Assembly: GCA_903836465.1 (NCBI GenBank)
Contig: CAILRB010000035.1
Location: 62,001 to 126,000 of the forward strand
Length of the DNA stretch: 64,000 bases
Direction of reading: 5' to 3'
DNA from: an uncultured Chlorobiaceae bacterium
GTDB lineage: Bacteria > Bacteroidota > Chlorobiia > Chlorobiales > Chlorobiaceae
Positions within the stretch are counted from its first letter, which is position 1. Each line of letters begins with the position of its first letter. The notes below the pieces were generated by a model, which did not search any database, had not been told where the DNA came from, and saw only the letters and a list, made by a program, of their open reading frames with translations. This document shows positions 1 through 64,000 of the stretch, in pieces. The translations under genes and the position numbers were made by a program.

Positions 1-644
1 GCTCACTGCTCGACGATCTGATTGAGCCACCACCCCCAAATGCCGGAGAGGCAATTCCCTTTCTTGGTGAGACAAAAATCCACGAGTTTGTGCTTGAAAT
101 TGCCGCCGCTGGGGATATTGTGCTTAATGTTGATGGCAGATGGATAGTCCGGCGCTCCGAAGATGGTACCGATAAGGAGGCATTGAACTACTTTAAATCC
201 AACGCATTTCGCACTGGTCAGGAGATGCGTCAGATTCAGCTTGGACTGCCAGGAGCTGTTGGTGGTGGAACCGTCACAGCCACACATGTCCCTGCTGCTG
301 TTGCTGTTGTTCAGCCAGAGAGTAAGGATAGTAAGCCGTACTCATCTTCCGGATCCGGGGAAGGTATCATCAGTGGAATCGGTGGTCAGAATGCTGATGG
401 TGAAATTACCCGGCCAAGCCCCCTTCCCGTCGCCAGCAACCGTAAATCTGCTGAGCCAGCAACCGGTATCAACCTTTCAGGCTGTTTTGAGTCATGGGGA
501 GTCTCTTCGGATCAACCGATTGAAACCGCACGTATTGAATTTTCTGGTCTTACCTCTCAGCAGATCAAGCAGATTCTGCAACGCATACCCTCTTCATTCA
601 AAGCGACACTTGATATCACCTGGCGTGAAGGAGGCGTGCAATGA
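1..644 (+). CDS. DUF499-like ATPase, C-terminal part (partial gene)
   Basis: The reading frame is open from base 3 to the stop at 642-644 and has no start in the window, so this is the C-terminal ~213 residues of a longer protein. The visible part has a short alpha/beta stretch (WIVRRSEDGTDKEALNYF), a low-complexity Ser/Pro-rich linker, and a final domain with the LTSQQIKQILQRIP motif near the end. This tail matches my memory of DUF499 proteins, which are large AAA-type ATPases found in PglZ/DUF1156 defence loci. The ATPase core lies outside the window, so the assignment rests on the tail and on the neighbours. The stop overlaps the start of the PglZ-like gene (ATGA), which implies translational coupling. 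Assignment moderate; membership of the operon is strong. Confidence 0.6.
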   Translation, partial: SLLDDLIEPPPPNAGEAIPFLGETKIHEFVLEIAAAGDIVLNVDGRWIVRRSEDGTDKEALNYFKSNAFRTGQEMRQIQLGLPGAVGGGTVTATHVPAAVAVVQPESKDSKPYSSSGSGEGIISGIGGQNADGEITRPSPLPVASNRKSAEPATGINLSGCFESWGVSSDQPIETARIEFSGLTSQQIKQILQRIPSSFKATLDITWREGGVQ

Positions 645-1600
645 CCGAGGCTGTAAACTGGAAGACTCTCATTTTCGGTGTGCACGAACCCGCAATGGCC
701 TGGGTGAAGATATTCTCCGCCCTGCTCTCTCTTGCCCGGCAGAGTTCATCGCCGGTTACGCTTCATGATGCAACAGTTACTCCTGACCGACTGTTGAGCG
801 AAGCCGCTTGGGAACTTTGGGAAGCCTTTCCCCTGACAGCAGTAAAAACTTCAGCCAGCCTCAAAGAGTGGACACGTCAAAGTCCGGGAAAGGCTGTTCT
901 CATCCTTGACGCTCTTTCATTACGGGAGTTGTCTCTTCTGCTTGGCGCGGCAGAAGCAAGGGGTATTCAGCCGCTGGAGGTCAAAGTTACTGGTTCAGAG
1001 TGTCCCTCAACCACCGACCACTTTGCCAAAGCCATCGGGTTGTCATCAAGAAGCGCCTTGGCCAACGACGGGAAACCTGGCACCCTGTCACTTTTCGACG
1101 GCAATTGTTTTACGGATGTGCTCAGTATGCCATTCGAGGATTGCGCCATTCCTCCTGCACCAAACATAGTGGTCTGGCACTCCTGGCTTGATGACCTGAT
1201 TCACCTTCAACTGAAAAATCCTGACCAGATCGCCAGCATCTCTTCAACCGTTTTGCAGAGCGACGGCTTTTGGAGTTTTATCAACAAGCTTCGGCAGGGA
1301 AGGGCTCTGGTTATCACTTCAGACCATGGGTATGCTGTCAGTAAACGCTTCTCTTCTGAAATTGAAGAACCGGCCGCAATAGAGACATTAAGAAAAACCT
1401 TTGGAGCCTCCCGCAACAAGGCAGTCGCTGACATAGGGCCAAAAAAATTTATGCCCCCAATTGTCATGACGCACAACAATCAGCAGATCATTATGGGGCA
1501 ACGCAAATGGAAGGTTCAGGGTGGATTCCCCAACGTATGTCATGGAGGAATGACGCTTCTGGAAGTTGCTGTACCCTGGATAGAGTTTTCCGCACTATAA
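641..1600 (+). CDS. PglZ-like alkaline-phosphatase-fold protein
   Basis: This 319-aa protein has the hallmarks of the PglZ family: a hydrophobic strand ending in a metal-binding aspartate (VLILDALSLREL, around residue 90), a second strand ending in SDHG (ALVITSDHGY, around 225), and a C-terminal HGGMTLLEVAVPW motif. PglZ proteins are shared core components of BREX/Pgl-type phage defence and have an alkaline-phosphatase superfamily fold; their substrate is not settled. It is shorter than typical BREX PglZ and lacks long N-terminal extensions. The start overlaps the upstream stop by four bases, and the next gene begins 11 bases after its stop. The family call is firm. The role as a defence component is inferred from family and context. 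Confidence 0.8.
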   Translation: MTEAVNWKTLIFGVHEPAMAWVKIFSALLSLARQSSSPVTLHDATVTPDRLLSEAAWELWEAFPLTAVKTSASLKEWTRQSPGKAVLILDALSLRELSLLLGAAEARGIQPLEVKVTGSECPSTTDHFAKAIGLSSRSALANDGKPGTLSLFDGNCFTDVLSMPFEDCAIPPAPNIVVWHSWLDDLIHLQLKNPDQIASISSTVLQSDGFWSFINKLRQGRALVITSDHGYAVSKRFSSEIEEPAAIETLRKTFGASRNKAVADIGPKKFMPPIVMTHNNQQIIMGQRKWKVQGGFPNVCHGGMTLLEVAVPWIEFSAL

Positions 1601-1610
1601 TATTCCGACT

Positions 1611-2132
1611 ATGCTGACTATTCAACATACTGAAGAGGATCTGAGCCGGGCCTACGTTCAGGCAATTGCCGCAAAAGCAGGGGTGAACCTGAGTATGAAA
1701 GATCGCTCACACGATTATACCATTGATGGCACATTTCATCAGGTATCATACTTTAATGGCCATTACCACGAAACCGGCTTCAGCCTTGATTTTCAGCTCA
1801 AAGCATCCAAAAACTGCATCATTGGGGATACGCATCTTCGTTATGACCTCGATATTGAAACCCATAACTATCTGGTTGATCGTGCACAAAAATCAGGGAC
1901 GACACCGGTAATACTTATTGTGATGGCATTACCTGAAGCTGAAAGTGAGTGGTTATCACTCTCGGAAGAGGAACTGGTGTTACGTCGCTGCTGTTACTGG
2001 GTTTACCTTTCCGGCGAGAGAAGCAAGAATGCAAGAACGCAACGAATTGAAATAAGCAGACAAAACTTCCTGACTCCAAACCTCCTCAATAAGGTATTAA
2101 CCGCTGTAGAGAAAGGAGAAACTCCATCATGA
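1611..2132 (+). CDS. DUF4365 nuclease-like protein
   Basis: A 173-aa protein with the DUF4365 pattern: N-terminal SRAYVQAIAAKAG helix, then an acidic DYTIDG turn, then GFSLDFQLKAS, where D-x-Q-x-K resembles the D/E-x-K of PD-(D/E)XK nucleases. The C-terminal part has the family's EEELVLRRCCYWVYL segment. DUF4365 proteins are predicted restriction-endonuclease-fold enzymes often found in defence islands; I know of no settled activity for this one. It sits 11 bases after the PglZ-like gene and overlaps the next gene by four bases (ATGA), so it is co-translated with the 385-aa protein, its likely partner. Family call good; catalysis inferred. Confidence 0.75.
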   Translation: MLTIQHTEEDLSRAYVQAIAAKAGVNLSMKDRSHDYTIDGTFHQVSYFNGHYHETGFSLDFQLKASKNCIIGDTHLRYDLDIETHNYLVDRAQKSGTTPVILIVMALPEAESEWLSLSEEELVLRRCCYWVYLSGERSKNARTQRIEISRQNFLTPNLLNKVLTAVEKGETPS

Positions 2133-3286
2133 ACAACAACAATGATACCGCCGGGCAGCAACTCCGTGTAGAGGATATAACGGCCTATATCCGTAAAACA
2201 GGGTGGACAAAGCTCGACCATCCAAATCCATCATTACTTGTCTACCAGTACGAGCGTAACGACGATTTCAACCATGAAATCAAGCTTGTTCTGCCAAATG
2301 GAAACGACTATAGCGATGCCGTTGCCAAAATCCAGTCAGCGGCCAAACTTATTGCAGCGCTTGAGCAAACTGCCGTTTCCGATATTGTCCAGAAAATCAA
2401 AAACCGCTCGCTTGATATTTTCCGTCAGAGAATATACAGCAGCACCCGCCTGACAAGTTTACCGCTCGAACTTGCACCTCTGGTTATTTCACGCTTGCGC
2501 GATCTGGTCTATTATGCTGCATGTGCGGAGGAAGATAATCAGCCCTACTTTGCAAAGGGCAGGAAAATAGGGAAGGAGTATACCCATAAATGCAGGTTTG
2601 GCCACACGTTTCAGGGCAGCTTTGGCCTGACCATCGAAATGCCTTTACCACCCTCCACCCTCACCCTGCTTCCTGATATTGAAGCATCGCCGCTTGAGCG
2701 ACGGGTTATGGAGCGTATTGTACGGGGGTTGCAATTTGCGGTTAAAGGCGTTCGTGAAAGCGATATCGATATTATGACCAGCAACTATGAACAGGGGTTC
2801 AATGCAAACTTGTGTGAAGTCATGAAAGAGCTTACCGAAGATCTTGATGATTTTAATCTTGAGTATTCAATGCTGTGGTCCCCCGAATTTAACGCCAGTG
2901 CTGACGTCAGTTCATTTTCAAACATCATTATTGAACCATCTGTTTTTCGGCCATATTTTGAAGCCGCAGCAAAATCACTTCGAGCAGTTACCGAATCGCA
3001 GGAAACTGCAATAATCGGAAAAATCATACAGTTAAAAGCTGAATCACTAGACAGTGACGATGAGGCGGGCGATTCCGACGGACGGCAGGTCATTATTGCG
3101 TGGGATATTGGCAATAATCGCAAGGTCAATATCAAGGTCTCACTGAGCCCGGAGAATTACCGCGCAGCCTGTGATGCTCATAAAGACAACAAAACCGTAT
3201 CAGTCATGGGGCGGCCCGAAAAAGTCGGTAAATCGTGGGTATTAACCTCTCCGGCAAGTTTTGCCATCAATGAAACCGGCACATAG
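2129..3286 (+). CDS. Uncharacterised 385-aa protein, probable DUF4365 partner
   Basis: I do not recognise this protein. The N-terminal ~100 residues are alpha/beta, with a KLVLPNGNDYSDAVAKIQSA segment followed by a helical stretch. The middle carries KCRFGHTFQGSFGLTIE (around residue 155-171), a conserved-looking C-x3-H turn and beta hairpin that could bind metal or form an oligomer interface. An acidic linker (residues ~305-320, DSDDEAGDSDG) precedes a small basic beta domain ending MGRPEKVGKSWVL, which looks like an OB or SH3-like fold. No signal peptide or membrane segment is present. The gene overlaps the DUF4365 gene by four bases and is followed two bases later by the methyltransferase gene. 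Confidence 0.55.
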   Translation: MNNNNDTAGQQLRVEDITAYIRKTGWTKLDHPNPSLLVYQYERNDDFNHEIKLVLPNGNDYSDAVAKIQSAAKLIAALEQTAVSDIVQKIKNRSLDIFRQRIYSSTRLTSLPLELAPLVISRLRDLVYYAACAEEDNQPYFAKGRKIGKEYTHKCRFGHTFQGSFGLTIEMPLPPSTLTLLPDIEASPLERRVMERIVRGLQFAVKGVRESDIDIMTSNYEQGFNANLCEVMKELTEDLDDFNLEYSMLWSPEFNASADVSSFSNIIIEPSVFRPYFEAAAKSLRAVTESQETAIIGKIIQLKAESLDSDDEAGDSDGRQVIIAWDIGNNRKVNIKVSLSPENYRAACDAHKDNKTVSVMGRPEKVGKSWVLTSPASFAINETGT

Positions 3287-3288
3287 GA

Positions 3289-6200
3289 ATGGATTTATTC
3301 GGTTACGTTCATGAATCATCAACCGACTACCCGAAAAAGAGCGGGCGCAAAACGAAGGCTGACAAACAGGCTGACTTGCTCCCTGAAAAGCTTGGCAAGG
3401 CGATAAAGCTTCCTGTCCCGGACTTTTCTGATCCTGACCGCAAGCTCACCTGCCTTGAAGCTGATTTTCCCATAGCGCAGATCAACGCGCTCTCCATTCT
3501 TGAAGGCAACGCCGGAAAGCCGATCTACCAGATGTCGAAATGGTGGGCCCGCCGTCGGTCGAGTGTTTTCCGCTCCATGCTGATTGCGGCGGCAACCGAA
3601 GCGCCGGATGACCCAAACGAAGCCGCCAAGCGGGTTTGGGATCACTACTACTGCAACCATCAAAAAGCAGGATCATTCAAAAAGCTCCGTGTGCTCGACT
3701 GTTTCATGGGCGGCGGCACCACGCTTGTTGAGGGATCCCGTCTCGGTATGCAGATGACCGGCGTTGACCTCAACCCGGTGGCCTGGTTTGTGGTAAAAAA
3801 TGAGCTGGCGTGCAGCGACCCGGAGCAGGTCAAGGCGCTCTTCGCCTCCATTGAAGCGCAGGTTAAACCGCAGATACAGCCCTTTTATACCACCACCTGC
3901 CCGAGAGGCCACAAGGGACGATGGATAGCTATCGAAAGCGGTGCACCGGTTGAGATTGACCCGATAGAATTACCACCAGAACAGCGCTTCCGTTACCGAT
4001 GGGAAGGGCCGGAGGTGATCTACACCTTCTGGGCAAAGCACGGCCCCTGCCAGGCTAAAGGGTGCGGCCACCGTACCCCGATTTTCCGCACACCGGTTAT
4101 TGCCGAGAAAAAGCTTTCCACCGGGTATGCCGAGCTGACCTGCCCCGGATGCGGCACAACCTTTCATGCTGAACTTGGTGAAACCCGCATGGCTCCCGGA
4201 GCAGAGCGCATTATTGTGGGCGGGGATATACCCTTCACCGAGATGACGCAGCAGTTTGCCCGCCTCCTGAACGATTACGACAAAGGCAACGCCGCCGACA
4301 CCTTTGAGCGGGCTCTCACCCTGAAAGCAAGTGGGGGCGAGGAGCCAGGGCTGCACTGCCCGAAATGTGGTACCTTTGCCGGAAAGCGCCTTGTTGACCA
4401 GTTTACGCGCCATGCCCAGCCCGCACTTGGTGCAACAGCGCGAAAGAAAAAAGAGTTTGGTCTCAGGAACAAGCCGGTTCAGATGTACTTGCTCATCCAT
4501 CCCGAATGGCTGAAAGGCGCATCAGGTTTTGACGGGGAGCGGGAGTATGGTGGATGGGCCGGAGCACCGGCAGAGGCAACCGCCGACTGGTTCACGAAAC
4601 GGCTGGAGCATTTGCGCGTTGTTGAGGTTCGAGGGGCTTCACTGCCGGATGAGGTGGTTTTGGCTGACGGGACGGTGATTGAGACTGCGCACGGTAGTGG
4701 TCTCAAAGATGCAAAATTTATATGTGGTCACTGTGGCCGTCAAGCAAAAACGTTGCAGGGTATTAAAGCAAGCGAGCATAATGCACCTGTGGCGGCTTAT
4801 ACGTTGCAATGCCATTGTCCCCAATGTGATGCAGAGGGCTATACCTACGGAGGGAGATATTTTAAAGCACCTGACGAACACGACATTCTGCGGCTCAATG
4901 CTGCTTATATGGAATGGGCAAGCCGTTCGGAAGTGGATTTGGCAGAATATTGGCCTCGGCAGGAAATGATTCATGCCCACATGACACATGAAAGAAATCC
5001 TCTCCCAGACCATGGATATACCCATTGGTGGAAATTGTTCAGCAGCAGGCAATTATTGGTACATGCAACTCTGTTAAAAGCAATTACGGAAGTGTCAGAA
5101 GAGTGCTGGCCGCTTGATGTTCGGGAACAAGCCCTGGGGGCTTTTCAGCAATATTTGCGGAACCAGAATATGTTCTGTATTTGGAATATTGCCGCAGATA
5201 AAATGGAACCATTTTTCTCGGGAGGAAATTATAATCCTAAAAATCTGACAATAGAAAATTCAGTATTTCCATCGTTAGGTAGAGGAAATTGGCAATCTTC
5301 ATCCTCAAAATGTGTCACTGCGCTTGAATGGACAAAGGAACCGTGGGAACGGTATGCGGCTGATGAATCAGTAGCAACAAAGTCTGTAACCGTAAAGACA
5401 GATGATCCGATAGTGCCTGGGGTAGCCGTAAACTGTGGTTCATCAACGGATCTTGTATTTCTCAAGGATGAAAAATTCGATTTGGTTATTACAGATCCAC
5501 CTTTTGGTAATAACTTTTATTACGCTGATCTTTCTGATTTTTTCTATGTTTGGCTGCAACTACCGTTACGTAAATGGTATGCAGGTCTGCCTGAGGCAAC
5601 ATATTTTGACGCTGAGCGGACACCGCACAGCATGGAGGCTATCGATAATGCAGCAGAACATAAGGATGATCGAGAGAATTACGAGAAAGATGAGTTTATC
5701 AAAGTCAAATATTTGAATCAAATCCGGGAGTTAACCGGAGAATTTTCCCTTGCAGAGAAAGATAGTAATCCACTTTTTCGGCAAACACCCTCAAGTGATT
5801 TTTACAGTCAGACATTGTCCGCTTGTTGGGCCGAAGCTGGTCGTCGTCTCAAAGAAGGCGGTATTATGGCTTTTACTTTTCATCATGATGACGATCAAGC
5901 CTGGATTGATGTTTTGTGCGCTTTGTTTAATGCGGGCTATATTTTGTTACAAACATTTCCTGTTATTGGTGATGAATCAAAAGGGGAAAAGGCCTCTTTT
6001 GGCAGCAAAAAAATAGAATACGACATCATCCACGTCTGCCGGAAACGTCTCGGAGAGCCGGAGCCGGTGAGCTGGGCCCGGATGCGGCGCTGGGTGAAAG
6101 AGGAGAGCTTTCGGTTGAAGGAGCTGTTGGAGCACACCCATGGCAAAGAGCTGCCGGAATCTGATTTGCGGGTGATTCTTCGAGGCAAGTCGCTGGAGTT

Positions 6201-6828
6201 CTACTCCCGCCACTACGGCAAGGTGTTTACCGGCGACAATCAGGTGCTTGATGTTCGCGAAGCCCTGCTTGGCATCAATCAGCTTCTCGACGATTTGCTG
6301 GAAAACACATCTTTGACCGGAGGAGTGCACCCTCCTGACAGTGCTGAACCAGCCAGTCGGTTGTACCTGCGTTTGTTCAAGAAGCGTACAGAGATGGAGC
6401 GTGACGAGCTGCACAAAACCCTGCGTGGCACCGGCATTGCCCAGGGAGACCTTGAGGCGCGGGGGTGGATCAGGGTGGTTGGTAAAACCGTTGTGATGGT
6501 GCCAATCCGTGAGCGCATTGCCTTTTTTACCGAGCGTGGTCGTAACCGCAAGGTGATTAAAACAGACCTCGATCAGGCCCATTTTCTTGTTGGCGCGGCT
6601 TTTGTGGATTCAGGGCTGAAGATCGAGAGCGAGCTGAACAACCCGAACTTCAAGGTGAAACGCTCCGTCGATGAGCTGTTGCACTGGTATGCCGAGGTTG
6701 ATGGTGATCCCGTCAACCGGGTGGCCGCCACCACCGCCTCACAACTGCTGGAGCGCTGGCGTAACCGCAAAGTCAAGCCTGAGCCAGCCCAACTGTCGCT
6801 TTTTGAAGTACTTGAATCAGATGAATAA
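3289..6828 (+). CDS. DUF1156-domain DNA methyltransferase
   Basis: A very large (1179-aa) SAM-dependent DNA methyltransferase. The N-terminal DUF1156 block is seen at residues ~50-100 (PIAQINALSILEG, then SKWWARRRSSVFRSML). Motif I is VLDCFMGGGTT (residues ~134-144), with VDLNPVAW following. The catalytic DPPF motif (LVITDPPFGNNFYYADL) is near residue 731, almost 600 residues later. Between them lie several Cys-rich ribbons (CPRGHKG, CQAKGCGH, CPGCGTTF, CPKCGTF, CGHCGRQ, CHCPQCD). The DPPF signature points to an N6-adenine or N4-cytosine amino methylase. It is presumably the self/non-self marker of the operon. Bases ~4700-6010 are much more AT-rich than both ends. No frameshift was seen. Confidence 0.85.
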   Translation: MDLFGYVHESSTDYPKKSGRKTKADKQADLLPEKLGKAIKLPVPDFSDPDRKLTCLEADFPIAQINALSILEGNAGKPIYQMSKWWARRRSSVFRSMLIAAATEAPDDPNEAAKRVWDHYYCNHQKAGSFKKLRVLDCFMGGGTTLVEGSRLGMQMTGVDLNPVAWFVVKNELACSDPEQVKALFASIEAQVKPQIQPFYTTTCPRGHKGRWIAIESGAPVEIDPIELPPEQRFRYRWEGPEVIYTFWAKHGPCQAKGCGHRTPIFRTPVIAEKKLSTGYAELTCPGCGTTFHAELGETRMAPGAERIIVGGDIPFTEMTQQFARLLNDYDKGNAADTFERALTLKASGGEEPGLHCPKCGTFAGKRLVDQFTRHAQPALGATARKKKEFGLRNKPVQMYLLIHPEWLKGASGFDGEREYGGWAGAPAEATADWFTKRLEHLRVVEVRGASLPDEVVLADGTVIETAHGSGLKDAKFICGHCGRQAKTLQGIKASEHNAPVAAYTLQCHCPQCDAEGYTYGGRYFKAPDEHDILRLNAAYMEWASRSEVDLAEYWPRQEMIHAHMTHERNPLPDHGYTHWWKLFSSRQLLVHATLLKAITEVSEECWPLDVREQALGAFQQYLRNQNMFCIWNIAADKMEPFFSGGNYNPKNLTIENSVFPSLGRGNWQSSSSKCVTALEWTKEPWERYAADESVATKSVTVKTDDPIVPGVAVNCGSSTDLVFLKDEKFDLVITDPPFGNNFYYADLSDFFYVWLQLPLRKWYAGLPEATYFDAERTPHSMEAIDNAAEHKDDRENYEKDEFIKVKYLNQIRELTGEFSLAEKDSNPLFRQTPSSDFYSQTLSACWAEAGRRLKEGGIMAFTFHHDDDQAWIDVLCALFNAGYILLQTFPVIGDESKGEKASFGSKKIEYDIIHVCRKRLGEPEPVSWARMRRWVKEESFRLKELLEHTHGKELPESDLRVILRGKSLEFYSRHYGKVFTGDNQVLDVREALLGINQLLDDLLENTSLTGGVHPPDSAEPASRLYLRLFKKRTEMERDELHKTLRGTGIAQGDLEARGWIRVVGKTVVMVPIRERIAFFTERGRNRKVIKTDLDQAHFLVGAAFVDSGLKIESELNNPNFKVKRSVDELLHWYAEVDGDPVNRVAATTASQLLERWRNRKVKPEPAQLSLFEVLESDE

Positions 6829-6849
6829 CTGCACAGGGAGAAGCAAGCA

Positions 6850-8037
6850 ATGAAAATAGAGTCCATACGGTTAAAAAATTTCAAGGCATTCCGCGATGCG
6901 GAGTTGATTGATCTGCCGAATTTCTGCGTCTTTGTAGGGGCGAATGGCACAGGCAAGAGCACCATCTTCTCCGTGTTCGGTTTTCTGAAAGATGCCATCA
7001 CCAGCAATGTCAACACGGCGCTTGCAAAGCTTGGCGGAAGCCGGGGTTTTTCAGAGGTGCGCAGCCGTAACGCCACCGGGCCGATTGAGATTGAATTGAA
7101 GTTCCGCGAAGGGAGCGACATGCCTCTGACCACCTACTTTCTGCAAATCAATGAGGAGAACGGTCGGGTTATTATTGAGCGTGAAATTCTCAAGTACCGC
7201 AGAGGCAGTGGTGGACAGCCGTGGCATTTTCTTGATTTTTCGCGGGGGAAAGGAAGTGCTGTCACCAATGAACTGATGTCGGTTAACGATGTCAAAGAGT
7301 TGACTCGCGAAGAGCAGACGCTGAAATCTCCGGATATTCTGGCTATTAAAGGGTTAGCGCAATTCAAGCGCTTTCCTGCTGTGGTGGCGCTTGGCAATCT
7401 TATCGAGAACTGGCATGTCTCTGATTTTCATATCAGTCGGGCCCGTCCGGAGCAGGAGGCTGGTTATGCGGAGCATCTGTCGCGTGAGGGTGAAAACTTG
7501 TCGCTGGTCATCCAGTATCTTCATAACCACTATCCTGATGCCTTCAGTCAAATACTTGAGTTGCTGAAGCAGCGCATTCCCGGGATCTCTCAGGTAGAAT
7601 CAAAAACCACCGAAGAGGGGCGGGTGCTGCTCAAGTTTCAGGATGGCTCGTTTGAAGATCCATTTTTGGCTCGCTATGTTTCGGACGGTACCATCAAGAT
7701 GCTGGCCTATCTGACGCTGCTCTATGATCCTTCCCCTCACCCGTTGCTGTGTGTAGAAGAGCCTGAAAATCAGCTCTATCCAAGGCTTTTGCATGAGCTG
7801 GCTGAGGAGTTTCGCAACTATGCAAATCGGGGTGGGCAGGTGTTTGTTTCGACCCATTCACCTGATTTTTTAAATGCAACAACTGTTGATGAGGTGTTCT
7901 GGCTCGTCAAAGAAGAGGGATATACCCAAATCCGTCGAGCCAATGAGAATGCGCAGGTTGTTGCCTATATGAAAGATGGCGATCAGATGGGCTATTTATG
8001 GGATCAGGGCTTTTTTGAGGGGAGCGATCCACAATGA
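6850..8037 (+). CDS. AAA ATPase, SMC/OLD-like (AAA_15/AAA_21 type)
   Basis: A 395-aa ABC/SMC-fold ATPase. It begins with the typical IESIRLKNFKAF strand and has Walker A GANGTGKST at about residues 31-39, Walker B LLCVEEPENQLYP near residue 300, and the switch histidine in VSTHSPDF. It lacks a long coiled coil and has no fused TOPRIM domain. The TOPRIM-like function is probably supplied by the next gene, which overlaps by four bases (8034-8037). Separate ATPase plus TOPRIM pairs are known in bacterial immunity (OLD, Gabija and PARIS are comparators). It starts 21 bases after the methyltransferase stop, so it belongs to the same operon. The ATPase call is firm; partnering is inferred from the overlap. 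Confidence 0.85.
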   Translation: MKIESIRLKNFKAFRDAELIDLPNFCVFVGANGTGKSTIFSVFGFLKDAITSNVNTALAKLGGSRGFSEVRSRNATGPIEIELKFREGSDMPLTTYFLQINEENGRVIIEREILKYRRGSGGQPWHFLDFSRGKGSAVTNELMSVNDVKELTREEQTLKSPDILAIKGLAQFKRFPAVVALGNLIENWHVSDFHISRARPEQEAGYAEHLSREGENLSLVIQYLHNHYPDAFSQILELLKQRIPGISQVESKTTEEGRVLLKFQDGSFEDPFLARYVSDGTIKMLAYLTLLYDPSPHPLLCVEEPENQLYPRLLHELAEEFRNYANRGGQVFVSTHSPDFLNATTVDEVFWLVKEEGYTQIRRANENAQVVAYMKDGDQMGYLWDQGFFEGSDPQ

Positions 8038-8591
8038 AGAGTCTTGTTTTCTTTCTCGAAGAGCTCTCTGCTCGACGAATGCTTGAAGGGGTGTTGCCGA
8101 GATTGATTCCTTCTGATATCAATGTTCAGTATGTGGTTTTTCAGGGAAAAAGTGATCTGGAAAAGCAACTTGAGAGAAAACTTCGCTTTTGGCTGCTCCC
8201 CGATTCAATCTTTGTTGTCTTGCGTGATCAGGATGCCGCTGATTGCCATGTTATTAAAAGGAGACTTGCGGAGCTGTGCCAGCAAGCGGGGAAAAGCGAA
8301 GCGTTGGTTCGCGTCGCTTGCCACGAATTGGAAAGTTTTTATCTCGGCGATCTGGCTGCGGTTGAACGTGGGCTGGGTATCAGGGGATTGGCTGCAAAAC
8401 AGGGACAGAGTCGGTATAGAACTCCGGATAAACTTGGCTCTCCCTCTCAGGAATTGAAGAAACTGACAAACGGCAAATATCAGAAGGTTGCAGGATCCCG
8501 TGCTATCAGCGGGTATCTCAATCTTGAAAAAAACAGCTCAAGGAGTTTTACTGTGCTTCTCTCGGGGATCAAAAAAGTGCTTGAACATTGA
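8034..8591 (+). CDS. DUF4276 TOPRIM-like protein
   Basis: A 185-aa protein matching DUF4276. It starts with the hydrophobic strand LVFFLEELSARRMLEGVLPRL carrying an early Glu, then FVVLRDQDAADC (D-x-D-like acidic pair near residues 62-66), then ACHELESFYLGD near residue 103. These acidic positions fit a TOPRIM-like metal site as found in OLD-family nucleases. DUF4276 genes usually follow an SMC-like ATPase gene, as here (ATGA overlap). Expected role is a nuclease or toxin effector controlled by the ATPase; this is inferred, because the activity of this exact family is not established to my knowledge. The next gene starts four bases after the stop. Confidence 0.75.
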   Translation: MKSLVFFLEELSARRMLEGVLPRLIPSDINVQYVVFQGKSDLEKQLERKLRFWLLPDSIFVVLRDQDAADCHVIKRRLAELCQQAGKSEALVRVACHELESFYLGDLAAVERGLGIRGLAAKQGQSRYRTPDKLGSPSQELKKLTNGKYQKVAGSRAISGYLNLEKNSSRSFTVLLSGIKKVLEH

Positions 8592-8594
8592 CTC

Positions 8595-9092
8595 ATGGAA
8601 ACAATCTCGAACACCGTCTGGCAACGCAAGGGTTCATCTGTGATTTTTGACAGTAAAAGCCTTGGCGAGTTTATTGCCGAAGGGGCAGTTATCTCTTTAC
8701 GGCATCTTCTGAGCTGGTCGCAGGGGTTTCCTGTCGATCCACCGGTAACAGGCCATACCATTCTGGTCTCCGGTCTTGAAACCATTATTGAAACAATGGA
8801 GCCACAGGTGGCTGAGGAGTTTCTTGCCCGTACGATACGGCCACTTCTGAAAAATCTGCAAAGTCGCTGGCCTGCCTGCGGTGTGGTTTTTGGCTTTTCA
8901 TCGCATGCCAACGCCTTTGAAGAGACGGTGTTGAATGAGGAGGTGCTCTTTCGTCGCCGTGACCGCCGAACAGTTCGCCTCTCCGACGGGTTATGGGATG
9001 GCAGCGCCTCTCTGCTTTTGAAACGTGTCAATCGCCAGGGCGAAGAGGGGGGCGATGTCATTGTTGGGTACTATGTCGATCGCATTTCCTGA
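8595..9092 (+). CDS. Uncharacterised 165-aa defence-operon protein
   Basis: I do not recognise a named family. The protein has alternating hydrophobic strands and helices (HTILVSGLETIIETM at ~53, CGVVFGFSSHANAFEETV at ~95) and a basic RRRDRRTVRLSDGLWDGSASLLLKRV segment. The pattern looks like a small RecA/P-loop-like fold without a visible Walker A motif, comparable in size and position to small accessory ATPases such as BrxF in some BREX loci, but that similarity is only impressionistic. No signal peptide or membrane segment. It begins four bases after the DUF4276 gene and its 3' end overlaps the helicase start, so it is translationally embedded in the operon. Confidence 0.5.
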   Translation: METISNTVWQRKGSSVIFDSKSLGEFIAEGAVISLRHLLSWSQGFPVDPPVTGHTILVSGLETIIETMEPQVAEEFLARTIRPLLKNLQSRWPACGVVFGFSSHANAFEETVLNEEVLFRRRDRRTVRLSDGLWDGSASLLLKRVNRQGEEGGDVIVGYYVDRIS

Positions 9093-11862
9093 GCTGCAGC
9101 CCGGGTTGAAGGTCAGCCACAGGGAGCTTGGAGAAGGCATTGTTGTTGGTCGTGAACCGACAGGTTTTATCACGGTTTTTTTTAGGGCCCATGGTGACCG
9201 GCAGGTTCCGGCTGATTCTCTGCAATTGGCAACGGACCGGTTTGACCAGATTGTCCGTGCCATGGCGCCAGCAACAAAGGATAGTCTCGAATCGCTCTGG
9301 CTGGCCATTGAAGCTGAAGAACTTCCCTTGATGGAGAGCGCTGCAACCCTGACCTCGGCCAAAGTCGATCTGCTTCCACATCAGATTGTGCTGGTACACC
9401 GAATCACCAACGCCCGTCCCAAGCGCTTCCTTATAGCCGATGAAGTTGGATTGGGCAAAACAATTGAGGTTGCGCTTATTCTCCGTGAGCTTGCATCCCG
9501 TGGTGAGTTGCAACGAGCCATGATGATTGTTCCTGCCGGATTGGTTGAGAACTGGCGAAGAGAGCTGAACGATGTTTTTAATCTCGATTTTGAGGTATTC
9601 GGCAGCGAAGGTGATGTTACCGACCGAAAATCAAATGCTTTTGCCAGGCATAACCGTCTGATCGTTTCGGTCGATACGCTGAAGAGGAGATCAAGGGTGA
9701 AGCGGCTTCTGTCGGCTCCGCTCTGGGATCTGGTTGTTTTTGACGAGGCTCACCACCTGAGCGTTTACCGCACCGGCAACAAGGTTAAAAAAACCGAAAA
9801 CTTCAAGCTTGCTGAGGCAATTCGTGACCATTGCCGCGATCTTATTCTGCTCTCCGCCACTCCTCATCAGGGCGACCATTTCCGATTCTGGATGCTGATT
9901 CGTCTCCTCAGCCCTGAACTTTTCGAAAACGAACTCGACATGGTTCGCAATCGTCATCGACTCAATGCTGTGGTGATACGGCGTACCAAGGCTGACGCCT
10001 GCGCCCAGGATGGCAGTTCGTTGTTTGTCAGGCGCATGGTGCATACTGAAGGATTCAAGCTGTCTGAAAAAGAGCAGAAATTTTACCATGCACTCCTTGA
10101 TTATCTTCAGGATGGCTATAATCTTGCAGCTCAAAAGGGCAACAAGGGCCGCGCCCTTGGTTTTGTCATGACTATCTTCCAAAAAATAGCCGCAAGCAGC
10201 TTTGCCGCCATTCGGTCAACCTTGCAGCGTCGGTTGTTGATGCTCACGATTCATGAAGGAATTGAGCGCGATGAACTTCTTGATGTCGATGGACGAAACA
10301 GGGTTTTTGAAGAGGCGCGGCTGTTTATTCATGAAATCTATGGCTTGCTGTGGGATTCGGTCGGCAATGCGCAGACTGACCAGATTCTTGCCGATGCGAA
10401 GGTTCAACTGCTTAAAAAACGGAGAGATTCACTCGCTTTCGCATCAACGGCTGAGAGTTACTCTGATACTGAAAGTGATGCAGGAACAGGCGAGGAGTCT
10501 GCGGCTACGCTTGTCACTGTCGCCCTTCCAGAAGAGCGCCAGAGAATTTCAGCCCTTCTTGCAACATTTCCGGATGGTATCGAATCGAAAGTATCAATGC
10601 TTGTTCATGCGCTGGAACAGATCTGGCAGCAGAACCCGGCTGAGAAGGTTGTCATTTTCGCCACCTATCTTGGAACTGTTGATGCTATCAAAAAGCACTT
10701 GATCGAGCAGTTTCCCGAAAAAGGCGTTGATACGCTCAAAGGTGGTGACCATGGAGCTAAAACTGCGGCTCAAAAAAGGTTCCGCCGGAACGATGGCTCA
10801 AAAGTACTGATCTGCACGGCCGCAGGTCGAGAGGGGATAAACCTGCAGTTTGCACGGATACTGTTCAACTTCGACCTGCCATGGAATCCGATGGATCTGG
10901 AGCAGCGGATCGGACGAATCCACCGCTACGGGCAGGATTCAACTGCACAGGTCTATAACCTTGTGGCAACCGATACCATTGAAGGGCAAATTTTTCTTCT
11001 GCTTGAGGAGAAGCTTGCTGATATTGCAAAAACGTTGGGGAAGGTCGACGAGAATGGTCTGGTTGCCGAAGATCTGCGAACACAGGTGCTGGGGCAATTG
11101 AGTAATGCTTTGAGTTATGACCGTCTCTATCAGGAGGCCATCGGAGACCCCACACTGAAACGAACAAGGCAAGAGCTGGATGTTGCCATGACAAATGCCG
11201 ACCTTGCCCGACAGGTTGTGTTTGAACTTTTCCAGGAACTCGACCGCTTCAACCTTGGAGAGTACCAGAAATTCGACGATAATGGCAAAGGCATGCTGCG
11301 TTTGGTCACTTTTCTCACTCGTGCGGCCTCTGTTTTGGGCTTGTCATTCCGTCAAGAGGCTGACTCAAGGTTGGTGTTGCAGAGTAACGGTGAGCCTCCA
11401 CTCTCGTTTACCACAGATCGAGACCTTGCCATGCAGTACGAACATCTGCAACTCCTTGGACTTGAGCATCCAGCGATCAGCAACCTCTTGAACCGCTTTA
11501 TCGAAGCAGGGACAAGTACCCGAGCTCTTGCAGGAAAAGCCAATGGCATCAGGCAAGGTGGTCTTCTCACCATCTGGAAGGTCAATACCCAGGAAAAAGA
11601 CGGGCAAATTCACCACCACATTGTCCGCATTGGCATAAGCCCTGATGGTACCCGAGCCCCATGGCTTGAACGCCTTGATGACGCTCTGCTTTGTTTGGAC
11701 GCGCCAGTCTCAACAACACTGGAGGAGTGGAAAACAATAGCCAATAACAATAAAACATCCGTTCAGGAGCTGTTACATCGGGAGTTAAGCTATTCCGGGG
11801 TTATTGATGACGAAACTTCATATGCAGCAATGCTGCTTGCAATGGTCGGGATGGAGAAGTAG
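9055..11862 (+). CDS. SNF2-family DEAD/DEAH-type helicase
   Basis: A ~935-aa superfamily 2 helicase/translocase of the SNF2/RapA type. Motif I is IADEVGLGKTIE, motif II DEAHH, motif III LLSATPHQGD, and the C-terminal RecA domain has ICTAAGREGINLQ, NFDLPWNPMDLEQRIGR and IHRYGQ. An N-terminal ~60-residue small beta domain (GLKVSHRELGEGIVVGREP) precedes the ATPase, and ~240 uncharacterised residues follow it. Possible starts are 9025, 9055 and 9073. 9055 is chosen because GAGGGG lies just upstream, giving a 38-base overlap with the preceding gene. SNF2-type proteins are core parts of DISARM and related systems. This is the last gene of the operon; a convergent menD follows after 40 bases. Confidence 0.88.
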   Translation: MSLLGTMSIAFPELQPGLKVSHRELGEGIVVGREPTGFITVFFRAHGDRQVPADSLQLATDRFDQIVRAMAPATKDSLESLWLAIEAEELPLMESAATLTSAKVDLLPHQIVLVHRITNARPKRFLIADEVGLGKTIEVALILRELASRGELQRAMMIVPAGLVENWRRELNDVFNLDFEVFGSEGDVTDRKSNAFARHNRLIVSVDTLKRRSRVKRLLSAPLWDLVVFDEAHHLSVYRTGNKVKKTENFKLAEAIRDHCRDLILLSATPHQGDHFRFWMLIRLLSPELFENELDMVRNRHRLNAVVIRRTKADACAQDGSSLFVRRMVHTEGFKLSEKEQKFYHALLDYLQDGYNLAAQKGNKGRALGFVMTIFQKIAASSFAAIRSTLQRRLLMLTIHEGIERDELLDVDGRNRVFEEARLFIHEIYGLLWDSVGNAQTDQILADAKVQLLKKRRDSLAFASTAESYSDTESDAGTGEESAATLVTVALPEERQRISALLATFPDGIESKVSMLVHALEQIWQQNPAEKVVIFATYLGTVDAIKKHLIEQFPEKGVDTLKGGDHGAKTAAQKRFRRNDGSKVLICTAAGREGINLQFARILFNFDLPWNPMDLEQRIGRIHRYGQDSTAQVYNLVATDTIEGQIFLLLEEKLADIAKTLGKVDENGLVAEDLRTQVLGQLSNALSYDRLYQEAIGDPTLKRTRQELDVAMTNADLARQVVFELFQELDRFNLGEYQKFDDNGKGMLRLVTFLTRAASVLGLSFRQEADSRLVLQSNGEPPLSFTTDRDLAMQYEHLQLLGLEHPAISNLLNRFIEAGTSTRALAGKANGIRQGGLLTIWKVNTQEKDGQIHHHIVRIGISPDGTRAPWLERLDDALLCLDAPVSTTLEEWKTIANNNKTSVQELLHRELSYSGVIDDETSYAAMLLAMVGMEK

Positions 11863-11902
11863 AGCGATGTCAGGCGTTCTTCTGTGAATGGAAGTGTCAA
11901 AA

Positions 11903-13654
11903 TTAATGATCGAGATATTTTGCCACTAGCCCCATAATCCTCCCCCGCAAAGCACGGTGCTGAAGCACATTCTCAGCTCGGGAGCTCTTCACCTCAATGA
12001 TAACACTCCGGGGACTTCCACAAGCCGCGCTGTATACCTCACTAAATTCCCGGTTCGTCTGCGGGCAGGCATAGTCGAGCTCAAAGGTCTCAGCGGCTGA
12101 GCGGATGCTGTAGTTCTGTGGCGTAGCGAAGTGGGTTTCAAAGACATCCTGGCATTCTGATACGGGAAGGAAAGAGAAAATAGCGCCACCGTTGTTGTTA
12201 AGAACGATGATCTGCAGCGGAAAGGGAAGTGTGCCGAGCAGGCAAAGGGCGTTGAGGTCGTGCAGGAAGGCGATGTCGCCGATCATCAGCGTTGCCGGTT
12301 TTTGATGTCCATTGGCAAACCCGGCAGTGGTGGAGATAATGCCGTCAATGCCGCTCACTCCACGGTTGATGGCTGTCGGAATACCTTTGGCATGGCCGCT
12401 GCTGGCGTAGTTGTCCATATCCCTGACCGGCATGCTGTTTGAGACAAAAAGCACCTGTTGCTCCGTGATGATCTGCGACACCAGGCGGGCAGCAGAGATA
12501 TCGGTGACCGGTTTATCGGGAAGCAGTTCGGTTTGAATCTCTTCCGATACCGCCCTGAAAAAGCTCTCAGTCGTATAGGCGTCAAGTTTTGGCGGGGTGG
12601 TACGGCACTTTTTCAACTGAGCTGCGGTCAGTGCGATAGATGCTTCAAGACGGCAGGTAACGTTATGATCAGGGGAAAAGCGGGCCGGTTCTGGCTTGAC
12701 GACAATATAGTGTTCCGGTTGCCACTCTTTCAGCGCGCTGGACGGGTGTTTTGCAATGAAGTTGCCGCCAAAGTGCAAAACAAGGTCAGCCTTGAAGGAT
12801 TTTCGGAATTCAGGTGACTGGAGCAGGAGCTGCCAGGGCTGGACTGAAGCAACCATTCTCAGGCCTGATGAAAAATCGGCATAGAGCGGAATGTTCAGGT
12901 CGTTGGCCAGTTCACTGACCGCCAGGGCATCGGTACGGCTCGTCATGCTGCCTGCAATGATTATCGGCTGTTTTGCCTCGGCGAGCAGTTGGCGCAGCAT
13001 GGTGATGGTGCCTGCATCGGGCACTTTTTCGGGGACTATTGCATTGCTGAATGGCCTTGAATGTTCAAGCCAGGGTAGAAGGGGAGCGACCCAGGGATCG
13101 CTGAGATCCGGAGTTGCCGGTTCAAAAGGTTCACGGAATGGCTGGTTCAGATGGACCGGGCCTGCGAACTCTCCAAGAGATTTTGCTACGGCGTATGCGA
13201 CCGTTGAGAGGAGCGCCTTCAGGGGAGTATTGGTTGACGGCGCGGGCAACTGCATGTTCCACCTTGTATAGCTTCCGAAGATGTTTTCCTGCCGGATGGT
13301 CTGGTTGGCGCCACAATCCAGCAGTTCAAAAGGGCGATCGGCAGAGAGCACAATCATCGGCTGAAAGTCTGTTGATGCCTCCACCACAGCGGGAAAGTAG
13401 TTCGCGACGGCCGTGCCTGAGGTGCAGACCAGCACGGCAGGTTTACCGGTTGCCCTTCCGTAACCGAGTGCAAAAAATCCGGCGGAGCGTTCATCGACAA
13501 ACATTTTCCATCGCGCTCTCGGGTTTCGTGCGATGGCAATGGTGAGCGGTGTAGAGCGTGAGCCGGGTGAGATGCAGAAAAATCCTGCGCCCTGGCGAAT
13601 CAGCTCTTCAACAATGACGCTGCTCCACAGCGAGGTGATTTGCTGATTGTTCAT
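11903..13654 (-). CDS. menD: 2-succinyl-5-enolpyruvyl-6-hydroxy-3-cyclohexene-1-carboxylate synthase
   Basis: A 583-aa thiamine-diphosphate enzyme that joins isochorismate and 2-oxoglutarate in menaquinone biosynthesis. The N-terminal block has FFCISPGSRSTPLTIA and the TPP glutamate region VDERSAGFFALGYGRATGKP, followed by CTSGTAVANYFPAVVEAS. The C-terminal TPP-binding region holds MIGDIAFLHDLNAL and IIVLNNNGGAIFSFLP, corresponding to the GDG...N motif. Length is normal for MenD. The ATG overlaps the stop of menF by four bases, so the two are a coupled operon. Green sulfur bacteria use menaquinone and chlorobiumquinone in photosynthetic electron transport. It converges with the defence operon and there is no obvious terminator between them. 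Confidence 0.95.
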   Translation of the reverse strand: MNNQQITSLWSSVIVEELIRQGAGFFCISPGSRSTPLTIAIARNPRARWKMFVDERSAGFFALGYGRATGKPAVLVCTSGTAVANYFPAVVEASTDFQPMIVLSADRPFELLDCGANQTIRQENIFGSYTRWNMQLPAPSTNTPLKALLSTVAYAVAKSLGEFAGPVHLNQPFREPFEPATPDLSDPWVAPLLPWLEHSRPFSNAIVPEKVPDAGTITMLRQLLAEAKQPIIIAGSMTSRTDALAVSELANDLNIPLYADFSSGLRMVASVQPWQLLLQSPEFRKSFKADLVLHFGGNFIAKHPSSALKEWQPEHYIVVKPEPARFSPDHNVTCRLEASIALTAAQLKKCRTTPPKLDAYTTESFFRAVSEEIQTELLPDKPVTDISAARLVSQIITEQQVLFVSNSMPVRDMDNYASSGHAKGIPTAINRGVSGIDGIISTTAGFANGHQKPATLMIGDIAFLHDLNALCLLGTLPFPLQIIVLNNNGGAIFSFLPVSECQDVFETHFATPQNYSIRSAAETFELDYACPQTNREFSEVYSAACGSPRSVIIEVKSSRAENVLQHRALRGRIMGLVAKYLDH

Positions 13655-15054
13655 GCTTCCTGTCGGGTTATGGCAAGAATATCCCCTATTTTCTGCTCAA
13701 CCTCCTCCCATTCAGAAAGTGGATCAGACCCTTTGACAAGACCAGCACCGGAGTACAGGTAGGCAAAACGGCCATTGACAAGCGCAGAACGGATGGCAAC
13801 ACAAAATTCGGAAGCGTCACGGCTTACCCAGCCGACGGGGCCGGCATACCAGCCACGGCTGAATGGTTCCAGCTCCATAATGTGTTGCATGGCCGGGGGT
13901 TTGGGCACTCCGCCCACCGCAGGAGTCGGGTGGAGAAGGTTCAGCACGTCGCTGTCATGCTCAAACTCGGGTTTCAGTGTTGCGATACAACGGGTATAGA
14001 GGTGCGCAAGGCGGTGCAGTTGCAGTACCTGTACCTTGTCATCCATGTTAATTGTGCTGCATATCTTGAGCAACTCATTGTAGATCATCTCCTTGACATA
14101 ATTATGCTCCCGGATATCTTTTTCTGAATTCAGGAGTGTTTCGGAGGCGTGATGGTCATCGCCGTTGATACTCTCTTTGGAGCAGGTACCGGCAAGGGCT
14201 TCGGTGAGCAGCATGTTGTTGTCTCTGCGGTAGAGTCTTTCGGGAGTAAAGCTGAAAAAAGCATGGTTTTCAGCAGGTTCAAAGTAGAACCTGTAGATGG
14301 CATTCTGCGGATAGGGGTAATTCAGCAGAAAAAAGAGCGGTGAAAAGTTTTTGCTGAATTCAAGAATAGTCTGCCGTGCCAGCATGATTTTTTCCATTCC
14401 GTCAGTCTCAAAGCTCTGGATTGCTTTCCGGCACTGTTCAATCCAGTTTTTTTCATCCGGATTACAGGAGAGGTTCAGTAATTCAGGCAACTTCAGGTTG
14501 GAACAGTCAGAACTGGTCACAACAAGATGGAGTATGTCGGTTATTGCACTGATTTTTGACTGAAGATCATCGTCGGATTCAAGAAAAAGGTGGCAGGTGA
14601 GGGTAAAGGTATTTTTTTCAAAGGTCAACTGAACCAGTGGAAGCACAAAAGAAAATGAGGTAAACTTTTGCCAGATCGCTTCCTGTTGTTCCCTGTTGTT
14701 GAAGTGGAATCCCCCGAAATAGCGTGCGCCGGGATCTTTTTCTGCTACGGCAAGCCCGAACAGCCTGAAACTTGTACTGTTGTCTCCTGCGCTATCATAA
14801 GCAATAGTGTCAGCAATTCCGATACCTGCAACAGAAAAATCCTGTTCCCGGTTCATCCAGAAAAGTTTCGGATATACCTTTTGCTGGCACAGCCATTCCG
14901 GAATCTCTGTCGGTTGAACGGGTTGACGAAATGTTACAAGCCGGGCTTGAGCCCTGCCATCGGGTGATGTACGTTCGTCACGATAGCGGTTTAACGCCGC
15001 GATAAGGCACGAAACCGCCTCTTTTATGGACAGGGGTTCAATTCCGTTAATCAC
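13651..15054 (-). CDS. menF: Isochorismate synthase
   Basis: A 467-aa chorismate-binding enzyme converting chorismate to isochorismate, the first committed step to menaquinone. The C-terminal catalytic domain shows LLTEALAGTC, the LHPTPAVGGVPK block, EPFSRGWYAGPVGW and YLYSGAGLVKGSDPLSEWEEVEQK, all typical of the MenF/EntC branch. The N-terminal half is more variable, as is usual. The start overlaps the end of the upstream TPR gene by four bases and its end overlaps menD, giving TPR-menF-menD on one transcript. Isochorismate synthase is preferred over anthranilate or salicylate synthase because of the partner menD. Confidence 0.93.
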   Translation of the reverse strand: MINGIEPLSIKEAVSCLIAALNRYRDERTSPDGRAQARLVTFRQPVQPTEIPEWLCQQKVYPKLFWMNREQDFSVAGIGIADTIAYDSAGDNSTSFRLFGLAVAEKDPGARYFGGFHFNNREQQEAIWQKFTSFSFVLPLVQLTFEKNTFTLTCHLFLESDDDLQSKISAITDILHLVVTSSDCSNLKLPELLNLSCNPDEKNWIEQCRKAIQSFETDGMEKIMLARQTILEFSKNFSPLFFLLNYPYPQNAIYRFYFEPAENHAFFSFTPERLYRRDNNMLLTEALAGTCSKESINGDDHHASETLLNSEKDIREHNYVKEMIYNELLKICSTINMDDKVQVLQLHRLAHLYTRCIATLKPEFEHDSDVLNLLHPTPAVGGVPKPPAMQHIMELEPFSRGWYAGPVGWVSRDASEFCVAIRSALVNGRFAYLYSGAGLVKGSDPLSEWEEVEQKIGDILAITRQEA

Positions 15055-15650
15055 CTGGCTTCGTTTTTGAAATGTTTTTGCAGAGAAACGGCAAGATAAT
15101 TGTTTTTATCAAGAAGCCATTTGTAAATCGCTTCTGCTTCAGCTTTGCGTCCGGTCTCGTGATAACAGACCGCAAGATTGTAGTGGGCATCGACAAATGA
15201 TTCGCTGTTTTCAATGGCTTCATTGTAGTATTCCGCCGCTTTGTCAAACTGTTTCAGTTGCATATAGACATTGCCAAGATCGTAAAGCCGAAGGGAATCT
15301 TTTGGTGCGTGTGCAAGGTGTTGCTGAAAAAATTTCAGTGCTTCGGTATAGTTTTTCTGGTTGAAAGCAACAGCAGCAAGGGCGTGAGTTGCTTCGTCGA
15401 GTTTTGGATTGATGGCAAGTGCACTTTTGAACGCTTCCGATGCCTCGTTGTAGCGTTGGCTGCGGGCAAAAGCATTGCCGAGATGCAGGTAAGCATTCGC
15501 ATCTTTAGGGTTTTTCCAGACCTGCTGCTGGAGGCTGTTTATCTCATTCGGTTTGCTGTTGCATGAAGTGCAGAGGGTCAGCCCGGCTAACAGAATGAAG
15601 GCAACAAAGCGCGATATTCCGGTTCTTGAAGGTGTTCGTGAATGATTCAT
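15051..15650 (-). CDS. TPR-repeat lipoprotein
   Basis: A 199-aa protein with an N-terminal signal peptide ending in a lipobox-like LTLCTSCNS, so it is probably lipid-anchored. It is followed by about four tetratricopeptide repeats (for example NAYLHLGNAFARSQRYNEA, then LRLYDLGNVYMQLKQFDKA). TPR proteins are scaffolds; no specific partner can be named. It is the first gene of the menF-menD operon, overlapping menF by four bases, but TPR domains alone do not tie it to quinone synthesis. The promoter should lie in 15651-15829, between this gene and the divergent HMA gene. Confidence 0.8.
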   Translation of the reverse strand: MNHSRTPSRTGISRFVAFILLAGLTLCTSCNSKPNEINSLQQQVWKNPKDANAYLHLGNAFARSQRYNEASEAFKSALAINPKLDEATHALAAVAFNQKNYTEALKFFQQHLAHAPKDSLRLYDLGNVYMQLKQFDKAAEYYNEAIENSESFVDAHYNLAVCYHETGRKAEAEAIYKWLLDKNNYLAVSLQKHFKNEAR

Positions 15651-15829
15651 AGTTCTACAATATAAACACTCCCTGACTTATCTGCCAATCTTGATTGTAT
15701 CCAGTGCTGATTTTGCTGAAATATTTCCAAATGGCTCTCACTGTGCGTAAATTTCCATTTTACGTGTTGTTGAGTTTCTGTAATGAAAGGAGTTACGCAT
15801 TTGAATACGATCGTTATAAATCAATAGCC

Positions 15830-16036
15830 ATGAAAAATGAACTACAGGTAAGCGGTATGAGCTGTGGCGGTTGTCAACTGCTTGTCAAGGAAGCTCTTGA
15901 AGATCAGGACGGGGTAACGCAGGTTGAGGCCTCATATCTTAATGGTGTTGTTGCCGTTGATTATGATCCGGACATGATCAGTATGGCAACCATCAGAGCC
16001 GTTATTGAGCAACAGGGGTTCCGTGTACAAGACTAA
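15830..16036 (+). CDS. Small heavy-metal-associated (HMA) domain protein
   Basis: A 68-aa stand-alone HMA domain. The metal loop is GMSCGGC (M-x-C-x2-C, as in CopZ/Atx1 copper chaperones), and the order beta-alpha-beta-beta-alpha-beta fits the whole length. The ATG at 15830 is chosen because the domain begins immediately there; the 45 upstream in-frame residues resemble no domain. No copper ATPase is adjacent, so the partner is unknown. Copper or another soft metal is inferred from the family. The start of the following NYN gene is ~50 bases downstream. Confidence 0.85.
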   Translation: MKNELQVSGMSCGGCQLLVKEALEDQDGVTQVEASYLNGVVAVDYDPDMISMATIRAVIEQQGFRVQD

Positions 16037-16085
16037 CGGAGCGGGTTGTTTTTTTAAGAGTAGTAACAATAGACAGGAAAGTGCC

Positions 16086-16829
16086 ATGGCCGTGGAAAAA
16101 ACAGAGCGTCTCGCTGTACTTATCGATGCCGATAACACACAGGCGACAATTATAGAAGGTCTTCTGGCGGAGGTTGCAAAGTATGGAACAGCCAGCGTTA
16201 AAAGGATATATGGCGACTGGACCTCGACGGCCCTGAGGAGCTGGAAGGAGGTGTTGCTGGAGCATTCCATTCAACCTATACAGCAGTTCGGATACACGAA
16301 AGGGAAAAATGCAACCGACAGTGCCATGATTATTGATGCCATGGATCTTTTGTACACGGGCAAGTTTCAGGGCTTCTGTATTGTTTCGAGTGACAGTGAC
16401 TTTACGAAACTTGCTTCGCGGATAAGGGAGTCGGGGTTGTTTGTGTACGGTTTTGGTGAGAAAAAGACCCCGGCAGCATTTGTTTCAGCATGCGACAAAT
16501 TTATTTATATCGAAGTGTTGCGGGCAAAGATCAATGAAAATGAGCCGATTGCAAAAAAAACAATGGCAGAACTCAAGCAGGATACCCGTTTGGTACGGTT
16601 ATTGAGAAATGCTGTTGAAGCCTCTTCAGACGAAAGCGGTTGGGCGCATCTTGCAACCACAGGCAGCAATATTGCCAAACAGTCACCCGAGTTTGATCCC
16701 CGAAATTATGGCTATATCAGGCTCGGAGAACTTTTGGCTGCCACAAAACTTTTTGATTTCGAAGAGCGTCTTATCGGTGAAGGCCAGTCAAAAGCCATTT
16801 ATGTTCGCGATAAACGCAAAAAAAGCTGA
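16086..16829 (+). CDS. NYN-domain (LabA/DUF88) protein with OST-HTH/LOTUS domain
   Basis: A 247-aa protein. Residues ~8-150 form a NYN/PIN-like ribonuclease domain with conserved acidic residues (LIDADNTQ, KNATDSAMIIDAMDLL, VSSDSDFTKLASRIRE). Residues ~165-240 form an OST-HTH/LOTUS domain, which binds RNA, often G-rich or structured (WAHLATTGSNIAKQSPEF, RNYGYIRLGELL). The combination suggests an RNA-cleaving or RNA-regulating enzyme, but no substrate is known here. The ATG at 16086 is chosen over an earlier in-frame codon because the conserved domain starts just after it and AGGAAAG lies upstream. It is followed by a strong terminator hairpin. Confidence 0.85.
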   Translation: MAVEKTERLAVLIDADNTQATIIEGLLAEVAKYGTASVKRIYGDWTSTALRSWKEVLLEHSIQPIQQFGYTKGKNATDSAMIIDAMDLLYTGKFQGFCIVSSDSDFTKLASRIRESGLFVYGFGEKKTPAAFVSACDKFIYIEVLRAKINENEPIAKKTMAELKQDTRLVRLLRNAVEASSDESGWAHLATTGSNIAKQSPEFDPRNYGYIRLGELLAATKLFDFEERLIGEGQSKAIYVRDKRKKS

Positions 16830-16862
16830 AAACACTCATCGTTCTCAAAATATCCCAAAACG

Positions 16863-16899
16863 AAAAAAGCCTTTCCTGGCAGGGGAAAGGCTTTTTTTT
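16863..16899. terminator. Bidirectional intrinsic terminator between NYN gene and tRNA-Asp
   Basis: The stem AAAGCCTTTCC pairs perfectly with GGAAAGGCTTT around a 7-base loop. It is extended by A6 on the left and T8 on the right, so it has a U-tract in both directions. It can stop the + strand NYN transcript and the leftward tRNA-Asp transcript. Confidence 0.85.
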
Positions 16900-16902
16900 A
16901 TG

Positions 16903-16977
16903 CGGAGCTGACGGGGTTCGAACCCGCGACCTCCTGCGTGACAGGCAGGCGCTCTAACCAAACTGAGCTACAGCTCC
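16903..16977 (-). tRNA. tRNA-Asp (anticodon GTC)
   Basis: Read on the minus strand, the acceptor GGAGCTG pairs with CAGCTCC. The D-arm TAGCTCAG, the anticodon stem CCTGC/GCAGG with loop CTGTCAC, and the T-arm GCGGGTTCGAACCCCGT all fold correctly. The anticodon is GTC. The discriminator is G, as expected for tRNA-Asp. The encoded 3' end continues GCA rather than CCA, so CCA would be added after transcription. Confidence 0.96.
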
Positions 16978-17150
16978 ATGAAGAGTGGTTAAAGTAAGGA
17001 GCTGTTTTATAATATCCAAAAAGTATTTTCATTTCTCTTTCTTCTCTCTTTTCATCCGCAGTATTTGACTGGATTTTTATAAATTCTTGAAGTAAATGTA
17101 TCTTGCGGCAGAATTTTTTATTGTTTAATCAAATTAATACCGTTAACATT

Positions 17151-18494
17151 ATGGCCGTTACAAAACCTGGAGATTCCCTGACCGTTACAGACAACCGTAC
17201 AGGTCTATCTTTTGACCTGCCTATTGAGCAGGGAGCAATTCGCACCATCGACCTTCGGCAGATAAAGATATCTCCCGATGATTTTGGGTTATTGGGTTAT
17301 GACCCTGGGTACCTCAATACGGCATCCTGTAAAAGTAAAATTACTTATATAGACGGTGACAAGGGTATTTTAAGGTATCGTGGATATCCTATCGATCAAC
17401 TTGCTGAAAAAAGCACCTTTCTTGAGACGGCTTACCTGCTTATCAAGGGTGAGCTTCCTGACAAGGAGCGTCTTGCTGTCTGGACCTACAATATCCGGCA
17501 CAATACTCTGACGCATGCCAATATGACCAAGTTTATGGACGGGTTTCGCTATGATGCTCACCCGATGGGTATTCTTGTCGGTACCATCGGTGCACTCTCG
17601 ACATTTTATGCTGATGCCAAGAATATAGATGATGAAGAGTCCCGCAAGCTGCAGGTACGTCGTCTTATCGGCAAGATACCTACTCTGGCCGCAATGAGTT
17701 ACCGGCACAGCATGGGTTTTCCCTATGTTCTTCCTGATGATGAATTAAGCTATACGGGCAATTTCCTTTCCATGATGTTCAAGATGACCGAGATGCATTA
17801 CAAGCCGAATCCGGTGCTTGAACATGCGCTTGATGTTCTGTTTATTCTGCATGCCGATCATGAACAGAATTGCTCGACCAGTGCAGTACGCGCTGTCGGC
17901 AGTTCGGGAGTTGATCCTTATTCAGCAATAGCCGCAGGATGTGCTGCGCTCTATGGACCTCTGCATGGCGGAGCAAACGAGGCGGTTATTCACATGCTCA
18001 AAAAAATCGGTTCTCTGGACAAGGTGCCTGAGTTTATCAAATCGGTCAAGGATGGTGATGGCCGTTTGATGGGGTTCGGCCACAGGGTGTACAAGAATTA
18101 TGATCCAAGGGCAAAAATCATCAAGGAGATAGCCTTCCAGGTTTTTGAAGAGACCGGCCGCAGTCCGATGCTCGATATTGCTCTTGAACTTGAAAGAATT
18201 GCGCTTGAAGATGACTATTTTATCAAACGCAAGCTCTATCCCAATGTTGATTTTTATTCCGGATTGATCTATCAGGCAATGGGCTTTCCGCTTGAGATGT
18301 TTCCTGTTCTTTTTGCTATTGGAAGGGTCCCGGGATGGCTTTCCCAGTGGATCGAGCAGGTCAAGGATCAGGAGCAGAAAATTTCAAGACCTCGTCAGAT
18401 CTATCTTGGTGAAGATGAGCGTCCCTATGTTCCGATTGAAACCCGTCCGAAAAACAGGGTTGATGAGCAGAAATTTGGTGTCTGCAGACTGTAG
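17151..18494 (+). CDS. gltA: Citrate synthase
   Basis: A 447-aa citrate synthase that condenses acetyl-CoA with oxaloacetate. Catalytic motifs are visible: LHGGANEAV (oxaloacetate-binding and catalytic His), GFGHRVYKNYDPRA, and YPNVDFYSG (catalytic Asp). The N-terminal beta-rich segment is of the hexameric bacterial type. The ATG at 17151 is preferred to an in-frame ATG 48 bases upstream because the preceding 16 residues look random. Green sulfur bacteria fix carbon by the reductive TCA cycle using ATP-citrate lyase, so this enzyme may supply the oxidative direction or 2-oxoglutarate; that is inference. A terminator follows at once. Confidence 0.93.
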   Translation: MAVTKPGDSLTVTDNRTGLSFDLPIEQGAIRTIDLRQIKISPDDFGLLGYDPGYLNTASCKSKITYIDGDKGILRYRGYPIDQLAEKSTFLETAYLLIKGELPDKERLAVWTYNIRHNTLTHANMTKFMDGFRYDAHPMGILVGTIGALSTFYADAKNIDDEESRKLQVRRLIGKIPTLAAMSYRHSMGFPYVLPDDELSYTGNFLSMMFKMTEMHYKPNPVLEHALDVLFILHADHEQNCSTSAVRAVGSSGVDPYSAIAAGCAALYGPLHGGANEAVIHMLKKIGSLDKVPEFIKSVKDGDGRLMGFGHRVYKNYDPRAKIIKEIAFQVFEETGRSPMLDIALELERIALEDDYFIKRKLYPNVDFYSGLIYQAMGFPLEMFPVLFAIGRVPGWLSQWIEQVKDQEQKISRPRQIYLGEDERPYVPIETRPKNRVDEQKFGVCRL

Positions 18495-18502
18495 TTTTTT
18501 GT

Positions 18503-18547
18503 CAGGGAGTGTTCATTATTTCTCTGGACACTCCCTGTGCTGTTTTT
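18503..18547 (+). terminator. Intrinsic terminator after citrate synthase
   Basis: An inverted repeat of 12 pairs (CAGGGAGTGTTC with GGACACTCCCTG, one G-T wobble) encloses an 11-base loop. A run of five T lies a few bases downstream. It sits 8 bases after the citrate synthase stop and 25 bases before gatC, so it separates the two transcripts. Confidence 0.75.
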
Positions 18548-18571
18548 ATTAATAGTTACGATGATGTTTTT

Positions 18572-18859
18572 ATGTCGGTTACTACTCAAGATGTTGCCTA
18601 TATCGCCGAATTGGCCAAGCTGAGATTCAGCGATGAAGAGATGCTGACGATGACCAGCGAACTCAACAATATCCTTCACTATGTCGAAAAGCTCAATGAA
18701 GTCGATACTGAAGGAGTTCTGCCGCTCAGCAGCATTCACGACCCGGTCAATGTGCTTCGGGAAGATGTTGTGCTTCAGGCTCTCTCCTCAGGGGAGGTAT
18801 TGCAGAATGCTCCTGACCGGCAGGATCGCTTTTTCAAGGTGCCGAAAGTGATCGGGTAA
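18572..18859 (+). CDS. gatC: Asp-tRNA(Asn)/Glu-tRNA(Gln) amidotransferase subunit C
   Basis: A 95-aa protein with the GatC pattern: [16 protein letters not shown] at the start, [19 protein letters not shown] in the middle and [10 protein letters not shown] at the end. GatC stabilises the GatA-GatB complex that amidates mischarged Glu-tRNA(Gln) and Asp-tRNA(Asn). GatA and GatB are not in the window. The ATG at 18572 is used because an earlier GatC-unlike extension would overlap the terminator. It leads a three-gene run with the DUF167 gene and kdsB. Confidence 0.95.
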
Positions 18860-18866
18860 ACGTCAG

Positions 18867-19169
18867 GTGCTTGAGCTCCATGAGAAAAAAGGCGCTGTTG
18901 TTTTCGTCGTTAAGGCACAGCCCCGCTCATCAAAAAGCAGAATTTGCGGTGCCTATAACGGTGGCCTGAAGGTAAATCTGAAAGCTGCACCGGTAGATGA
19001 TGCGGCAAACGAGGAGTGTTGCGAACTGTTTGCGAAGGTGTTCGATGTTCCTCAGTCGCGGGTGCATATTGTGTCCGGCAGAAGCTCCCGGACCAAGAGC
19101 GTGATGATTGAAGGTGTCAGCGCTGAAGCTGCAAGCCTTATTTTCGAACCATTCTTCATCCACTCATGA
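18867..19169 (+). CDS. DUF167 (YggU) family protein
   Basis: A 100-aa protein of the DUF167/YggU family: [31 protein letters not shown] and [20 protein letters not shown] are the conserved blocks. The family is small and widespread but has no established function. Translation appears to start at a GTG eight bases after gatC. The stop overlaps the kdsB start by four bases (ATGA), so the two are coupled. Confidence 0.85.
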
Positions 19170-19909
19170 AAGCAGTTATTCTGATTCCGGCAAGGCTTGA
19201 TTCGAGCCGTCTCGAAAAAAAAATGCTTGCGAATATCGAAGGGGAACCGGTTATTGTGCATACCTGGCGACAGGCGCTGAAATCCCGCCTGGCTGAACGG
19301 GTTGTGGTTGCTACCGACAGCTCTGAGATCGCAACCGTACTCCAATTGCGAGGCGCAGAAGTTGTTATGACCTCTCCAGGTGCGACCTGTGGTACTGAAC
19401 GCATTGCCGAAGCTGCCCGGCAGATCGAGGGAGATGTTTTTGTCAATCTGCAGGGAGATGAACCTCTGATCAGTCCTGAAAATATTGATCTTGCTCTTGA
19501 ACCGTTCTTTTCTGATAATCCTCCAGATTGCTCGACTCTGGTTTTTCCGCTTCGGCCTGATGATGTTGAACAGATTGAAGATCCTCATCAGGTGAAGGTT
19601 GTTCTTGATTCCAAAGGGTATGCGCTTTATTTTTCCCGCAGTCCAATACCCTTCAGACGCAATGTGCTGCCGTCAACCACCTTCTACCGTCATATAGGGC
19701 TTTATGCTTTCAGGGCAGAAGTACTTGAGCAATTCGCAACACTTCCACCCTCAATGCTCGAACAGGCTGAGTCCCTTGAGCAGCTCCGGCTGCTTGAGAA
19801 CGGGTTCCGTATACGCTGTGTTACAACGCTGATTGACAATCCCGGAGTCAACACGTTTGAGGATCTTGAATTGGTACGCAGTATCATCAGGGGTTCTTTC
19901 AGGAGCTGA
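19166..19909 (+). CDS. kdsB: 3-deoxy-manno-octulosonate cytidylyltransferase (CMP-KDO synthetase)
   Basis: A 247-aa enzyme activating KDO with CTP for lipopolysaccharide core synthesis. Motifs: [18 protein letters not shown] (nucleotide-binding loop), [41 protein letters not shown] and [12 protein letters not shown]. Length is typical. The 3' end overlaps the convergent xseA gene by 11 bases. Its presence indicates an LPS-bearing Gram-negative cell. Confidence 0.95.
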
Positions 19910-21095
19910 TAACAGCGGGCTTTATACCATCATGAAACATGAGGTCGATGCCGTCGGATGGCTGAAGTTTATTGGCGCTGGTGATGAATTTCCCCTCTTT
20001 TCTGACAAGGACATATCCCCGTTCAAGAGTTTTCCGGTAATCAAGGAGCCCCAGTTGCTGTTTGACTGAAACGAAGTGTTGCACTCGCTGACTGTAGGTG
20101 GAAGTGATGGTGCGCGACATCCGGGCAACAAGGGAGTCGAGCCTTTCATGGAACTGCTGCATCTGCAGTGGTGGCCGATTGAAGGCGTAACTGCTGCAGA
20201 TTGAATAGACGTGACGCTCTGTACCTTCAAGCTTTGCCATAAGCAGCCTCTCCTGCCTTGACTGAAGATTGCTGATGTTTCGCAGCAGCTCCAGGGTATC
20301 AGGCACGGCAAGTTCTGCCGCGATGGATGGGGTTCCAGCCCGAAGGTCGGCGACCATATCGGCAATGGTGAGGTCGGTTTCGTGACCGACAGCACTGATG
20401 ACCGGTATCTTGGAGTGGTAGATGGCATTGGCGACAAGTTCTCCGTTGAAGGCCTGCAAATCTTCAAGCGAACCTCCTCCTCTGGCAACAATAATCACTT
20501 CGGGTCGATGCTGCTTTTTTTTCGTGGTGTTGAAAAAGGCAATTCCGGATGCAACCTCTTCAGCCGCGCCAGTGCCCTGAACCCTGACCGGATACAGAAG
20601 GACTTTTGCTGCAGGGAATCGCCGTTCAAGCACGTTGCTCATGTCTTCAATCACCGCCCCGGTAGGCGAAGTAATAAGCCCGATGGTCTCAGGAAGAGCA
20701 GGAATCGATTTTTTTCGTTCAGCGCTGAAATATCCGGCTTTGGCAAGTTTCTGCAAGAGTTCAGCAAAAGCCTGTTGCAGCGCACCCTGCCCGGCTTCAG
20801 TGACTGACGTGCAGATAAGTTGATAGCGTCCGGATGGGGGATAGACCTCAAGGCGACCTTCCGCAACCACCTTCATGCCATCCTTGAGTGTCGCCGCAAG
20901 ACGGCTTGCCGTGGTTTTCCAGATGACAGCAGGTATCTGGGCACCCTCATCCTTCAGTGTCAGGTAGATGTGCCCTGAACCGTGTCGCTTGCAGTTCGAT
21001 ATCTCTCCCTGGATCTTTACCTGAGGAAAAAGAGTTTCAAGTCTGTTTTTTATTTGCAGTGTCAGTTCGCTGACGGAGAGAATTTCCTGATTCAT
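19899..21095 (-). CDS. xseA: Exodeoxyribonuclease VII large subunit
   Basis: A 398-aa protein with the N-terminal OB domain ([41 protein letters not shown]) and the catalytic core ([62 protein letters not shown]). With XseB it degrades single-stranded DNA from both ends. The start at 21095 is chosen because a 32-residue in-frame upstream extension lacks family features. XseB was not seen nearby. It converges with kdsB. Confidence 0.94.
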
Positions 21096-21287
21096 TGCAT
21101 CTTCTGCTGGAGGTGGGCTGTAGAAATTATGCTTGTTCAATAAAGGAAAACATTTTGAATGTTTGTACCGATATCGTTCGTTTGGGTGCAAAAAGCAAGA
21201 GAGAGACGGTTTTCATGAGGGATGTGTTATATTCGTTTTTTATTAACAGAACGGTGCGGAGTCCTTGTTACGCAAGAGTGATTGTCT

Positions 21288-22319
21288 ATGATTAATCGTG
21301 AATTGACAGAAGAGCTGGCGGTGTTGCTTGATCTGGAGAGGCCGGAAGCGGCATCTCTTTTCAATGGATTTTGCGGCGCAATGGTTGCTGAGCTGCTTGC
21401 TTTTCGGAAGCTTTCGATTAAAGGGCTTGGCTCGTTTTATGTAACGCATGTTCCTGCATCCAAACGCAGTAACGGCTCGGCCATGATTTTTGCTCCTCCG
21501 GTCAACAAGTTGAGGTTTGAAAGCACGTTGTCAGGTGGTGATGCGTCGCTCTCCCTTGCTGTTTCGCGACTTTCAATGAATCAGGCTGAAGCTGCACGGT
21601 TTGCCCGGACTCTTGCCACACTCTTCTTAGCCGCCCTTCAGCAGGAAAAAGCGATCTATCTGTATGGGTTGGGTCGCTTCGCCCTTGAAGATGGCGCGTA
21701 CAGCTTTTTTCCTGATCGTACGCTGGAAGAGCTGCTGAACAGGGAGTATCAGGATTTGAAAGCGGTTATTCTACCGCAGCATAGCGAGGAAAGGAGTGAG
21801 AGGAGGTCGCCCGGATATATTTTGCCTCTCGTGGTGGTTGTTCTTGTCGGGCTGTTGCTTGCAATAGTGTATGGCCGGTTTTCGTGGAGCACTTTTTTCC
21901 CGTCACCAGTGGAGCCAGCTAAAAGCGTTGCCACTGTAGTAGATCGCAGAGTGGCTGCTGTTGCTCCTATTCCTGCTCCTCCACCATCGGGACCGACAGC
22001 TTATCCGGGAAAGACACCAAAAGGTGCTGCAGACTCTCTTGTGCTTGTTAAAGGTGATTATGCCATTGTTCTCGCTACTTTTGAGACAGAGAAGCGTGCA
22101 CACCAGCAAATTGCTCCCTTGCGTTCTTCGGGAATCAAGGCTTTTGTCTGGCCAACATCCATGGATGAGACGGAATATTTCAGATTGATGACTGGCAGAT
22201 TTGCAAATTACGCTTCAGCGGCAGAGCGGCTCAAGGGACTGCCTAAAAAAATGGTCGATGGCGCCTATATTCAACAGGTCAAAAAAACAGTGGTGCTTCA
22301 TGGAGAAAAAGGGTTGTGA
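21288..22319 (+). CDS. Membrane protein with tandem HU-like domains and a C-terminal SPOR domain
   Basis: A 343-aa protein with three parts. Residues 1-~160 contain two HU/IHF-like or CCDC81-like DNA-binding units (KLSIKGLGSFYV, then the similar AIYLYGLGRFAL). A single membrane helix lies at about 181-200 (LPLVVVVLVGLLLAIVYG). After a Pro-rich linker comes a SPOR domain (~255-335, YAIVLATFETEKRAHQQIAPL), which binds denuded septal peptidoglycan. This places the DNA-binding part in the cytoplasm and SPOR in the periplasm. The ATG at 21288 is preferred to a TTG six bases before it. bchY follows with no gap; co-transcription is likely but a functional link is not implied. Confidence 0.8.
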   Translation: MINRELTEELAVLLDLERPEAASLFNGFCGAMVAELLAFRKLSIKGLGSFYVTHVPASKRSNGSAMIFAPPVNKLRFESTLSGGDASLSLAVSRLSMNQAEAARFARTLATLFLAALQQEKAIYLYGLGRFALEDGAYSFFPDRTLEELLNREYQDLKAVILPQHSEERSERRSPGYILPLVVVVLVGLLLAIVYGRFSWSTFFPSPVEPAKSVATVVDRRVAAVAPIPAPPPSGPTAYPGKTPKGAADSLVLVKGDYAIVLATFETEKRAHQQIAPLRSSGIKAFVWPTSMDETEYFRLMTGRFANYASAAERLKGLPKKMVDGAYIQQVKKTVVLHGEKGL

Positions 22320-22320
22320 C

Positions 22321-23538
22321 ATGCTGCATCCCCAGTCGATGTGTCCGGCATTCGGGGGGCTGAGGGTACTGACAAGAATTGATGGTGTTCAGGTCTGTCT
22401 GGTGGCGGATCAAGGCTGTCTTTACGGACTGACCTTTGTCTCGCACTTTTATGCTGCACGGAAATCGATTGTCTCACCTGAATTGATGAATGTGCAGATA
22501 TCGGGTGGTACCATGATTGACGATCTTCGCCGCACCTTAGAAGAGATTGCCCGTGATCCGGCGGTGCGTTTTATTCCGGTTGTCAGTACCTGTGTTGCTG
22601 AGACGGCCGGTATAGCCGAGGAGTTGTTACCCGGGAAAATCGGCAATGCAGAGGTCCTTCTGGTGCGTCTGCCAGCCTTTCAGATCAGGACCCATCCCGA
22701 AGCGAAGGATGTGGCCGTTGCAACGCTGTTAAAACGCTTTGCACGTTTTGATGGAGGGAAAAAAGCTAAGTCGCTGGTTGTGCTGGGAGAGATTTTTCCG
22801 GTGGATGCCATGATGATTGGGGCCGTTCTCCAGAAAATTGGTGTAGAGTCGGTCATCACACTTCCGGGGACAGCGCTTGAGGACTACGTCGAAGCAGGCC
22901 TGGTTGAGGCTTGTGCGGTGCTTCATCCCTTTTATGAACGTTCGGCCGCCCTGTTTGAAGAGCATGGTGTGAAGATAGTCAAAGGAAATCCGATTGGAGC
23001 AAATGCCACAGCACAGTGGATACGTCGTATTGGTGAGGCTCTTGATCTTGATCCTGCAACGGTTCATGCAGTGGCTGAAGAGGAGGGTCAGAAGACGCGC
23101 GAAGTACTTGCCAGGTTCAGCCATCTGAAGGGCAAGGTGATTGTCGCCGGCTATGAAGGGAACGAACTGCCGGTTGTCCGCCTGCTGCTTGAAGCCGGTC
23201 TGGAGGTGCCTTATGCCTCAACCTCCATTGCAAGGAATGCTCTCGGAGAGGAAGACCACAACGTGCTCTCCATGCTTGGCACAGAGATTCGCTATCGTAA
23301 ATATCTTGAAGAGGATATGCAGGCGGTGGTTGACTTTGAGCCGGATCTGGTCATCGGTACCACCTCTCTTGACAGTTTTGCCAAAGAACGGGGAATTCCT
23401 GCAATCTATTATACGAACAACATCTCTGCACGACCGCTTTTTTTTGCCGCAGGGGCGGCAACAGTGCTGGGTATGATTGGCGGGCTGCTTGGCAAAAGGG
23501 ATGTGTACAAGAACATGAAAGAGTATTTTGAGGGGTAG
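22321..23538 (+). CDS. bchY: Chlorophyllide a reductase subunit Y
   Basis: A ~405-aa nitrogenase-like (NifD-related) subunit of chlorophyllide a reductase, which with BchX and BchZ reduces the B ring on the way to bacteriochlorophyll. The N-terminus MLHPQSMCPAFGGLR and VADQGCLYGLTFVSHFY carry the cysteines expected to bind the [4Fe-4S] cluster; VVSTCVAE follows. BchX and BchZ are not in the window. The start is taken at 22321, with AGGG seven bases upstream; an ATG at 22300 that would overlap the HU-SPOR gene is possible. A strong hairpin follows the stop. Confidence 0.9.
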   Translation: MLHPQSMCPAFGGLRVLTRIDGVQVCLVADQGCLYGLTFVSHFYAARKSIVSPELMNVQISGGTMIDDLRRTLEEIARDPAVRFIPVVSTCVAETAGIAEELLPGKIGNAEVLLVRLPAFQIRTHPEAKDVAVATLLKRFARFDGGKKAKSLVVLGEIFPVDAMMIGAVLQKIGVESVITLPGTALEDYVEAGLVEACAVLHPFYERSAALFEEHGVKIVKGNPIGANATAQWIRRIGEALDLDPATVHAVAEEEGQKTREVLARFSHLKGKVIVAGYEGNELPVVRLLLEAGLEVPYASTSIARNALGEEDHNVLSMLGTEIRYRKYLEEDMQAVVDFEPDLVIGTTSLDSFAKERGIPAIYYTNNISARPLFFAAGAATVLGMIGGLLGKRDVYKNMKEYFEG

Positions 23539-23559
23539 GGTGTTTATCACCATAAAAAG

Positions 23560-23587
23560 AAAAAGCCGGATGTAACTCCGGCTTTTT
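23560..23587. terminator. Bidirectional terminator between bchY and frr
   Basis: AAAAAGCCGGA pairs perfectly with TCCGGCTTTTT around a 6-base loop. The A and T runs on each side allow termination in both directions, which suits the convergent bchY and frr genes. Confidence 0.88.
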
Positions 23588-23609
23588 GCATTGGTAGTTG
23601 CTCAGTTGC

Positions 23610-24170
23610 TTAGACCTCCATGATCTCTTTCTCTTTGTGCGTTATCAGGTCGGTAAGCTGTTTTTCAAATTTGTGGAGCATCTCGTCGGCATCCTTTTTA
23701 CCCTTGTTCTTGTCGTCTTCGCTGATCGTTCTTGATTTTTCGAGCTTTTCAATCTCCTGAATCATGTCGCGGCGTAGGTTGCGAAGGGATACTTTTGAGT
23801 CCTCTCCGAATTTTTTGGTGAGTTTGACAAACTCTTTCCTGCGCTCTTCGGTGAGCGGGGGAATGCTGACCCGGATGTTCTGGCCGTCGGCGGCAGGGTT
23901 GAGCCCAAGGTTGGCGTCGCGTATAGCTCTTTCAGTAGCCGATACCATTGATTTGTCCCACACCTGGACAATAAGCGTGTGAACATCCAGGACACTGATG
24001 TTGCCGACCTGTTTCAGTGGCATCTGCTGGCCATAAGCCTCTACCTTGACACGGTCAAGCAGTGTCGTTGTTGCCTTACCTGTTCTGATCGAAGCGATTT
24101 CATGCTGAAACGCCTCGATGGTCTTCTTCATTTTCGGCTCTGTTTTCTGATAAACCTCCCTGACACTCAT
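23610..24170 (-). CDS. frr: Ribosome recycling factor
   Basis: A 186-aa protein with RRF signatures: EAFQHEIASIRTGKATTTLLDRVKVEAYG, WDKSMVSATERAIRDANLGLNP, IRVSIPPLTEERRKEFVK and the C-terminal helix of domain I. RRF splits the post-termination ribosome with EF-G. Length is exactly typical. It lies downstream of rpmE on the same strand, with 53 bases between. Confidence 0.97.
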   Translation of the reverse strand: MSVREVYQKTEPKMKKTIEAFQHEIASIRTGKATTTLLDRVKVEAYGQQMPLKQVGNISVLDVHTLIVQVWDKSMVSATERAIRDANLGLNPAADGQNIRVSIPPLTEERRKEFVKLTKKFGEDSKVSLRNLRRDMIQEIEKLEKSRTISEDDKNKGKKDADEMLHKFEKQLTDLITHKEKEIMEV

Positions 24171-24223
24171 AGCTGTTTCGATGGGTTAGTGTTGGTTTGC
24201 CGCAAAAGCGCAAGCTCTGTTCT

Positions 24224-24448
24224 TCAGGCGTTTGCCTGTGCTGCGGTGGATTTTGCAAAGCGCTTGTTGAAGCGTTCAACGCGTCCGGCGGTATCGACAA
24301 GAGTCTGCTTTCCGGTATAGAAAGGGTGGCAGTTGTTGCAGATATCAACCTTGATGGTTGTTCTGGTAGAACGGGTGACGAAGGAGTTCCCGCAGTTTGC
24401 GCAGTTGACCGTGACTTCGTTATACTTTGGATGAATATCTTGTTTCAT
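24224..24448 (-). CDS. rpmE: 50S ribosomal protein L31
   Basis: A 74-aa L31 of the zinc-binding type: [12 protein letters not shown] and [13 protein letters not shown] supply four cysteines in two C-x2-C pairs. The start MKQDIHPKY at 24448 is the family N-terminus; an in-frame extension of 21 residues upstream is rejected. The zinc form is normally the one replaced under zinc limitation in bacteria that have both types. Confidence 0.96.
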
Positions 24449-24547
24449 GACTTTCGTTGACTTTGTCGTACAATAGATGATATGACCGGCAATAAAATTG
24501 TAAAGGTGCAAATATACAAGAATTTCATTCCAGTTACAACCATTAAT

Positions 24548-26668
24548 ATGACCGGTTCAACAGCAGTCACTTACCTGAAAGGGGTGGGGTCAAGAAAGGC
24601 ATCAATCCTTAAAGAGGTGGGCATTGTGACGCTTGACGATCTGTTTGACTACTATCCCCGCCGATATCTTGACCGGAGCGCCATGAAAAGTATTGGAACT
24701 CTTGCTGAAGGCGAAACGGTAACGGTTGTTGGTACGGTGATCAGGACGCAGCTTGATGGAGATACTCCGGGCATGGCACGCTTCAAGGCGTGGCTTGGTG
24801 ATGCGACAGGTGTTCTCGAACTCACCTGGTTTCGGGGTGTCCGCTATTTTTCACGCACCGTGGTTCAGGGTGAATCGCTTGCTGTGTTTGGGAAGGTAAG
24901 TTATTTCGGGAGTCATGCCCAGATGCAGCACCCCGATTTCGATCGTTTGAGTGCCGATCGTCTTCAGGCGAGTGATGGTGAGAGCAGCGATTTCGAGTTG
25001 TACAATACCGGCAAGATTATCCCGATCTATCCGACCAGTGAGGCTATGAAGCAGGCGAGTCTGGGTTCAAAGCAGATGCGCACTCTTCTTGCCCGTGCTT
25101 TTGAACAGGGCGCTCCGGGTCAGAGGGAGAATCTCACGGTCTCGATGGTTGCCGATAATGGGTTACTCTCACTTGCCGAAGCCTATCGTGAGATTCATTT
25201 TCCATCATCCCATGAAAGACTTGAGCGGGCGCGCTTCCGGCTGAAATGGACCGAACTTTTTTATGCTCAATTGCTATTTGCCTTGCGCCACAGTGAGATC
25301 AGGCGCAACAGGGCTGCGGTGAAGTTCACTCACTCCGGTGAGGCCACTCAAAAGCTCTATGCCAGTCTTCCTTATACGTTGACCGACGGCCAGAAAAATG
25401 CGGTTCGTGAAATTTATCGTGACCTCAGGAGTGGGAGTCCCATGAACCGTCTTCTGCAGGGAGATGTCGGTTCAGGAAAGACGATTGTGGCCATGTTTGC
25501 CATGGCTCTTGCTGCCGACAATGCACTGCAGTCGGCATTTATGGCTCCGACAGAAATTCTTGCGGTGCAGCACTATCTGGTCATGAAACGTTATTTTACT
25601 CCTCTTGGGTTGCAGGTTGGAATTCTGACGGGCAAGCAGGGGAAAAAAGCCCGTCAGGCGATTCTTGATGCTCTCAGCTCCGGAGAGCTGCATTGTGTGA
25701 TTGGCACCCATGCCATGATTGAGCATGGCGTCAGCTATGCTAATCTTGGACTGGTTATTATCGACGAACAGCACCGCTTCGGGGTGTTGCAGCGCAAGGC
25801 ACTTCAGGAAAAGGCGATCAATCCCCATGTGCTCCTGATGACAGCTACACCGATTCCGAGAACCCTTGCCATGGGTGTTTTTGGTGATCTTGATGTCTCG
25901 GTTATTCGTGACAAGCCGGTGGGAAGAAGGCCGATCAAGACCTTCCTGAGGTCGGAAAAGGAAAAAATGAAGGTGTATGATGTTCTACGCTCACAAATTG
26001 CGGAAGGAAGACAGGGTTATATTGTCTATCCGCTTGTTGAGGAGTCTGAAAAAATGGATCTGAAAGCAGCGGTAGAAAGTTATCATGAGCTTTCTGCCTC
26101 AGTGTTTCCAGATCTCCGCCTTGGATTGATTCATGGACAGATGACTCCGGATGAAAAGGAGAGGGTGATGGAGCAGTTCAGGCAAGGGGAGATTGATCTG
26201 CTGGTTGGCACCACAGTCATTGAAGTCGGGGTTGATGTTCCAAATGCCACGGTTATGGTTATTGAGTATGCTGAGCGGTTTGGTCTTGCCCAGTTGCATC
26301 AGCTCAGGGGACGGGTTGGCCGTGGAGAGCACCCATCCTCCTGCTTTCTGCTTTATGCAAAAATGACGGCGGATGCCCGTGAACGACTTGGGGCGATGGA
26401 GTCAACCAATGACGGTTTTGTTATCTCGGAAATTGATGCAAAAATAAGAGGAGCGGGCAATATTCTCGGAAAAGAGCAGTCCGGCACCTTGAGCGGGTTG
26501 AGAATTGCCGATCTGAACACGGATTATGCTATCATGCAGTCGGCCAGGTCTGCCGCCTTTGCTCTTGTTGAACAGGATGGGCAGTTGCGGTCAGCGGAAC
26601 ATGTCCTGATACGTGAGTGTTATCTGCGTCAGTACCACGACCGTTTTTCTCTGGCTGATATTGGATAG
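24548..26668 (+). CDS. recG: ATP-dependent DNA helicase RecG
   Basis: A 706-aa SF2 helicase that remodels stalled replication forks. The N-terminal wedge/OB domain ([26 protein letters not shown]) is followed by motif [15 protein letters not shown], the MAPTEILA motif, [21 protein letters not shown] and, in the C-terminal domain, [25 protein letters not shown] and the TRG-like [16 protein letters not shown]. The ATG at 24548 is chosen over one at 24482. Divergent from rpmE; promoters for both must lie in 24449-24547. Confidence 0.96.
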
Positions 26669-26743
26669 TCTGGTGTGAATTTTTAAGAAAAGGGAAGTCT
26701 TGAGTGCTCCCTGTAAACAAAGCAATGGGTGTCGCGACAGTCT

Positions 26744-27691
26744 ATGAACAGAGATCATGAAGGAGTGCCTGGCGGTATGGTCATGGAGGTATCCGGCGCC
26801 TCTTATGTTGTCATCTCCGAAAATGGAACCGAGTATCGGTGCCGTACTTTTCCTGGAACGAAAACGGAGAATGGTGACTCGACGCTCGTTGCTGTCGGAG
26901 ACCGGGTTGAGCTGAAGGTCATTGAAACCGGAACAGCGTTGCATGAAGCGGCAATTACACTGGTGCTGCCTCGCCAAAGTGCGCTGACCAGAAAAAGGGA
27001 TGTCCGCCGGAACAGAAGCAAGGAGAAGGTTCAGGTGATAGCCGCCAATATTGATCAGTTGGTCGTTGTTGTTTCGGCCTTTGATCCTCCTCTCAGTACC
27101 CGTTTGATTGATCGTTATCTCGTTTTTGCGGAATCAGAGGAGATGGAGACCGTGATTGTGGTCAACAAGATGGATCTTGAGGATTCAAAGGAGACCCGTA
27201 CGTTGATGAAGCCCTATAAGGCGCTTGGTTACAGGGTTGTCTATACCAGCGCTGAAGAGAATCGTGGTATGGGGCTCCTTCGAAAGGCGCTGGCCGGGAA
27301 ACTTTCAGCGTTCAGTGGTCACTCCGGTGTCGGAAAGTCAACCTTGATTAATCAGCTCTCCGGTCAACAAGATCGGCTTCGTACGGGTGAAACCAATATG
27401 AAGACAGGAAAAGGGCTGCATACGACCACAAATTCTGTTATGCTTGCTCTGCCAAAGGGTGGATATATCATCGATACCCCGGGGATCAGGGAGTTCAATC
27501 TTTCCGGAATTACCCGTGAAAATCTGCGCTTCTATTTCAGGGAGTTTCTTTCATTGATGCAGGAGTGTAGTTACTCTTCATGTTCTCATACCGTAGAGCC
27601 CGGGTGCGGGATTATGAGGGCGGTGGAGGCTGGTCGTCTTGATCCCGACCGTTTCGAGAGTTATCTTGCGATCTATGAAAGCATCGATTAA
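26744..27691 (+). CDS. rsgA: Small ribosomal subunit biogenesis GTPase RsgA
   Basis: A ~315-aa circularly permuted GTPase acting late in 30S maturation. The order of motifs shows the permutation: G4 VVNKMDLE, then G1 GHSGVGKSTL, then G3 DTPGIREF. An N-terminal OB domain precedes them. The C-terminal zinc knuckle uses CSYSSCSHTVEPGC. The ATG at 26744 is assumed; a GTG 15 bases earlier is possible. It starts ~75 bases after recG and could share its transcript. Confidence 0.94.
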   Translation: MNRDHEGVPGGMVMEVSGASYVVISENGTEYRCRTFPGTKTENGDSTLVAVGDRVELKVIETGTALHEAAITLVLPRQSALTRKRDVRRNRSKEKVQVIAANIDQLVVVVSAFDPPLSTRLIDRYLVFAESEEMETVIVVNKMDLEDSKETRTLMKPYKALGYRVVYTSAEENRGMGLLRKALAGKLSAFSGHSGVGKSTLINQLSGQQDRLRTGETNMKTGKGLHTTTNSVMLALPKGGYIIDTPGIREFNLSGITRENLRFYFREFLSLMQECSYSSCSHTVEPGCGIMRAVEAGRLDPDRFESYLAIYESID

Positions 27692-27719
27692 TTTTTTTCA
27701 TCATGAACTGTTAATACCA

Positions 27720-29093
27720 ATGATTGTTACTGTTAATCCTGCGACAGAAGAGCCGATTGCTGAGTATCAGGCCATGACACTTGACGAGATTGAAGAGATC
27801 CTGCAGGCATCCCGCAGAGATGCTCTTTCATGGAAAAAGGTCTTATTAGAGGATCGTAGCACACTGATGAGAGGCTTGGCTGAGCTCATGCGCCAACAGA
27901 AAGAGCGTCATGCCGCCCTTATCAGTCGCGAAATGGGCAAGCCCTTTGCACAGGCGGTGGCTGAAGTGGTCAAGTCAGCCTGGGTCCTCGATTTTTATGC
28001 CGACAACGCGGAACAATATTTAAAACAGGAGGAAAGCCTGCTGGATGGGGAAGTTCGAGGTTTGGTTACCTTTGAACCTATCGGTCTTGTGCTTGGCATC
28101 ATGCCGTGGAATTTTCCCTTCTGGCAGGTGTTTCGATTTGCCGCTCCGGCAATAATGGCTGGTAATGGCATTATCGTCAAGCATGCTCCGAGTGTTACCG
28201 GTTCAGCCATTGCTATCGAAGAGCTTTTCCGGGAAGCAGGTTTTCCTGAACATCTGTACAGAGCAGTGCATATAGATCTCGAAGATGTTGACCGGTTGAC
28301 TGGTTTCATGATTGATCATCCCGCCATCCAGGGTGTTTCGGTGACCGGAAGTACCGCCGCTGGTCGTGCTGTTGCAGCAAAGGCGGGGAGGGCCATAAAA
28401 AGAAGTGTTTTGGAGCTTGGAGGCAGTGACCCCTATCTTGTACTTGATGATGCTGATATTCCACAGGCGGTTGCCATCTGTGCAGCGGCGCGGCTTCTCA
28501 ACTGCGGACAGAGCTGTATCTCCGCAAAGCGCTTTATTGTGCAATCTTCAGTCATCAGGGAGTTTGAACGCCTGCTTCTGCAGAGCTTTGAGGCTTCGGT
28601 GATGGGCGATCCGTTTGATGCAACGGTTGACATTGGTCCGATGGCGCGCCTCGATCTTCGCGACCAACTGCACACTCAGGTTTCTGGAAGTGTTTCTCAG
28701 GGAGCCCGATTGCTTTGTGGTGGCGAAATTCCTTCAAGAAAAGGATTTTTCTATCCTCCAACACTGCTCACGGGAGTGCGGAAGGGAATGCCAGCGTACG
28801 ATGAAGAGACCTTTGGCCCGGTTGCCGTGATTATTGAAGCTCTGGATGATGATGATGCAATACGTATAGCAAACGATACGCCTTATGGCCTGGGATCTGC
28901 GGTCTTCTCCCGGAATATTGACCGGGCTCTTGCTGTAGGAGATCAACTTGAGACAGGGAACTGTTTTATCAACAGTTCGGTAAAATCAGATCCACGGCTG
29001 CCATTTGGGGGGGTGAAAGAGTCAGGATATGGTCGTGAGCTCTCTCGTTATGGTATCTGCGAGTTTGTCAACATCAAGAGTTTTTCCCTTTGA
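27720..29093 (+). CDS. NAD(P)-dependent aldehyde dehydrogenase, succinate-semialdehyde type
   Basis: A 457-aa aldehyde dehydrogenase. Key motifs: GIMPWNFPFWQVFR (cofactor), SVTGSTAAGRAVAAKAG, the catalytic Glu in VLELGGSDPYLVLDD, and the catalytic Cys in LNCGQSCISAKRF. The short length (~455 aa) and ELGGSDP/GQSC sequence fit the GabD/Sad succinate-semialdehyde subfamily. The substrate is inferred only. The ATG at 27720 lies 28 bases after rsgA; an upstream in-frame start would overlap rsgA. A terminator hairpin follows. Confidence 0.88.
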   Translation: MIVTVNPATEEPIAEYQAMTLDEIEEILQASRRDALSWKKVLLEDRSTLMRGLAELMRQQKERHAALISREMGKPFAQAVAEVVKSAWVLDFYADNAEQYLKQEESLLDGEVRGLVTFEPIGLVLGIMPWNFPFWQVFRFAAPAIMAGNGIIVKHAPSVTGSAIAIEELFREAGFPEHLYRAVHIDLEDVDRLTGFMIDHPAIQGVSVTGSTAAGRAVAAKAGRAIKRSVLELGGSDPYLVLDDADIPQAVAICAAARLLNCGQSCISAKRFIVQSSVIREFERLLLQSFEASVMGDPFDATVDIGPMARLDLRDQLHTQVSGSVSQGARLLCGGEIPSRKGFFYPPTLLTGVRKGMPAYDEETFGPVAVIIEALDDDDAIRIANDTPYGLGSAVFSRNIDRALAVGDQLETGNCFINSSVKSDPRLPFGGVKESGYGRELSRYGICEFVNIKSFSL

Positions 29094-29106
29094 GCGTGTT
29101 TAAAAG

Positions 29107-29143
29107 AAAAAGCCCCGGCTTCGTCAGAAGCCAGAGGCTTTTT
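29107..29143. terminator. Bidirectional terminator after the aldehyde dehydrogenase
   Basis: An outer stem AAAAAGCC/GGCTTTTT encloses an inner stem GGCTTC/GAAGCC with a GTCA loop. The T run on the right and A run on the left fit termination of the + strand dehydrogenase gene and of the minus strand LuxR-type gene. Confidence 0.85.
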
Positions 29144-29170
29144 GATTGAGTATCAACTCTCCGGTACAGG

Positions 29171-29686
29171 TCAAGATGCTACTGCAAGATCTGAAAGATA
29201 GGTCTTGATTGACTGATGTTTGCCAAGGCCAAGTTTTTTATGCATTCTGTAGCGGATGCTCTCCATTCCTCTTGTCGATATGCCTACAGAGCGGCCAATC
29301 TCTTTTGTGTCGTAATTCAATTTGACCAGCAGACTTATTCTTAGCTCACGCTGGTTAAGGTTGGCATGTTTTTTCTGTAACTTCGACAAGAAAACTGAAT
29401 CGGACTCAGTCAATTCGATATTCAGCCGCTTTTCAATGGTCTCGGTTTCTATCAGACTCAAGCATGAATCGGTCATCATTCTTTTGACGCTGCTGTCGAT
29501 TTCAAGGGCATGTATTTGGTCAAGGAGATTACGTAACGATGTTGTTTTTTCAGCGATTGCCGTTGAAACTCTTGTCAGCTCCAAATCCTGATTTGCAATT
29601 CTTACCTTAAGATCACCGATCTCTTTTTCGTACTCCGTAGAAGATTTTTTGTTCTGTTCTGTTTGTGCGTGCATTGTATTAATCAT
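29171..29686 (-). pseudogene. Truncated LuxR-type HTH regulator, relic of the 31165-32403 gene
   Basis: A 171-aa open frame with a coiled coil (~10-60) and a LuxR-type helix-turn-helix near the C-terminus (LNQRELRISLLVKLNYDTKEI, ISTRGMESIRYRMHKKLGL). It is closely similar along its whole length to the last ~170 residues of the 412-aa protein at 31165-32403. In-frame similarity continues upstream of its ATG: the codons before it read I-T-R, aligned with the I-T-Q of the intact copy, and the preceding Arg codon CGA of the intact gene is a TGA here (29696-29698). So the 5' half has been lost or decayed. It may still be expressed as a short DNA-binding protein from this ATG; that is not known. 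Confidence 0.75.
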
Positions 29687-30267
29687 CCGGGTTATTCAAT
29701 TTATGATATCATCTTTACGCTGTTAAGACTTGTGAAACCGGTATGTTCCTGTAACAGCACTCTAGAATACCGGGCTATCCAAAGCTATATTTCACATTAT
29801 GGGTTTTATATTCTTGATCTTTCTGCTGGAATATTTATCCAGCTTTACTTACCTACCTCTGTTACCTCCATTTTTTTAATTGGTTCCAAATACGTTCTTA
29901 TGAAAAAGTCAAGTCATCATTTCCTGATAATTGACCATAACAATCAAAACACAACTTCATCTACAAGCAAAGTACGCAAATTAATAGTACTTTCATAGCT
30001 ATTTTTACTGTATTCTTCCTTGATTACACTTGTTTAAGAGCTGACGTGTTCATAACAGTAATATTTGTTTTTTTTTACAGAAACGCAAAAAAATATTCGT
30101 AATTCTGCGTGAAAACACTTTTTTTCTTTCTTTTATACTTTGGTAAATTTTTTTTTGGATGTGATTTGTCATTTTTTTCTGGAATAAATTCATTGCAGGA
30201 CTACTTTAACACCACAATTACTGTATAGTCACTTTATTTATAGGGCGTGTTTTTTTCAGTTTACAGC
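29687..30267. other. Gene-free AT-rich stretch upstream of the lipid kinase
   Basis: About 580 bases without a convincing gene. The first ~45 bases retain readable homology to the N-terminal coding part of the paralogous LuxR-type gene, interrupted by stops. The rest is AT-rich with several T runs (for example around 30060-30180) and shows no further similarity that I could detect by eye. It probably includes the promoter of the lipid kinase gene. No RNA gene or clear terminator is visible. Confidence 0.6.
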
Positions 30268-31170
30268 ATGATGAATAACTTTTTGCGTTACATTTTTATT
30301 TTTAATCCCGCAGCCGATAAAGGTCGTGCTTCGCGCAAGACAGAATGGCTTAAAGCACAGGTATCAGGTAGGACAGACTCTGCACTGTTCACGACAACTT
30401 ATGCTGGTCATGCGGGAGATATCGCCCGTTCCGAGAAAAGGGAGGGCATTTGTATTATTGCGTGCGGAGGAGATGGAACGCTTCATGACGTGGTCAATGC
30501 TGTTGCTGGAGAAGGTGTAACGATCGGGATTGTACCTCTTGGTTCCGCAAACGATTTTATCAAAACATTGCATCCCCAAAACAGTTTGCACTCAGGCATC
30601 ACTCATTTATTTGAGGCGAAAAACAGAAGCGTTGATATCGGGAGCGTTTCTTATGATACTGATCATCGGTTTTTTATCAATTCTCTTGGTATCGGTTTTA
30701 CCGGACGCGTTGCAAAGAGTGTTAAACGGACGAGTTGGTTAAAAGGAGAGCTTGGTTACGTTTATGCTCTTTTTCGCGTGCTTTTTGATTATAAGCCCTT
30801 GACCATGGGTATTAAGATTACTCTGGAGGACTCTTTTCTGGAGCTTCACGAGCCTGTTTTTGCCTTTTCGGTTTTAAACGGAAAAATTGAGGGGGGAAAA
30901 TTCAGGATAGCTCCAGACGCCGAGTTGTCAGACGGATTGCTTGATGTCTGTATTCTCAAGGCAGTGCCAAAACATGAATTTTTTCGCTATGTTTATAAAT
31001 ATCTCTTTGGGATCCATATCACTGATCCACAGGTTATATACTGTAAAGCGAAGGCGGTGGAGGTGATGCTTGAGAATCCGGATGTCATGCACATGGACGG
31101 AGAGGTGTATGACGGCATGTGTGGCAGGATTATGATTTCGGTTGTTTCAAAGGGACTTCAGGTGTTATAG
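30268..31170 (+). CDS. Diacylglycerol kinase family lipid kinase
   Basis: A ~300-aa protein of the YegS/DgkB lipid kinase family. The N-terminal strand YIFIFNPAADKGRA and the nucleotide-binding ACGGDGTLHDVVNA motif (GGDGT) are clear, followed by IGIVPLGSANDFIKTL and, in the C-terminal beta domain, GGKFRIAPDAELSDGLLDV. It phosphorylates diacylglycerol or a related lipid; the exact substrate is unknown. Start ATG at 30268 or 30271; a GTG at 30247 is also in frame. Its 3' end overlaps the convergent LuxR-type gene by six bases, and LuxR-type copies lie on both sides. Confidence 0.88.
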   Translation: MMNNFLRYIFIFNPAADKGRASRKTEWLKAQVSGRTDSALFTTTYAGHAGDIARSEKREGICIIACGGDGTLHDVVNAVAGEGVTIGIVPLGSANDFIKTLHPQNSLHSGITHLFEAKNRSVDIGSVSYDTDHRFFINSLGIGFTGRVAKSVKRTSWLKGELGYVYALFRVLFDYKPLTMGIKITLEDSFLELHEPVFAFSVLNGKIEGGKFRIAPDAELSDGLLDVCILKAVPKHEFFRYVYKYLFGIHITDPQVIYCKAKAVEVMLENPDVMHMDGEVYDGMCGRIMISVVSKGLQVL

Positions 31171-32403
31171 AGTGTGTTCTGTTATATCGAGTTCTGAGAG
31201 AAAGGTCTTGATTGACTGGTGTTTTCCAAGGCCCAGCTTTTTATGAATTCTGTAGCGTATGCTTTCCATTCCTCTGGTTGATAAACCGATGGAACTGGCA
31301 ATCTCCGTGGTGCCATAGTTCAACTTGACCAGCAGGCTGATTCTCAATTCTCGCTGGTTAAGGTTGGGAAATTTTTTCTGCAGTTTGGATAAAAAAATCG
31401 AATCGGACTCAGTGGTCTCTCTGTTCAGTTGTTTTTCGATTACTTCCTTCTCGATAAGGCTCAAGCACGAATTGGTCAGAGCTCTTTTTACGCCGGGATC
31501 AATGTCAACTGAGGATATCTTTTCAAGAAGGTTGCGCACTCCTCTTTTTTTGTCAGCAATGACTGTCGAAACTCTTGCCAGTTCCATCTCCTGGGTCTTG
31601 ATTCTTTTTGTAAGATCGGCTATTTCTTTCTCTCTTTCGCCAGCGGATTTGTTGTTTACCTCCGCTTGTGCATTCATTTTTATAACCAGTTGGGTTATTC
31701 GATGTTCAAAGTCTTTTTTAAGCAGTTGAACTTCGTTCTCTTGTTCTCGTTCTTTTTCGATAAGGTCTGATCGCAGGGAATCTATTGCCTTGAAAAAAGA
31801 ATAATACGGGTGACCATCGGGAGGCATGGTTATGCTCTGGTCAAGCATATTAAGCCAGGAAATTCTTGCGACGCTTTCCAGAAACTTTCTATTTAACGCT
31901 TGCAGGTTGTTGTTCTCGGCCTCTGGTTCTCGTGCGGCAAGTTTCCCTGCTTTAAATGCTCTTATATTTTCAATGCTTTTTTCATAGGTTTTGTCCATTA
32001 TGACGCAAATATTTTGAGGAGCAACTGCAGCAAACGTTTCCACGATTATGCGCATGGATTCCGGAATATTGTAAAACCCTATAACCCCGAGGATTGGACT
32101 CCAGTTAAAAAAGAGATTGGTAATCGCCCTTTTGTAGTTGAAGGTAATGTCGGAGATATGGGCAAGATCAAACAGGATGTGAAACTGCCTGCTCAGAAGA
32201 TCAGATTCAGTGAGCACAACCTGCAAGAGCTCGACATCCATGAAGTCCAGAATAATATCTGATTTTCTTTCCACATCAATCCAGGTGTGGACGATATTGT
32301 CATCAATCACACTCATCCATTTGGTATACTCTGCGGCAGGGTGATGACATTTCCAGTGGCTTTTTTGGGTTGTTGTAACTTTTGGTTGTTTTTGTGGTTC
32401 CAT
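31165..32403 (-). CDS. LuxR-type HTH regulator with STAS-like sensor and coiled coil
   Basis: A 412-aa protein. Residues ~20-165 form an alpha/beta domain with hydrophobic strands (FHILFDLAHISDITF, PILGVIGFYNIPE, ICVIMDKTYE) that resembles a STAS-type domain; I do not recognise a named family. Residues ~210-300 are a long coiled coil rich in Glu, Lys and Gln. Residues ~345-405 are a LuxR/GerE-type HTH (LNQRELRISLLVKLNYGTTEIASSIGLSTRGMESIRYRIHKKL). No receiver or membrane segment is visible, so it is probably a cytoplasmic one-component or partner-switching regulator. It is the intact parent of the truncated copy at 29171-29686. Confidence 0.75.
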   Translation of the reverse strand: MEPQKQPKVTTTQKSHWKCHHPAAEYTKWMSVIDDNIVHTWIDVERKSDIILDFMDVELLQVVLTESDLLSRQFHILFDLAHISDITFNYKRAITNLFFNWSPILGVIGFYNIPESMRIIVETFAAVAPQNICVIMDKTYEKSIENIRAFKAGKLAAREPEAENNNLQALNRKFLESVARISWLNMLDQSITMPPDGHPYYSFFKAIDSLRSDLIEKEREQENEVQLLKKDFEHRITQLVIKMNAQAEVNNKSAGEREKEIADLTKRIKTQEMELARVSTVIADKKRGVRNLLEKISSVDIDPGVKRALTNSCLSLIEKEVIEKQLNRETTESDSIFLSKLQKKFPNLNQRELRISLLVKLNYGTTEIASSIGLSTRGMESIRYRIHKKLGLGKHQSIKTFLSELDITEHTL

Positions 32404-32702
32404 TGCCGTGGAGCGTGTGTTATAACGATACTGATTGTATTCGATTCGTTATTTAAAATAATAAAAGTACTTAGCTAAAATATAATTAACAATGGCTACT
32501 TTAAAAAACAGGAGGTAAACAAGGCGTTGTCCCCTTTTTTTACGTTGCAAACCGCATTTTGTTCACAAAAACAGTGGAGATAAATCTGGTAATGAGGATG
32601 GAATGTCATATTCCCGGCTTTTTATATATTCAGTCTTGGCTTTGTGAACGATTTTTAAGGTGATAGCCGAAAATAACAGGTAATAAAGAAGGTATGGGGA
32701 CT
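32404..32702. other. Intergenic promoter region between divergent genes
   Basis: About 300 bases between the LuxR-type regulator and the GlmU-like gene. It is AT-rich and must hold both promoters. A TATAAT hexamer lies at 32481-32486, without a convincing -35 partner. A perfect AGGAGG at 32510-32515 is not followed by a credible gene. No stable hairpin was seen. Confidence 0.5.
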
Positions 32703-33953
32703 ATGCAGGTTATTGTGTTTGAAGATACCAGGGTTCGGGAATTGATGCCTCTTGTCAATCTTAAACCTGTTTACGGACTTTATACCGGTTTTCGTTCACT
32801 TCAGGAAAAGCTTGAGCATTCGACGAGAGGGCGTGTGACGCTTACCTGGCATCTTCGTCGCTATCTTGCCTCTTTTTATGCTGAACAGCACCCTGAATAT
32901 ACCGTCAATCGAATCGAAGAAAAAGAGGTTTTGCTTGTCAATGGACGTATAGTGTGTGATGAAGCGGCAGCCAGAGTGATTATAGAAGGTGCTTTTGATT
33001 CCGGGACGGCTTATGTACAGGGTGATAATCTGCTGTTTGCAAGAGTGGACAGCTCTCTTTTTACTACTGACGAGGGTTTGATGCCGGACCTTTTTGATAC
33101 CTCCATTCTTGCTGGACAGCTTGTTACAGAAGCCGTAACAGGGTTCAGGGTTATCGATAATCTTTGGGATGTGACGGCTTTTCATGCTGACGAGATTTTA
33201 CGGGATGCTGAAACGCTTGAGCTTGGGCGTTTTGAGGGAGAGGTGCATCCATCAGTTTCCATGATTAATCGTTCGAATATCTATGTTGCTCCAGGAGCTG
33301 TTGTTCGGGCTGGAGCGGTTCTTGATGCAGAGGAAGGATTTGTCGCTGTCGGGGTCGGAGCGATTGTTGAGCCGCAGGCGGTGCTGATGCAAAATGTGTT
33401 TCTTGCTCCCTGGTCGAGGGCTAAAATCGGTGCAAAATTATACAGCAATGTTGCTATAGGGATGGCATCCAAAGTGGGTGGTGAAGTCGAGGATTCTCTT
33501 CTTGAACCGTTTGTCAACAAGCAGCATGACGGCTTTCTTGGTCATTCTTATATCTCATCCTGGAGTAATCTTGGTGCGGGTACCAATACGAGCGACCTCA
33601 AGAATAATTATAGTCAGATAAACCTGCTCATTAATGGCCAGTTAAAGGTGACAGGATTACAGTTTCTCGGGCTTTTAATGGGTGACCACAGCAAAAGTTC
33701 AATCAATTCAATGTTCAATACCGGAACTGTGGTAGGTACAGGGGCCAATATTTTTGGCGGGGGGTTTCCTTCCAAAGAGGTACCCTCTTTTTCGTGGGGT
33801 GGTAGTGGAGGTTTTGAGGACTATGATATTGAAAAAGCGGTTGAAACTGCAAGGAAGGTAATGGCGCGACGCAAGGTTACCATGAGCAGCGCCTATGAGT
33901 CGATGTTCCGTTTCGTTGCAGGATTTGAGAGGTCGGATCGTCTCTTTGTATAA
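32703..33953 (+). CDS. GlmU-like putative sugar nucleotidyltransferase
   Basis: A ~416-aa protein of the GlmU-related family typical of Bacteroidetes and Chlorobi. The N-terminal ~170 residues replace the usual nucleotidyltransferase start (VIVFEDTRVRELMPLVNLKPVYGL). The C-terminal half is a left-handed beta helix of hexapeptide repeats (IYVAPGAVVRAGAVLDAEEG, VAVGVGAIVEPQAVLM, SNLGAGTNTSDLKNNY). GlmU makes UDP-GlcNAc; whether this protein does is not certain. ATG at 32703 is preferred to 32694 for spacing from GAAGG. It leads a run of three + strand genes. Confidence 0.8.
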   Translation: MQVIVFEDTRVRELMPLVNLKPVYGLYTGFRSLQEKLEHSTRGRVTLTWHLRRYLASFYAEQHPEYTVNRIEEKEVLLVNGRIVCDEAAARVIIEGAFDSGTAYVQGDNLLFARVDSSLFTTDEGLMPDLFDTSILAGQLVTEAVTGFRVIDNLWDVTAFHADEILRDAETLELGRFEGEVHPSVSMINRSNIYVAPGAVVRAGAVLDAEEGFVAVGVGAIVEPQAVLMQNVFLAPWSRAKIGAKLYSNVAIGMASKVGGEVEDSLLEPFVNKQHDGFLGHSYISSWSNLGAGTNTSDLKNNYSQINLLINGQLKVTGLQFLGLLMGDHSKSSINSMFNTGTVVGTGANIFGGGFPSKEVPSFSWGGSGGFEDYDIEKAVETARKVMARRKVTMSSAYESMFRFVAGFERSDRLFV

Positions 33954-33970
33954 CTCTTAAGTATGGCTAC

Positions 33971-34534
33971 ATGATTTTTGTTGTTGATAACTATGATTCT
34001 TTTACCTATAACCTGGTGCAGTATATCGGTGAGACCGGGGAAACCGTTGAGGTATACCGTAATGACGAGCTTTCTGTCGATGAAATCGTAGCACTTGCTC
34101 CCTCAAAAATTGTTATTTCTCCCGGTCCAGGTACTCCTTCCGATGCAGGCGTTTCTGTGCCGTTGATTCATGCTGTCAAAGGCAGGATTCCAGTACTCGG
34201 TGTTTGTCTTGGGCATCAGTCGATCGGTGCCGCTCTTGGAGGAAACGTCGTGAGGGCATCCAATATTATGCATGGCAAGACCTCACTGGTTTATCATGAC
34301 AACTGCGGGATTTTCAGGGGTGTTGATAATCCTTTTTTGGCCACAAGGTATCATTCTCTCATTGTGGAACGGGCAACACTTCCAGAGACGCTTGTTCTTC
34401 GGGCATGGACTGAGGACGGAGTGATCATGGGTATGGATTCTGAGCAGTTTATGCTTTATGGAGTCCAGTTTCATCCCGAATCCATCATGACTGCTGAGGG
34501 GAAAAAAATTATAAGGAATTTTCTTGAACTGTAG
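33971..34534 (+). CDS. Glutamine amidotransferase, PabA/TrpG type
   Basis: A 187-aa class I glutamine amidotransferase: VVDNYDSFTYNLVQYI at the start, VISPGPGTP, the catalytic Cys in GVCLGHQSIGAALGG, and the catalytic His-Glu in QFHPESI. It supplies ammonia for anthranilate synthase (TrpG) or aminodeoxychorismate synthase (PabA); the two are not separable from this sequence, and no TrpE or PabB gene is next to it. It starts 17 bases after the GlmU-like gene. Confidence 0.93.
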   Translation: MIFVVDNYDSFTYNLVQYIGETGETVEVYRNDELSVDEIVALAPSKIVISPGPGTPSDAGVSVPLIHAVKGRIPVLGVCLGHQSIGAALGGNVVRASNIMHGKTSLVYHDNCGIFRGVDNPFLATRYHSLIVERATLPETLVLRAWTEDGVIMGMDSEQFMLYGVQFHPESIMTAEGKKIIRNFLEL

Positions 34535-34559
34535 TAGTTGATTCAGAGGATGTGAGTGT

Positions 34560-35297
34560 ATGGATATTTATCGCCGTCCTTCAGGGACAGAGAATGAGAA
34601 AAGAGGGGATGGTGTTCCGCCGCATGCCGGTGTGCACCGCGAAAGTGATTTCATGGCTGACGGATGGCGAGTGTTCAAAATTATGGCGGAATTTGTCAGC
34701 GGTTTTGAAATGATGTCTGATGCAGGCCCTGCCGTCTCCGTTTTTGGTTCTACAAGGGTCCATGCCGGAAGCCCGGAGTACCTTCTTGCTGAAAAGCTTG
34801 GCAGTCTCCTTGCTGCAGAAGGGTTTTCAGTGATAACAGGAGGGGGACCGGGTGTTATGGAGGCGGCAAACAAGGGCGCTCAAAACGCTGGCGGAGCCTC
34901 CATTGGATTCAATATCAAACTTCCAAACCAGCAGCAGCCAAATCAATTTATTGATCACGACAAACTGGTGAGTTTTCAGTATTTTTTTGTGCGCAAGGTT
35001 ATGTTCATAAAATACGCACAGGCATTCATCGCTTTGCCGGGCGGCTTTGGTACACTTGATGAAATATCTGAAGCTATTACGCTTATATACACAGGGAAGA
35101 GTGAACGGTTTCCGGTTATATTGGTTGGCAAAAGTTACTGGGAGGGCTTTTACCGATGGGTTCAGGAGACCATGCAGAAGGAGAGGGGCTATATCAATGC
35201 TGCCGATCTTGAATTTATTTACCTTGAAGATAGCCCTGAAGAGGTAATTGCAATAATTAAAAGGTTTTACCCTGATGGTTATTCGCTGAATTTTTAA
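34560..35297 (+). CDS. LOG family protein (TIGR00730 Rossmann fold)
   Basis: A 245-aa protein with the LOG signature GGGPGVMEAANKGA and PGGFGTLDE (PGGxGTxxE). Characterised members are cytokinin riboside 5'-monophosphate phosphoribohydrolases that cut nucleoside monophosphates at the N-glycosidic bond; bacterial members often act as general nucleotide 5'-monophosphate nucleosidases. The N-terminal ~45 residues are unconserved. It begins 25 bases after the amidotransferase gene and converges, 13 bases apart, with the haem-binding gene. Confidence 0.88.
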   Translation: MDIYRRPSGTENEKRGDGVPPHAGVHRESDFMADGWRVFKIMAEFVSGFEMMSDAGPAVSVFGSTRVHAGSPEYLLAEKLGSLLAAEGFSVITGGGPGVMEAANKGAQNAGGASIGFNIKLPNQQQPNQFIDHDKLVSFQYFFVRKVMFIKYAQAFIALPGGFGTLDEISEAITLIYTGKSERFPVILVGKSYWEGFYRWVQETMQKERGYINAADLEFIYLEDSPEEVIAIIKRFYPDGYSLNF

Positions 35298-35310
35298 GGA
35301 AAGACTCTTG

Positions 35311-35742
35311 TTATTGCCCTTGTTGGTGAAGCCATAGCTGAAGCGTTATTCTTTCCGTATCGTTGAGATGATTTTCCGGCTTCCATAAGTAATAGAGCTG
35401 TTGATGAGCAGATCTTTCCGAAATCACCTTTTTGATTTCAGTTGTTTTTTTTCTGTTGTTCGCTATGTCCTGAATATTCCATTCTGAAAAATTCAGGACA
35501 TTTCTGCCTGAAGCCACTATAGTTGAGGCCAACCATGATGCCGGAGCTATGTAGGCAATGGTATCCCATCGGGTTTCATTTGAATGGCAGTCATAGCAGG
35601 CTTTTTTCAATGAGCTTTTTATGAAACCGGGGAGTTGGATGTCAGAAACTACCGGTGGGTTGATGCGTTTGAGTGGCACAAACTGCATGAGTATCAGTAC
35701 AACAATAGACCAGCTTGCAATTGATTTAAATGAAAGAGTCAT
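35311..35742 (-). CDS. Haem-binding domain protein (single CxxCH)
   Basis: A 143-aa protein with an N-terminal membrane/signal segment (residues ~8-24) and one c-type haem motif, CYDCHSNET, followed by RWDTIAYIAPASWLAS and a FSEWN block. This matches the small haem_bd family found in Bacteroidetes and Chlorobi. It is probably a periplasmic, membrane-anchored haem protein; its electron partner is unknown. Its minus strand orientation and the divergent HTH gene at 35807 leave a 64-base shared upstream region. Confidence 0.82.
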   Translation of the reverse strand: MTLSFKSIASWSIVVLILMQFVPLKRINPPVVSDIQLPGFIKSSLKKACYDCHSNETRWDTIAYIAPASWLASTIVASGRNVLNFSEWNIQDIANNRKKTTEIKKVISERSAHQQLYYLWKPENHLNDTERITLQLWLHQQGQ

Positions 35743-35806
35743 TATTTCCGGAAAACCCTGAATGAGTTTCTTGTATTTTTTCCTGTTAACGTAAAAGAGT
35801 GTTATC

Positions 35807-36142
35807 GTGATATTTCCCTGTGAAAAAGCGGTGTGGTACTATCTTCCTCAAATCAGGGCGGATCTTGCTATAGAGCTTGTAAAAACCGGAATGACTCAGT
35901 CGCAGGCGGCAAAGAAACTTGGTGTTACCCCTGCCGCAATCTCTCAGTATATTCATAAAAAACGTGGTATGCAATCTCTGAAGAGCAGGAGCTATCGCAA
36001 GGAGATTGAGGCTGCGGTTAAAACAATTTGTGAAGAGGCGTCATCCGCCGACCTTCATCGTATTGTTTGTAACTGCTGTCACCTGTTGCAAAAGGAGAGT
36101 GACGAACAAAAGGATCTCTGTTTGTCTAAAGCTCCACAATGA
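35807..36142 (+). CDS. Small HTH (XRE-like) regulator with Cys-rich tail
   Basis: A 111-aa protein. Residues ~12-55 form a helix-turn-helix ([32 protein letters not shown]). The C-terminal half holds CxCC ([10 protein letters not shown]) plus two further cysteines, which could bind a metal or Fe-S cluster, a design seen in predicted archaeal and bacterial regulators. Translation appears to start at GTG 35807. The 3' end overlaps the convergent bshC gene by 17 bases. Its targets are unknown; the divergent haem-protein gene is one candidate. Confidence 0.75.
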
Positions 36143-37847
36143 TATGGGCTTCAGTTGAATGTCCGTTCAGCAAATTCTTCAGGGTGTCGATCAGTTCCAT
36201 CCCGTATTTGTTGAGATAATAAAAAATATTCACCAACCGTTCTTGAGGCATTCCTTCCGGAAAAAGTGCGGTTTCTGCTTTCAGAATCTGCTCAAGCAGC
36301 TCTTCGTGTTTGCGCCTGCTGGCCTTCCATGTTTTTTGTTCAAGAGTTTCGACAATTTTAGCCGACTGGACGGATGATGCGGCAAGAAGCGGCTCAAGGG
36401 TGGGGTCTATCTTGGCAAGCACTGGTCCGAGAGAGGCAAACGTCCGCTGAATTTCCTCCTTTGTTTTTTCGAACAGTGCGTCAAGCTGAGGGTTTTCAGC
36501 GATCCCAACAGCATTTTTTTTCAACTGTTGAAGGTCACCGAATACAGCAAGGTAAATCTGCTTCCGTGAAAATCCGGGTTTTCCGATGACATGGAGCAGT
36601 CGGTCCATGATCCGGCTTATTTTTGGTTCAACAAGGGTAAAGCTTCCCCTTGGGATAATAAACGGCATAGAGATTCCAAAGTGCTCGTAATTTTTACGGT
36701 ACTGAGCGAGGTAGCTTATTTCACCCGGGCCCGCTATGCAGGCAAACACAGGCAGGACGTAGTCCTGAACAATCGGTCGGAGCACAACATTGGGACTGAA
36801 CTGCTCCGGATGATCCTGGCACAGTTCGAGCATCTGGTGCTTTGAATAGTGCTGTTTGTCGGGTACAATTGAGAAAGAGTCTTCGGAAGCCTGCTCTATT
36901 TTTTGTCGTTGTCCATGATGGTTGATATAAAAAAGATTGACAGCTCTTGGTTTTGTCTGTGCAGTGTAGCCGAGATTTTCCAGATGGGTACTTTGCGAAA
37001 CGACATTATAGGATGATGCAGGCGAGGATGAGAGCTCTCGCATAAAGATGCTGGTCGAAAGTCTCTTGAACTCAGGATCCTGACTCGAAAGCAGGATCAG
37101 CGGTTGTTCTCTGAAGAGCCGCATCATGGTGTTTGCAAAGCTTATCTCAAAGGTGCTCCCCGGATAATAACACTCCGTGAGAATATCCGAAACACTCTGC
37201 TTGTGGGAGGAATCAGGCAAGAGCCGGAGAAACTCATCAACGGTCCTGCTGATCTCTTCACCGAAGCAGGTGTTGGCAACCATCTGTTCCAGCATACGCC
37301 TGTAGGGCTCCTGATTGAAGTGGACAACCTGATTTTCAGAAAAAATGGCAGTGTGGGCCGATTCCTCATAGTCGTGGTCTTCTCCTTCGAGCCAGAAGAT
37401 CGGGACAAAATCGTATTCGGGAAAGAGCGCTTTCTGGCGTTCGGCAAAAATAATGGCGCTGAGCGCTTTATAAATTGTATAGAGTGGGCCGGTAAACAAT
37501 CCGAGTTGCTGTCCGGTCACTATGACCATACATCGTGGTGAGCGGAGCTTTTCAATCTCCCTTAGCTGGCGTGCAGTGCCTCCCCAGCGGCTGTTTTGCC
37601 GCGAGAGAAGCCGAACAAGAGTTTCTCGATCAAACGTTCTCAAACCAAGCAATCCAAGTTGTCGGTAGTAATCTGCCTCTTTTTGGTCATCAAGGTGAAA
37701 ACATTCTGAAATCAGTTTGTCCCGTTCGGGGCCGTCTGATGTATAGTCACGGAAAAGCTTTGAGAATCCTTTTTTTGGCGTCAGAATATTTTTGTAGTCA
37801 AGGAGAAAGGTGTTCACGGTTTTATTTTTGCAGGTTCCATTGTTCAA
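36126..37847 (-). CDS. bshC: Bacillithiol biosynthesis cysteine-adding enzyme BshC
   Basis: A 573-aa protein with BshC hallmarks: [67 protein letters not shown] and [13 protein letters not shown], followed by a coiled-coil dimerisation region. BshC joins cysteine to glucosaminyl-malate to form bacillithiol. Green sulfur bacteria are reported to make N-methyl-bacillithiol, so the gene fits. The 5' end overlaps surE by 26 bases, so the two are likely co-transcribed. Confidence 0.92.
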
Positions 37848-38598
37848 GAGTACTGATAGTGCTGTTATTGGTCAGATCGCAAGAAAGCGGGGTAACAGCA
37901 ACATAATTGTGCCGAACAGCGAATTCATCTTTGTGCAGGGTATCATCAAGCAGACGCAGGGTGCCATTCAGCCAGTAGTAGGGGTTGCCGAACATATCGT
38001 TTCGTTCAATGGCATCTTCTTCCCAACGCGAACGCCCCTGTTCAGTGATCATGATTCCGGCAATCAGAGATTCTGCTACATTCGGAATATTGACGGAAAG
38101 AATGGTATCGGGAGGCAGTCCTTCCAGAAGCACTTTTTTTGCCAGTTTACGGGCAAATTTGCCTGCGTAGGTAAAATCAGCATTTTCATAAGTTGTCAGC
38201 GAAAATGCCAGAGAGGTTATTCCCTGGATAGCTCCCTCAAGTGCGGCCGCTACTGTTCCCGAATATAAAGTGTTTGTTGCGGTATTGCTTCCGTAATTAA
38301 TGCCTGAGACAATAAGATCAGGCTTTGACTGTAGGATATGGCTTAAAGCAACCTTGATGCAGTCGACCGGTGTTCCTGAAACGGTGTATCCAAAAAACCG
38401 GCCATTTTTCAAAAACTTTTTGATTCTTAAGGGAGTCCCCAGGGTCATGGCATGGCTCATGCCACTGTGAGGTTCAGCAGGCGCAACGACGGTAACCCTG
38501 CCGATTTTTTTCATCGCAGCCGCAAGCGCATGGATTCCCTCCCCTTCAATGCCGTCATCATTGCAGACAAGTATATGAGGTTTTTGCAGTGTGTCCAT
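37822..38598 (-). CDS. surE: 5'/3'-nucleotidase SurE
   Basis: A 258-aa metal-dependent nucleotidase. The N-terminal [16 protein letters not shown] carries the two adjacent metal-binding Asp residues; [17 protein letters not shown] and [27 protein letters not shown] are the other conserved blocks. Length is normal. It precedes bshC on the minus strand with overlapping ends. Confidence 0.96.
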
Positions 38599-38694
38599 GC
38601 TTTGTTGTGTTCGTGTATTATAGGAATGTGCCGTGTCTGATGTCTCGCGGTGTTTTGGATTTGACTCGTGCGTAAAAGTACAAAAAAGTTCTGC

Positions 38695-41430
38695 TCAAAA
38701 GTTATGACCAATACTGAAATAATAAATGGTCTCTGAAAATTTCAGGGAGGTGGAAGCTGTATTACTTGCTTCTGCAAGAAAAGGGAACGCTTTTGAAACG
38801 GTAAACATTGCCGGCCCAAGAGGAGTTTCCCATATCAGGCTTGTTCCGATACCGTGAATAAGGTGAGCAGAGGAGATGTCGTCCAGATTTTCCCAGACAT
38901 TGCCGACATTGTAATGCAGGAGCAGCGATGTAGGAAAGAGAATGGCGACTGATGGCTTGTAGCCAAGATGTATTCCTGCAGCCGCCATATTATTGCAGGG
39001 AAGATCGTTTTCTTTCAACCCTATAAAACGCTGGCTGTAGGGTGTTCCAGGGCCCCCAAGGAAAAATTTCTCTGATAACGGCATCTTGCTGCTGCTCAGG
39101 CCGAAAAGCCCCGAAAGCTGCAGGGTTGTTTTGCCTGTGAGCGGGATATTTTCTTCGTGATTACCTGATACCTGCCAGAAAATATTATGATTGTCAAAGA
39201 GTGCCGGAGTCACTGAATACTTGATGTTTGTATACGTTCCCGAAGTTGGGGTCAATGAGTTGTTTCTCGAATCAAGGGTAAATTGTGTGCCGACGGAGAG
39301 CATCGTGTTATTTGCGGTGCTCAGCGCTGCAAGGTTATCCTTTTCAGCCCAGGATTGGGCGTTTTGCAGGGTGATTTCGGCAATCAACTGACCGTTTTTT
39401 CTGATTCTTGTGCCGAAAGCGTTGCCGATACCGTACTTCTGGATTCCGTAATTATTCAGAGTCCCTGAAACATCGCGATGTTCAAAAACATGCTCGTCAT
39501 AAAAAAGACGTGAAGCCATCGTGAAGTGGGACTCACCTATCCTTGGCATATTAAGTTCAAGATTAACTACGGAACCTTTTCTTCCTGCTTTCAGCCAGCC
39601 CCCGACTGAGTTGGTTGTTCCACCGAGATTTTCGTTTCTCACATCGACGAGGAACTGGGCGTTGCTTGTTTCATCATAGCGCAATCCGAGCCGGAGCACT
39701 GAAGGGGGTTTTTCTTCAAGAGATAAGTTGATCAGGGGATTGCTGTCAGGTACAGAGGCTGCAGGTGGTTTTGCGAAAATGGAGACACGTTTGAAGCTCC
39801 CCGTTTCGTAAAGATTATTGACAGACTCTTCAGCCTTCTGTATGCGGAGAGCCTGAGTGGTATCAATTTTAATTTCCCTCATTACAGGAGTAAGGCCGGT
39901 GATATTTTTGTCTCTGCGGATCTCGATACCGGCCGGTTTTCCAGAAGAAACGTTGACGTGCAGGGTGCCGTCGTTCAGGGAGCAGCTTTGGACAGTGACA
40001 AGGCAGTATCCATGTCTGCGATATTCTTTTATCAGTGCTTCAAGGGCTTTTGTTCCTGAAGTATTCGTATAAAACGTTTTCGTTACGGGGCTGAAACAGT
40101 GTTCAATCTCTTCAGGTGATAGTGCTGCGGGAGGCCCTCCTGTCACGGTTACTTTTTTTATGCAGGGAAGTGGGTCAAGGTGAAAAATTATTTTTTTATG
40201 GAGATGATCAAGTTCGGCAGAGACTCTGGTAAAGAGATCTGTGGCCAGCAACTTTTGGAAGGTTTTGTCAAGGTTTGTTGCATTGTGGATAATGGTCGAG
40301 GCAACAAGGTTATACTCCGGATTTTCTTGTGGAAACAGGAACGTTTTGGTATAAGTTCCGATAGCAATATTTCGTGAACTCTTTTTTTCTATACTGAGCT
40401 TTATCGTTTCTGCAATACCTTTTCCTTTGGCATATCCAGCGTCAACAAGAGCCTTGATATCTGAAAAATCGGTAGCTTTATGGTTGCGGAGTTCAGGAGT
40501 TATCACAAGATCAGCTTTTGCAAGCTGTGCAGGATACTGCAATTTTGTGAGGATGGTCATCGCCTGATCGGCGGATTTCCAGGGGAGATCAAGTTCGTCG
40601 CCCGTTGTATACATGCTGCCGTGCGTATCGACAGCAATTTTATAGTCAGTATTGAATGCTTCGAGTTCATCGACAGGAAGATTTGCGACGAGCCCGCCAT
40701 CAACCAACTGGTAACCGTCACGGATGATCGGTTCATAAAGAATCGGAATAGTACTACTGGCCCGGATTGCTTCTGACAGTGAGCCGCTCGTAAGTGCTAT
40801 ACGCTTTCCTGAAACAAGATCGGTCGAAATTGCCCTGAAATTGATCGGAAAAGCAGAGAAATTGCCGGAAGCATTATAGAGAGCGTTCAATGCCAAAAGG
40901 TCGAGAGTTCCGGTCATCTCCTGAGCGGAGTTAAGCGATTTAGGGAGAAGAAGTTTCAGCTTCTCAATACGGATGGCCAGTGATGCCCGGTCGCGGATTC
41001 GTTGCTGTTCAAGAAAAATGTTTGAACGGGTATAATTATCATGGAGTGAAAGAATTGATTGCCAGGGAAGAGTATGGGCGATCTCTTCAAGTTCCTTTGG
41101 ACTGTATCCGCAAGAGTAGAGCCCTCCAATAACGGCGCCCATGCTTGTACCGGCAATATAATCGACGGGGACTCCCTCTTCATCAAGAGCCTTGAGGATG
41201 CCAATTTGTGAAAGACCGTTAGCCCCCCCTCCTGAAAGTGCAAGACCGACGGTTTTTCTGGCAGGCCTCATGAAGTGGAACAGAGTATAGCGCCGCAGGG
41301 GAAGTTTAAGGGTGTCGGGATAGACCAGTGCAGTCGGTGAGGCCACAGCTTCAAGTCGTGTCGTCATTTCCGTGAGGAGAGTGGCGATGAGTAGTGCGGC
41401 TATGCAGAAAATTGTTCTGACGTTCAACAA
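38695..41430 (-). CDS. Patatin-like phospholipase with POTRA and BamA-type barrel (type Vd secretion)
   Basis: A 911-aa outer membrane protein. After an N-terminal signal peptide comes a patatin lipase domain (residues ~60-350): GLALSGGGANGLSQIGIL (oxyanion loop), GTSMG (nucleophile Ser) and VDGGLVANLPV (catalytic Asp). POTRA-like segments (~420-580) and a C-terminal 16-strand-type BamA/Omp85 barrel ending in Phe (IGHNF) follow. The layout matches PlpD-type patatin autotransporters. Expected activity is lipid acyl hydrolysis at or outside the outer membrane. It is transcribed away from accD; 97 bases separate it from surE. Confidence 0.88.
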   Translation of the reverse strand: MLNVRTIFCIAALLIATLLTEMTTRLEAVASPTALVYPDTLKLPLRRYTLFHFMRPARKTVGLALSGGGANGLSQIGILKALDEEGVPVDYIAGTSMGAVIGGLYSCGYSPKELEEIAHTLPWQSILSLHDNYTRSNIFLEQQRIRDRASLAIRIEKLKLLLPKSLNSAQEMTGTLDLLALNALYNASGNFSAFPINFRAISTDLVSGKRIALTSGSLSEAIRASSTIPILYEPIIRDGYQLVDGGLVANLPVDELEAFNTDYKIAVDTHGSMYTTGDELDLPWKSADQAMTILTKLQYPAQLAKADLVITPELRNHKATDFSDIKALVDAGYAKGKGIAETIKLSIEKKSSRNIAIGTYTKTFLFPQENPEYNLVASTIIHNATNLDKTFQKLLATDLFTRVSAELDHLHKKIIFHLDPLPCIKKVTVTGGPPAALSPEEIEHCFSPVTKTFYTNTSGTKALEALIKEYRRHGYCLVTVQSCSLNDGTLHVNVSSGKPAGIEIRRDKNITGLTPVMREIKIDTTQALRIQKAEESVNNLYETGSFKRVSIFAKPPAASVPDSNPLINLSLEEKPPSVLRLGLRYDETSNAQFLVDVRNENLGGTTNSVGGWLKAGRKGSVVNLELNMPRIGESHFTMASRLFYDEHVFEHRDVSGTLNNYGIQKYGIGNAFGTRIRKNGQLIAEITLQNAQSWAEKDNLAALSTANNTMLSVGTQFTLDSRNNSLTPTSGTYTNIKYSVTPALFDNHNIFWQVSGNHEENIPLTGKTTLQLSGLFGLSSSKMPLSEKFFLGGPGTPYSQRFIGLKENDLPCNNMAAAGIHLGYKPSVAILFPTSLLLHYNVGNVWENLDDISSAHLIHGIGTSLIWETPLGPAMFTVSKAFPFLAEASNTASTSLKFSETIYYFSIGHNF

Positions 41431-41549
41431 AGGTGGTGCTCCTCGTTTATAAAGTCGTTATAAAAGGTTTTATACAGACCGTTTTTGAGATCTCCTGTGG
41501 ACTTCATATCTTGAGGTTTAATGTATAACCTTTACTCTTCATTGTAAAC

Positions 41550-42389
41550 ATGGCATGGTTTAATCGGGTAAAACCCTCAATACGTCCAACCGACAAGCGG
41601 GATATGCCGGAAGGATTGTGGTGGAAATGTGAAGAGTGCGGAGCGATGCTTCACAAAAAGCAGCTTGAAGATTACTTTTACACCTGTTCGGAATGCAGTC
41701 ACCATTTCCGGATATCTCCCTATAAATATTTTTCGATTCTTTTCGACGGCGACAAGTACATCGAGTTTGACGATAACCTCCGTTCTGCTGATCCTCTCAG
41801 CTTTACCGATACTAAGAAATATCCCGACAGGGTTCATGATACTATTGAAAAGAATGGAAAAACCGAGGCATGTCGAAATGCTTATGGAGAGTGCGGCAGT
41901 ACTCCCCTGGTTGTTTCAGCCATGGATTTTGGATTTATCGGAGGATCAATGGGTTCTGTTGTTGGTGAAAAAATTGCGCGTGCTGTTGATAAATCGCTTG
42001 AGCTGAATGCTCCTCTTCTTGTTATTTCCCAGTCAGGTGGAGCCCGGATGATGGAAGGCGCCTTCAGTCTGATGCAGATGGCTAAAACCGCAGCCCGGCT
42101 TACCCGTCTCAGTGAGAGGAAACTGCCCTATATCTCTCTGCTTACCGATCCGACAATGGGAGGTATCACCGCCTCTTTTGCCATGCTTGGCGATATCAAT
42201 ATCAGTGAGCCGAAAGCCCTGATAGGTTTTGCCGGTCCCAGAGTGATCAGGGATACCATCAAAAGAGATTTGCCCGAAGGGTTTCAGCGAGCTGAGTTTC
42301 TGCTTGAACATGGCTTTCTTGATCGCATTATCTCCCGAAGGGATCTGAAAAACGAGCTGGTTACTCTGCTCGGTATGCTCAAGGTCTAA
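41550..42389 (+). CDS. accD: Acetyl-CoA carboxylase carboxyltransferase subunit beta
   Basis: A 279-aa AccD. The N-terminal zinc ribbon uses [13 protein letters not shown] and [10 protein letters not shown]; the crotonase-like core has [21 protein letters not shown] and [16 protein letters not shown], where the acyl-CoA site lies, and a GFAGPRVI segment. With AccA it transfers carboxyl from carboxybiotin to acetyl-CoA for fatty acid synthesis. It starts from the divergent region shared with the patatin gene and ends overlapping thyX by four bases, convergently. Confidence 0.96.
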
Positions 42390-43036
42390 CTCCAGTGAAG
42401 CGCTGCAGCCGTAACCGGGAATTGTGCCATGAAAATCTTTTTTATCTCAATGGCAATTTCCCGGTGTTCCTGTTGTGTGCTTTTATCGGTTCGTACCTCC
42501 AGGTAGTGGATCCAGCTTCTTATTGAGCCTTTCATATAAAGTTTTGTTTGAGTGCCCAGTGGCAGGAGCACTCTTGCGCACTCCTTCGCAATACCTTTTT
42601 CAAGCGCCAGGTTGTATTCCTCAAGCGCTATTCGGGCAATACGGTCCTGCACCTCATCAAACCACTGTATGGTTGTTTCATCAAGATCATCAAGGGAATT
42701 CTGCCGGTTTTTGCTGTCCTGGCGCCTTGGCTGGTATCGCTCAATCTCCTGAGCTTTGGCATACCGTTGAGAAAATTCCTGGAACTGAAAACTTTTATGA
42801 CGGAGAATCTGTGGTGAAATGGCTCTTGACGTCACAATTTCCACCGTCATATCAACCATTTCAAAGACGCTCCAATGCTTGTGTGCAATACAGTAGGCAA
42901 GCAGCTTTTCATAATCCAGCGTCTCCTGATGGGGACTCGAAACACGTGCACAGTAGGCAATCAGCCCTTCTGGGGAGAGTGTCTGGTTCTCTACCTGAAT
43001 GAGCGGAGAGGTGACTGAAATAAGGCGTACTTGCAT
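42386..43036 (-). CDS. thyX: FAD-dependent thymidylate synthase
   Basis: A ~216-aa Thy[40 protein letters not shown] is the typical N-terminal region, and the active-site region is [14 protein letters not shown], followed by the C-terminal [25 protein letters not shown]. It converts dUMP to dTMP with methylene-THF and FAD. The canonical ThyX motif is RHR-x7-S; here the third position is Lys rather than Arg. The start at 43036 is chosen because GAGG lies just upstream; an in-frame TTG lies nine bases further out. Absence of ThyA in the window is consistent. Confidence 0.93.
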
Positions 43037-43281
43037 ATTCCTCAACGATTTGATGTTTGTTCAGGCTGAAATATAGCGGAAATGACTCCATTTTCCTTCG
43101 TCTCACTCAAGATTGGATAACTCTCTTTTTTTGCTATTTGAAACGGGAAGTCTTGATTTATTGTTGTCACTGCGTATTTTGACAATCAGTATCAGAAGTT
43201 CCAGTTGAGCTTCCCGGGCAGGGCATATTTTGTGCCGATCTGGTTTTAACGACTTTCCAATATTCAAACAACAGGATAGTT

Positions 43282-43959
43282 ATGGCAAATATTAATTTTG
43301 GTTTTGAGCACCATGCCAGAAAAATGTACTCAGGCGCTATAGAGCAGGGGATTACCAACTCTCTTGTCCCTATGGTTATAGAAACTTCAGGACGCGGCGA
43401 GCGTGCTTTTGATATTTTTTCAAGGCTTTTGCGTGAACGCATTATCTTTCTCGGAAGCGGTATTGACGAGCATGTGGCTGGACTGATTATGGCCCAGCTT
43501 ATTTTTCTCGAATCTGAAGATCCGGAACGGGATATTTATATCTATGTCAACTCTCCTGGTGGCAGTGTTTCAGCCGGTCTCGGCATATATGACACCATGC
43601 AGTATATCCGTCCGGAAGTATCAACAGTGTGTGTGGGTATGGCAGCAAGCATGGGTGCATTTCTTCTTGCCAGCGGAGCAAAAGGAAAAAGAGCGTCACT
43701 TCCCCATTCAAGGATTATGATTCATCAGCCCTCCGGTGGTGCGCATGGACAGGAGACTGATATCGTTATTCAGGCTCGGGAAATAGAGAAGATTCGCACG
43801 TTGCTTGACGAACTGCTTTCCAAACATACTGGCAAGGATGTGTCGCAGGTACGGGAGGATTCGGAAAGGGATCGCTGGATGAACGCACAGGAGGCGCTTG
43901 ATTATGGTATTATCGATGCCATTTTCGAAAAACGTCCAATACCTGAAAAGAAGGACTAA
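43282..43959 (+). CDS. clpP: ATP-dependent Clp protease proteolytic subunit
   Basis: A 225-aa ClpP. Catalytic Ser is in [14 protein letters not shown], catalytic His in [14 protein letters not shown], and the catalytic Asp follows in the SERDRWMN block. The N-terminal [25 protein letters not shown] and [19 protein letters not shown] segments are typical. With ClpX it degrades unfolded or tagged proteins. It starts ~245 bases after the divergent thyX start and ends 16 bases before valS. Confidence 0.96.
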
Positions 43960-43975
43960 CCTGAACGATGTTATC

Positions 43976-46687
43976 ATGAGCGATCAGACCGAGCAGTTCA
44001 ATCTGGACAAAAGCTATAACCATCACGACGTTGAAGAACGGTGGAGAAGTGCGCACTGGGAAGCGATCGGGAGTTTTCATGCCGAAAGCTCCCGTGTGCT
44101 CGAAGAGGGAAAAGAGCCTTATACGGTGCTTATGCCTCCGCCCAATGTTACTGGCAGTCTTACGCTGGGCCATGTACTGAACCATACACTGCAGGATATT
44201 TTTATCCGCTACAGCCGTATGACAGGCAAAGAGGCGTTGTGGCTTCCAGGAACCGACCATGCTGGTATTGCGACACAGACGGTAGTGGAGCGAAAACTGA
44301 AAAAAGAGGGAATAACCCGGCACGATCTCGGGCGAAAGGAGTTTCTTGATCACGTCTGGCAGTGGAGGGACGAGTATGGTGGTCTTATTCTCAGACAGCT
44401 TCGCCGGCTCGGCATCTCCTGTGACTGGCGTCGTAACCTCTTTACCATGGATGAAACTGCCTCCAAAGCAGTTATCAATGCCTTTATTACGCTTTATCGT
44501 GACGGCTTGATCTATCGGGGTACTCGCATTATCAACTGGTGCCCGGTATCGCAGACAGCTCTCTCCGATGAGGAGGTGATTATGAAGCCACGCAAGGACA
44601 AGCTTGTTTACCTGCGGTATGCTCTTGTCAGCCATCCCGGAGAATATATCACCATTGCAACAGTCAGACCTGAAACCATTCTGGCCGATGTTGCCATTGC
44701 CGTTAACCCTGAGGATTCCCGTTACCGTAACCTCATTGGGGAGCTTGCCATTGTGCCGGTTGCAGGAAGGCATATTCCCATTATTGCTGATGACTATGTT
44801 GATATTGAGTTTGGTACCGGTGCACTGAAAATCACGCCAGCACATGATGCCAACGACTATGCCGTTGCCCAACGTCATAATCTTCCGATTCTTTCTGTGG
44901 TCGGTAAAGATGGCAGAATGACCGATGAGTTTGGTTATGGCGGCATGGACCGTTTTGATGCCCGTGAAAAAATCCTCAGGGATCTCGACGAACTTGGCAA
45001 TCTGGTCAGTGTTGAAGAGTACGAGCACAATGTTGGCTATTCCGAGCGAGCTGATGTGGTTGTAGAGCCCTATCTTTCTGAACAGTGGTTTGTCAGGATG
45101 AAGCCTCTTGCGGAGCAGGCGCTACAGGTTGTCAATGACGGTGAAATCCGCTTTCATCCGCAGCACTGGATTAATACCTACCGCCACTGGATGGAGAACA
45201 TCCAGGACTGGTGTATCTCACGCCAGCTTTGGTGGGGACATCGTATTCCGGCATGGTATGACACTGAAGGCAGGGTTTGGGTGGCTGCTTCTTATCAGGA
45301 GGCCTGTCATCTTGCCGGTACCGACAAGCTTGTGCAGGATGACGATGTGCTTGATACCTGGTTTTCTTCGTGGCTCTGGCCGCTGACAACGCTTGGCTGG
45401 ATGGACAAACAGAGTGATAATGACAATCTTAAATCCTTTTATCCGACCAATACCCTCGTAACCGGACCGGACATCATTTTTTTCTGGGTAGCCAGAATGA
45501 TTATGGCAGGGCTCTATTTCAAGGGAGAGGTACCCTTTCGTGATGTCTATTTTACCAGCATTATTCGTGACATGAAGGGGCGCAAGCTTTCAAAGTCCCT
45601 CGGTAATTCCCCTGATCCGATCAAGGTGATGGATACTTATGGTACCGATGCCTTGCGCTTTACCATCATCTATATTGCTCCTCTCGGCCAGGATGTTCTG
45701 TTCGGGGAGGAGAAGTGTGAGCTGGGCCGGAATTTTGCGACGAAAATATGGAATGCGTCACGCCTTGTTTTTATGCAGCGCGAGAAGTATTTCAGTGATC
45801 AGGATGACTTTGCCGCTGTTTATCGTGACTTTAATCCTCGTTCCGGAAGTTTTACTCTTGCCGAGCAGTGGCTTCTTGCCGGGTTTAATGGTATGCTTGA
45901 GCGTTATCATAACGCCTTCAGCCTGTTCAGGGTGAATGATATTGTCAGGCTGCTCCATGACTTTTTCTGGCGAGATTACTGCGACTGGTATCTGGAAGCG
46001 CTGAAGGTGAAGCTTGCCGGATCGCTAACAAGAGAAGAGGCACGGGAGGCGGTCTGTCTGGCCGTTTATGTGCTTGAGGGTACCCTGAAAGCGTTGCATC
46101 CGGTGATGCCCTTCATTACTGATGAGATATGGCATCATGTTTTGCCGCGTTCATCGGATGAGAGTATTGCCCTGTCGCCGATGCCCCTTGCCGATGCCGA
46201 ACTTTCGGGTATGGAGGTGCGCAGTTTTTCTTTGATACAGAAACTGATCACTGAGGTCAGAAGTCTGCGCTCCTTGTTTGGTGTTCCTCACAGCAGTCAG
46301 GCAGAGATTCTTCTCAGACCAGCCAATGATGGTGATCGTCTGGTGTTTGAGGCGAATCTTCCGCTGGTGGCAGCGCTCGGACAATGTCTTCCGAAACTTA
46401 TGGCAGACAGAGAGCGTCCCCTTCATGCGGCAGGGTCGGTGGTCGAGGGAAATGAACTATTTGTACTGCTTGAGGGGTTGATATCATTTGAAAAGGAGCG
46501 TTCGCGTCTGCAGAAAGAGATAGACAATGTTTCTTCCTATGTTGCATCAGTTCGAAGAAAGCTTTCAAATCATAATTTTGTCGATAATGCACCACGCGAT
46601 GTTGTTGCAAAAGAGAGTGAAAAGCTCAGGGAAGCTGAGGATAATCTCGAAAAACTCAGGGGCAATCTTGCTGTTCTGAGCGATTGA
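43976..46687 (+). CDS. valS: Valine-tRNA ligase
   Basis: A 903-aa class Ia synthetase. The HIGH-type motif is [21 protein letters not shown], the editing domain follows ([16 protein letters not shown]), and the KMSKS-type motif is [15 protein letters not shown]. The anticodon-binding domain and a C-terminal coiled coil (ending [15 protein letters not shown]) complete it. It starts 16 bases after clpP and may be co-transcribed. A 372-residue open frame on the opposite strand inside it (43910-45028) is a shadow. Confidence 0.96.
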
Positions 46688-46848
46688 CGGTGCCCCGAAT
46701 TTCGGTTTGCATTTGCTGTTGTGGAAGAGAACAAAATCTTTTTTTTAGGTTTAATGCGCAAAAAGCGGTATTTACCGACTTTTCTGGTTTATCAAGACAA
46801 ATCGGTAAGGGTAGTTTAACCTGCTGAAGTTCTCAAGGAGAGTTCTAT

Positions 46849-47748
46849 ATGAGGCAACTCAAAATAAGCAAACAGATAACCAATCGTGAAAGCCTTTCTC
46901 TTGACCGTTACCTGCAGGAGATAGGAAAATATGATCTTTTGACTGCAGAAGATGAAGTTCGGTTGACCAAGGCGATAAAAGAGGGTTTTGATATGCCGGT
47001 CGATACGACCGAATACAAGAGGGCCAAACGTGCTCTCGACAAACTCATCAAAGGCAACCTGCGATTTGTTGTTTCGGTGGCCAAGCAATACCAAAATCAG
47101 GGTCTTACCCTTGGTGACCTGATTAATGAAGGGAATCTCGGTCTTATCAAGGCGGCAAAGCGTTTTGATGAAACCCGTGGATTCAAGTTTATCTCTTATG
47201 CGGTATGGTGGATCAGGCAGTCCATTCTCCAGGCATTGGCTGAGCAGTCGAGAATTGTCAGGCTTCCCCTGAACCGTGTAGGTACCCTTAACAAAATCAG
47301 CAAGGCTTACAGTCAGCTTGAACAGGAATTTGAACGAGATCCCAATACCAGGGAGCTTGCTACCCTGCTTGAAATGGATTCACAGGACGTTGCCGACACG
47401 CTGAAAATTGCTGGACGGCATGTTTCGGTTGATGCACCATTTGCCCAGGGCGACGATAACCGTCTGCTTGATGTTCTGCAGAATGATGGTCATCTGCCCG
47501 ATTATGGTCTTAATCGCGATTCGCTCACCCTTGAGGTCGAACGCTCTCTTTCCGTCCTTGCACCTCGAGAAGCCGATGTTATCAAGTCTTATTTCGGGAT
47601 TGGCATGGATAATCCGCTTACGCTGGAAGAGATCGGAGAGAAATTCCGTTTGACTCGGGAGCGTGTCCGGCAGATCAAGGAAAAAGCGATACGGAAACTG
47701 CGTCAGTCGGCATACAGCAAGATTTTAAAAGAGTATATCGGTAGCTGA
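46849..47748 (+). CDS. rpoD: Primary RNA polymerase sigma factor (sigma-70, no region 1.1)
   Basis: A 299-aa sigma factor: region 1.2 [21 protein letters not shown], regions 2.1-2.4 ([57 protein letters not shown]), region 3, and region 4.2 ([29 protein letters not shown]). It lacks the long acidic region 1.1 of proteobacterial sigma-70, as is common in Bacteroidetes and Chlorobi primary factors. Group 1 rather than group 2 is favoured but not proven. A 12-base palindrome (CGGTATTTACCG) lies upstream at 46766-46777. An unusual hairpin follows the gene. Confidence 0.9.
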
Positions 47749-47794
47749 CAGCTTTTTGAAAAGCATCTTTGGCTAACGACGAAGACGTAAAGCG

Positions 47795-47828
47795 GGGAGC
47801 GCGTGCAAATATTTTTGCCAGCGCTCCC
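47795..47828. other. Stable two-tier hairpin downstream of the sigma factor gene
   Basis: GGGAGCGC pairs perfectly with GCGCTCCC, and the inside holds a second stem GCAAA/TTTGC with a TATT loop, separated by a 2x2 internal loop. No T run follows on either side, so it is not a classical intrinsic terminator. It may be an mRNA 3'-end element or protein-binding site, or a remnant of a repeat. Confidence 0.5.
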
Positions 47829-47877
47829 TCCTGCGTTTAAGCCATAACCAGGTGGCCATTTTTTCGACCGGTCAACC

Positions 47878-48957
47878 TCAGTCGATAGCGGTTTTATAAA
47901 TCACATAGCCGATGCCGAGGAAAAGCAGATTCGGCAGCCATGCGGCGAGCATAGGGTGTAGAAGACCCTGATACCCTCCGATCGCAATGGTTTTCTGCAG
48001 TCCGAGATAGAGAAACCCTGCAAACAAGGTGATGGCAATTTCAGATGCAAGCCCTCCACGCTTTTTCTTGGCAGAGAGTGGTACGCCGATGAGAATGATG
48101 ATGAGCGAGGCGAATGGCATTGCAATTTTGTTATGGAATTTTACCATCGAGCGCTCAAGGCCTGAAAACCCGGCTTTCCGCTTTTCTGAAAGAAAGCGGT
48201 AATGGCTGCTGATATTCATTTCGTCGGGTTGCAGATTGAGCTCTGCCAGTGTGTGCGGTGAAAGTGCCAGTTTTACCGGTTTCAAGGGTGTGACACTAAA
48301 AAGCTCCTGCTCTCCAGAAAAAAAACGGGTTGAAACATTCTGCATGATCCATTCTTTGTGTGTCGGGTCATAGTGCATTGCATCAGCATCCAGTCGTGAT
48401 CTGAGCCGGGAGCCGATGAACTCCTCTATGGAAACATCGCTGAGGTTTGACTGATCAGGATCAAGGCTGCCTATTGAGACAATACGGGAACCTGGTTCAA
48501 GAATATGAATATTACTGTTCTCTTGTGGCCGGGAGTTTTTTTTGCCGAAATAATGCTGTTCAAAAGAGTGGGCTTTGGAAAATGCCGCAGGAGCTATCCA
48601 CCACGCATTGGCAAGATTGATCAGGAGAATGAGAATACCTCCGATAAAAAAAGGGTTCAGCAATTGCCGCATACTGACACCGGCCGATCGTATTGCCGGA
48701 AGCTCGCTTGAAAAAGAGAGTCTTCCGGAGACAAGTATTGATGAAAGCAGTGCGCTGACCGGAGATGTTACCAGAAAAGTGGAGGGTATCGAGAGAAGGT
48801 AATAATAACCGATATCCCACAGGCCAAGTTTGTTGTCCATGAAGTCATCAAGTTTTTCAACCAGGTTGATGAGCATGAACAGGCAAACAAAGACGATGGA
48901 GCTAAAAATAAATGCTTTGGAAAACTGCCTGAATATGTACTTGTCAAGAATTTTCAT
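47878..48957 (-). CDS. LptF/LptG family permease
   Basis: A ~359-aa integral membrane protein of the YjgP/YjgQ family. It opens with MKILDKYIFRQFSKAF and has three membrane segments in the first third (~15-120), a periplasmic jellyroll region (~140-250), and three C-terminal membrane segments (MPFASLIIILIGVPLSAKK, FLYLGLQK). It works with LptB to extract lipopolysaccharide from the inner membrane. LptF and LptG are not distinguished here. The start at 48957 is preferred to one eight codons earlier. KDO and Lpt genes together point to a complete LPS pathway. Confidence 0.88.
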   Translation of the reverse strand: MKILDKYIFRQFSKAFIFSSIVFVCLFMLINLVEKLDDFMDNKLGLWDIGYYYLLSIPSTFLVTSPVSALLSSILVSGRLSFSSELPAIRSAGVSMRQLLNPFFIGGILILLINLANAWWIAPAAFSKAHSFEQHYFGKKNSRPQENSNIHILEPGSRIVSIGSLDPDQSNLSDVSIEEFIGSRLRSRLDADAMHYDPTHKEWIMQNVSTRFFSGEQELFSVTPLKPVKLALSPHTLAELNLQPDEMNISSHYRFLSEKRKAGFSGLERSMVKFHNKIAMPFASLIIILIGVPLSAKKKRGGLASEIAITLFAGFLYLGLQKTIAIGGYQGLLHPMLAAWLPNLLFLGIGYVIYKTAID

Positions 48958-49001
48958 AGTAACATTCAGGCAGGCTGGCAACCTTGCATAAGTTTAATAG
49001 C

Positions 49002-51929
49002 TTAATAGCCAAAAATATCATCAACCTTCAACTCTTTAACGGTTCCGTATTTCTGCAGGGTTTCCCTGTCAAGATTTTCTTTTTTGCCCAGCACCAGCAT
49101 AACATGCTTTTTGTTGCTGAAATGCTTGCTGTGGAATTTTTCGATATCGCTGAGGCTCATCCGCGCCGTATCATGATAAATTTCTTTTCTGATATCATTG
49201 TCATGTCCGAGTCTGATCGCCTCTTCGTAATTGAAAAGAATCTCTGTTTTTGTCAGACGTTCGGTTGAAATTTTTTGCTGAATGCCGTTTTGCGCCGAAG
49301 CAAACAGTTTCGGTGACTTTGGCAGTTCTTTCATCAGATTGCTGATCCCTTCAAGCGCTTCAGGCAGCTTGTCTGCCTGGGTGCCGATATAGCTGACAAT
49401 ATAATTGTGTTCCTTCTTTTGCTTTGGTGTCTTGTATACCGAAAAGACAGAGTATGCCAGAGCTTTGGCTTCCCGCAGTTCCTGAAAAACCACTGATGAC
49501 ATCCCGCCTCCGTAATATTCGTTGAAGAGGGTTGCAATGGGAACGATGGAGGACGTGTAGAGTTCGTCTCTCGTCAGCAGGATGACCTCTGCCTGCGTCA
49601 TATCGTAATCAACGAAATAGACAAGATTATCCGTTTGTTCCAAATCCTTGAAAGGGTCGTTTGTTGGCGGGGTTTTCAACGATTCCGGATAATGCCGAAC
49701 CGAACGCAGTTCACCGAGCACCTCCTGCGAAGAGGCCGGTCCGTAGTAGAGTACCCGATGGCTGTACTGCAAAAGCGTCCGTATCTCTTCAAGCAGCTCT
49801 TTCGAGGTCACTTTTTCAAGCTCATTGTTGTTCAGCACGTTGGTGAAAGGCGAGACAGGTCCGTACTTGCCGTAACTCGTCATGGCCTCAAAGAGTATCT
49901 TTTTCTTGGAGAGCTTGTCATCCGACCGCTCTTTCATCACGCCGGCTTTAAGATTATCAAGTGCCTCTTCATCAGGCCGGGTATTAACGAGAAGTTTTTC
50001 AAGCAGTCGAATAGCAGCCGCCGAATTTTTTTGAAGTCCGGAAAGTTTCAGGTAGACGTAATTATCAGCGGTAAATGCCGAAAAGCTTGAGCCGATTTTA
50101 TAAAGTTCCTGGCTGAACTCTTTTGGGGTGAGCTCTGATGTCCCGAGATAGGAGAGGTAGTCGAGCGCAAGATCGATTTTCTTGCTGTTATTTTTTCCGA
50201 GATCAAAGACATAATAGAGCTCGTAGAGCTCGTTTTCCCTGTTTTGCACATAATGCAGCTTTACGGAGGGATTGATATCAAAAAAGTCGATATCCTTTTT
50301 ATAATCGAGAAAAGATGGCTTGTTTTTTTCAGATTTCCGGGCCAGAAGTTTTTCTGCAAAAGGTGACGAGGTATCCCTATTTACCGTGAGAGGTGTGATC
50401 GGTGGTTTCTGGATTTTCGATTCACTTATTGGTGTGCCGTGCTCTTTGTAGACAGCAACATAATTCGAATGGTAATGCTTCCGGGCAAACGCAATAACAT
50501 CTTCTTTTGTAATCTTCTGGAGGCGCTCGATCTGGCTGACATGCTCTGACCAGGGCATTCCCCATACGAAAGCATCAACATAGGCTTCAACTCTTCCATG
50601 GTTGGTTTCATAGAGTTTAAGCTGCTCGATTTTCAGGTCATTGATTGTGGCTGCAAGCAGCCAGTCAGGAAACGCTCCCTCTTTGAGCAGTTCAATCTGG
50701 CTGAGCAGCTTTTCTTTTACTTCATCAAGGCTTTGACCTTCTCTCGGTTTTCCACTTAAAAGATGGGTGGAGTAATCTTTCATCATGATGAGCATCGAAC
50801 CGGCATCAAGCACTTTCTGCTTCTGGTTCAGGTTCAGGTCTATCAGACCGGCTGTCTGGTTGAACAAAACCTTGTCAATCAGGGTCAGATAATCGGCATC
50901 GGAGCTGTTGACTCCGTTGAACCGGTATCCAATAACCAGTTCTTCAGATTCAGGCCCCTTTACCTTTATAACCTCCGGTTTCGTGATATTCTCTTCTACA
51001 GGAGGGGTAAACGGAGGGATCTCTTTTGGCCGCAGCACAGAAAATTTTTCATCAATCAGTTTGATCGTCGCATCTGGATCGAAATCTCCAGCGATACAGA
51101 GTGCCATATTGTTCGGCACATAATGGGTGCGGTAGTAATCGACAACATTTTTGATCGACGGGTTTTTCAGGTGCTCGGCCTTACCGATGGTAGTCTGTGT
51201 CCCGTACGTATGTTTTTTAAAAAGACCGGCAAAAAGATTTTCCCATATCTTGCGGCTGTCACTGTCCATGGTCATGTTTTTCTCTTCATAGACGGTTTCA
51301 AGTTCGGTATGAAAGAGCCGCATAACCGGATTGCGGAACCGTTCTGCTTCGATGGTCAGCCACTGGTCAAATTTGTTTGACGGGATATCATTGACATAGA
51401 CGGTCTGTTCGACCCAGGTATAGGCATTGGTGCCCTGCGCGCCTATTGAGCTGAGCAATTTGTCATACTCATTTGGTACGGTATAGCCGGCAGCCACGTT
51501 GGAGAGTGAGTCGATCTTTTTATAGATCGCCGCTCTTTTCTCAATATTCGCAGTTGAGCGGTACTGTTCGTAGAGTTCAGTAATCTTTTCGAGTTCTACA
51601 TGCTCCTTTTCATAGTCAAGCGAGCCGAGAGAATCAGTACCCTTGAAGAGCATGTGCTCGAGGTAGTGCGCAAGACCGGTTGTCTCTGCCGGATCATTCT
51701 TGCTGCCAGCCCTTACTGCCACCGAAGTGTAGATTCTTGGTTCGTCATGGTAGGGGCTCATGTAGACGGTCAGACCGTTTTTAAGTGTATAAATTCTCGT
51801 GTGAAGAGAGTCTCCTGGAACGGTGGTGTATGGGTAAGGGCTGGTTTCGTGCTTGTTCATAATGGGCGTACAGGAGATTAAATGCAAAAAAAGTATCCCG
51901 ATGATGAGCAGAGGGATACCGCGTTTCAT
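49002..51929 (-). CDS. M16 family metallopeptidase, lipoprotein
   Basis: A 975-aa zinc peptidase with two tandem pitrilysin-type halves. The N-terminal half has the inverted zinc motif HYLEH ([13 protein letters not shown]) and a downstream Glu in ETVYEEKN. The C-terminal half (from ~560) lacks the motif and is the inactive partner half usual in the family. The start at 51929 is chosen because it gives a signal peptide with a lipobox-like LISC; 60 further in-frame residues upstream look non-coding. Expected to degrade peptides in the periplasm; substrate unknown. Confidence 0.85.
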
Positions 51930-52306
51930 AGGGAATACAAATTGAAAAGTATCTGGCATCAAAAAAGATAATAATGGGATTAAAAGCACATAATTGCAAC
52001 CATGGCAAGAGCTTTTTTTATAACAAACGGATGCAATCGAGCGTTTATTCCTGAAGCCTTTGATAGGGTATAGCCTCCTGTTCTCAATATTAACTATATT
52101 CCCGGGCAAGAACTAACAAAGCGCATTAATAGTTCTTCTGAGATGTCGATATAAAGGCATCTTCATTTACCTCTGTTGTTGCAGGATTACGATGCAAGTT
52201 CTGTCAATGAGATGTCTGATGTGCCCTTTAGGGAGAACTGTCGGGGCAGGGAATCATCGTTGAGCCTTGCGGGCAAAGTAAAATTTCAAAAAGAGGAACG
52301 TTGTTT
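51930..52306. other. Intergenic region between divergent M16 peptidase and uvrB genes
   Basis: A ~375-base region that must contain both promoters. I see no convincing gene, no strong hairpin and no repeat. A run of open reading in the uvrB direction (from 52176) overlaps the start of uvrB in another frame and is not considered real. Confidence 0.5.
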
Positions 52307-54361
52307 ATGCAAGAGTGCATTGGCGGAACATACCGGCTTGTCAGTCCTTACAGTCCGGCTGGAGATCAGCCCAAAGCCATTGAGGAGCTGTGTGACGGCG
52401 TAGTGTCAGGGAATCCCTTTCAAACGTTGCTGGGGGTGACCGGTTCCGGAAAAACTTTTACGGTTTCCAATGTCATTACCCGTGTCAATAAGCCAGTGTT
52501 GGTGATGAGCCATAACAAAACTCTTGCGGCACAGCTTTACGGTGAGCTCAAGCAGTTTTTTCCTGATAATGCGGTTGAGTATTTTATCAGCTACTACGAT
52601 TTTTACCAGCCTGAAGCATATCTCCCTGCCCTTGACAAATATATTGCGAAGGATCTGCGTATTAACGACGAAATTGAGCGGCTGCGGCTGAAGGCCACCA
52701 GTGCCTTGCTCAGCGGCAGAAAGGATGTTATTGTGGTGAGCTCTGTCAGTTGTATTTATGGTTTGGGTTCTCCTGAAGACTGGAAAGCGCAGATTATCGA
52801 ATTGCGTTCCGGCATGGAAAAAGATCGGGATCTCTTTCTGAAAGAGCTGATTGCCCTCCATTACATTCGTGATGATGTTCAGCCTGCTTCCGGTAAGTTC
52901 CGGGTAAGGGGAGACATTATTGATCTTGTTCCTGCACATGAAGAGCTTGCCCTCAGAATTGAGTTTTTCGGCTCTGAAATTGAAAGCATCCAGACCTTTG
53001 ATATCCACAGCGGGGAGGTGCTCGGGGTTGATGATTATGCCTTTATTTATCCGGCCCGGCAGTTTGTTGCTGATGAGGAGAAGCTTAAAGTAGCTATGCT
53101 CTCTATTGAAAACGAGCTTGCAGAGAGGTTGAACTTTTTTCGCTCAGAAAACCGCTTTCTTGAAGCTCGCAGGATAGAAGAGCGCACCCGTTACGATCTT
53201 GAGATGATGAAAGAGCTTGGCTATTGCTCCGGTATTGAGAATTACTCACGTCATCTTTCAGGACGTCCTTCGGGTGAGCGTCCCTGCTGTCTTCTTGATT
53301 ATTTCCCTGATGACTATCTTGTGGTGATTGATGAGTCGCATGTGACTCTTCCACAGATACGCGGTATGTATGGAGGTGACCGTTCTCGCAAAACCATTCT
53401 TGTTGAGCATGGTTTCAGGCTTCCCTCAGCACTCGACAACCGCCCGTTGCGTTTCGAAGAGTTTGAGGAGATGGCTCCGCAGGTTATCTGTGTCAGCGCC
53501 ACTCCCGGAGATCACGAACTGCTCCGTTCCGGCGGTGAAGTCGTTGAACTCCTTGTCCGTCCGACTGGTCTGCTTGATCCTCCGGTGGAAGTACGTCCGG
53601 TTAAAGGGCAAATTGACAACCTCCTGGCAGAAATCCGCATCCATACCGCAAAAGGCCATAAGGTGCTTGTGATGACCCTGACCAAAAGAATGTCTGAAGA
53701 CCTGCATGACTTTTTCAGAAAGACGGGTATCCGTTCACGATATCTGCATTCAGAGATCAAGAGTCTGGAGCGGATACAGATTCTCAGGGAGCTCAGGACA
53801 GGAGATATTGATGTGCTGGTCGGAGTAAACCTGCTTCGCGAAGGTCTTGATCTCCCGGAAGTATCTCTTGTTGCTATTCTTGATGCCGACAAGGAGGGCT
53901 TTTTGCGCAATACCCGTTCATTGATGCAGATAGCAGGGAGAGCGGCTCGAAATCTTGATGGATTTGTCGTCCTCTATGCCGATGTTATTACCCGTTCTAT
54001 ACAGGAAGTGCTTGATGAAACCGCAAGGCGTCGTACCATCCAGCAGCAATACAACGAAGAGCACGGTATTACTCCCCGATCAATCATAAAGTCAGTTGAC
54101 CAGATTCTTGATACCACCGGAGTAGCTGATGCTGAGGAGCGTTACAGAAGAAGGCGTTTCGGCCTTGAGCCCAAACCGGAAAGGGTGCTTGCCGGTCTGA
54201 TCGACACCCTGACGCCCGAGGCAGGGTATGCAATGGTTGCAGAACTCCGGCTTGAAATGCAGGAAGCGGCAGTCCAGATGGAGTATGAAAAAGCAGCGTA
54301 TCTGCGTGACGAGATAAACAAGCTTGAGCAAGTACTGAAACGGCCGCTGGCAGGGGGATGA
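52307..54361 (+). CDS. uvrB: UvrABC system protein B
   Basis: A 684-aa excision repair helicase. Motif I is [15 protein letters not shown], the DNA-wedge beta hairpin region is [13 protein letters not shown], and the C-terminal helicase motifs ([37 protein letters not shown]) are intact. A C-terminal UVR domain ([22 protein letters not shown]) binds UvrC. The ATG at 52307, after AGAGGAAC, is preferred to a TTG six bases earlier. UvrA and UvrC are not nearby. Confidence 0.97.
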
Positions 54362-54459
54362 TTTTGCCTGCGGTTTGTTTGTAGTTCGGGAGAACATTAT
54401 ATATTAAGGGGTATCATCCGCCCTGTTTTTACTATGCCATTCACTACAGTTCGTCTGCG

Positions 54460-56667
54460 ATGTTAGCTCAGATAGAAAAGGATCATTACAATAAACTTCA
54501 CGAGATTCTCCAGCTCTCGCGCAAAAATCTCAAGAATTTTGATGAATCGCTGATTCAGCGTGCCTTTTTTATGTGCTACCGGGCGCATGAGGGAGAAAAA
54601 AGGGCTTCAGGGGAGCCGTTTTTTTTTCATCCGGTCGAAGTTGCCACCATTCTGCTCAATGAACTTCCCCTTGATGGCGTTTCAGTTGCAGCAGCTCTGC
54701 TGCATGATGTTATTGAGGACAGTGGGTATACTTATGAAGATATTGTCGCCGAACTGGGTGTTGAGGTAGCTGATATTGTTGAAGGGCTTACCAAGATTTC
54801 CGGTATCATGATCAACCGGGAGAATACCCAGGCGGAAGGTTTTCGCAAGATGCTGCTCTCAATGGTCAAGGATATCAGGGTTATTCTCATCAAGTTCTGC
54901 GATCGTCTGCACAACATGCGGACTCTTGAATCGCTTCCTGAGCACCGTCGTCTGAAGATTGCTCTTGAGACCCGGGATATCTACGCTCCTCTTGCGCACC
55001 GGTTTGGTCTTGGAAAAATGAAGGTTGAGTTTGAAAACCTTGCGCTCAAATTTATCGATCCGGAGATGTACGATTTTCTGCAGCAGAAAATTCGTACGAG
55101 CAAGGGAGACCGGGTCAACTACCTGAGTAAAATGATTCAACCCATCAAGGCTGATCTTGAACAGCAGGGGTTCAAGGTTGAGGTACAGGGACGGGCCAAG
55201 CATCTTTTTTCGATATACAACAAGATGCGCAACAAGAACAAGACTTTTGAGGATATTCACGATCTTTACGGCATCAGGGTTATTCTTGATACGGAGCGTA
55301 TTGCTGAATGCTTTTCAGTCTACGGGTTTATCACACAGAAATATCCCCCGATTCCACAGTATTTCAAGGACTATATCTCAATACCCAAGCATAATGGCTA
55401 TCAGTCACTTCATTCTGCCATTATTGGACCGAGGGGCCACATGGTTGAATTGCAGATCCGTACCAAACGAATGCATGAGTTTGCTGAACTCGGTGTGGCT
55501 GCCCATTGGCGATACAAGGAAAAAATTTCAAGGGATGATGCAAACATTGATTCTTTTCTTCGCTGGGCCAGAGAGTTAATCAAGGATGCTGATTCTGCTG
55601 CCGCATTTATGGAGGGGTTCAAGCTTAATCTCTACCATGACGAGATCTATGTTTTTACTCCGAAAGGAGATATGAAAACCATGCCGGCAGGTGCCACGCC
55701 GATAGATTTTGCTTATGCGATTCATAGCGAAGTTGGCAACGGCTGTATCGGGGCCAAGGTTAACGGCAAGATTGTCCGTCTGAACGCACAGCTTAAGTCG
55801 GGTGACCGGGTCGAGATCATTACCTCTAAAAATCAGAAGCCGAAATCTGACTGGCTTAAAATAGTGGTTACTCAGCGAGCGAAGCTTAAAATTCGATCGG
55901 CAATCAATGAGGATCGGCGTCTGCAGATCGAGAAAGGGCGGGGAATCTGGGAAAAGCTGCTTACTGGTACCAAAAAGCTTTTTTCGGATAGCGAAATTAT
56001 CCAGCAGGTTAAAAAGGATGGCCTGAAAACTCCGGCTGATTTCTTCAGTGCTCTTGCCAGCCAGCAGATCAATGGAGAAGAGGTCATTGAACGGGTTACC
56101 AGTTCCAAAAAGGAGGGACACGCAGCCAAAAGCTTCAGTGATGAAGCTCGTGAGGTTGAAGAGTATCTTCAGATGGCCAGGCAGGAACAGGAACAACAGT
56201 TGCAGGGAATGCCTGTAAAAAAGGACGAGGTTATTATTGCCGGTATGAGTAATATTGCCTATTCTTATGCGAAATGCTGCCAGCCTGTTCCCGGTGATGA
56301 CGTGCTCGGCTTTGTTTCTGCGGATGGTGTCGTAAAGATTCACCGCAAAAATTGCATTAATGTCAGTAATGAGAACCTGCTGAAAAGTGAGCGGGTTGTT
56401 TCGGTATCATGGAACCGGAAAGTGGAGACCGATTTTCTTGCGGGCATAAAAATTGTCGGAGAGGATCGTCTGGGAATCATGAACCAGCTTACTACGGTTA
56501 TCTCCAAATTTGATACCAATATCCGCAGCATTTCGTTAAACGCCCGTGACGGGATGTTTGTCGGCACCATGATGGTCTATGTGCGGAATGCCGAGAAGTT
56601 GAGCACTCTCATGGACAAGCTGAAAAAAGTACAGGGAATTTTTACGGTTGAACGTTTAATAAGCTGA
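54460..56667 (+). CDS. (p)ppGpp synthetase/hydrolase, RelA/SpoT family
   Basis: A 735-aa long RSH protein. Its HD hydrolase domain keeps HPVEVATIL and the HDxxED signature (LLHDVIEDSGYTYEDI). The synthetase domain has DLYGIRVIL, NGYQSLHSAI and LQIRTKRMHEFAELGVAAHWRYKE. A TGS domain (VFTPKGDMKTMPAGATPIDFAYAIHSE) and an ACT domain at the end (LAGIKIVGEDRLGIMNQL) follow. With both catalytic domains apparently intact, it is probably bifunctional and the cell's main stringent-response enzyme. It starts 98 bases after uvrB. Confidence 0.94.
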   Translation: MLAQIEKDHYNKLHEILQLSRKNLKNFDESLIQRAFFMCYRAHEGEKRASGEPFFFHPVEVATILLNELPLDGVSVAAALLHDVIEDSGYTYEDIVAELGVEVADIVEGLTKISGIMINRENTQAEGFRKMLLSMVKDIRVILIKFCDRLHNMRTLESLPEHRRLKIALETRDIYAPLAHRFGLGKMKVEFENLALKFIDPEMYDFLQQKIRTSKGDRVNYLSKMIQPIKADLEQQGFKVEVQGRAKHLFSIYNKMRNKNKTFEDIHDLYGIRVILDTERIAECFSVYGFITQKYPPIPQYFKDYISIPKHNGYQSLHSAIIGPRGHMVELQIRTKRMHEFAELGVAAHWRYKEKISRDDANIDSFLRWARELIKDADSAAAFMEGFKLNLYHDEIYVFTPKGDMKTMPAGATPIDFAYAIHSEVGNGCIGAKVNGKIVRLNAQLKSGDRVEIITSKNQKPKSDWLKIVVTQRAKLKIRSAINEDRRLQIEKGRGIWEKLLTGTKKLFSDSEIIQQVKKDGLKTPADFFSALASQQINGEEVIERVTSSKKEGHAAKSFSDEAREVEEYLQMARQEQEQQLQGMPVKKDEVIIAGMSNIAYSYAKCCQPVPGDDVLGFVSADGVVKIHRKNCINVSNENLLKSERVVSVSWNRKVETDFLAGIKIVGEDRLGIMNQLTTVISKFDTNIRSISLNARDGMFVGTMMVYVRNAEKLSTLMDKLKKVQGIFTVERLIS

Positions 56668-56818
56668 GAGGTATAAACACCGGGAAAAAGTGTGTTCTCA
56701 TCAAGTTCTTTTTCTTTTCTGCTCTGCCGGAACGTCATATTGGTTGAACAGGATATGAAATGTGAAAAAGATGTATTTACTTTAACTAATGATGCAACCC
56801 AACAGTAAGGAGATAATT

Positions 56819-57406
56819 ATGAAGTATTCAATGGCTCGGCTGATTGCGTTTTTTCTTTTTTTCAGCACACTGTACGGATGCGGATACAACAGCATTCAGC
56901 AGAATGAAGAGGCGGTTAACCGTTCATGGGGAGATCTTGAGTCACAGTTGCAGCGGAGGGCAGATCTTGTTCCCAATCTTGTGGCAACCGTCAAGGGCGC
57001 GGCAAATTTTGAGAAGGAGACACTGACGGCAGTGGTGGAAGCAAGGGCAAAAGCCACCTCTATTCAGCTTACTCCGGCCATGCTCAGTGATCCAGCGGCT
57101 ATGGCAAAATTCGGAAGTGCCCAGGGCGGTCTCTCCTCAAGCCTCTCGCGCCTGATGGTGGCGGTAGAGCGCTATCCGGAACTCAAGGCCAACCAGAACT
57201 TCCGCGATCTTCAGAATCAGCTTGAAGGAACTGAAAATCGTATCAGCGTGGCCCGCCAGAGGTATAATGGCGCTGTAGAGACCTTCAATTTCTCCATCAG
57301 ACAATTTCCTAACTCCATGACCAACAGCCTTCTGCTGAAACTGAAAGCCAAAGAGTACTTCAAGGCTGATGAAGCAGCCAAAGCAGTGCCTGCGGTTAAA
57401 TTCTGA
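56819..57406 (+). CDS. LemA family protein
   Basis: A 195-aa protein of the LemA family. An N-terminal membrane/signal segment ends in a lipobox-like LYGCG, so it may be lipid-anchored. The body is helical ([56 protein letters not shown]). The start at 56819 follows a strong AAGGAG. LemA genes are commonly paired with TPM-domain genes, as here. Function is not established. Confidence 0.92.
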
Positions 57407-57420
57407 CAGAGAAAATTTTT

Positions 57421-58173
57421 ATGAAATTATTGATAAAATCAGGGTTGAGGCTCAGGCTTTTTCTGTTGGTGGTCCTGCTGCAGTTGGTATCGTTCAGCAC
57501 TCTCATGGCAATCCCTGTGCCGGCACTTTCAGGACGTGTCAACGATTATGCCTCCATGATATCTGCGCCGGTAAGAGCGGATATTGAAGCAAAACTCCAG
57601 CAGCTTGAGGTTGCTGAGTCAACACAGATTGTTATTCTTACTGTACCATCGCTTCAAGGCGACCCGGTTGAAGATTTTTCGATACGGGTGGCCGAGGCAT
57701 GGAAAATAGGTCATAAGGGCTCCGACAATGGTGTGCTGCTCATTGTTTCAAGGGACGACCATAACGTGCGCATTGAGGTTGGCTATGGTCTGGAAGGCAA
57801 GCTGACCGATCTGCTGGCAGGACGCATTATCAACGACGAGATTGTTCCCGCCTTCAAGGCTGGCAATTTTGATGCAGGGTTCACTACAGGGGTTTCATCA
57901 CTTATTGCGGCTGTCCATGGAGAATACAAGGGTGTGCCCCAGGGCAAACGAAATGGCGGCAAGCCCTCATTTCCCCTCCTTACCATTATTCTGCTGGTGA
58001 TCTATTTTATAAGTCAGATTTTCCGGGGTCACCGTGGCGGCGGCATGATGGCTAATGGCGGTCTTGGAGGAGGATTTTATGGTGGCACCAGCTTCGGCGG
58101 CGGTGGTGGAGGTGGCGGCTTCGGCGGTGGCGGCGGTGGTTTTGGCGGTGGCGGAGCTTCAGGGAATTGGTAA
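57421..58173 (+). CDS. TPM-domain membrane protein with glycine-rich tail
   Basis: A 250-aa protein. Signal peptide (~1-35), then a TPM domain (~35-165: GRVNDYASMISAPVRADIEAKLQQLE, IVILTVPSLQGDPVEDFSIRVAEAWKIG, VRIEVGYGLEGKLTD). A membrane helix follows at ~182-195 (LLTIILLVIYFIS), then a cytoplasmic or external tail of Gly-rich repeats (GGGGG, FGGGG). It is YgcG-like. It starts 15 bases after the LemA gene and its stop abuts the next TPM gene. Confidence 0.88.
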   Translation: MKLLIKSGLRLRLFLLVVLLQLVSFSTLMAIPVPALSGRVNDYASMISAPVRADIEAKLQQLEVAESTQIVILTVPSLQGDPVEDFSIRVAEAWKIGHKGSDNGVLLIVSRDDHNVRIEVGYGLEGKLTDLLAGRIINDEIVPAFKAGNFDAGFTTGVSSLIAAVHGEYKGVPQGKRNGGKPSFPLLTIILLVIYFISQIFRGHRGGGMMANGGLGGGFYGGTSFGGGGGGGGFGGGGGGFGGGGASGNW

Positions 58174-58836
58174 ATGCCTGATAAATATGAGATAAAAATG
58201 AGCAATTCTGCAGAAAAATTTCTTACAGCAGCGGAACGGCTTCAGATTGAAGCGCGTATCGCGGAGGCTGAAAAACGCACCTCAGGAGAAATCGTTGTCA
58301 TGGTGGTGCCGTCCAGTTACCATTACCCCCTTGCAAGCATGCTCGGGAGTTCGCTTCTGGCGATACTTCTCGGTATTGCAGCCTCGCTTCTTTTCGGGAA
58401 GGAAAATATGTGGTTTTTTCTTGCTGTGTTCGGTCTATTGTTTATGGTGTTCCATGAATTCATTAAACGAGTTACTCTCATTAAACGACTTTTTGTCACG
58501 GCGGCAGACATGAAGGGGGAGGTTGAGGAGGCCGCCATTCAGTCGTTTTATCTAAGGAATATCAATAACACCGTTGACCATACCGGGCTCCTTATTTACA
58601 TCTCTCTTTTTGAGCGCAAAGTCCGTGTGGTTGCTGATCAAGGCATTAGTTCGAAAGTTTCCCAGGAGATCTGGCAGGAGATCGTCAACACTATTGTTCG
58701 TGGTATTCGTGGAAAAGAGCATGGCAAGGCAATTGCTGCGGCGGTTGATCAATGTGCAGACATACTTGCCAGCCATTTTCCGGCGAAAGCTGGTAATTAC
58801 AATGAACTGGCGAATGAGGTTATTATTGGCAGGTGA
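58174..58836 (+). CDS. Second TPM-domain protein
   Basis: A 220-aa protein without a signal peptide: TPM-type start RIAEAEKRTSGEIVVMVVPSSY, two membrane helices (~50-95), then FYLRNINNTVDHTGLLIYISLFERKVRVVADQG and a C-terminal helical part. It is the YgcG-related protein that usually accompanies LemA and the Gly-rich TPM protein. The ATG abuts the stop of the preceding gene; an ATG 24 bases later is also possible. Function unknown. Confidence 0.82.
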   Translation: MPDKYEIKMSNSAEKFLTAAERLQIEARIAEAEKRTSGEIVVMVVPSSYHYPLASMLGSSLLAILLGIAASLLFGKENMWFFLAVFGLLFMVFHEFIKRVTLIKRLFVTAADMKGEVEEAAIQSFYLRNINNTVDHTGLLIYISLFERKVRVVADQGISSKVSQEIWQEIVNTIVRGIRGKEHGKAIAAAVDQCADILASHFPAKAGNYNELANEVIIGR

Positions 58837-58925
58837 AAGTGAAAAAATCATTTTGATTTTCCGGTTTAAATGTTTTTTTACAGTCAGTTGTAACTTCGCT
58901 CAATAAAATTTTGAAGAGGGCCGTT

Positions 58926-60023
58926 ATGAAAAAAACAGCATTATACTCTTGGCATGAAAAGGTCGGAGCTAAAATTATCGACTTTGGCGGCTACCTGATG
59001 CCGGTTCAGTATACGGGAATTATCGCCGAGCATAATGCTGTGCGAAATGCTGCAGGACTGTTTGATGTATCGCACATGGGGAATTTTTATATCAGGGGCT
59101 CTCTTGCCAGGGATTTTCTCCAGCTTATGACAACAAACGACCTCAATAAGGCCAAGGACGGTCAGGCGCAGTATAATCTCATGCTTTATCCAAATGGCGG
59201 GATTGTCGATGATCTCATTATCTACCGCATGGATAGTGAAACCTTTTTTCTTATTGTCAATGCAAGCAATGCTCAGAAAGATTTTGCCTGGTTGCAGCAG
59301 CATATCGGAGCTTTCGAAGGGGTTGAGCTTGAGGATCACACTGATCGTCTTTCACTGATAGCCCTGCAAGGTCCCCTTGCCATGAATATTCTTTCCAGTG
59401 TTTTTCCTGATGTTGACGTTAATGCGCTTGGCTCATTCCAGTTCTGCAAGGCTCTTTTTCAGGGTTCAGACGTTATCATTGCCCGAACCGGCTATACCGG
59501 AGAAAAGGGTGTTGAACTTTGTTTACCCAATGAGGTGGCACTGCCGCTATGGCAAGCACTGTTTGAAGCTGGCCGGGAGTACGGCATTCAGCCGATCGGG
59601 CTTGGTGCGCGCGACACGCTCCGACTTGAGATGGGATACTCACTGTATGGTCATGAGATTGACCAGGATACCAATCCGCTTGAAGCACGACTGAAGTGGG
59701 TGGTAAAGCTGAATAAAGGCCATTTTATCGGCAGAGAAGCCTGCCAGCAGGTTGAGCTTGATCTGCAAAGGGGAGTTGCCGGTTTTATTCTTGACGGCAG
59801 GGTCCTTCCTCGCCAGCATTTCAAGGTTTACAATACCGATCATCAGGAGATCGGATGGGTATGCAGCGGGACACTTTCGCCAACATTACAGCAACCAGTA
59901 GGAACCTGCAATATCGTGCGTGAATATATCGAACCTGGCACCCCTATTCTGGTTGAGGTTCGAGGAGGTTTTCATACTGGAGTGATCACTACTCTGCCTT
60001 TTGTTACAACGTCTTTGGGCTGA
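58926..60023 (+). CDS. gcvT: Glycine cleavage system T protein (aminomethyltransferase)
   Basis: A 365-aa aminomethyltransferase. Conserved regions: AGLFDVSHMGNF, TNDLNKAKDGQAQYNLMLYPNGGIVDDLIIYRM, ARTGYTGEKGVELCLPNE, LGARDTLRLEMGYSLYGHEID (catalytic Asp/Arg area) and VCSGTLSPTLQQPVG. It transfers a methylene group to THF from the aminomethyl carrier GcvH. The ATG at 58926 follows GAGGG; GcvH and GcvP are not in the window. The ftsK start is 38 bases downstream. Confidence 0.95.
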   Translation: MKKTALYSWHEKVGAKIIDFGGYLMPVQYTGIIAEHNAVRNAAGLFDVSHMGNFYIRGSLARDFLQLMTTNDLNKAKDGQAQYNLMLYPNGGIVDDLIIYRMDSETFFLIVNASNAQKDFAWLQQHIGAFEGVELEDHTDRLSLIALQGPLAMNILSSVFPDVDVNALGSFQFCKALFQGSDVIIARTGYTGEKGVELCLPNEVALPLWQALFEAGREYGIQPIGLGARDTLRLEMGYSLYGHEIDQDTNPLEARLKWVVKLNKGHFIGREACQQVELDLQRGVAGFILDGRVLPRQHFKVYNTDHQEIGWVCSGTLSPTLQQPVGTCNIVREYIEPGTPILVEVRGGFHTGVITTLPFVTTSLG

Positions 60024-60060
60024 CAGCAACAAGGAATTAACGAGTGACTGTTCGGTGAAG

Positions 60061-62472
60061 ATGAAAAAAGAGAGTAAAGGCTCCCCGGGAAAGGCGCTTA
60101 GCATGAAGGTGCTGAAAAAAGAGTTGATTGGCATTATGTTTATGCTGGGTTCTCTTTTTCTGATCAGTGCCATTCTGAGTTTCAATCCTGATGATGAAGC
60201 ACGTTATGGTGCTCTTGCCTGGTATGATATTTTCAGTAATGCTGCAAGGGATGCTGCAGAAAGCATCCACAATCCGTTCGGACTCTTTGGCGCAAGGCTT
60301 TCGACCTTTTTTATCCGCTCCGTTCTTGGCTATCCCGTTATTTTTCCGATCGCCTCATTTTTTTTATGGGGAATTTCGCTTATACGGGCAAAAAGTCTTA
60401 AACCGGCTCTTCTCTTTTTTCTGTACAGTCTTCTCATTTCGATTGCTGTTGCGGCTATGTTTGGCCTTACCTCTGCACCATTCAGTGATGTTATGGCCGG
60501 TGCAATTGGAAGAATGCTTGCAGCATTGTTGTCCACCGTTATCGGGTTTTCCGGTGCGTGGATTCTTCTTGGCGTTATAGCTGTGGTTTTGACTTTTTAT
60601 ATGGGCCGGGGAATGCTCGCAAGCGTCATGCGATCAATAATGGTTGTTCAGAAGAGTATCGGAAAGCTTTTTGGTGATTTCAGGGAAAAACGTGAAGAGA
60701 GGCGAAAAAAAAAAGCCGAACAGCGAGCGTTGAAAGAGGACAAAAAGCAGAAGGTTGAGCGTATAGAACGGGTGCCGAAGCCGCATTCATTGAAATTCGA
60801 CAAGCTGGTTCCATCGGCCTCCTCACTGGAAGATCAGTTGCTGCCGTCAGACGTTGATGTGCCTGAGCTCTCATCCACCGGGTTTACGGGCTTGGCGCAG
60901 ATGCCGAATGTTCCGGGAGAACCTGAAATGATTATACATACGGGTGTTCGTGAGAAAGAGGCTGATCTTGATGAGCGGAAGCTGAAAGTACAGACCAAGG
61001 ACCGGGAGGCTTACCGTTTTCCTTCCATTGACCTTCTGGAAAAGGTGCCTGATGATGACGATCAGATCGATGAACAACATCTTTCTGAAAGTAAACGAAA
61101 ACTGCTTGAAAAACTCAAGATTTACAAGATTGAGGTCAAGAGAATTTCTACGACGGTCGGGCCCCGTGTGACCTTGTTTGAACTTGAGCTTGAACCGGAT
61201 GTCAAGGTGAGCAGGGTTAAATCTCTTGAAAATGATCTTGCCATGGCGCTTTCTGCCAGGGGCATCCGGATTATTGCCCCTATTCCCGGAAAAAATGCAG
61301 TGGGAGTGGAAATTCCGAACAGTAAGCCGAAAACCGTCTGGTTACGATCGGTGCTGCAAGTTGAAAAATTCAAGAACAGCACCATGGTCTTGCCGATAGT
61401 ACTCGGCAAGACCATAGCGAACGAAGTCTATATTGCCGATCTGGCCACGATGCCGCATTTATTGATTGCCGGCGCAACGGGTGCAGGAAAGTCGGTTTGC
61501 ATAAACGTTATCATCTCAAGCCTCCTCTATGCGTGCAGTCCCGACAAGGTGAAGTTTGTGATGATTGATCCAAAAAGGGTGGAGCTTTTTCAGTACCAGC
61601 ATCTGAAAAACCATTTTCTCATGCGTTTTCCCGGTATTGAAGAACAAATTATCACCGATCCCCAGAAAGCTGTCTATGCGTTGAGGTGCGTTGTCAAGGA
61701 GATGGAGCTGCGTTATGAAACGCTTGAAAAAGCCGGAGTTCGTAATATCGGAGAACATAACCGACGGATTCCTGACGAGGCGATGCCATACCTTGTTGTG
61801 GTTATCGACGAACTTGCTGACCTTATGATTACTGCCGGACGGGAGGTTGAAGAGCCTATCATCAGGATTGCCCAGCTTGCCAGAGCCGTCGGTATTCACC
61901 TGATTGTTGCGACCCAGCGTCCTTCGGTCGATGTCATTACTGGCATTATCAAGGCGAACTTTCCTGCCCGTATCGCATTTCAGGTTGCAAGCAGGGTTGA
62001 TTCACGCACCATTCTTGATGGTTCCGGTGCAGAGCAGCTTCTCGGTAATGGTGACATGCTCTATCAGCCATCCAACCAGCCCAAGTCAATGCGTATCCAG
62101 GGGCCTTATGTCTCTTCGGGTGAAGTTGAAGAGATTACCTCCTTTATTGGTTCCCAGCATGCCCTGAAGAATATATACGTGCTTCCCGCACCGGATGCGC
62201 AGAAAAACAACGGAATGCAGATGTCGGGCTCTCAGGAACGGGAGGGACGGGACAGTATGTTCGAGGAAGCGGCAAGACTTGTGGTGACGCATCAGCAGGC
62301 CAGTGTTTCTCTGCTGCAACGGCGCTTGCGGCTCGGATTCAGCCGTGCCGGGAGGGTTATGGATCAGCTTGAGTTCAGCGGGATTGTCGGTGAGGCAGAC
62401 GGAAGCAGAGCAAGGGAAGTCCTCATTAATAATGAAGACTCCCTGGAACTGTTATTGAGAAATCTTGACTGA
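60061..62472 (+). CDS. ftsK: DNA translocase FtsK
   Basis: An 803-aa septal DNA pump. The N-terminal part has about four to five membrane segments (first ~175 residues), then a charged linker (~195-330). The ATPase motor has Walker A IAGATGAGKSVCIN, Walker B VVIDELADLMITAGREVEE, then IHLIVATQRPSVDVITG. The C-terminal gamma winged-helix (LLQRRLRLGFSRAGRVMDQLE) reads polarised sequences. The linker is short relative to E. coli FtsK, similar to SpoIIIE. The ATG at 60061 is preferred over an in-frame ATG 60 bases upstream that would overlap gcvT. Confidence 0.94.
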   Translation: MKKESKGSPGKALSMKVLKKELIGIMFMLGSLFLISAILSFNPDDEARYGALAWYDIFSNAARDAAESIHNPFGLFGARLSTFFIRSVLGYPVIFPIASFFLWGISLIRAKSLKPALLFFLYSLLISIAVAAMFGLTSAPFSDVMAGAIGRMLAALLSTVIGFSGAWILLGVIAVVLTFYMGRGMLASVMRSIMVVQKSIGKLFGDFREKREERRKKKAEQRALKEDKKQKVERIERVPKPHSLKFDKLVPSASSLEDQLLPSDVDVPELSSTGFTGLAQMPNVPGEPEMIIHTGVREKEADLDERKLKVQTKDREAYRFPSIDLLEKVPDDDDQIDEQHLSESKRKLLEKLKIYKIEVKRISTTVGPRVTLFELELEPDVKVSRVKSLENDLAMALSARGIRIIAPIPGKNAVGVEIPNSKPKTVWLRSVLQVEKFKNSTMVLPIVLGKTIANEVYIADLATMPHLLIAGATGAGKSVCINVIISSLLYACSPDKVKFVMIDPKRVELFQYQHLKNHFLMRFPGIEEQIITDPQKAVYALRCVVKEMELRYETLEKAGVRNIGEHNRRIPDEAMPYLVVVIDELADLMITAGREVEEPIIRIAQLARAVGIHLIVATQRPSVDVITGIIKANFPARIAFQVASRVDSRTILDGSGAEQLLGNGDMLYQPSNQPKSMRIQGPYVSSGEVEEITSFIGSQHALKNIYVLPAPDAQKNNGMQMSGSQEREGRDSMFEEAARLVVTHQQASVSLLQRRLRLGFSRAGRVMDQLEFSGIVGEADGSRAREVLINNEDSLELLLRNLD

Positions 62473-62480
62473 AGGACTTT

Positions 62481-62741
62481 TTATACTGATTCAACGCGTG
62501 CAATTTCCGGAATTGCTTTTTTTATGGCCTGTTCAACGCCAGCACGAAGGGTCAGTGTACTCATGGGGCATGAACCGCATGCGCCAAGCAGTTTTACATC
62601 AACGACCATATCTTTGCCAATGCCGACAAGCTGACAATCCCCTCCGTCAACTTGCAGATATGGGCGTACGGTTTCAAGTGCGGTAATGACCCTGTCGTAG
62701 AGCGCATCGCTGTTCGGCAGATAATCCTTGCTGGTGCTCAT
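62481..62741 (-). CDS. NifU C-terminal-like Fe-S scaffold (Nfu)
   Basis: An 86-aa protein consisting of an Nfu domain: VRPYLQVDGGDCQLVGI and the cluster-binding GACGSCPMSTLTLRAGVE, with C-x2-C. It carries or delivers [4Fe-4S] clusters. The neighbouring Mrp gene is on the same strand, 94 bases upstream, which suggests a shared Fe-S biogenesis role. It converges with ftsK, eight bases away, with no terminator between. Confidence 0.94.
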   Translation of the reverse strand: MSTSKDYLPNSDALYDRVITALETVRPYLQVDGGDCQLVGIGKDMVVDVKLLGACGSCPMSTLTLRAGVEQAIKKAIPEIARVESV

Positions 62742-62835
62742 GGTATAATTGGTTTACAATGATTGAAAATAATGGTTGATTCTTTAATTACAGACCGTAA
62801 TATCAAACCTCCAGTGCAAAAAAACAATATGAAAG

Positions 62836-63756
62836 TTATGATAGTTCCGCTGCTTGTCTTGCATTCGTTATTGAAACCTGTCGGGCCACCTCTGTTGCGG
62901 CCTGTTTAATGGCTTTTGAGGTTGCCGAATCAGGCTTGCTGAGCATACAGGGGGTTCCATTATCCCCGCCCTCCCGGATAGCCCTGTCGATCGGGATTGA
63001 GCCGAGGAATGCGACACCCTGGGTTTTTGCAAATATCTCCCCGCCCTTGTTGCCGAAAATATAATCTTTGGTCCCATCAGGAAGTTCGTAATAGCTCATG
63101 TTTTCAACCAGTCCGAGAATGGGCACATTGACTTTGCGGAACATGCTCAGTGCTTTTGTAACATCGGCAATGGCAACATCCTGGGGAGTAGTGACAATAA
63201 CAGCGCCGGTCAGGGGAATGGTCTGGGCGATCGTGAGCTGAATATCACCGGTACCTGGTGGAAGGTCGAAAATCAGATAATCGAGTTCCTGCCAATCGAC
63301 GTCACTGATAAACTGTTTGATGGCGCTTGACGCCATGGGGCCACGCCAGATTACTGCGGTATCGATGTCAATCAGAAACCCGATGGACATCAGTTTAACG
63401 CCAAACTTTTCCAGCGGGACAAGATTTTTTCCCGCCATTTCGGGTTTTGCATCGAGAAGCCCAAACATGGTTGGAATACTGGGACCATAAAGATCGGCGT
63501 CAATCAACCCGACTTTTGAGCCTGTTTGTGCAAGGCTGATGGCAAGATTGACGGCAATGGTTGATTTTCCCACTCCACCTTTTCCTGAGGCGACGGCGAT
63601 GATGTTTTTTACCTCGTTGAGGGGGCGTTCATGGTGGCTGCAAGATTCTTCTTTACCATGATGATGGCCATGGCTGCAGGATGAGTGCGCTGAGTGGCCA
63701 TTGCCTTGATGATGGTTGCAGGATGAATGTGTTGATTCATCATGTACTGTAGACAT
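62836..63756 (-). CDS. Mrp/NBP35-family Fe-S carrier ATPase with His/Cys-rich N-terminus
   Basis: A 306-aa P-loop protein. The ATPase has the deviant Walker [39 protein letters not shown] and [12 protein letters not shown]. Typical Mrp/ApbC have a DUF59 domain first; here the first ~47 residues are instead a repeat-like stretch rich in His and Cys ([22 protein letters not shown]), likely a metal-binding tail. The usual CxxC of Mrp is not obvious in the body: the region after [11 protein letters not shown] lacks it. Loading or delivering Fe-S clusters is the expected role. Confidence 0.88.
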
Positions 63757-63819
63757 AGAGTGTAGAGTTTGATATTGCAGAAAAAATAGAAATGTTAATA
63801 GTTGCTTTGCTTCATACGG

Positions 63820-64000
63820 TTATTTCTGAAGAAAACGCATCGAAACGGGTACGCCTTCCAGGCTGAAATGTTCCCGAAGCTTCTTTTCCAGAAACTTCCT
63901 GAAATTGCTCTGCACCAGAAGGGGATCGTTGCAGAAAAAAGCGAAGACCGGCCATGCGGCATTGATCTGTGTGACGTACTTGATCTTCAGCTCTTTTCCC
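63820..64000 (-). CDS. der: GTPase Der, C-terminal end (partial gene)
   Basis: The minus strand encodes ~59 residues that run off the right edge and end at a TAA (63820-63822). They read [19 protein letters not shown], then [21 protein letters not shown] and VPVSMRF, the end of the KH-like domain of Der/EngA. Der acts in 50S ribosome assembly. The two GTPase domains lie outside the window. The frame is too short and lacks a start, so it is easy to miss. Confidence 0.85.

Follow-up and report, generated by a model that had tools for sequence, protein, structure and literature searches.

A probable exchange of the recognition cassette on a conserved chassis in a BREX-related DUF1156 methyltransferase of Chlorobiaceae

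The 64,000-nucleotide stretch of an uncultured Chlorobiaceae bacterium analysed here (the window) encodes a DUF1156-family methyltransferase in which, judged by sequence comparison, the middle third of the gene has been exchanged as an in-frame block, whereas both ends are near-identical in related green sulfur bacteria. We consider it very likely that this block is a swapped recognition cassette on the conserved chassis of a BREX-related methyltransferase, replaced whole from divergent orthologues. A sequence-only reading of this DNA had already proposed that recombination swapped the central segment and kept the reading frame, and this is borne out by a sharp break in identity, saturated synonymous divergence (dS) inside the block, and an intact open reading frame (ORF).

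The methyltransferase would provide both modification and specificity within a DUF499-centred BREX-related operon, combining a conserved chassis (residues 1–467 and 911–1179) with an exchangeable cassette (about residues 468–910). This cassette would comprise the distal half of the insert predicted to recognise the target, a CxxC...CxxC motif, a hypervariable core, and strands 3–6 with the catalytic DPPF motif. Divergent orthologues may donate whole cassettes via homologous or short-homology recombination, with the right crossover presumably at the sequence encoding EYDIIHVCRKR and the near-identical flanks as possible arms for later swaps. Such swaps may be favoured by selection when phages have adapted to the old motif or escape it.

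By its predicted gene content, the operon matches a DUF499-centred Type-3 BREX-related (Type-3 BR; also Hma) defence system (Table 1). Its core runs in the order DUF499-type ATPase, PglZ-like protein, DUF1156 methyltransferase, 165-aa protein, and Snf2 helicase, and an equal core gene order surrounds the gene in most of the relatives inspected, among them Klebsiella, Aminobacter, and Ca. Tenderia plasmids and E. coli chromosomes; the closest relatives carrying the gene are Chlorobiaceae. The DUF499-type ATPase shares 38% identity with a protein annotated as DUF499 in L043, where the gene order is alike, and its orthologue in the related allele's locus L018 has a weak PF04465 match (E 7e-4, below the gathering cut-off). 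The weak matches of the PglZ-like protein are consistent and lie over its C-terminal part. Profile searches returned no family match for the 165-aa protein and detected helicase domains only, with no nuclease domain, in the Snf2 helicase. An iSTAND component occurs in 82% of taxa with Type-3 BR systems. Cargo genes occupy two slots, with DUF4365 and PDC-M02B before the methyltransferase and the HEC-01 pair after it. Four features of Type-3 BR systems are found here (a DUF499-type ATPase, a DUF1156 methyltransferase with an insert, a nuclease-free Snf2 helicase, and a standalone PglZ). The position of the insert after strand 2 and the extra small protein are further likenesses to the described Type-3 BR/Hma systems (PMC12839542; PADLOC HmaA/HmaB), from which the operon differs by its additional PDC-M02 and HEC-01 cargo.

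Table 1. Features of the operon and of the methyltransferase gene, in window coordinates
Feature	Position	Strand	Basis
DUF499-type AAA+ ATPase gene, 3' end (gene start upstream, L005:13822)	1..644	+	orthologue and gene-order evidence
Standalone PglZ-like protein	641..1600	+	weak PglZ matches (E 1.7e-5, 5.7e-5); position kept in relatives
Cargo gene DUF4365 / PDC-M02A	1611..2132	+	profile match
Cargo gene PDC-M02B	2129..3286	+	profile match
DUF1156-family N6-adenine DNA methyltransferase (HmaB / PglXI-like), 1179 aa, intact ORF	3289..6828	+	homologues 43–82% identity
N-terminal chassis: DUF1156 region, Rossmann SAM-binding half (strands 1–2), proximal insert half	3289..4685	+	comparison with L008
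Motif I (SAM-binding loop) and strands 1–2, residues 134–165	3688..3783	+	N6_N4_Mtase match 134–163; model strands
Left edge of block	4681..4689	.	2-lnL interval over three allele pairs
Exchanged block	4686..6015	+	nucleotide identity drop among Chlorobiaceae alleles; GC3 0.35 vs 0.64
CxxC...CxxC zinc-finger-like motif (C479, C482, C510, C513), within block	4723..4827	+	conserved alignment columns
Most variable core of block, residues about 561–710; probable target-recognition core	4969..5418	+	lowest allele-pair identities
Methyltransferase-fold strands 3–6, travelling with block	5419..6018	+	predicted structure
Catalytic motif IV DPPF, residues 736–739	5494..5505	+	D736, P737, P738, F739 invariant in family alignment
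Right edge of block, at start of GAATACGACATCAT stretch	6007..6020	.	breakpoint fits; recurs in L046/L048
EYDIIHVCRKR, last fold strand, highly conserved; likely right-hand crossover anchor	6016..6048	+	codons near-identical across phyla
C-terminal chassis: last strand and C-terminal region	6019..6828	+	identity to L008, L018
Cargo gene HEC-01 AAA ATPase (best model HEC-01B)	6850..8037	+	profile match
Cargo gene DUF4276 partner (best model HEC-01A)	8034..8591	+	profile match
Small conserved core protein, 165 aa; candidate iSTAND component by position alone	8595..9092	+	in most relatives with full operon
Snf2-family helicase (HmaA / BrxHII-like), 945 aa	9025..11862	+	HmaA and BrxHI/BrxHII best models

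The DUF1156 match of the methyltransferase lies just under the cut-off (E 9e-5), and the HmaB and PglXI models also match. Its structure was predicted for residues 36–929 from an alignment of 31 sequences (mean pLDDT 88, pTM 0.86); an earlier model from a shallow alignment (pLDDT 54.6) was set aside. Strands 1 (134–137) and 2 (155–160) of the model are followed by an insert of ~550 residues, after which we read strand 3 of the predicted methyltransferase fold at 713–716, strand 4 at 730–735 leading into DPPF, strand 5 at 854–864, strand 6 at 884–893, and strand 7 at 911–919. From this strand order, the block would consist of the distal half of the insert plus strands 3–6 and end before strand 7. 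The proximal half, part of the N-terminal chassis, contains C/H-rich motifs. Foldseek searches of the model against PDB and viral libraries returned the generic methyltransferase fold only, with TM-scores too low for a recognition-domain relative. In the DUF1156 methyltransferase family, the nested insert after strand 2 is described as the target-recognition domain, and the C-terminal region as holding an HTH triad (PMC12839542). The former assignment, together with the analogy with mod genes, argues strongly that the block probably sets the methylated sequence, so that a swap would change target recognition.

Three Chlorobiaceae alleles, all assigned to one genus, were compared: the query gene, L008 (genome G058), and L018 (genome G068). 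Nucleotide identity is ~95% outside the block in all three allele pairs and 63–65% inside it. Two-breakpoint fits placed the block at 4686–6015, 4689–6007, and 4686–6015, the edges agreeing within ~10 nt, with 2-lnL intervals a few bases wide and gains of 153–284 compared to about 13 or less in permuted data. Since no two of the three alleles agree in the block, a minimum of two replacements with nearly equal edges is required. The N-terminal chassis shares 94–97% amino acid and 91–97% nucleotide identity with L008 (dS 0.05–0.24), and the C-terminal chassis is 100% identical to both L008 and L018 at the amino acid level over residues 911–1000 and 98–100% identical beyond. The exact word common to the alleles is about 14–17 nt long at the right edge and shorter at the left edge, where no obvious long homology is found; inspection by eye of the block edges revealed no flanking repeats.

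Synonymous divergence among the three alleles ranges from 1.3 to saturation inside the block, and is mostly saturated, compared to 0.05–0.39 in the flanks; the corresponding nonsynonymous values (dN) are 0.17–0.48 and at most 0.024 (for L018, the values preceding residue 351 are an artefact caused by its fusion). Because dS is saturated, dN is lower, and the catalytic residues are conserved, these values suggest that the block alleles are working and under purifying selection rather than decaying. Divergence was calibrated on the core genes recG and gltA, for which dS is 1.1–2.0 between the query genome and G058/G068 and 0.21–0.33 between G058 and G068. In the comparison of these two sister lineages, DUF499 has a dS of 0.07, the flanks of 0.13–0.37, and the block of 1.75 to saturation; given the core values, their flanks fit vertical descent and the middle alone is foreign. 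Between the query and G058/G068, dS is 0.13 for the AAA cargo and 0.80–0.85 for DUF499 and the helicase (0.80–0.97 when PglZ, compared with L008 only, is included); descent does not account for such close similarity of the flanks and the AAA cargo. Compared with the core genes, the flank and cargo values therefore indicate that chassis and cassette both moved horizontally, at different times. The swap of the middle envisaged in the sequence-only reading is supported, with the amendment that the flanks are also unusually similar (dS 0.05–0.39 vs. 1.1–2.0 in core genes).

Separate trees of the parts, proposed as a check by the same reading, gave different nearest relatives for the middle. In trees of the flanks, the Chlorobiaceae alleles fall together (100/100, or identical sequences). 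In the tree of the middle, L008 groups with L014, a Desulfobacteraceae sequence (99/97), L018 tends to L009, a Desulfuromonadaceae sequence (81/97), and the query is placed without resolution. Forcing the three Chlorobiaceae alleles to be monophyletic costs 52.4 lnL, with a p-AU of only 0.022. Over the most variable stretch, the nearest sequences to L008 are L021 and L025, and the nearest to L018 is L009.

The reverse history, in which the middles are old resident alleles and a single source supplied, through conversion or transfer, the sequence that overwrote the flanks, is unlikely, though it deserves serious consideration. It draws on the low dS of the flanks and AAA cargo between the query and G058/G068, far below that of the core genes and of DUF499 and the helicase. 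However, the flank divergence between G058 and G068 fits vertical descent with only the middle anomalous, the middles form no Chlorobiaceae clade, and two overwritten tracts with equal inner edges would be required. The reverse history would also yield a cassette on a common chassis.

Variability in base composition coincides with the block. The G+C counts made by hand in the sequence-only reading were exact on recount, with 39 of 60 bases at both 3541–3600 and 6061–6120, 18 of 60 at 5461–5520, and 22 of 60 at 5521–5580. G+C content is 57.1% at 3289–4699, 42.8% at 4700–6010, and 55.6% at 6011–6828, and fourfold-site G+C in the three parts of the gene is, in order, 0.63, 0.37, and 0.66. An AT-rich part had been read at roughly 4700–6010 with an abrupt end near 6020, and the best two-breakpoint fit to GC3 agrees closely (residues 469–910, window 4693–6018; GC3 0.348 inside vs. 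0.642 outside, lnL gain 48.3). Motif I (VLDCFMGGGTT, about residues 134–145) lies in the GC-rich part and DPPF (residues 736–739) in the AT-rich part, also as noted before. The changepoint gain was at most 13.1 in synonymous-codon shuffles with the protein fixed (n = 300), ruling out amino acid content as the cause of the dip, and none of 43 other ORFs of the window exceeded 9.2. ORFs of the window beyond 12 kb average a GC3 of ~0.50, a local norm that the flanks exceed and the block does not reach.

Of 31 orthologues, 29 have a lower GC3 in the middle than in the flanks (mean difference −0.12; −0.15 for the core at residues 561–710; both uncorrected for kinship among orthologues), and the query gene is the most extreme of the 31 (−0.30). 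The composition dip is partly family-wide, and for this reason composition is weak evidence alone and no proof of a swap; the proof comes from identity, dS, and trees. As a sign of a swap, the mosaic was therefore rightly located and exceeds chance, but part of it is common to the family. An equal composition profile combined with congruent trees had been named as speaking against a swap; the dip is indeed widely shared, and the trees are incongruent. AT-rich recognition cassettes in a GC-richer chassis look like a family trait, perhaps because the cassettes continue to move. The shared dip, together with the lower conservation of the segment relative to the flanks across the family, would also be expected of an intrinsically AT-rich, fast-evolving domain whose divergence arose in situ through diversifying selection and involved no recombination. 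This is highly improbable, as synonymous sites are saturated inside the segment and little changed outside it in the same genes, the edges are nucleotide-sharp and common to all three pairs, and the trees are incongruent.

L008 and L018 are derived from MAGs, the query genome is a draft of 107 contigs, and the right edge falls in a very conserved stretch, all of which could point to assembly chimeras joining the genes of two strains at conserved words. We give this very little credence, since the edges are equal in three separate assemblies, an unrelated clade has the right edge at the same place, the frame is intact every time, and the exact words shared at the edges are below typical assembly k-mers, which are longer than 14–17 nt. 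Within the query genome, the cassette has a single match at E 1e-60 or better and other matches of the gene are remote (E 5e-8 or weaker), so a shufflon-like switch that draws on silent cassettes by local inversion or recombination, which the common exact edges would resemble, can be dismissed almost entirely: there is one strong locus, and no silent copy was found in the 107-contig draft assembly. Weighing against the exchange reading, the search for a cassette donor among viral contigs, plasmids, and sampled genomes of several groups yielded 64% amino acid identity at best.

Whole-cassette replacement from divergent orthologues, the reading we prefer, has counterparts in other modification systems. 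The replacement of recognition domains is well known from Type I hsdS genes, and modA genes are phase-variable. As in hsdS, recognition domains here would be swapped through recombination in conserved flanking sequence, but there is no separate S subunit or second TRD position. Recognition-domain replacement is also well known for Type III mod genes (PMC3311624, PMC3983042). The mod genes (modA of Neisseria and Haemophilus; H. pylori) likewise have conserved ends and a variable central recognition domain, which is replaced en bloc or mosaically and sometimes between species (PMC3311624). The query gene shares with such cassette exchange the conserved flanks, the non-orthologous central block, the sharp edges, and the incongruent block phylogeny. 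It differs in methyltransferase family and defence system, and the exchanged unit also carries catalytic strands 3–6 including DPPF. PglX/BrxX of Type 1 BREX is a methyltransferase acting as specificity factor in a PglZ-containing defence system as well, but its TRD is C-terminal to the catalytic domain (PMC11341690), whereas the predicted TRD of the query gene is an insert between strands 2 and 3.

The words 'recombination' and 'swap' do not occur in the main text of PMC12839542, and our search, mostly of literature outside subscription, found no description of recognition-cassette exchange in DUF1156 methyltransferases or BREX-related systems; the literature searched also gave no target motif for any DUF1156-family member. 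Alleles with a common chassis and unrelated cassettes point to the probable seat of specificity (the core at about residues 561–710) and to exchange-tolerant junctions, and would mean that the kind of diversification known from Type III restriction-modification genes is also open to BREX-related defences. It is doubtful that the stretch encoding EYDIIHVCRKR is an evolved or selected anchor for a cross-phylum trade in half-domains for recognition plus catalysis; if true, this would amount to a modular specificity system for BREX-related defence.

On their nucleotide identities, the IMG/VR contigs L046 and L048, ~43% identical to the query methyltransferase, are a second, independent case of block exchange. 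They share 96% nucleotide identity in DUF499, 98% in PglZ, 84–96% in the methyltransferase ends, and 48–76% in the block, across most of which dS is saturated; identity in the variable core is as low as 28%. Their left edge lies at residue 411 (395–416), compared to about residue 467 in Chlorobiaceae, and their right edge at residue 906 (904–910), the Chlorobiaceae position. The right edge thus adjoins EYDIIHVCRKR in two clades that are only about 43% identical. Smaller blocks are also found. Two E. coli alleles (L056 and L057; Ec1/Ec2) differ in a compact block only at residues 634–673, without a full-block swap in this pair, and L009 and L021 differ in a smaller block at residues 454–709; both of these blocks lie over the core at 561–710.

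The Type-3 BR operon has two cargo slots, one before and one after the methyltransferase gene, as seen in the window and in four loci of other relatives (L010, L011, L043, and L022). Depending on the locus, the preceding slot holds DUF4365 with PDC-M02B, AAA with a 185-aa product, SIR2 with an ATPase, or a 501-aa protein, or is empty, and the following slot contains the HEC-01 pair or is empty. At the Chlorobiaceae locus L008, the DUF4365 gene is absent and PDC-M02B carries a 543-bp in-frame deletion, both relative to the window.

A near-identical tract shared by the window's genome and L018, a Chlorobiaceae locus with the same methyltransferase flanks and another cassette, starts within PglZ (window 716-1116) and stops close to where the AAA cargo gene ends (window 8021 onward). 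Thus, the outer recombination edges are variable, while the inner ones are constant. L018 also encodes a fusion in which the N-terminal part of PglZ continues in frame into the methyltransferase from residue ~351 (compared to the window). This is equivalent to a 3.2-kb deletion (window ~1116-4339) that removes DUF4365, PDC-M02B, and methyltransferase motif I, and reflects either a real deletion or an assembly artefact. The methyltransferase of L024 is a truncated copy, its first 338 residues being 96% identical to that of L025, after which the frame enters unrelated sequence and then reaches a stop.

The window's genome probably encodes a second DUF499-centred operon (L007), and its contig C83 (L006) contains another remote methyltransferase match. 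Further genes directly upstream of the DUF499 gene (L005) suggest that the Type-3 BR operon is part of a wider defence island.

Coordinates of the cargo slots, altered genes, and additional defence genes
Feature	Location	Details
Cargo slots	window 1611-3286 and 6850-8591	
PglZ-methyltransferase in-frame fusion	L018:9530-12517	995 aa
PDC-M02B with deletion	L008:7540-8178	
Truncated methyltransferase	L024:4089-5367	
Probable second operon	L007:4310-16385	Snf2 helicase, PtuA-like AAA, DUF1156-family methyltransferase, DUF499-like protein (named by resemblance only)
DUF4062-NACHT-FGE-sulfatase protein and Fic protein	L005:9289-13518	upstream of the window, immediately before the DUF499 gene

Family-wide, GC3 is lower in the cassette (residues 468-910) than in the flanks in 29 of 31 orthologues.
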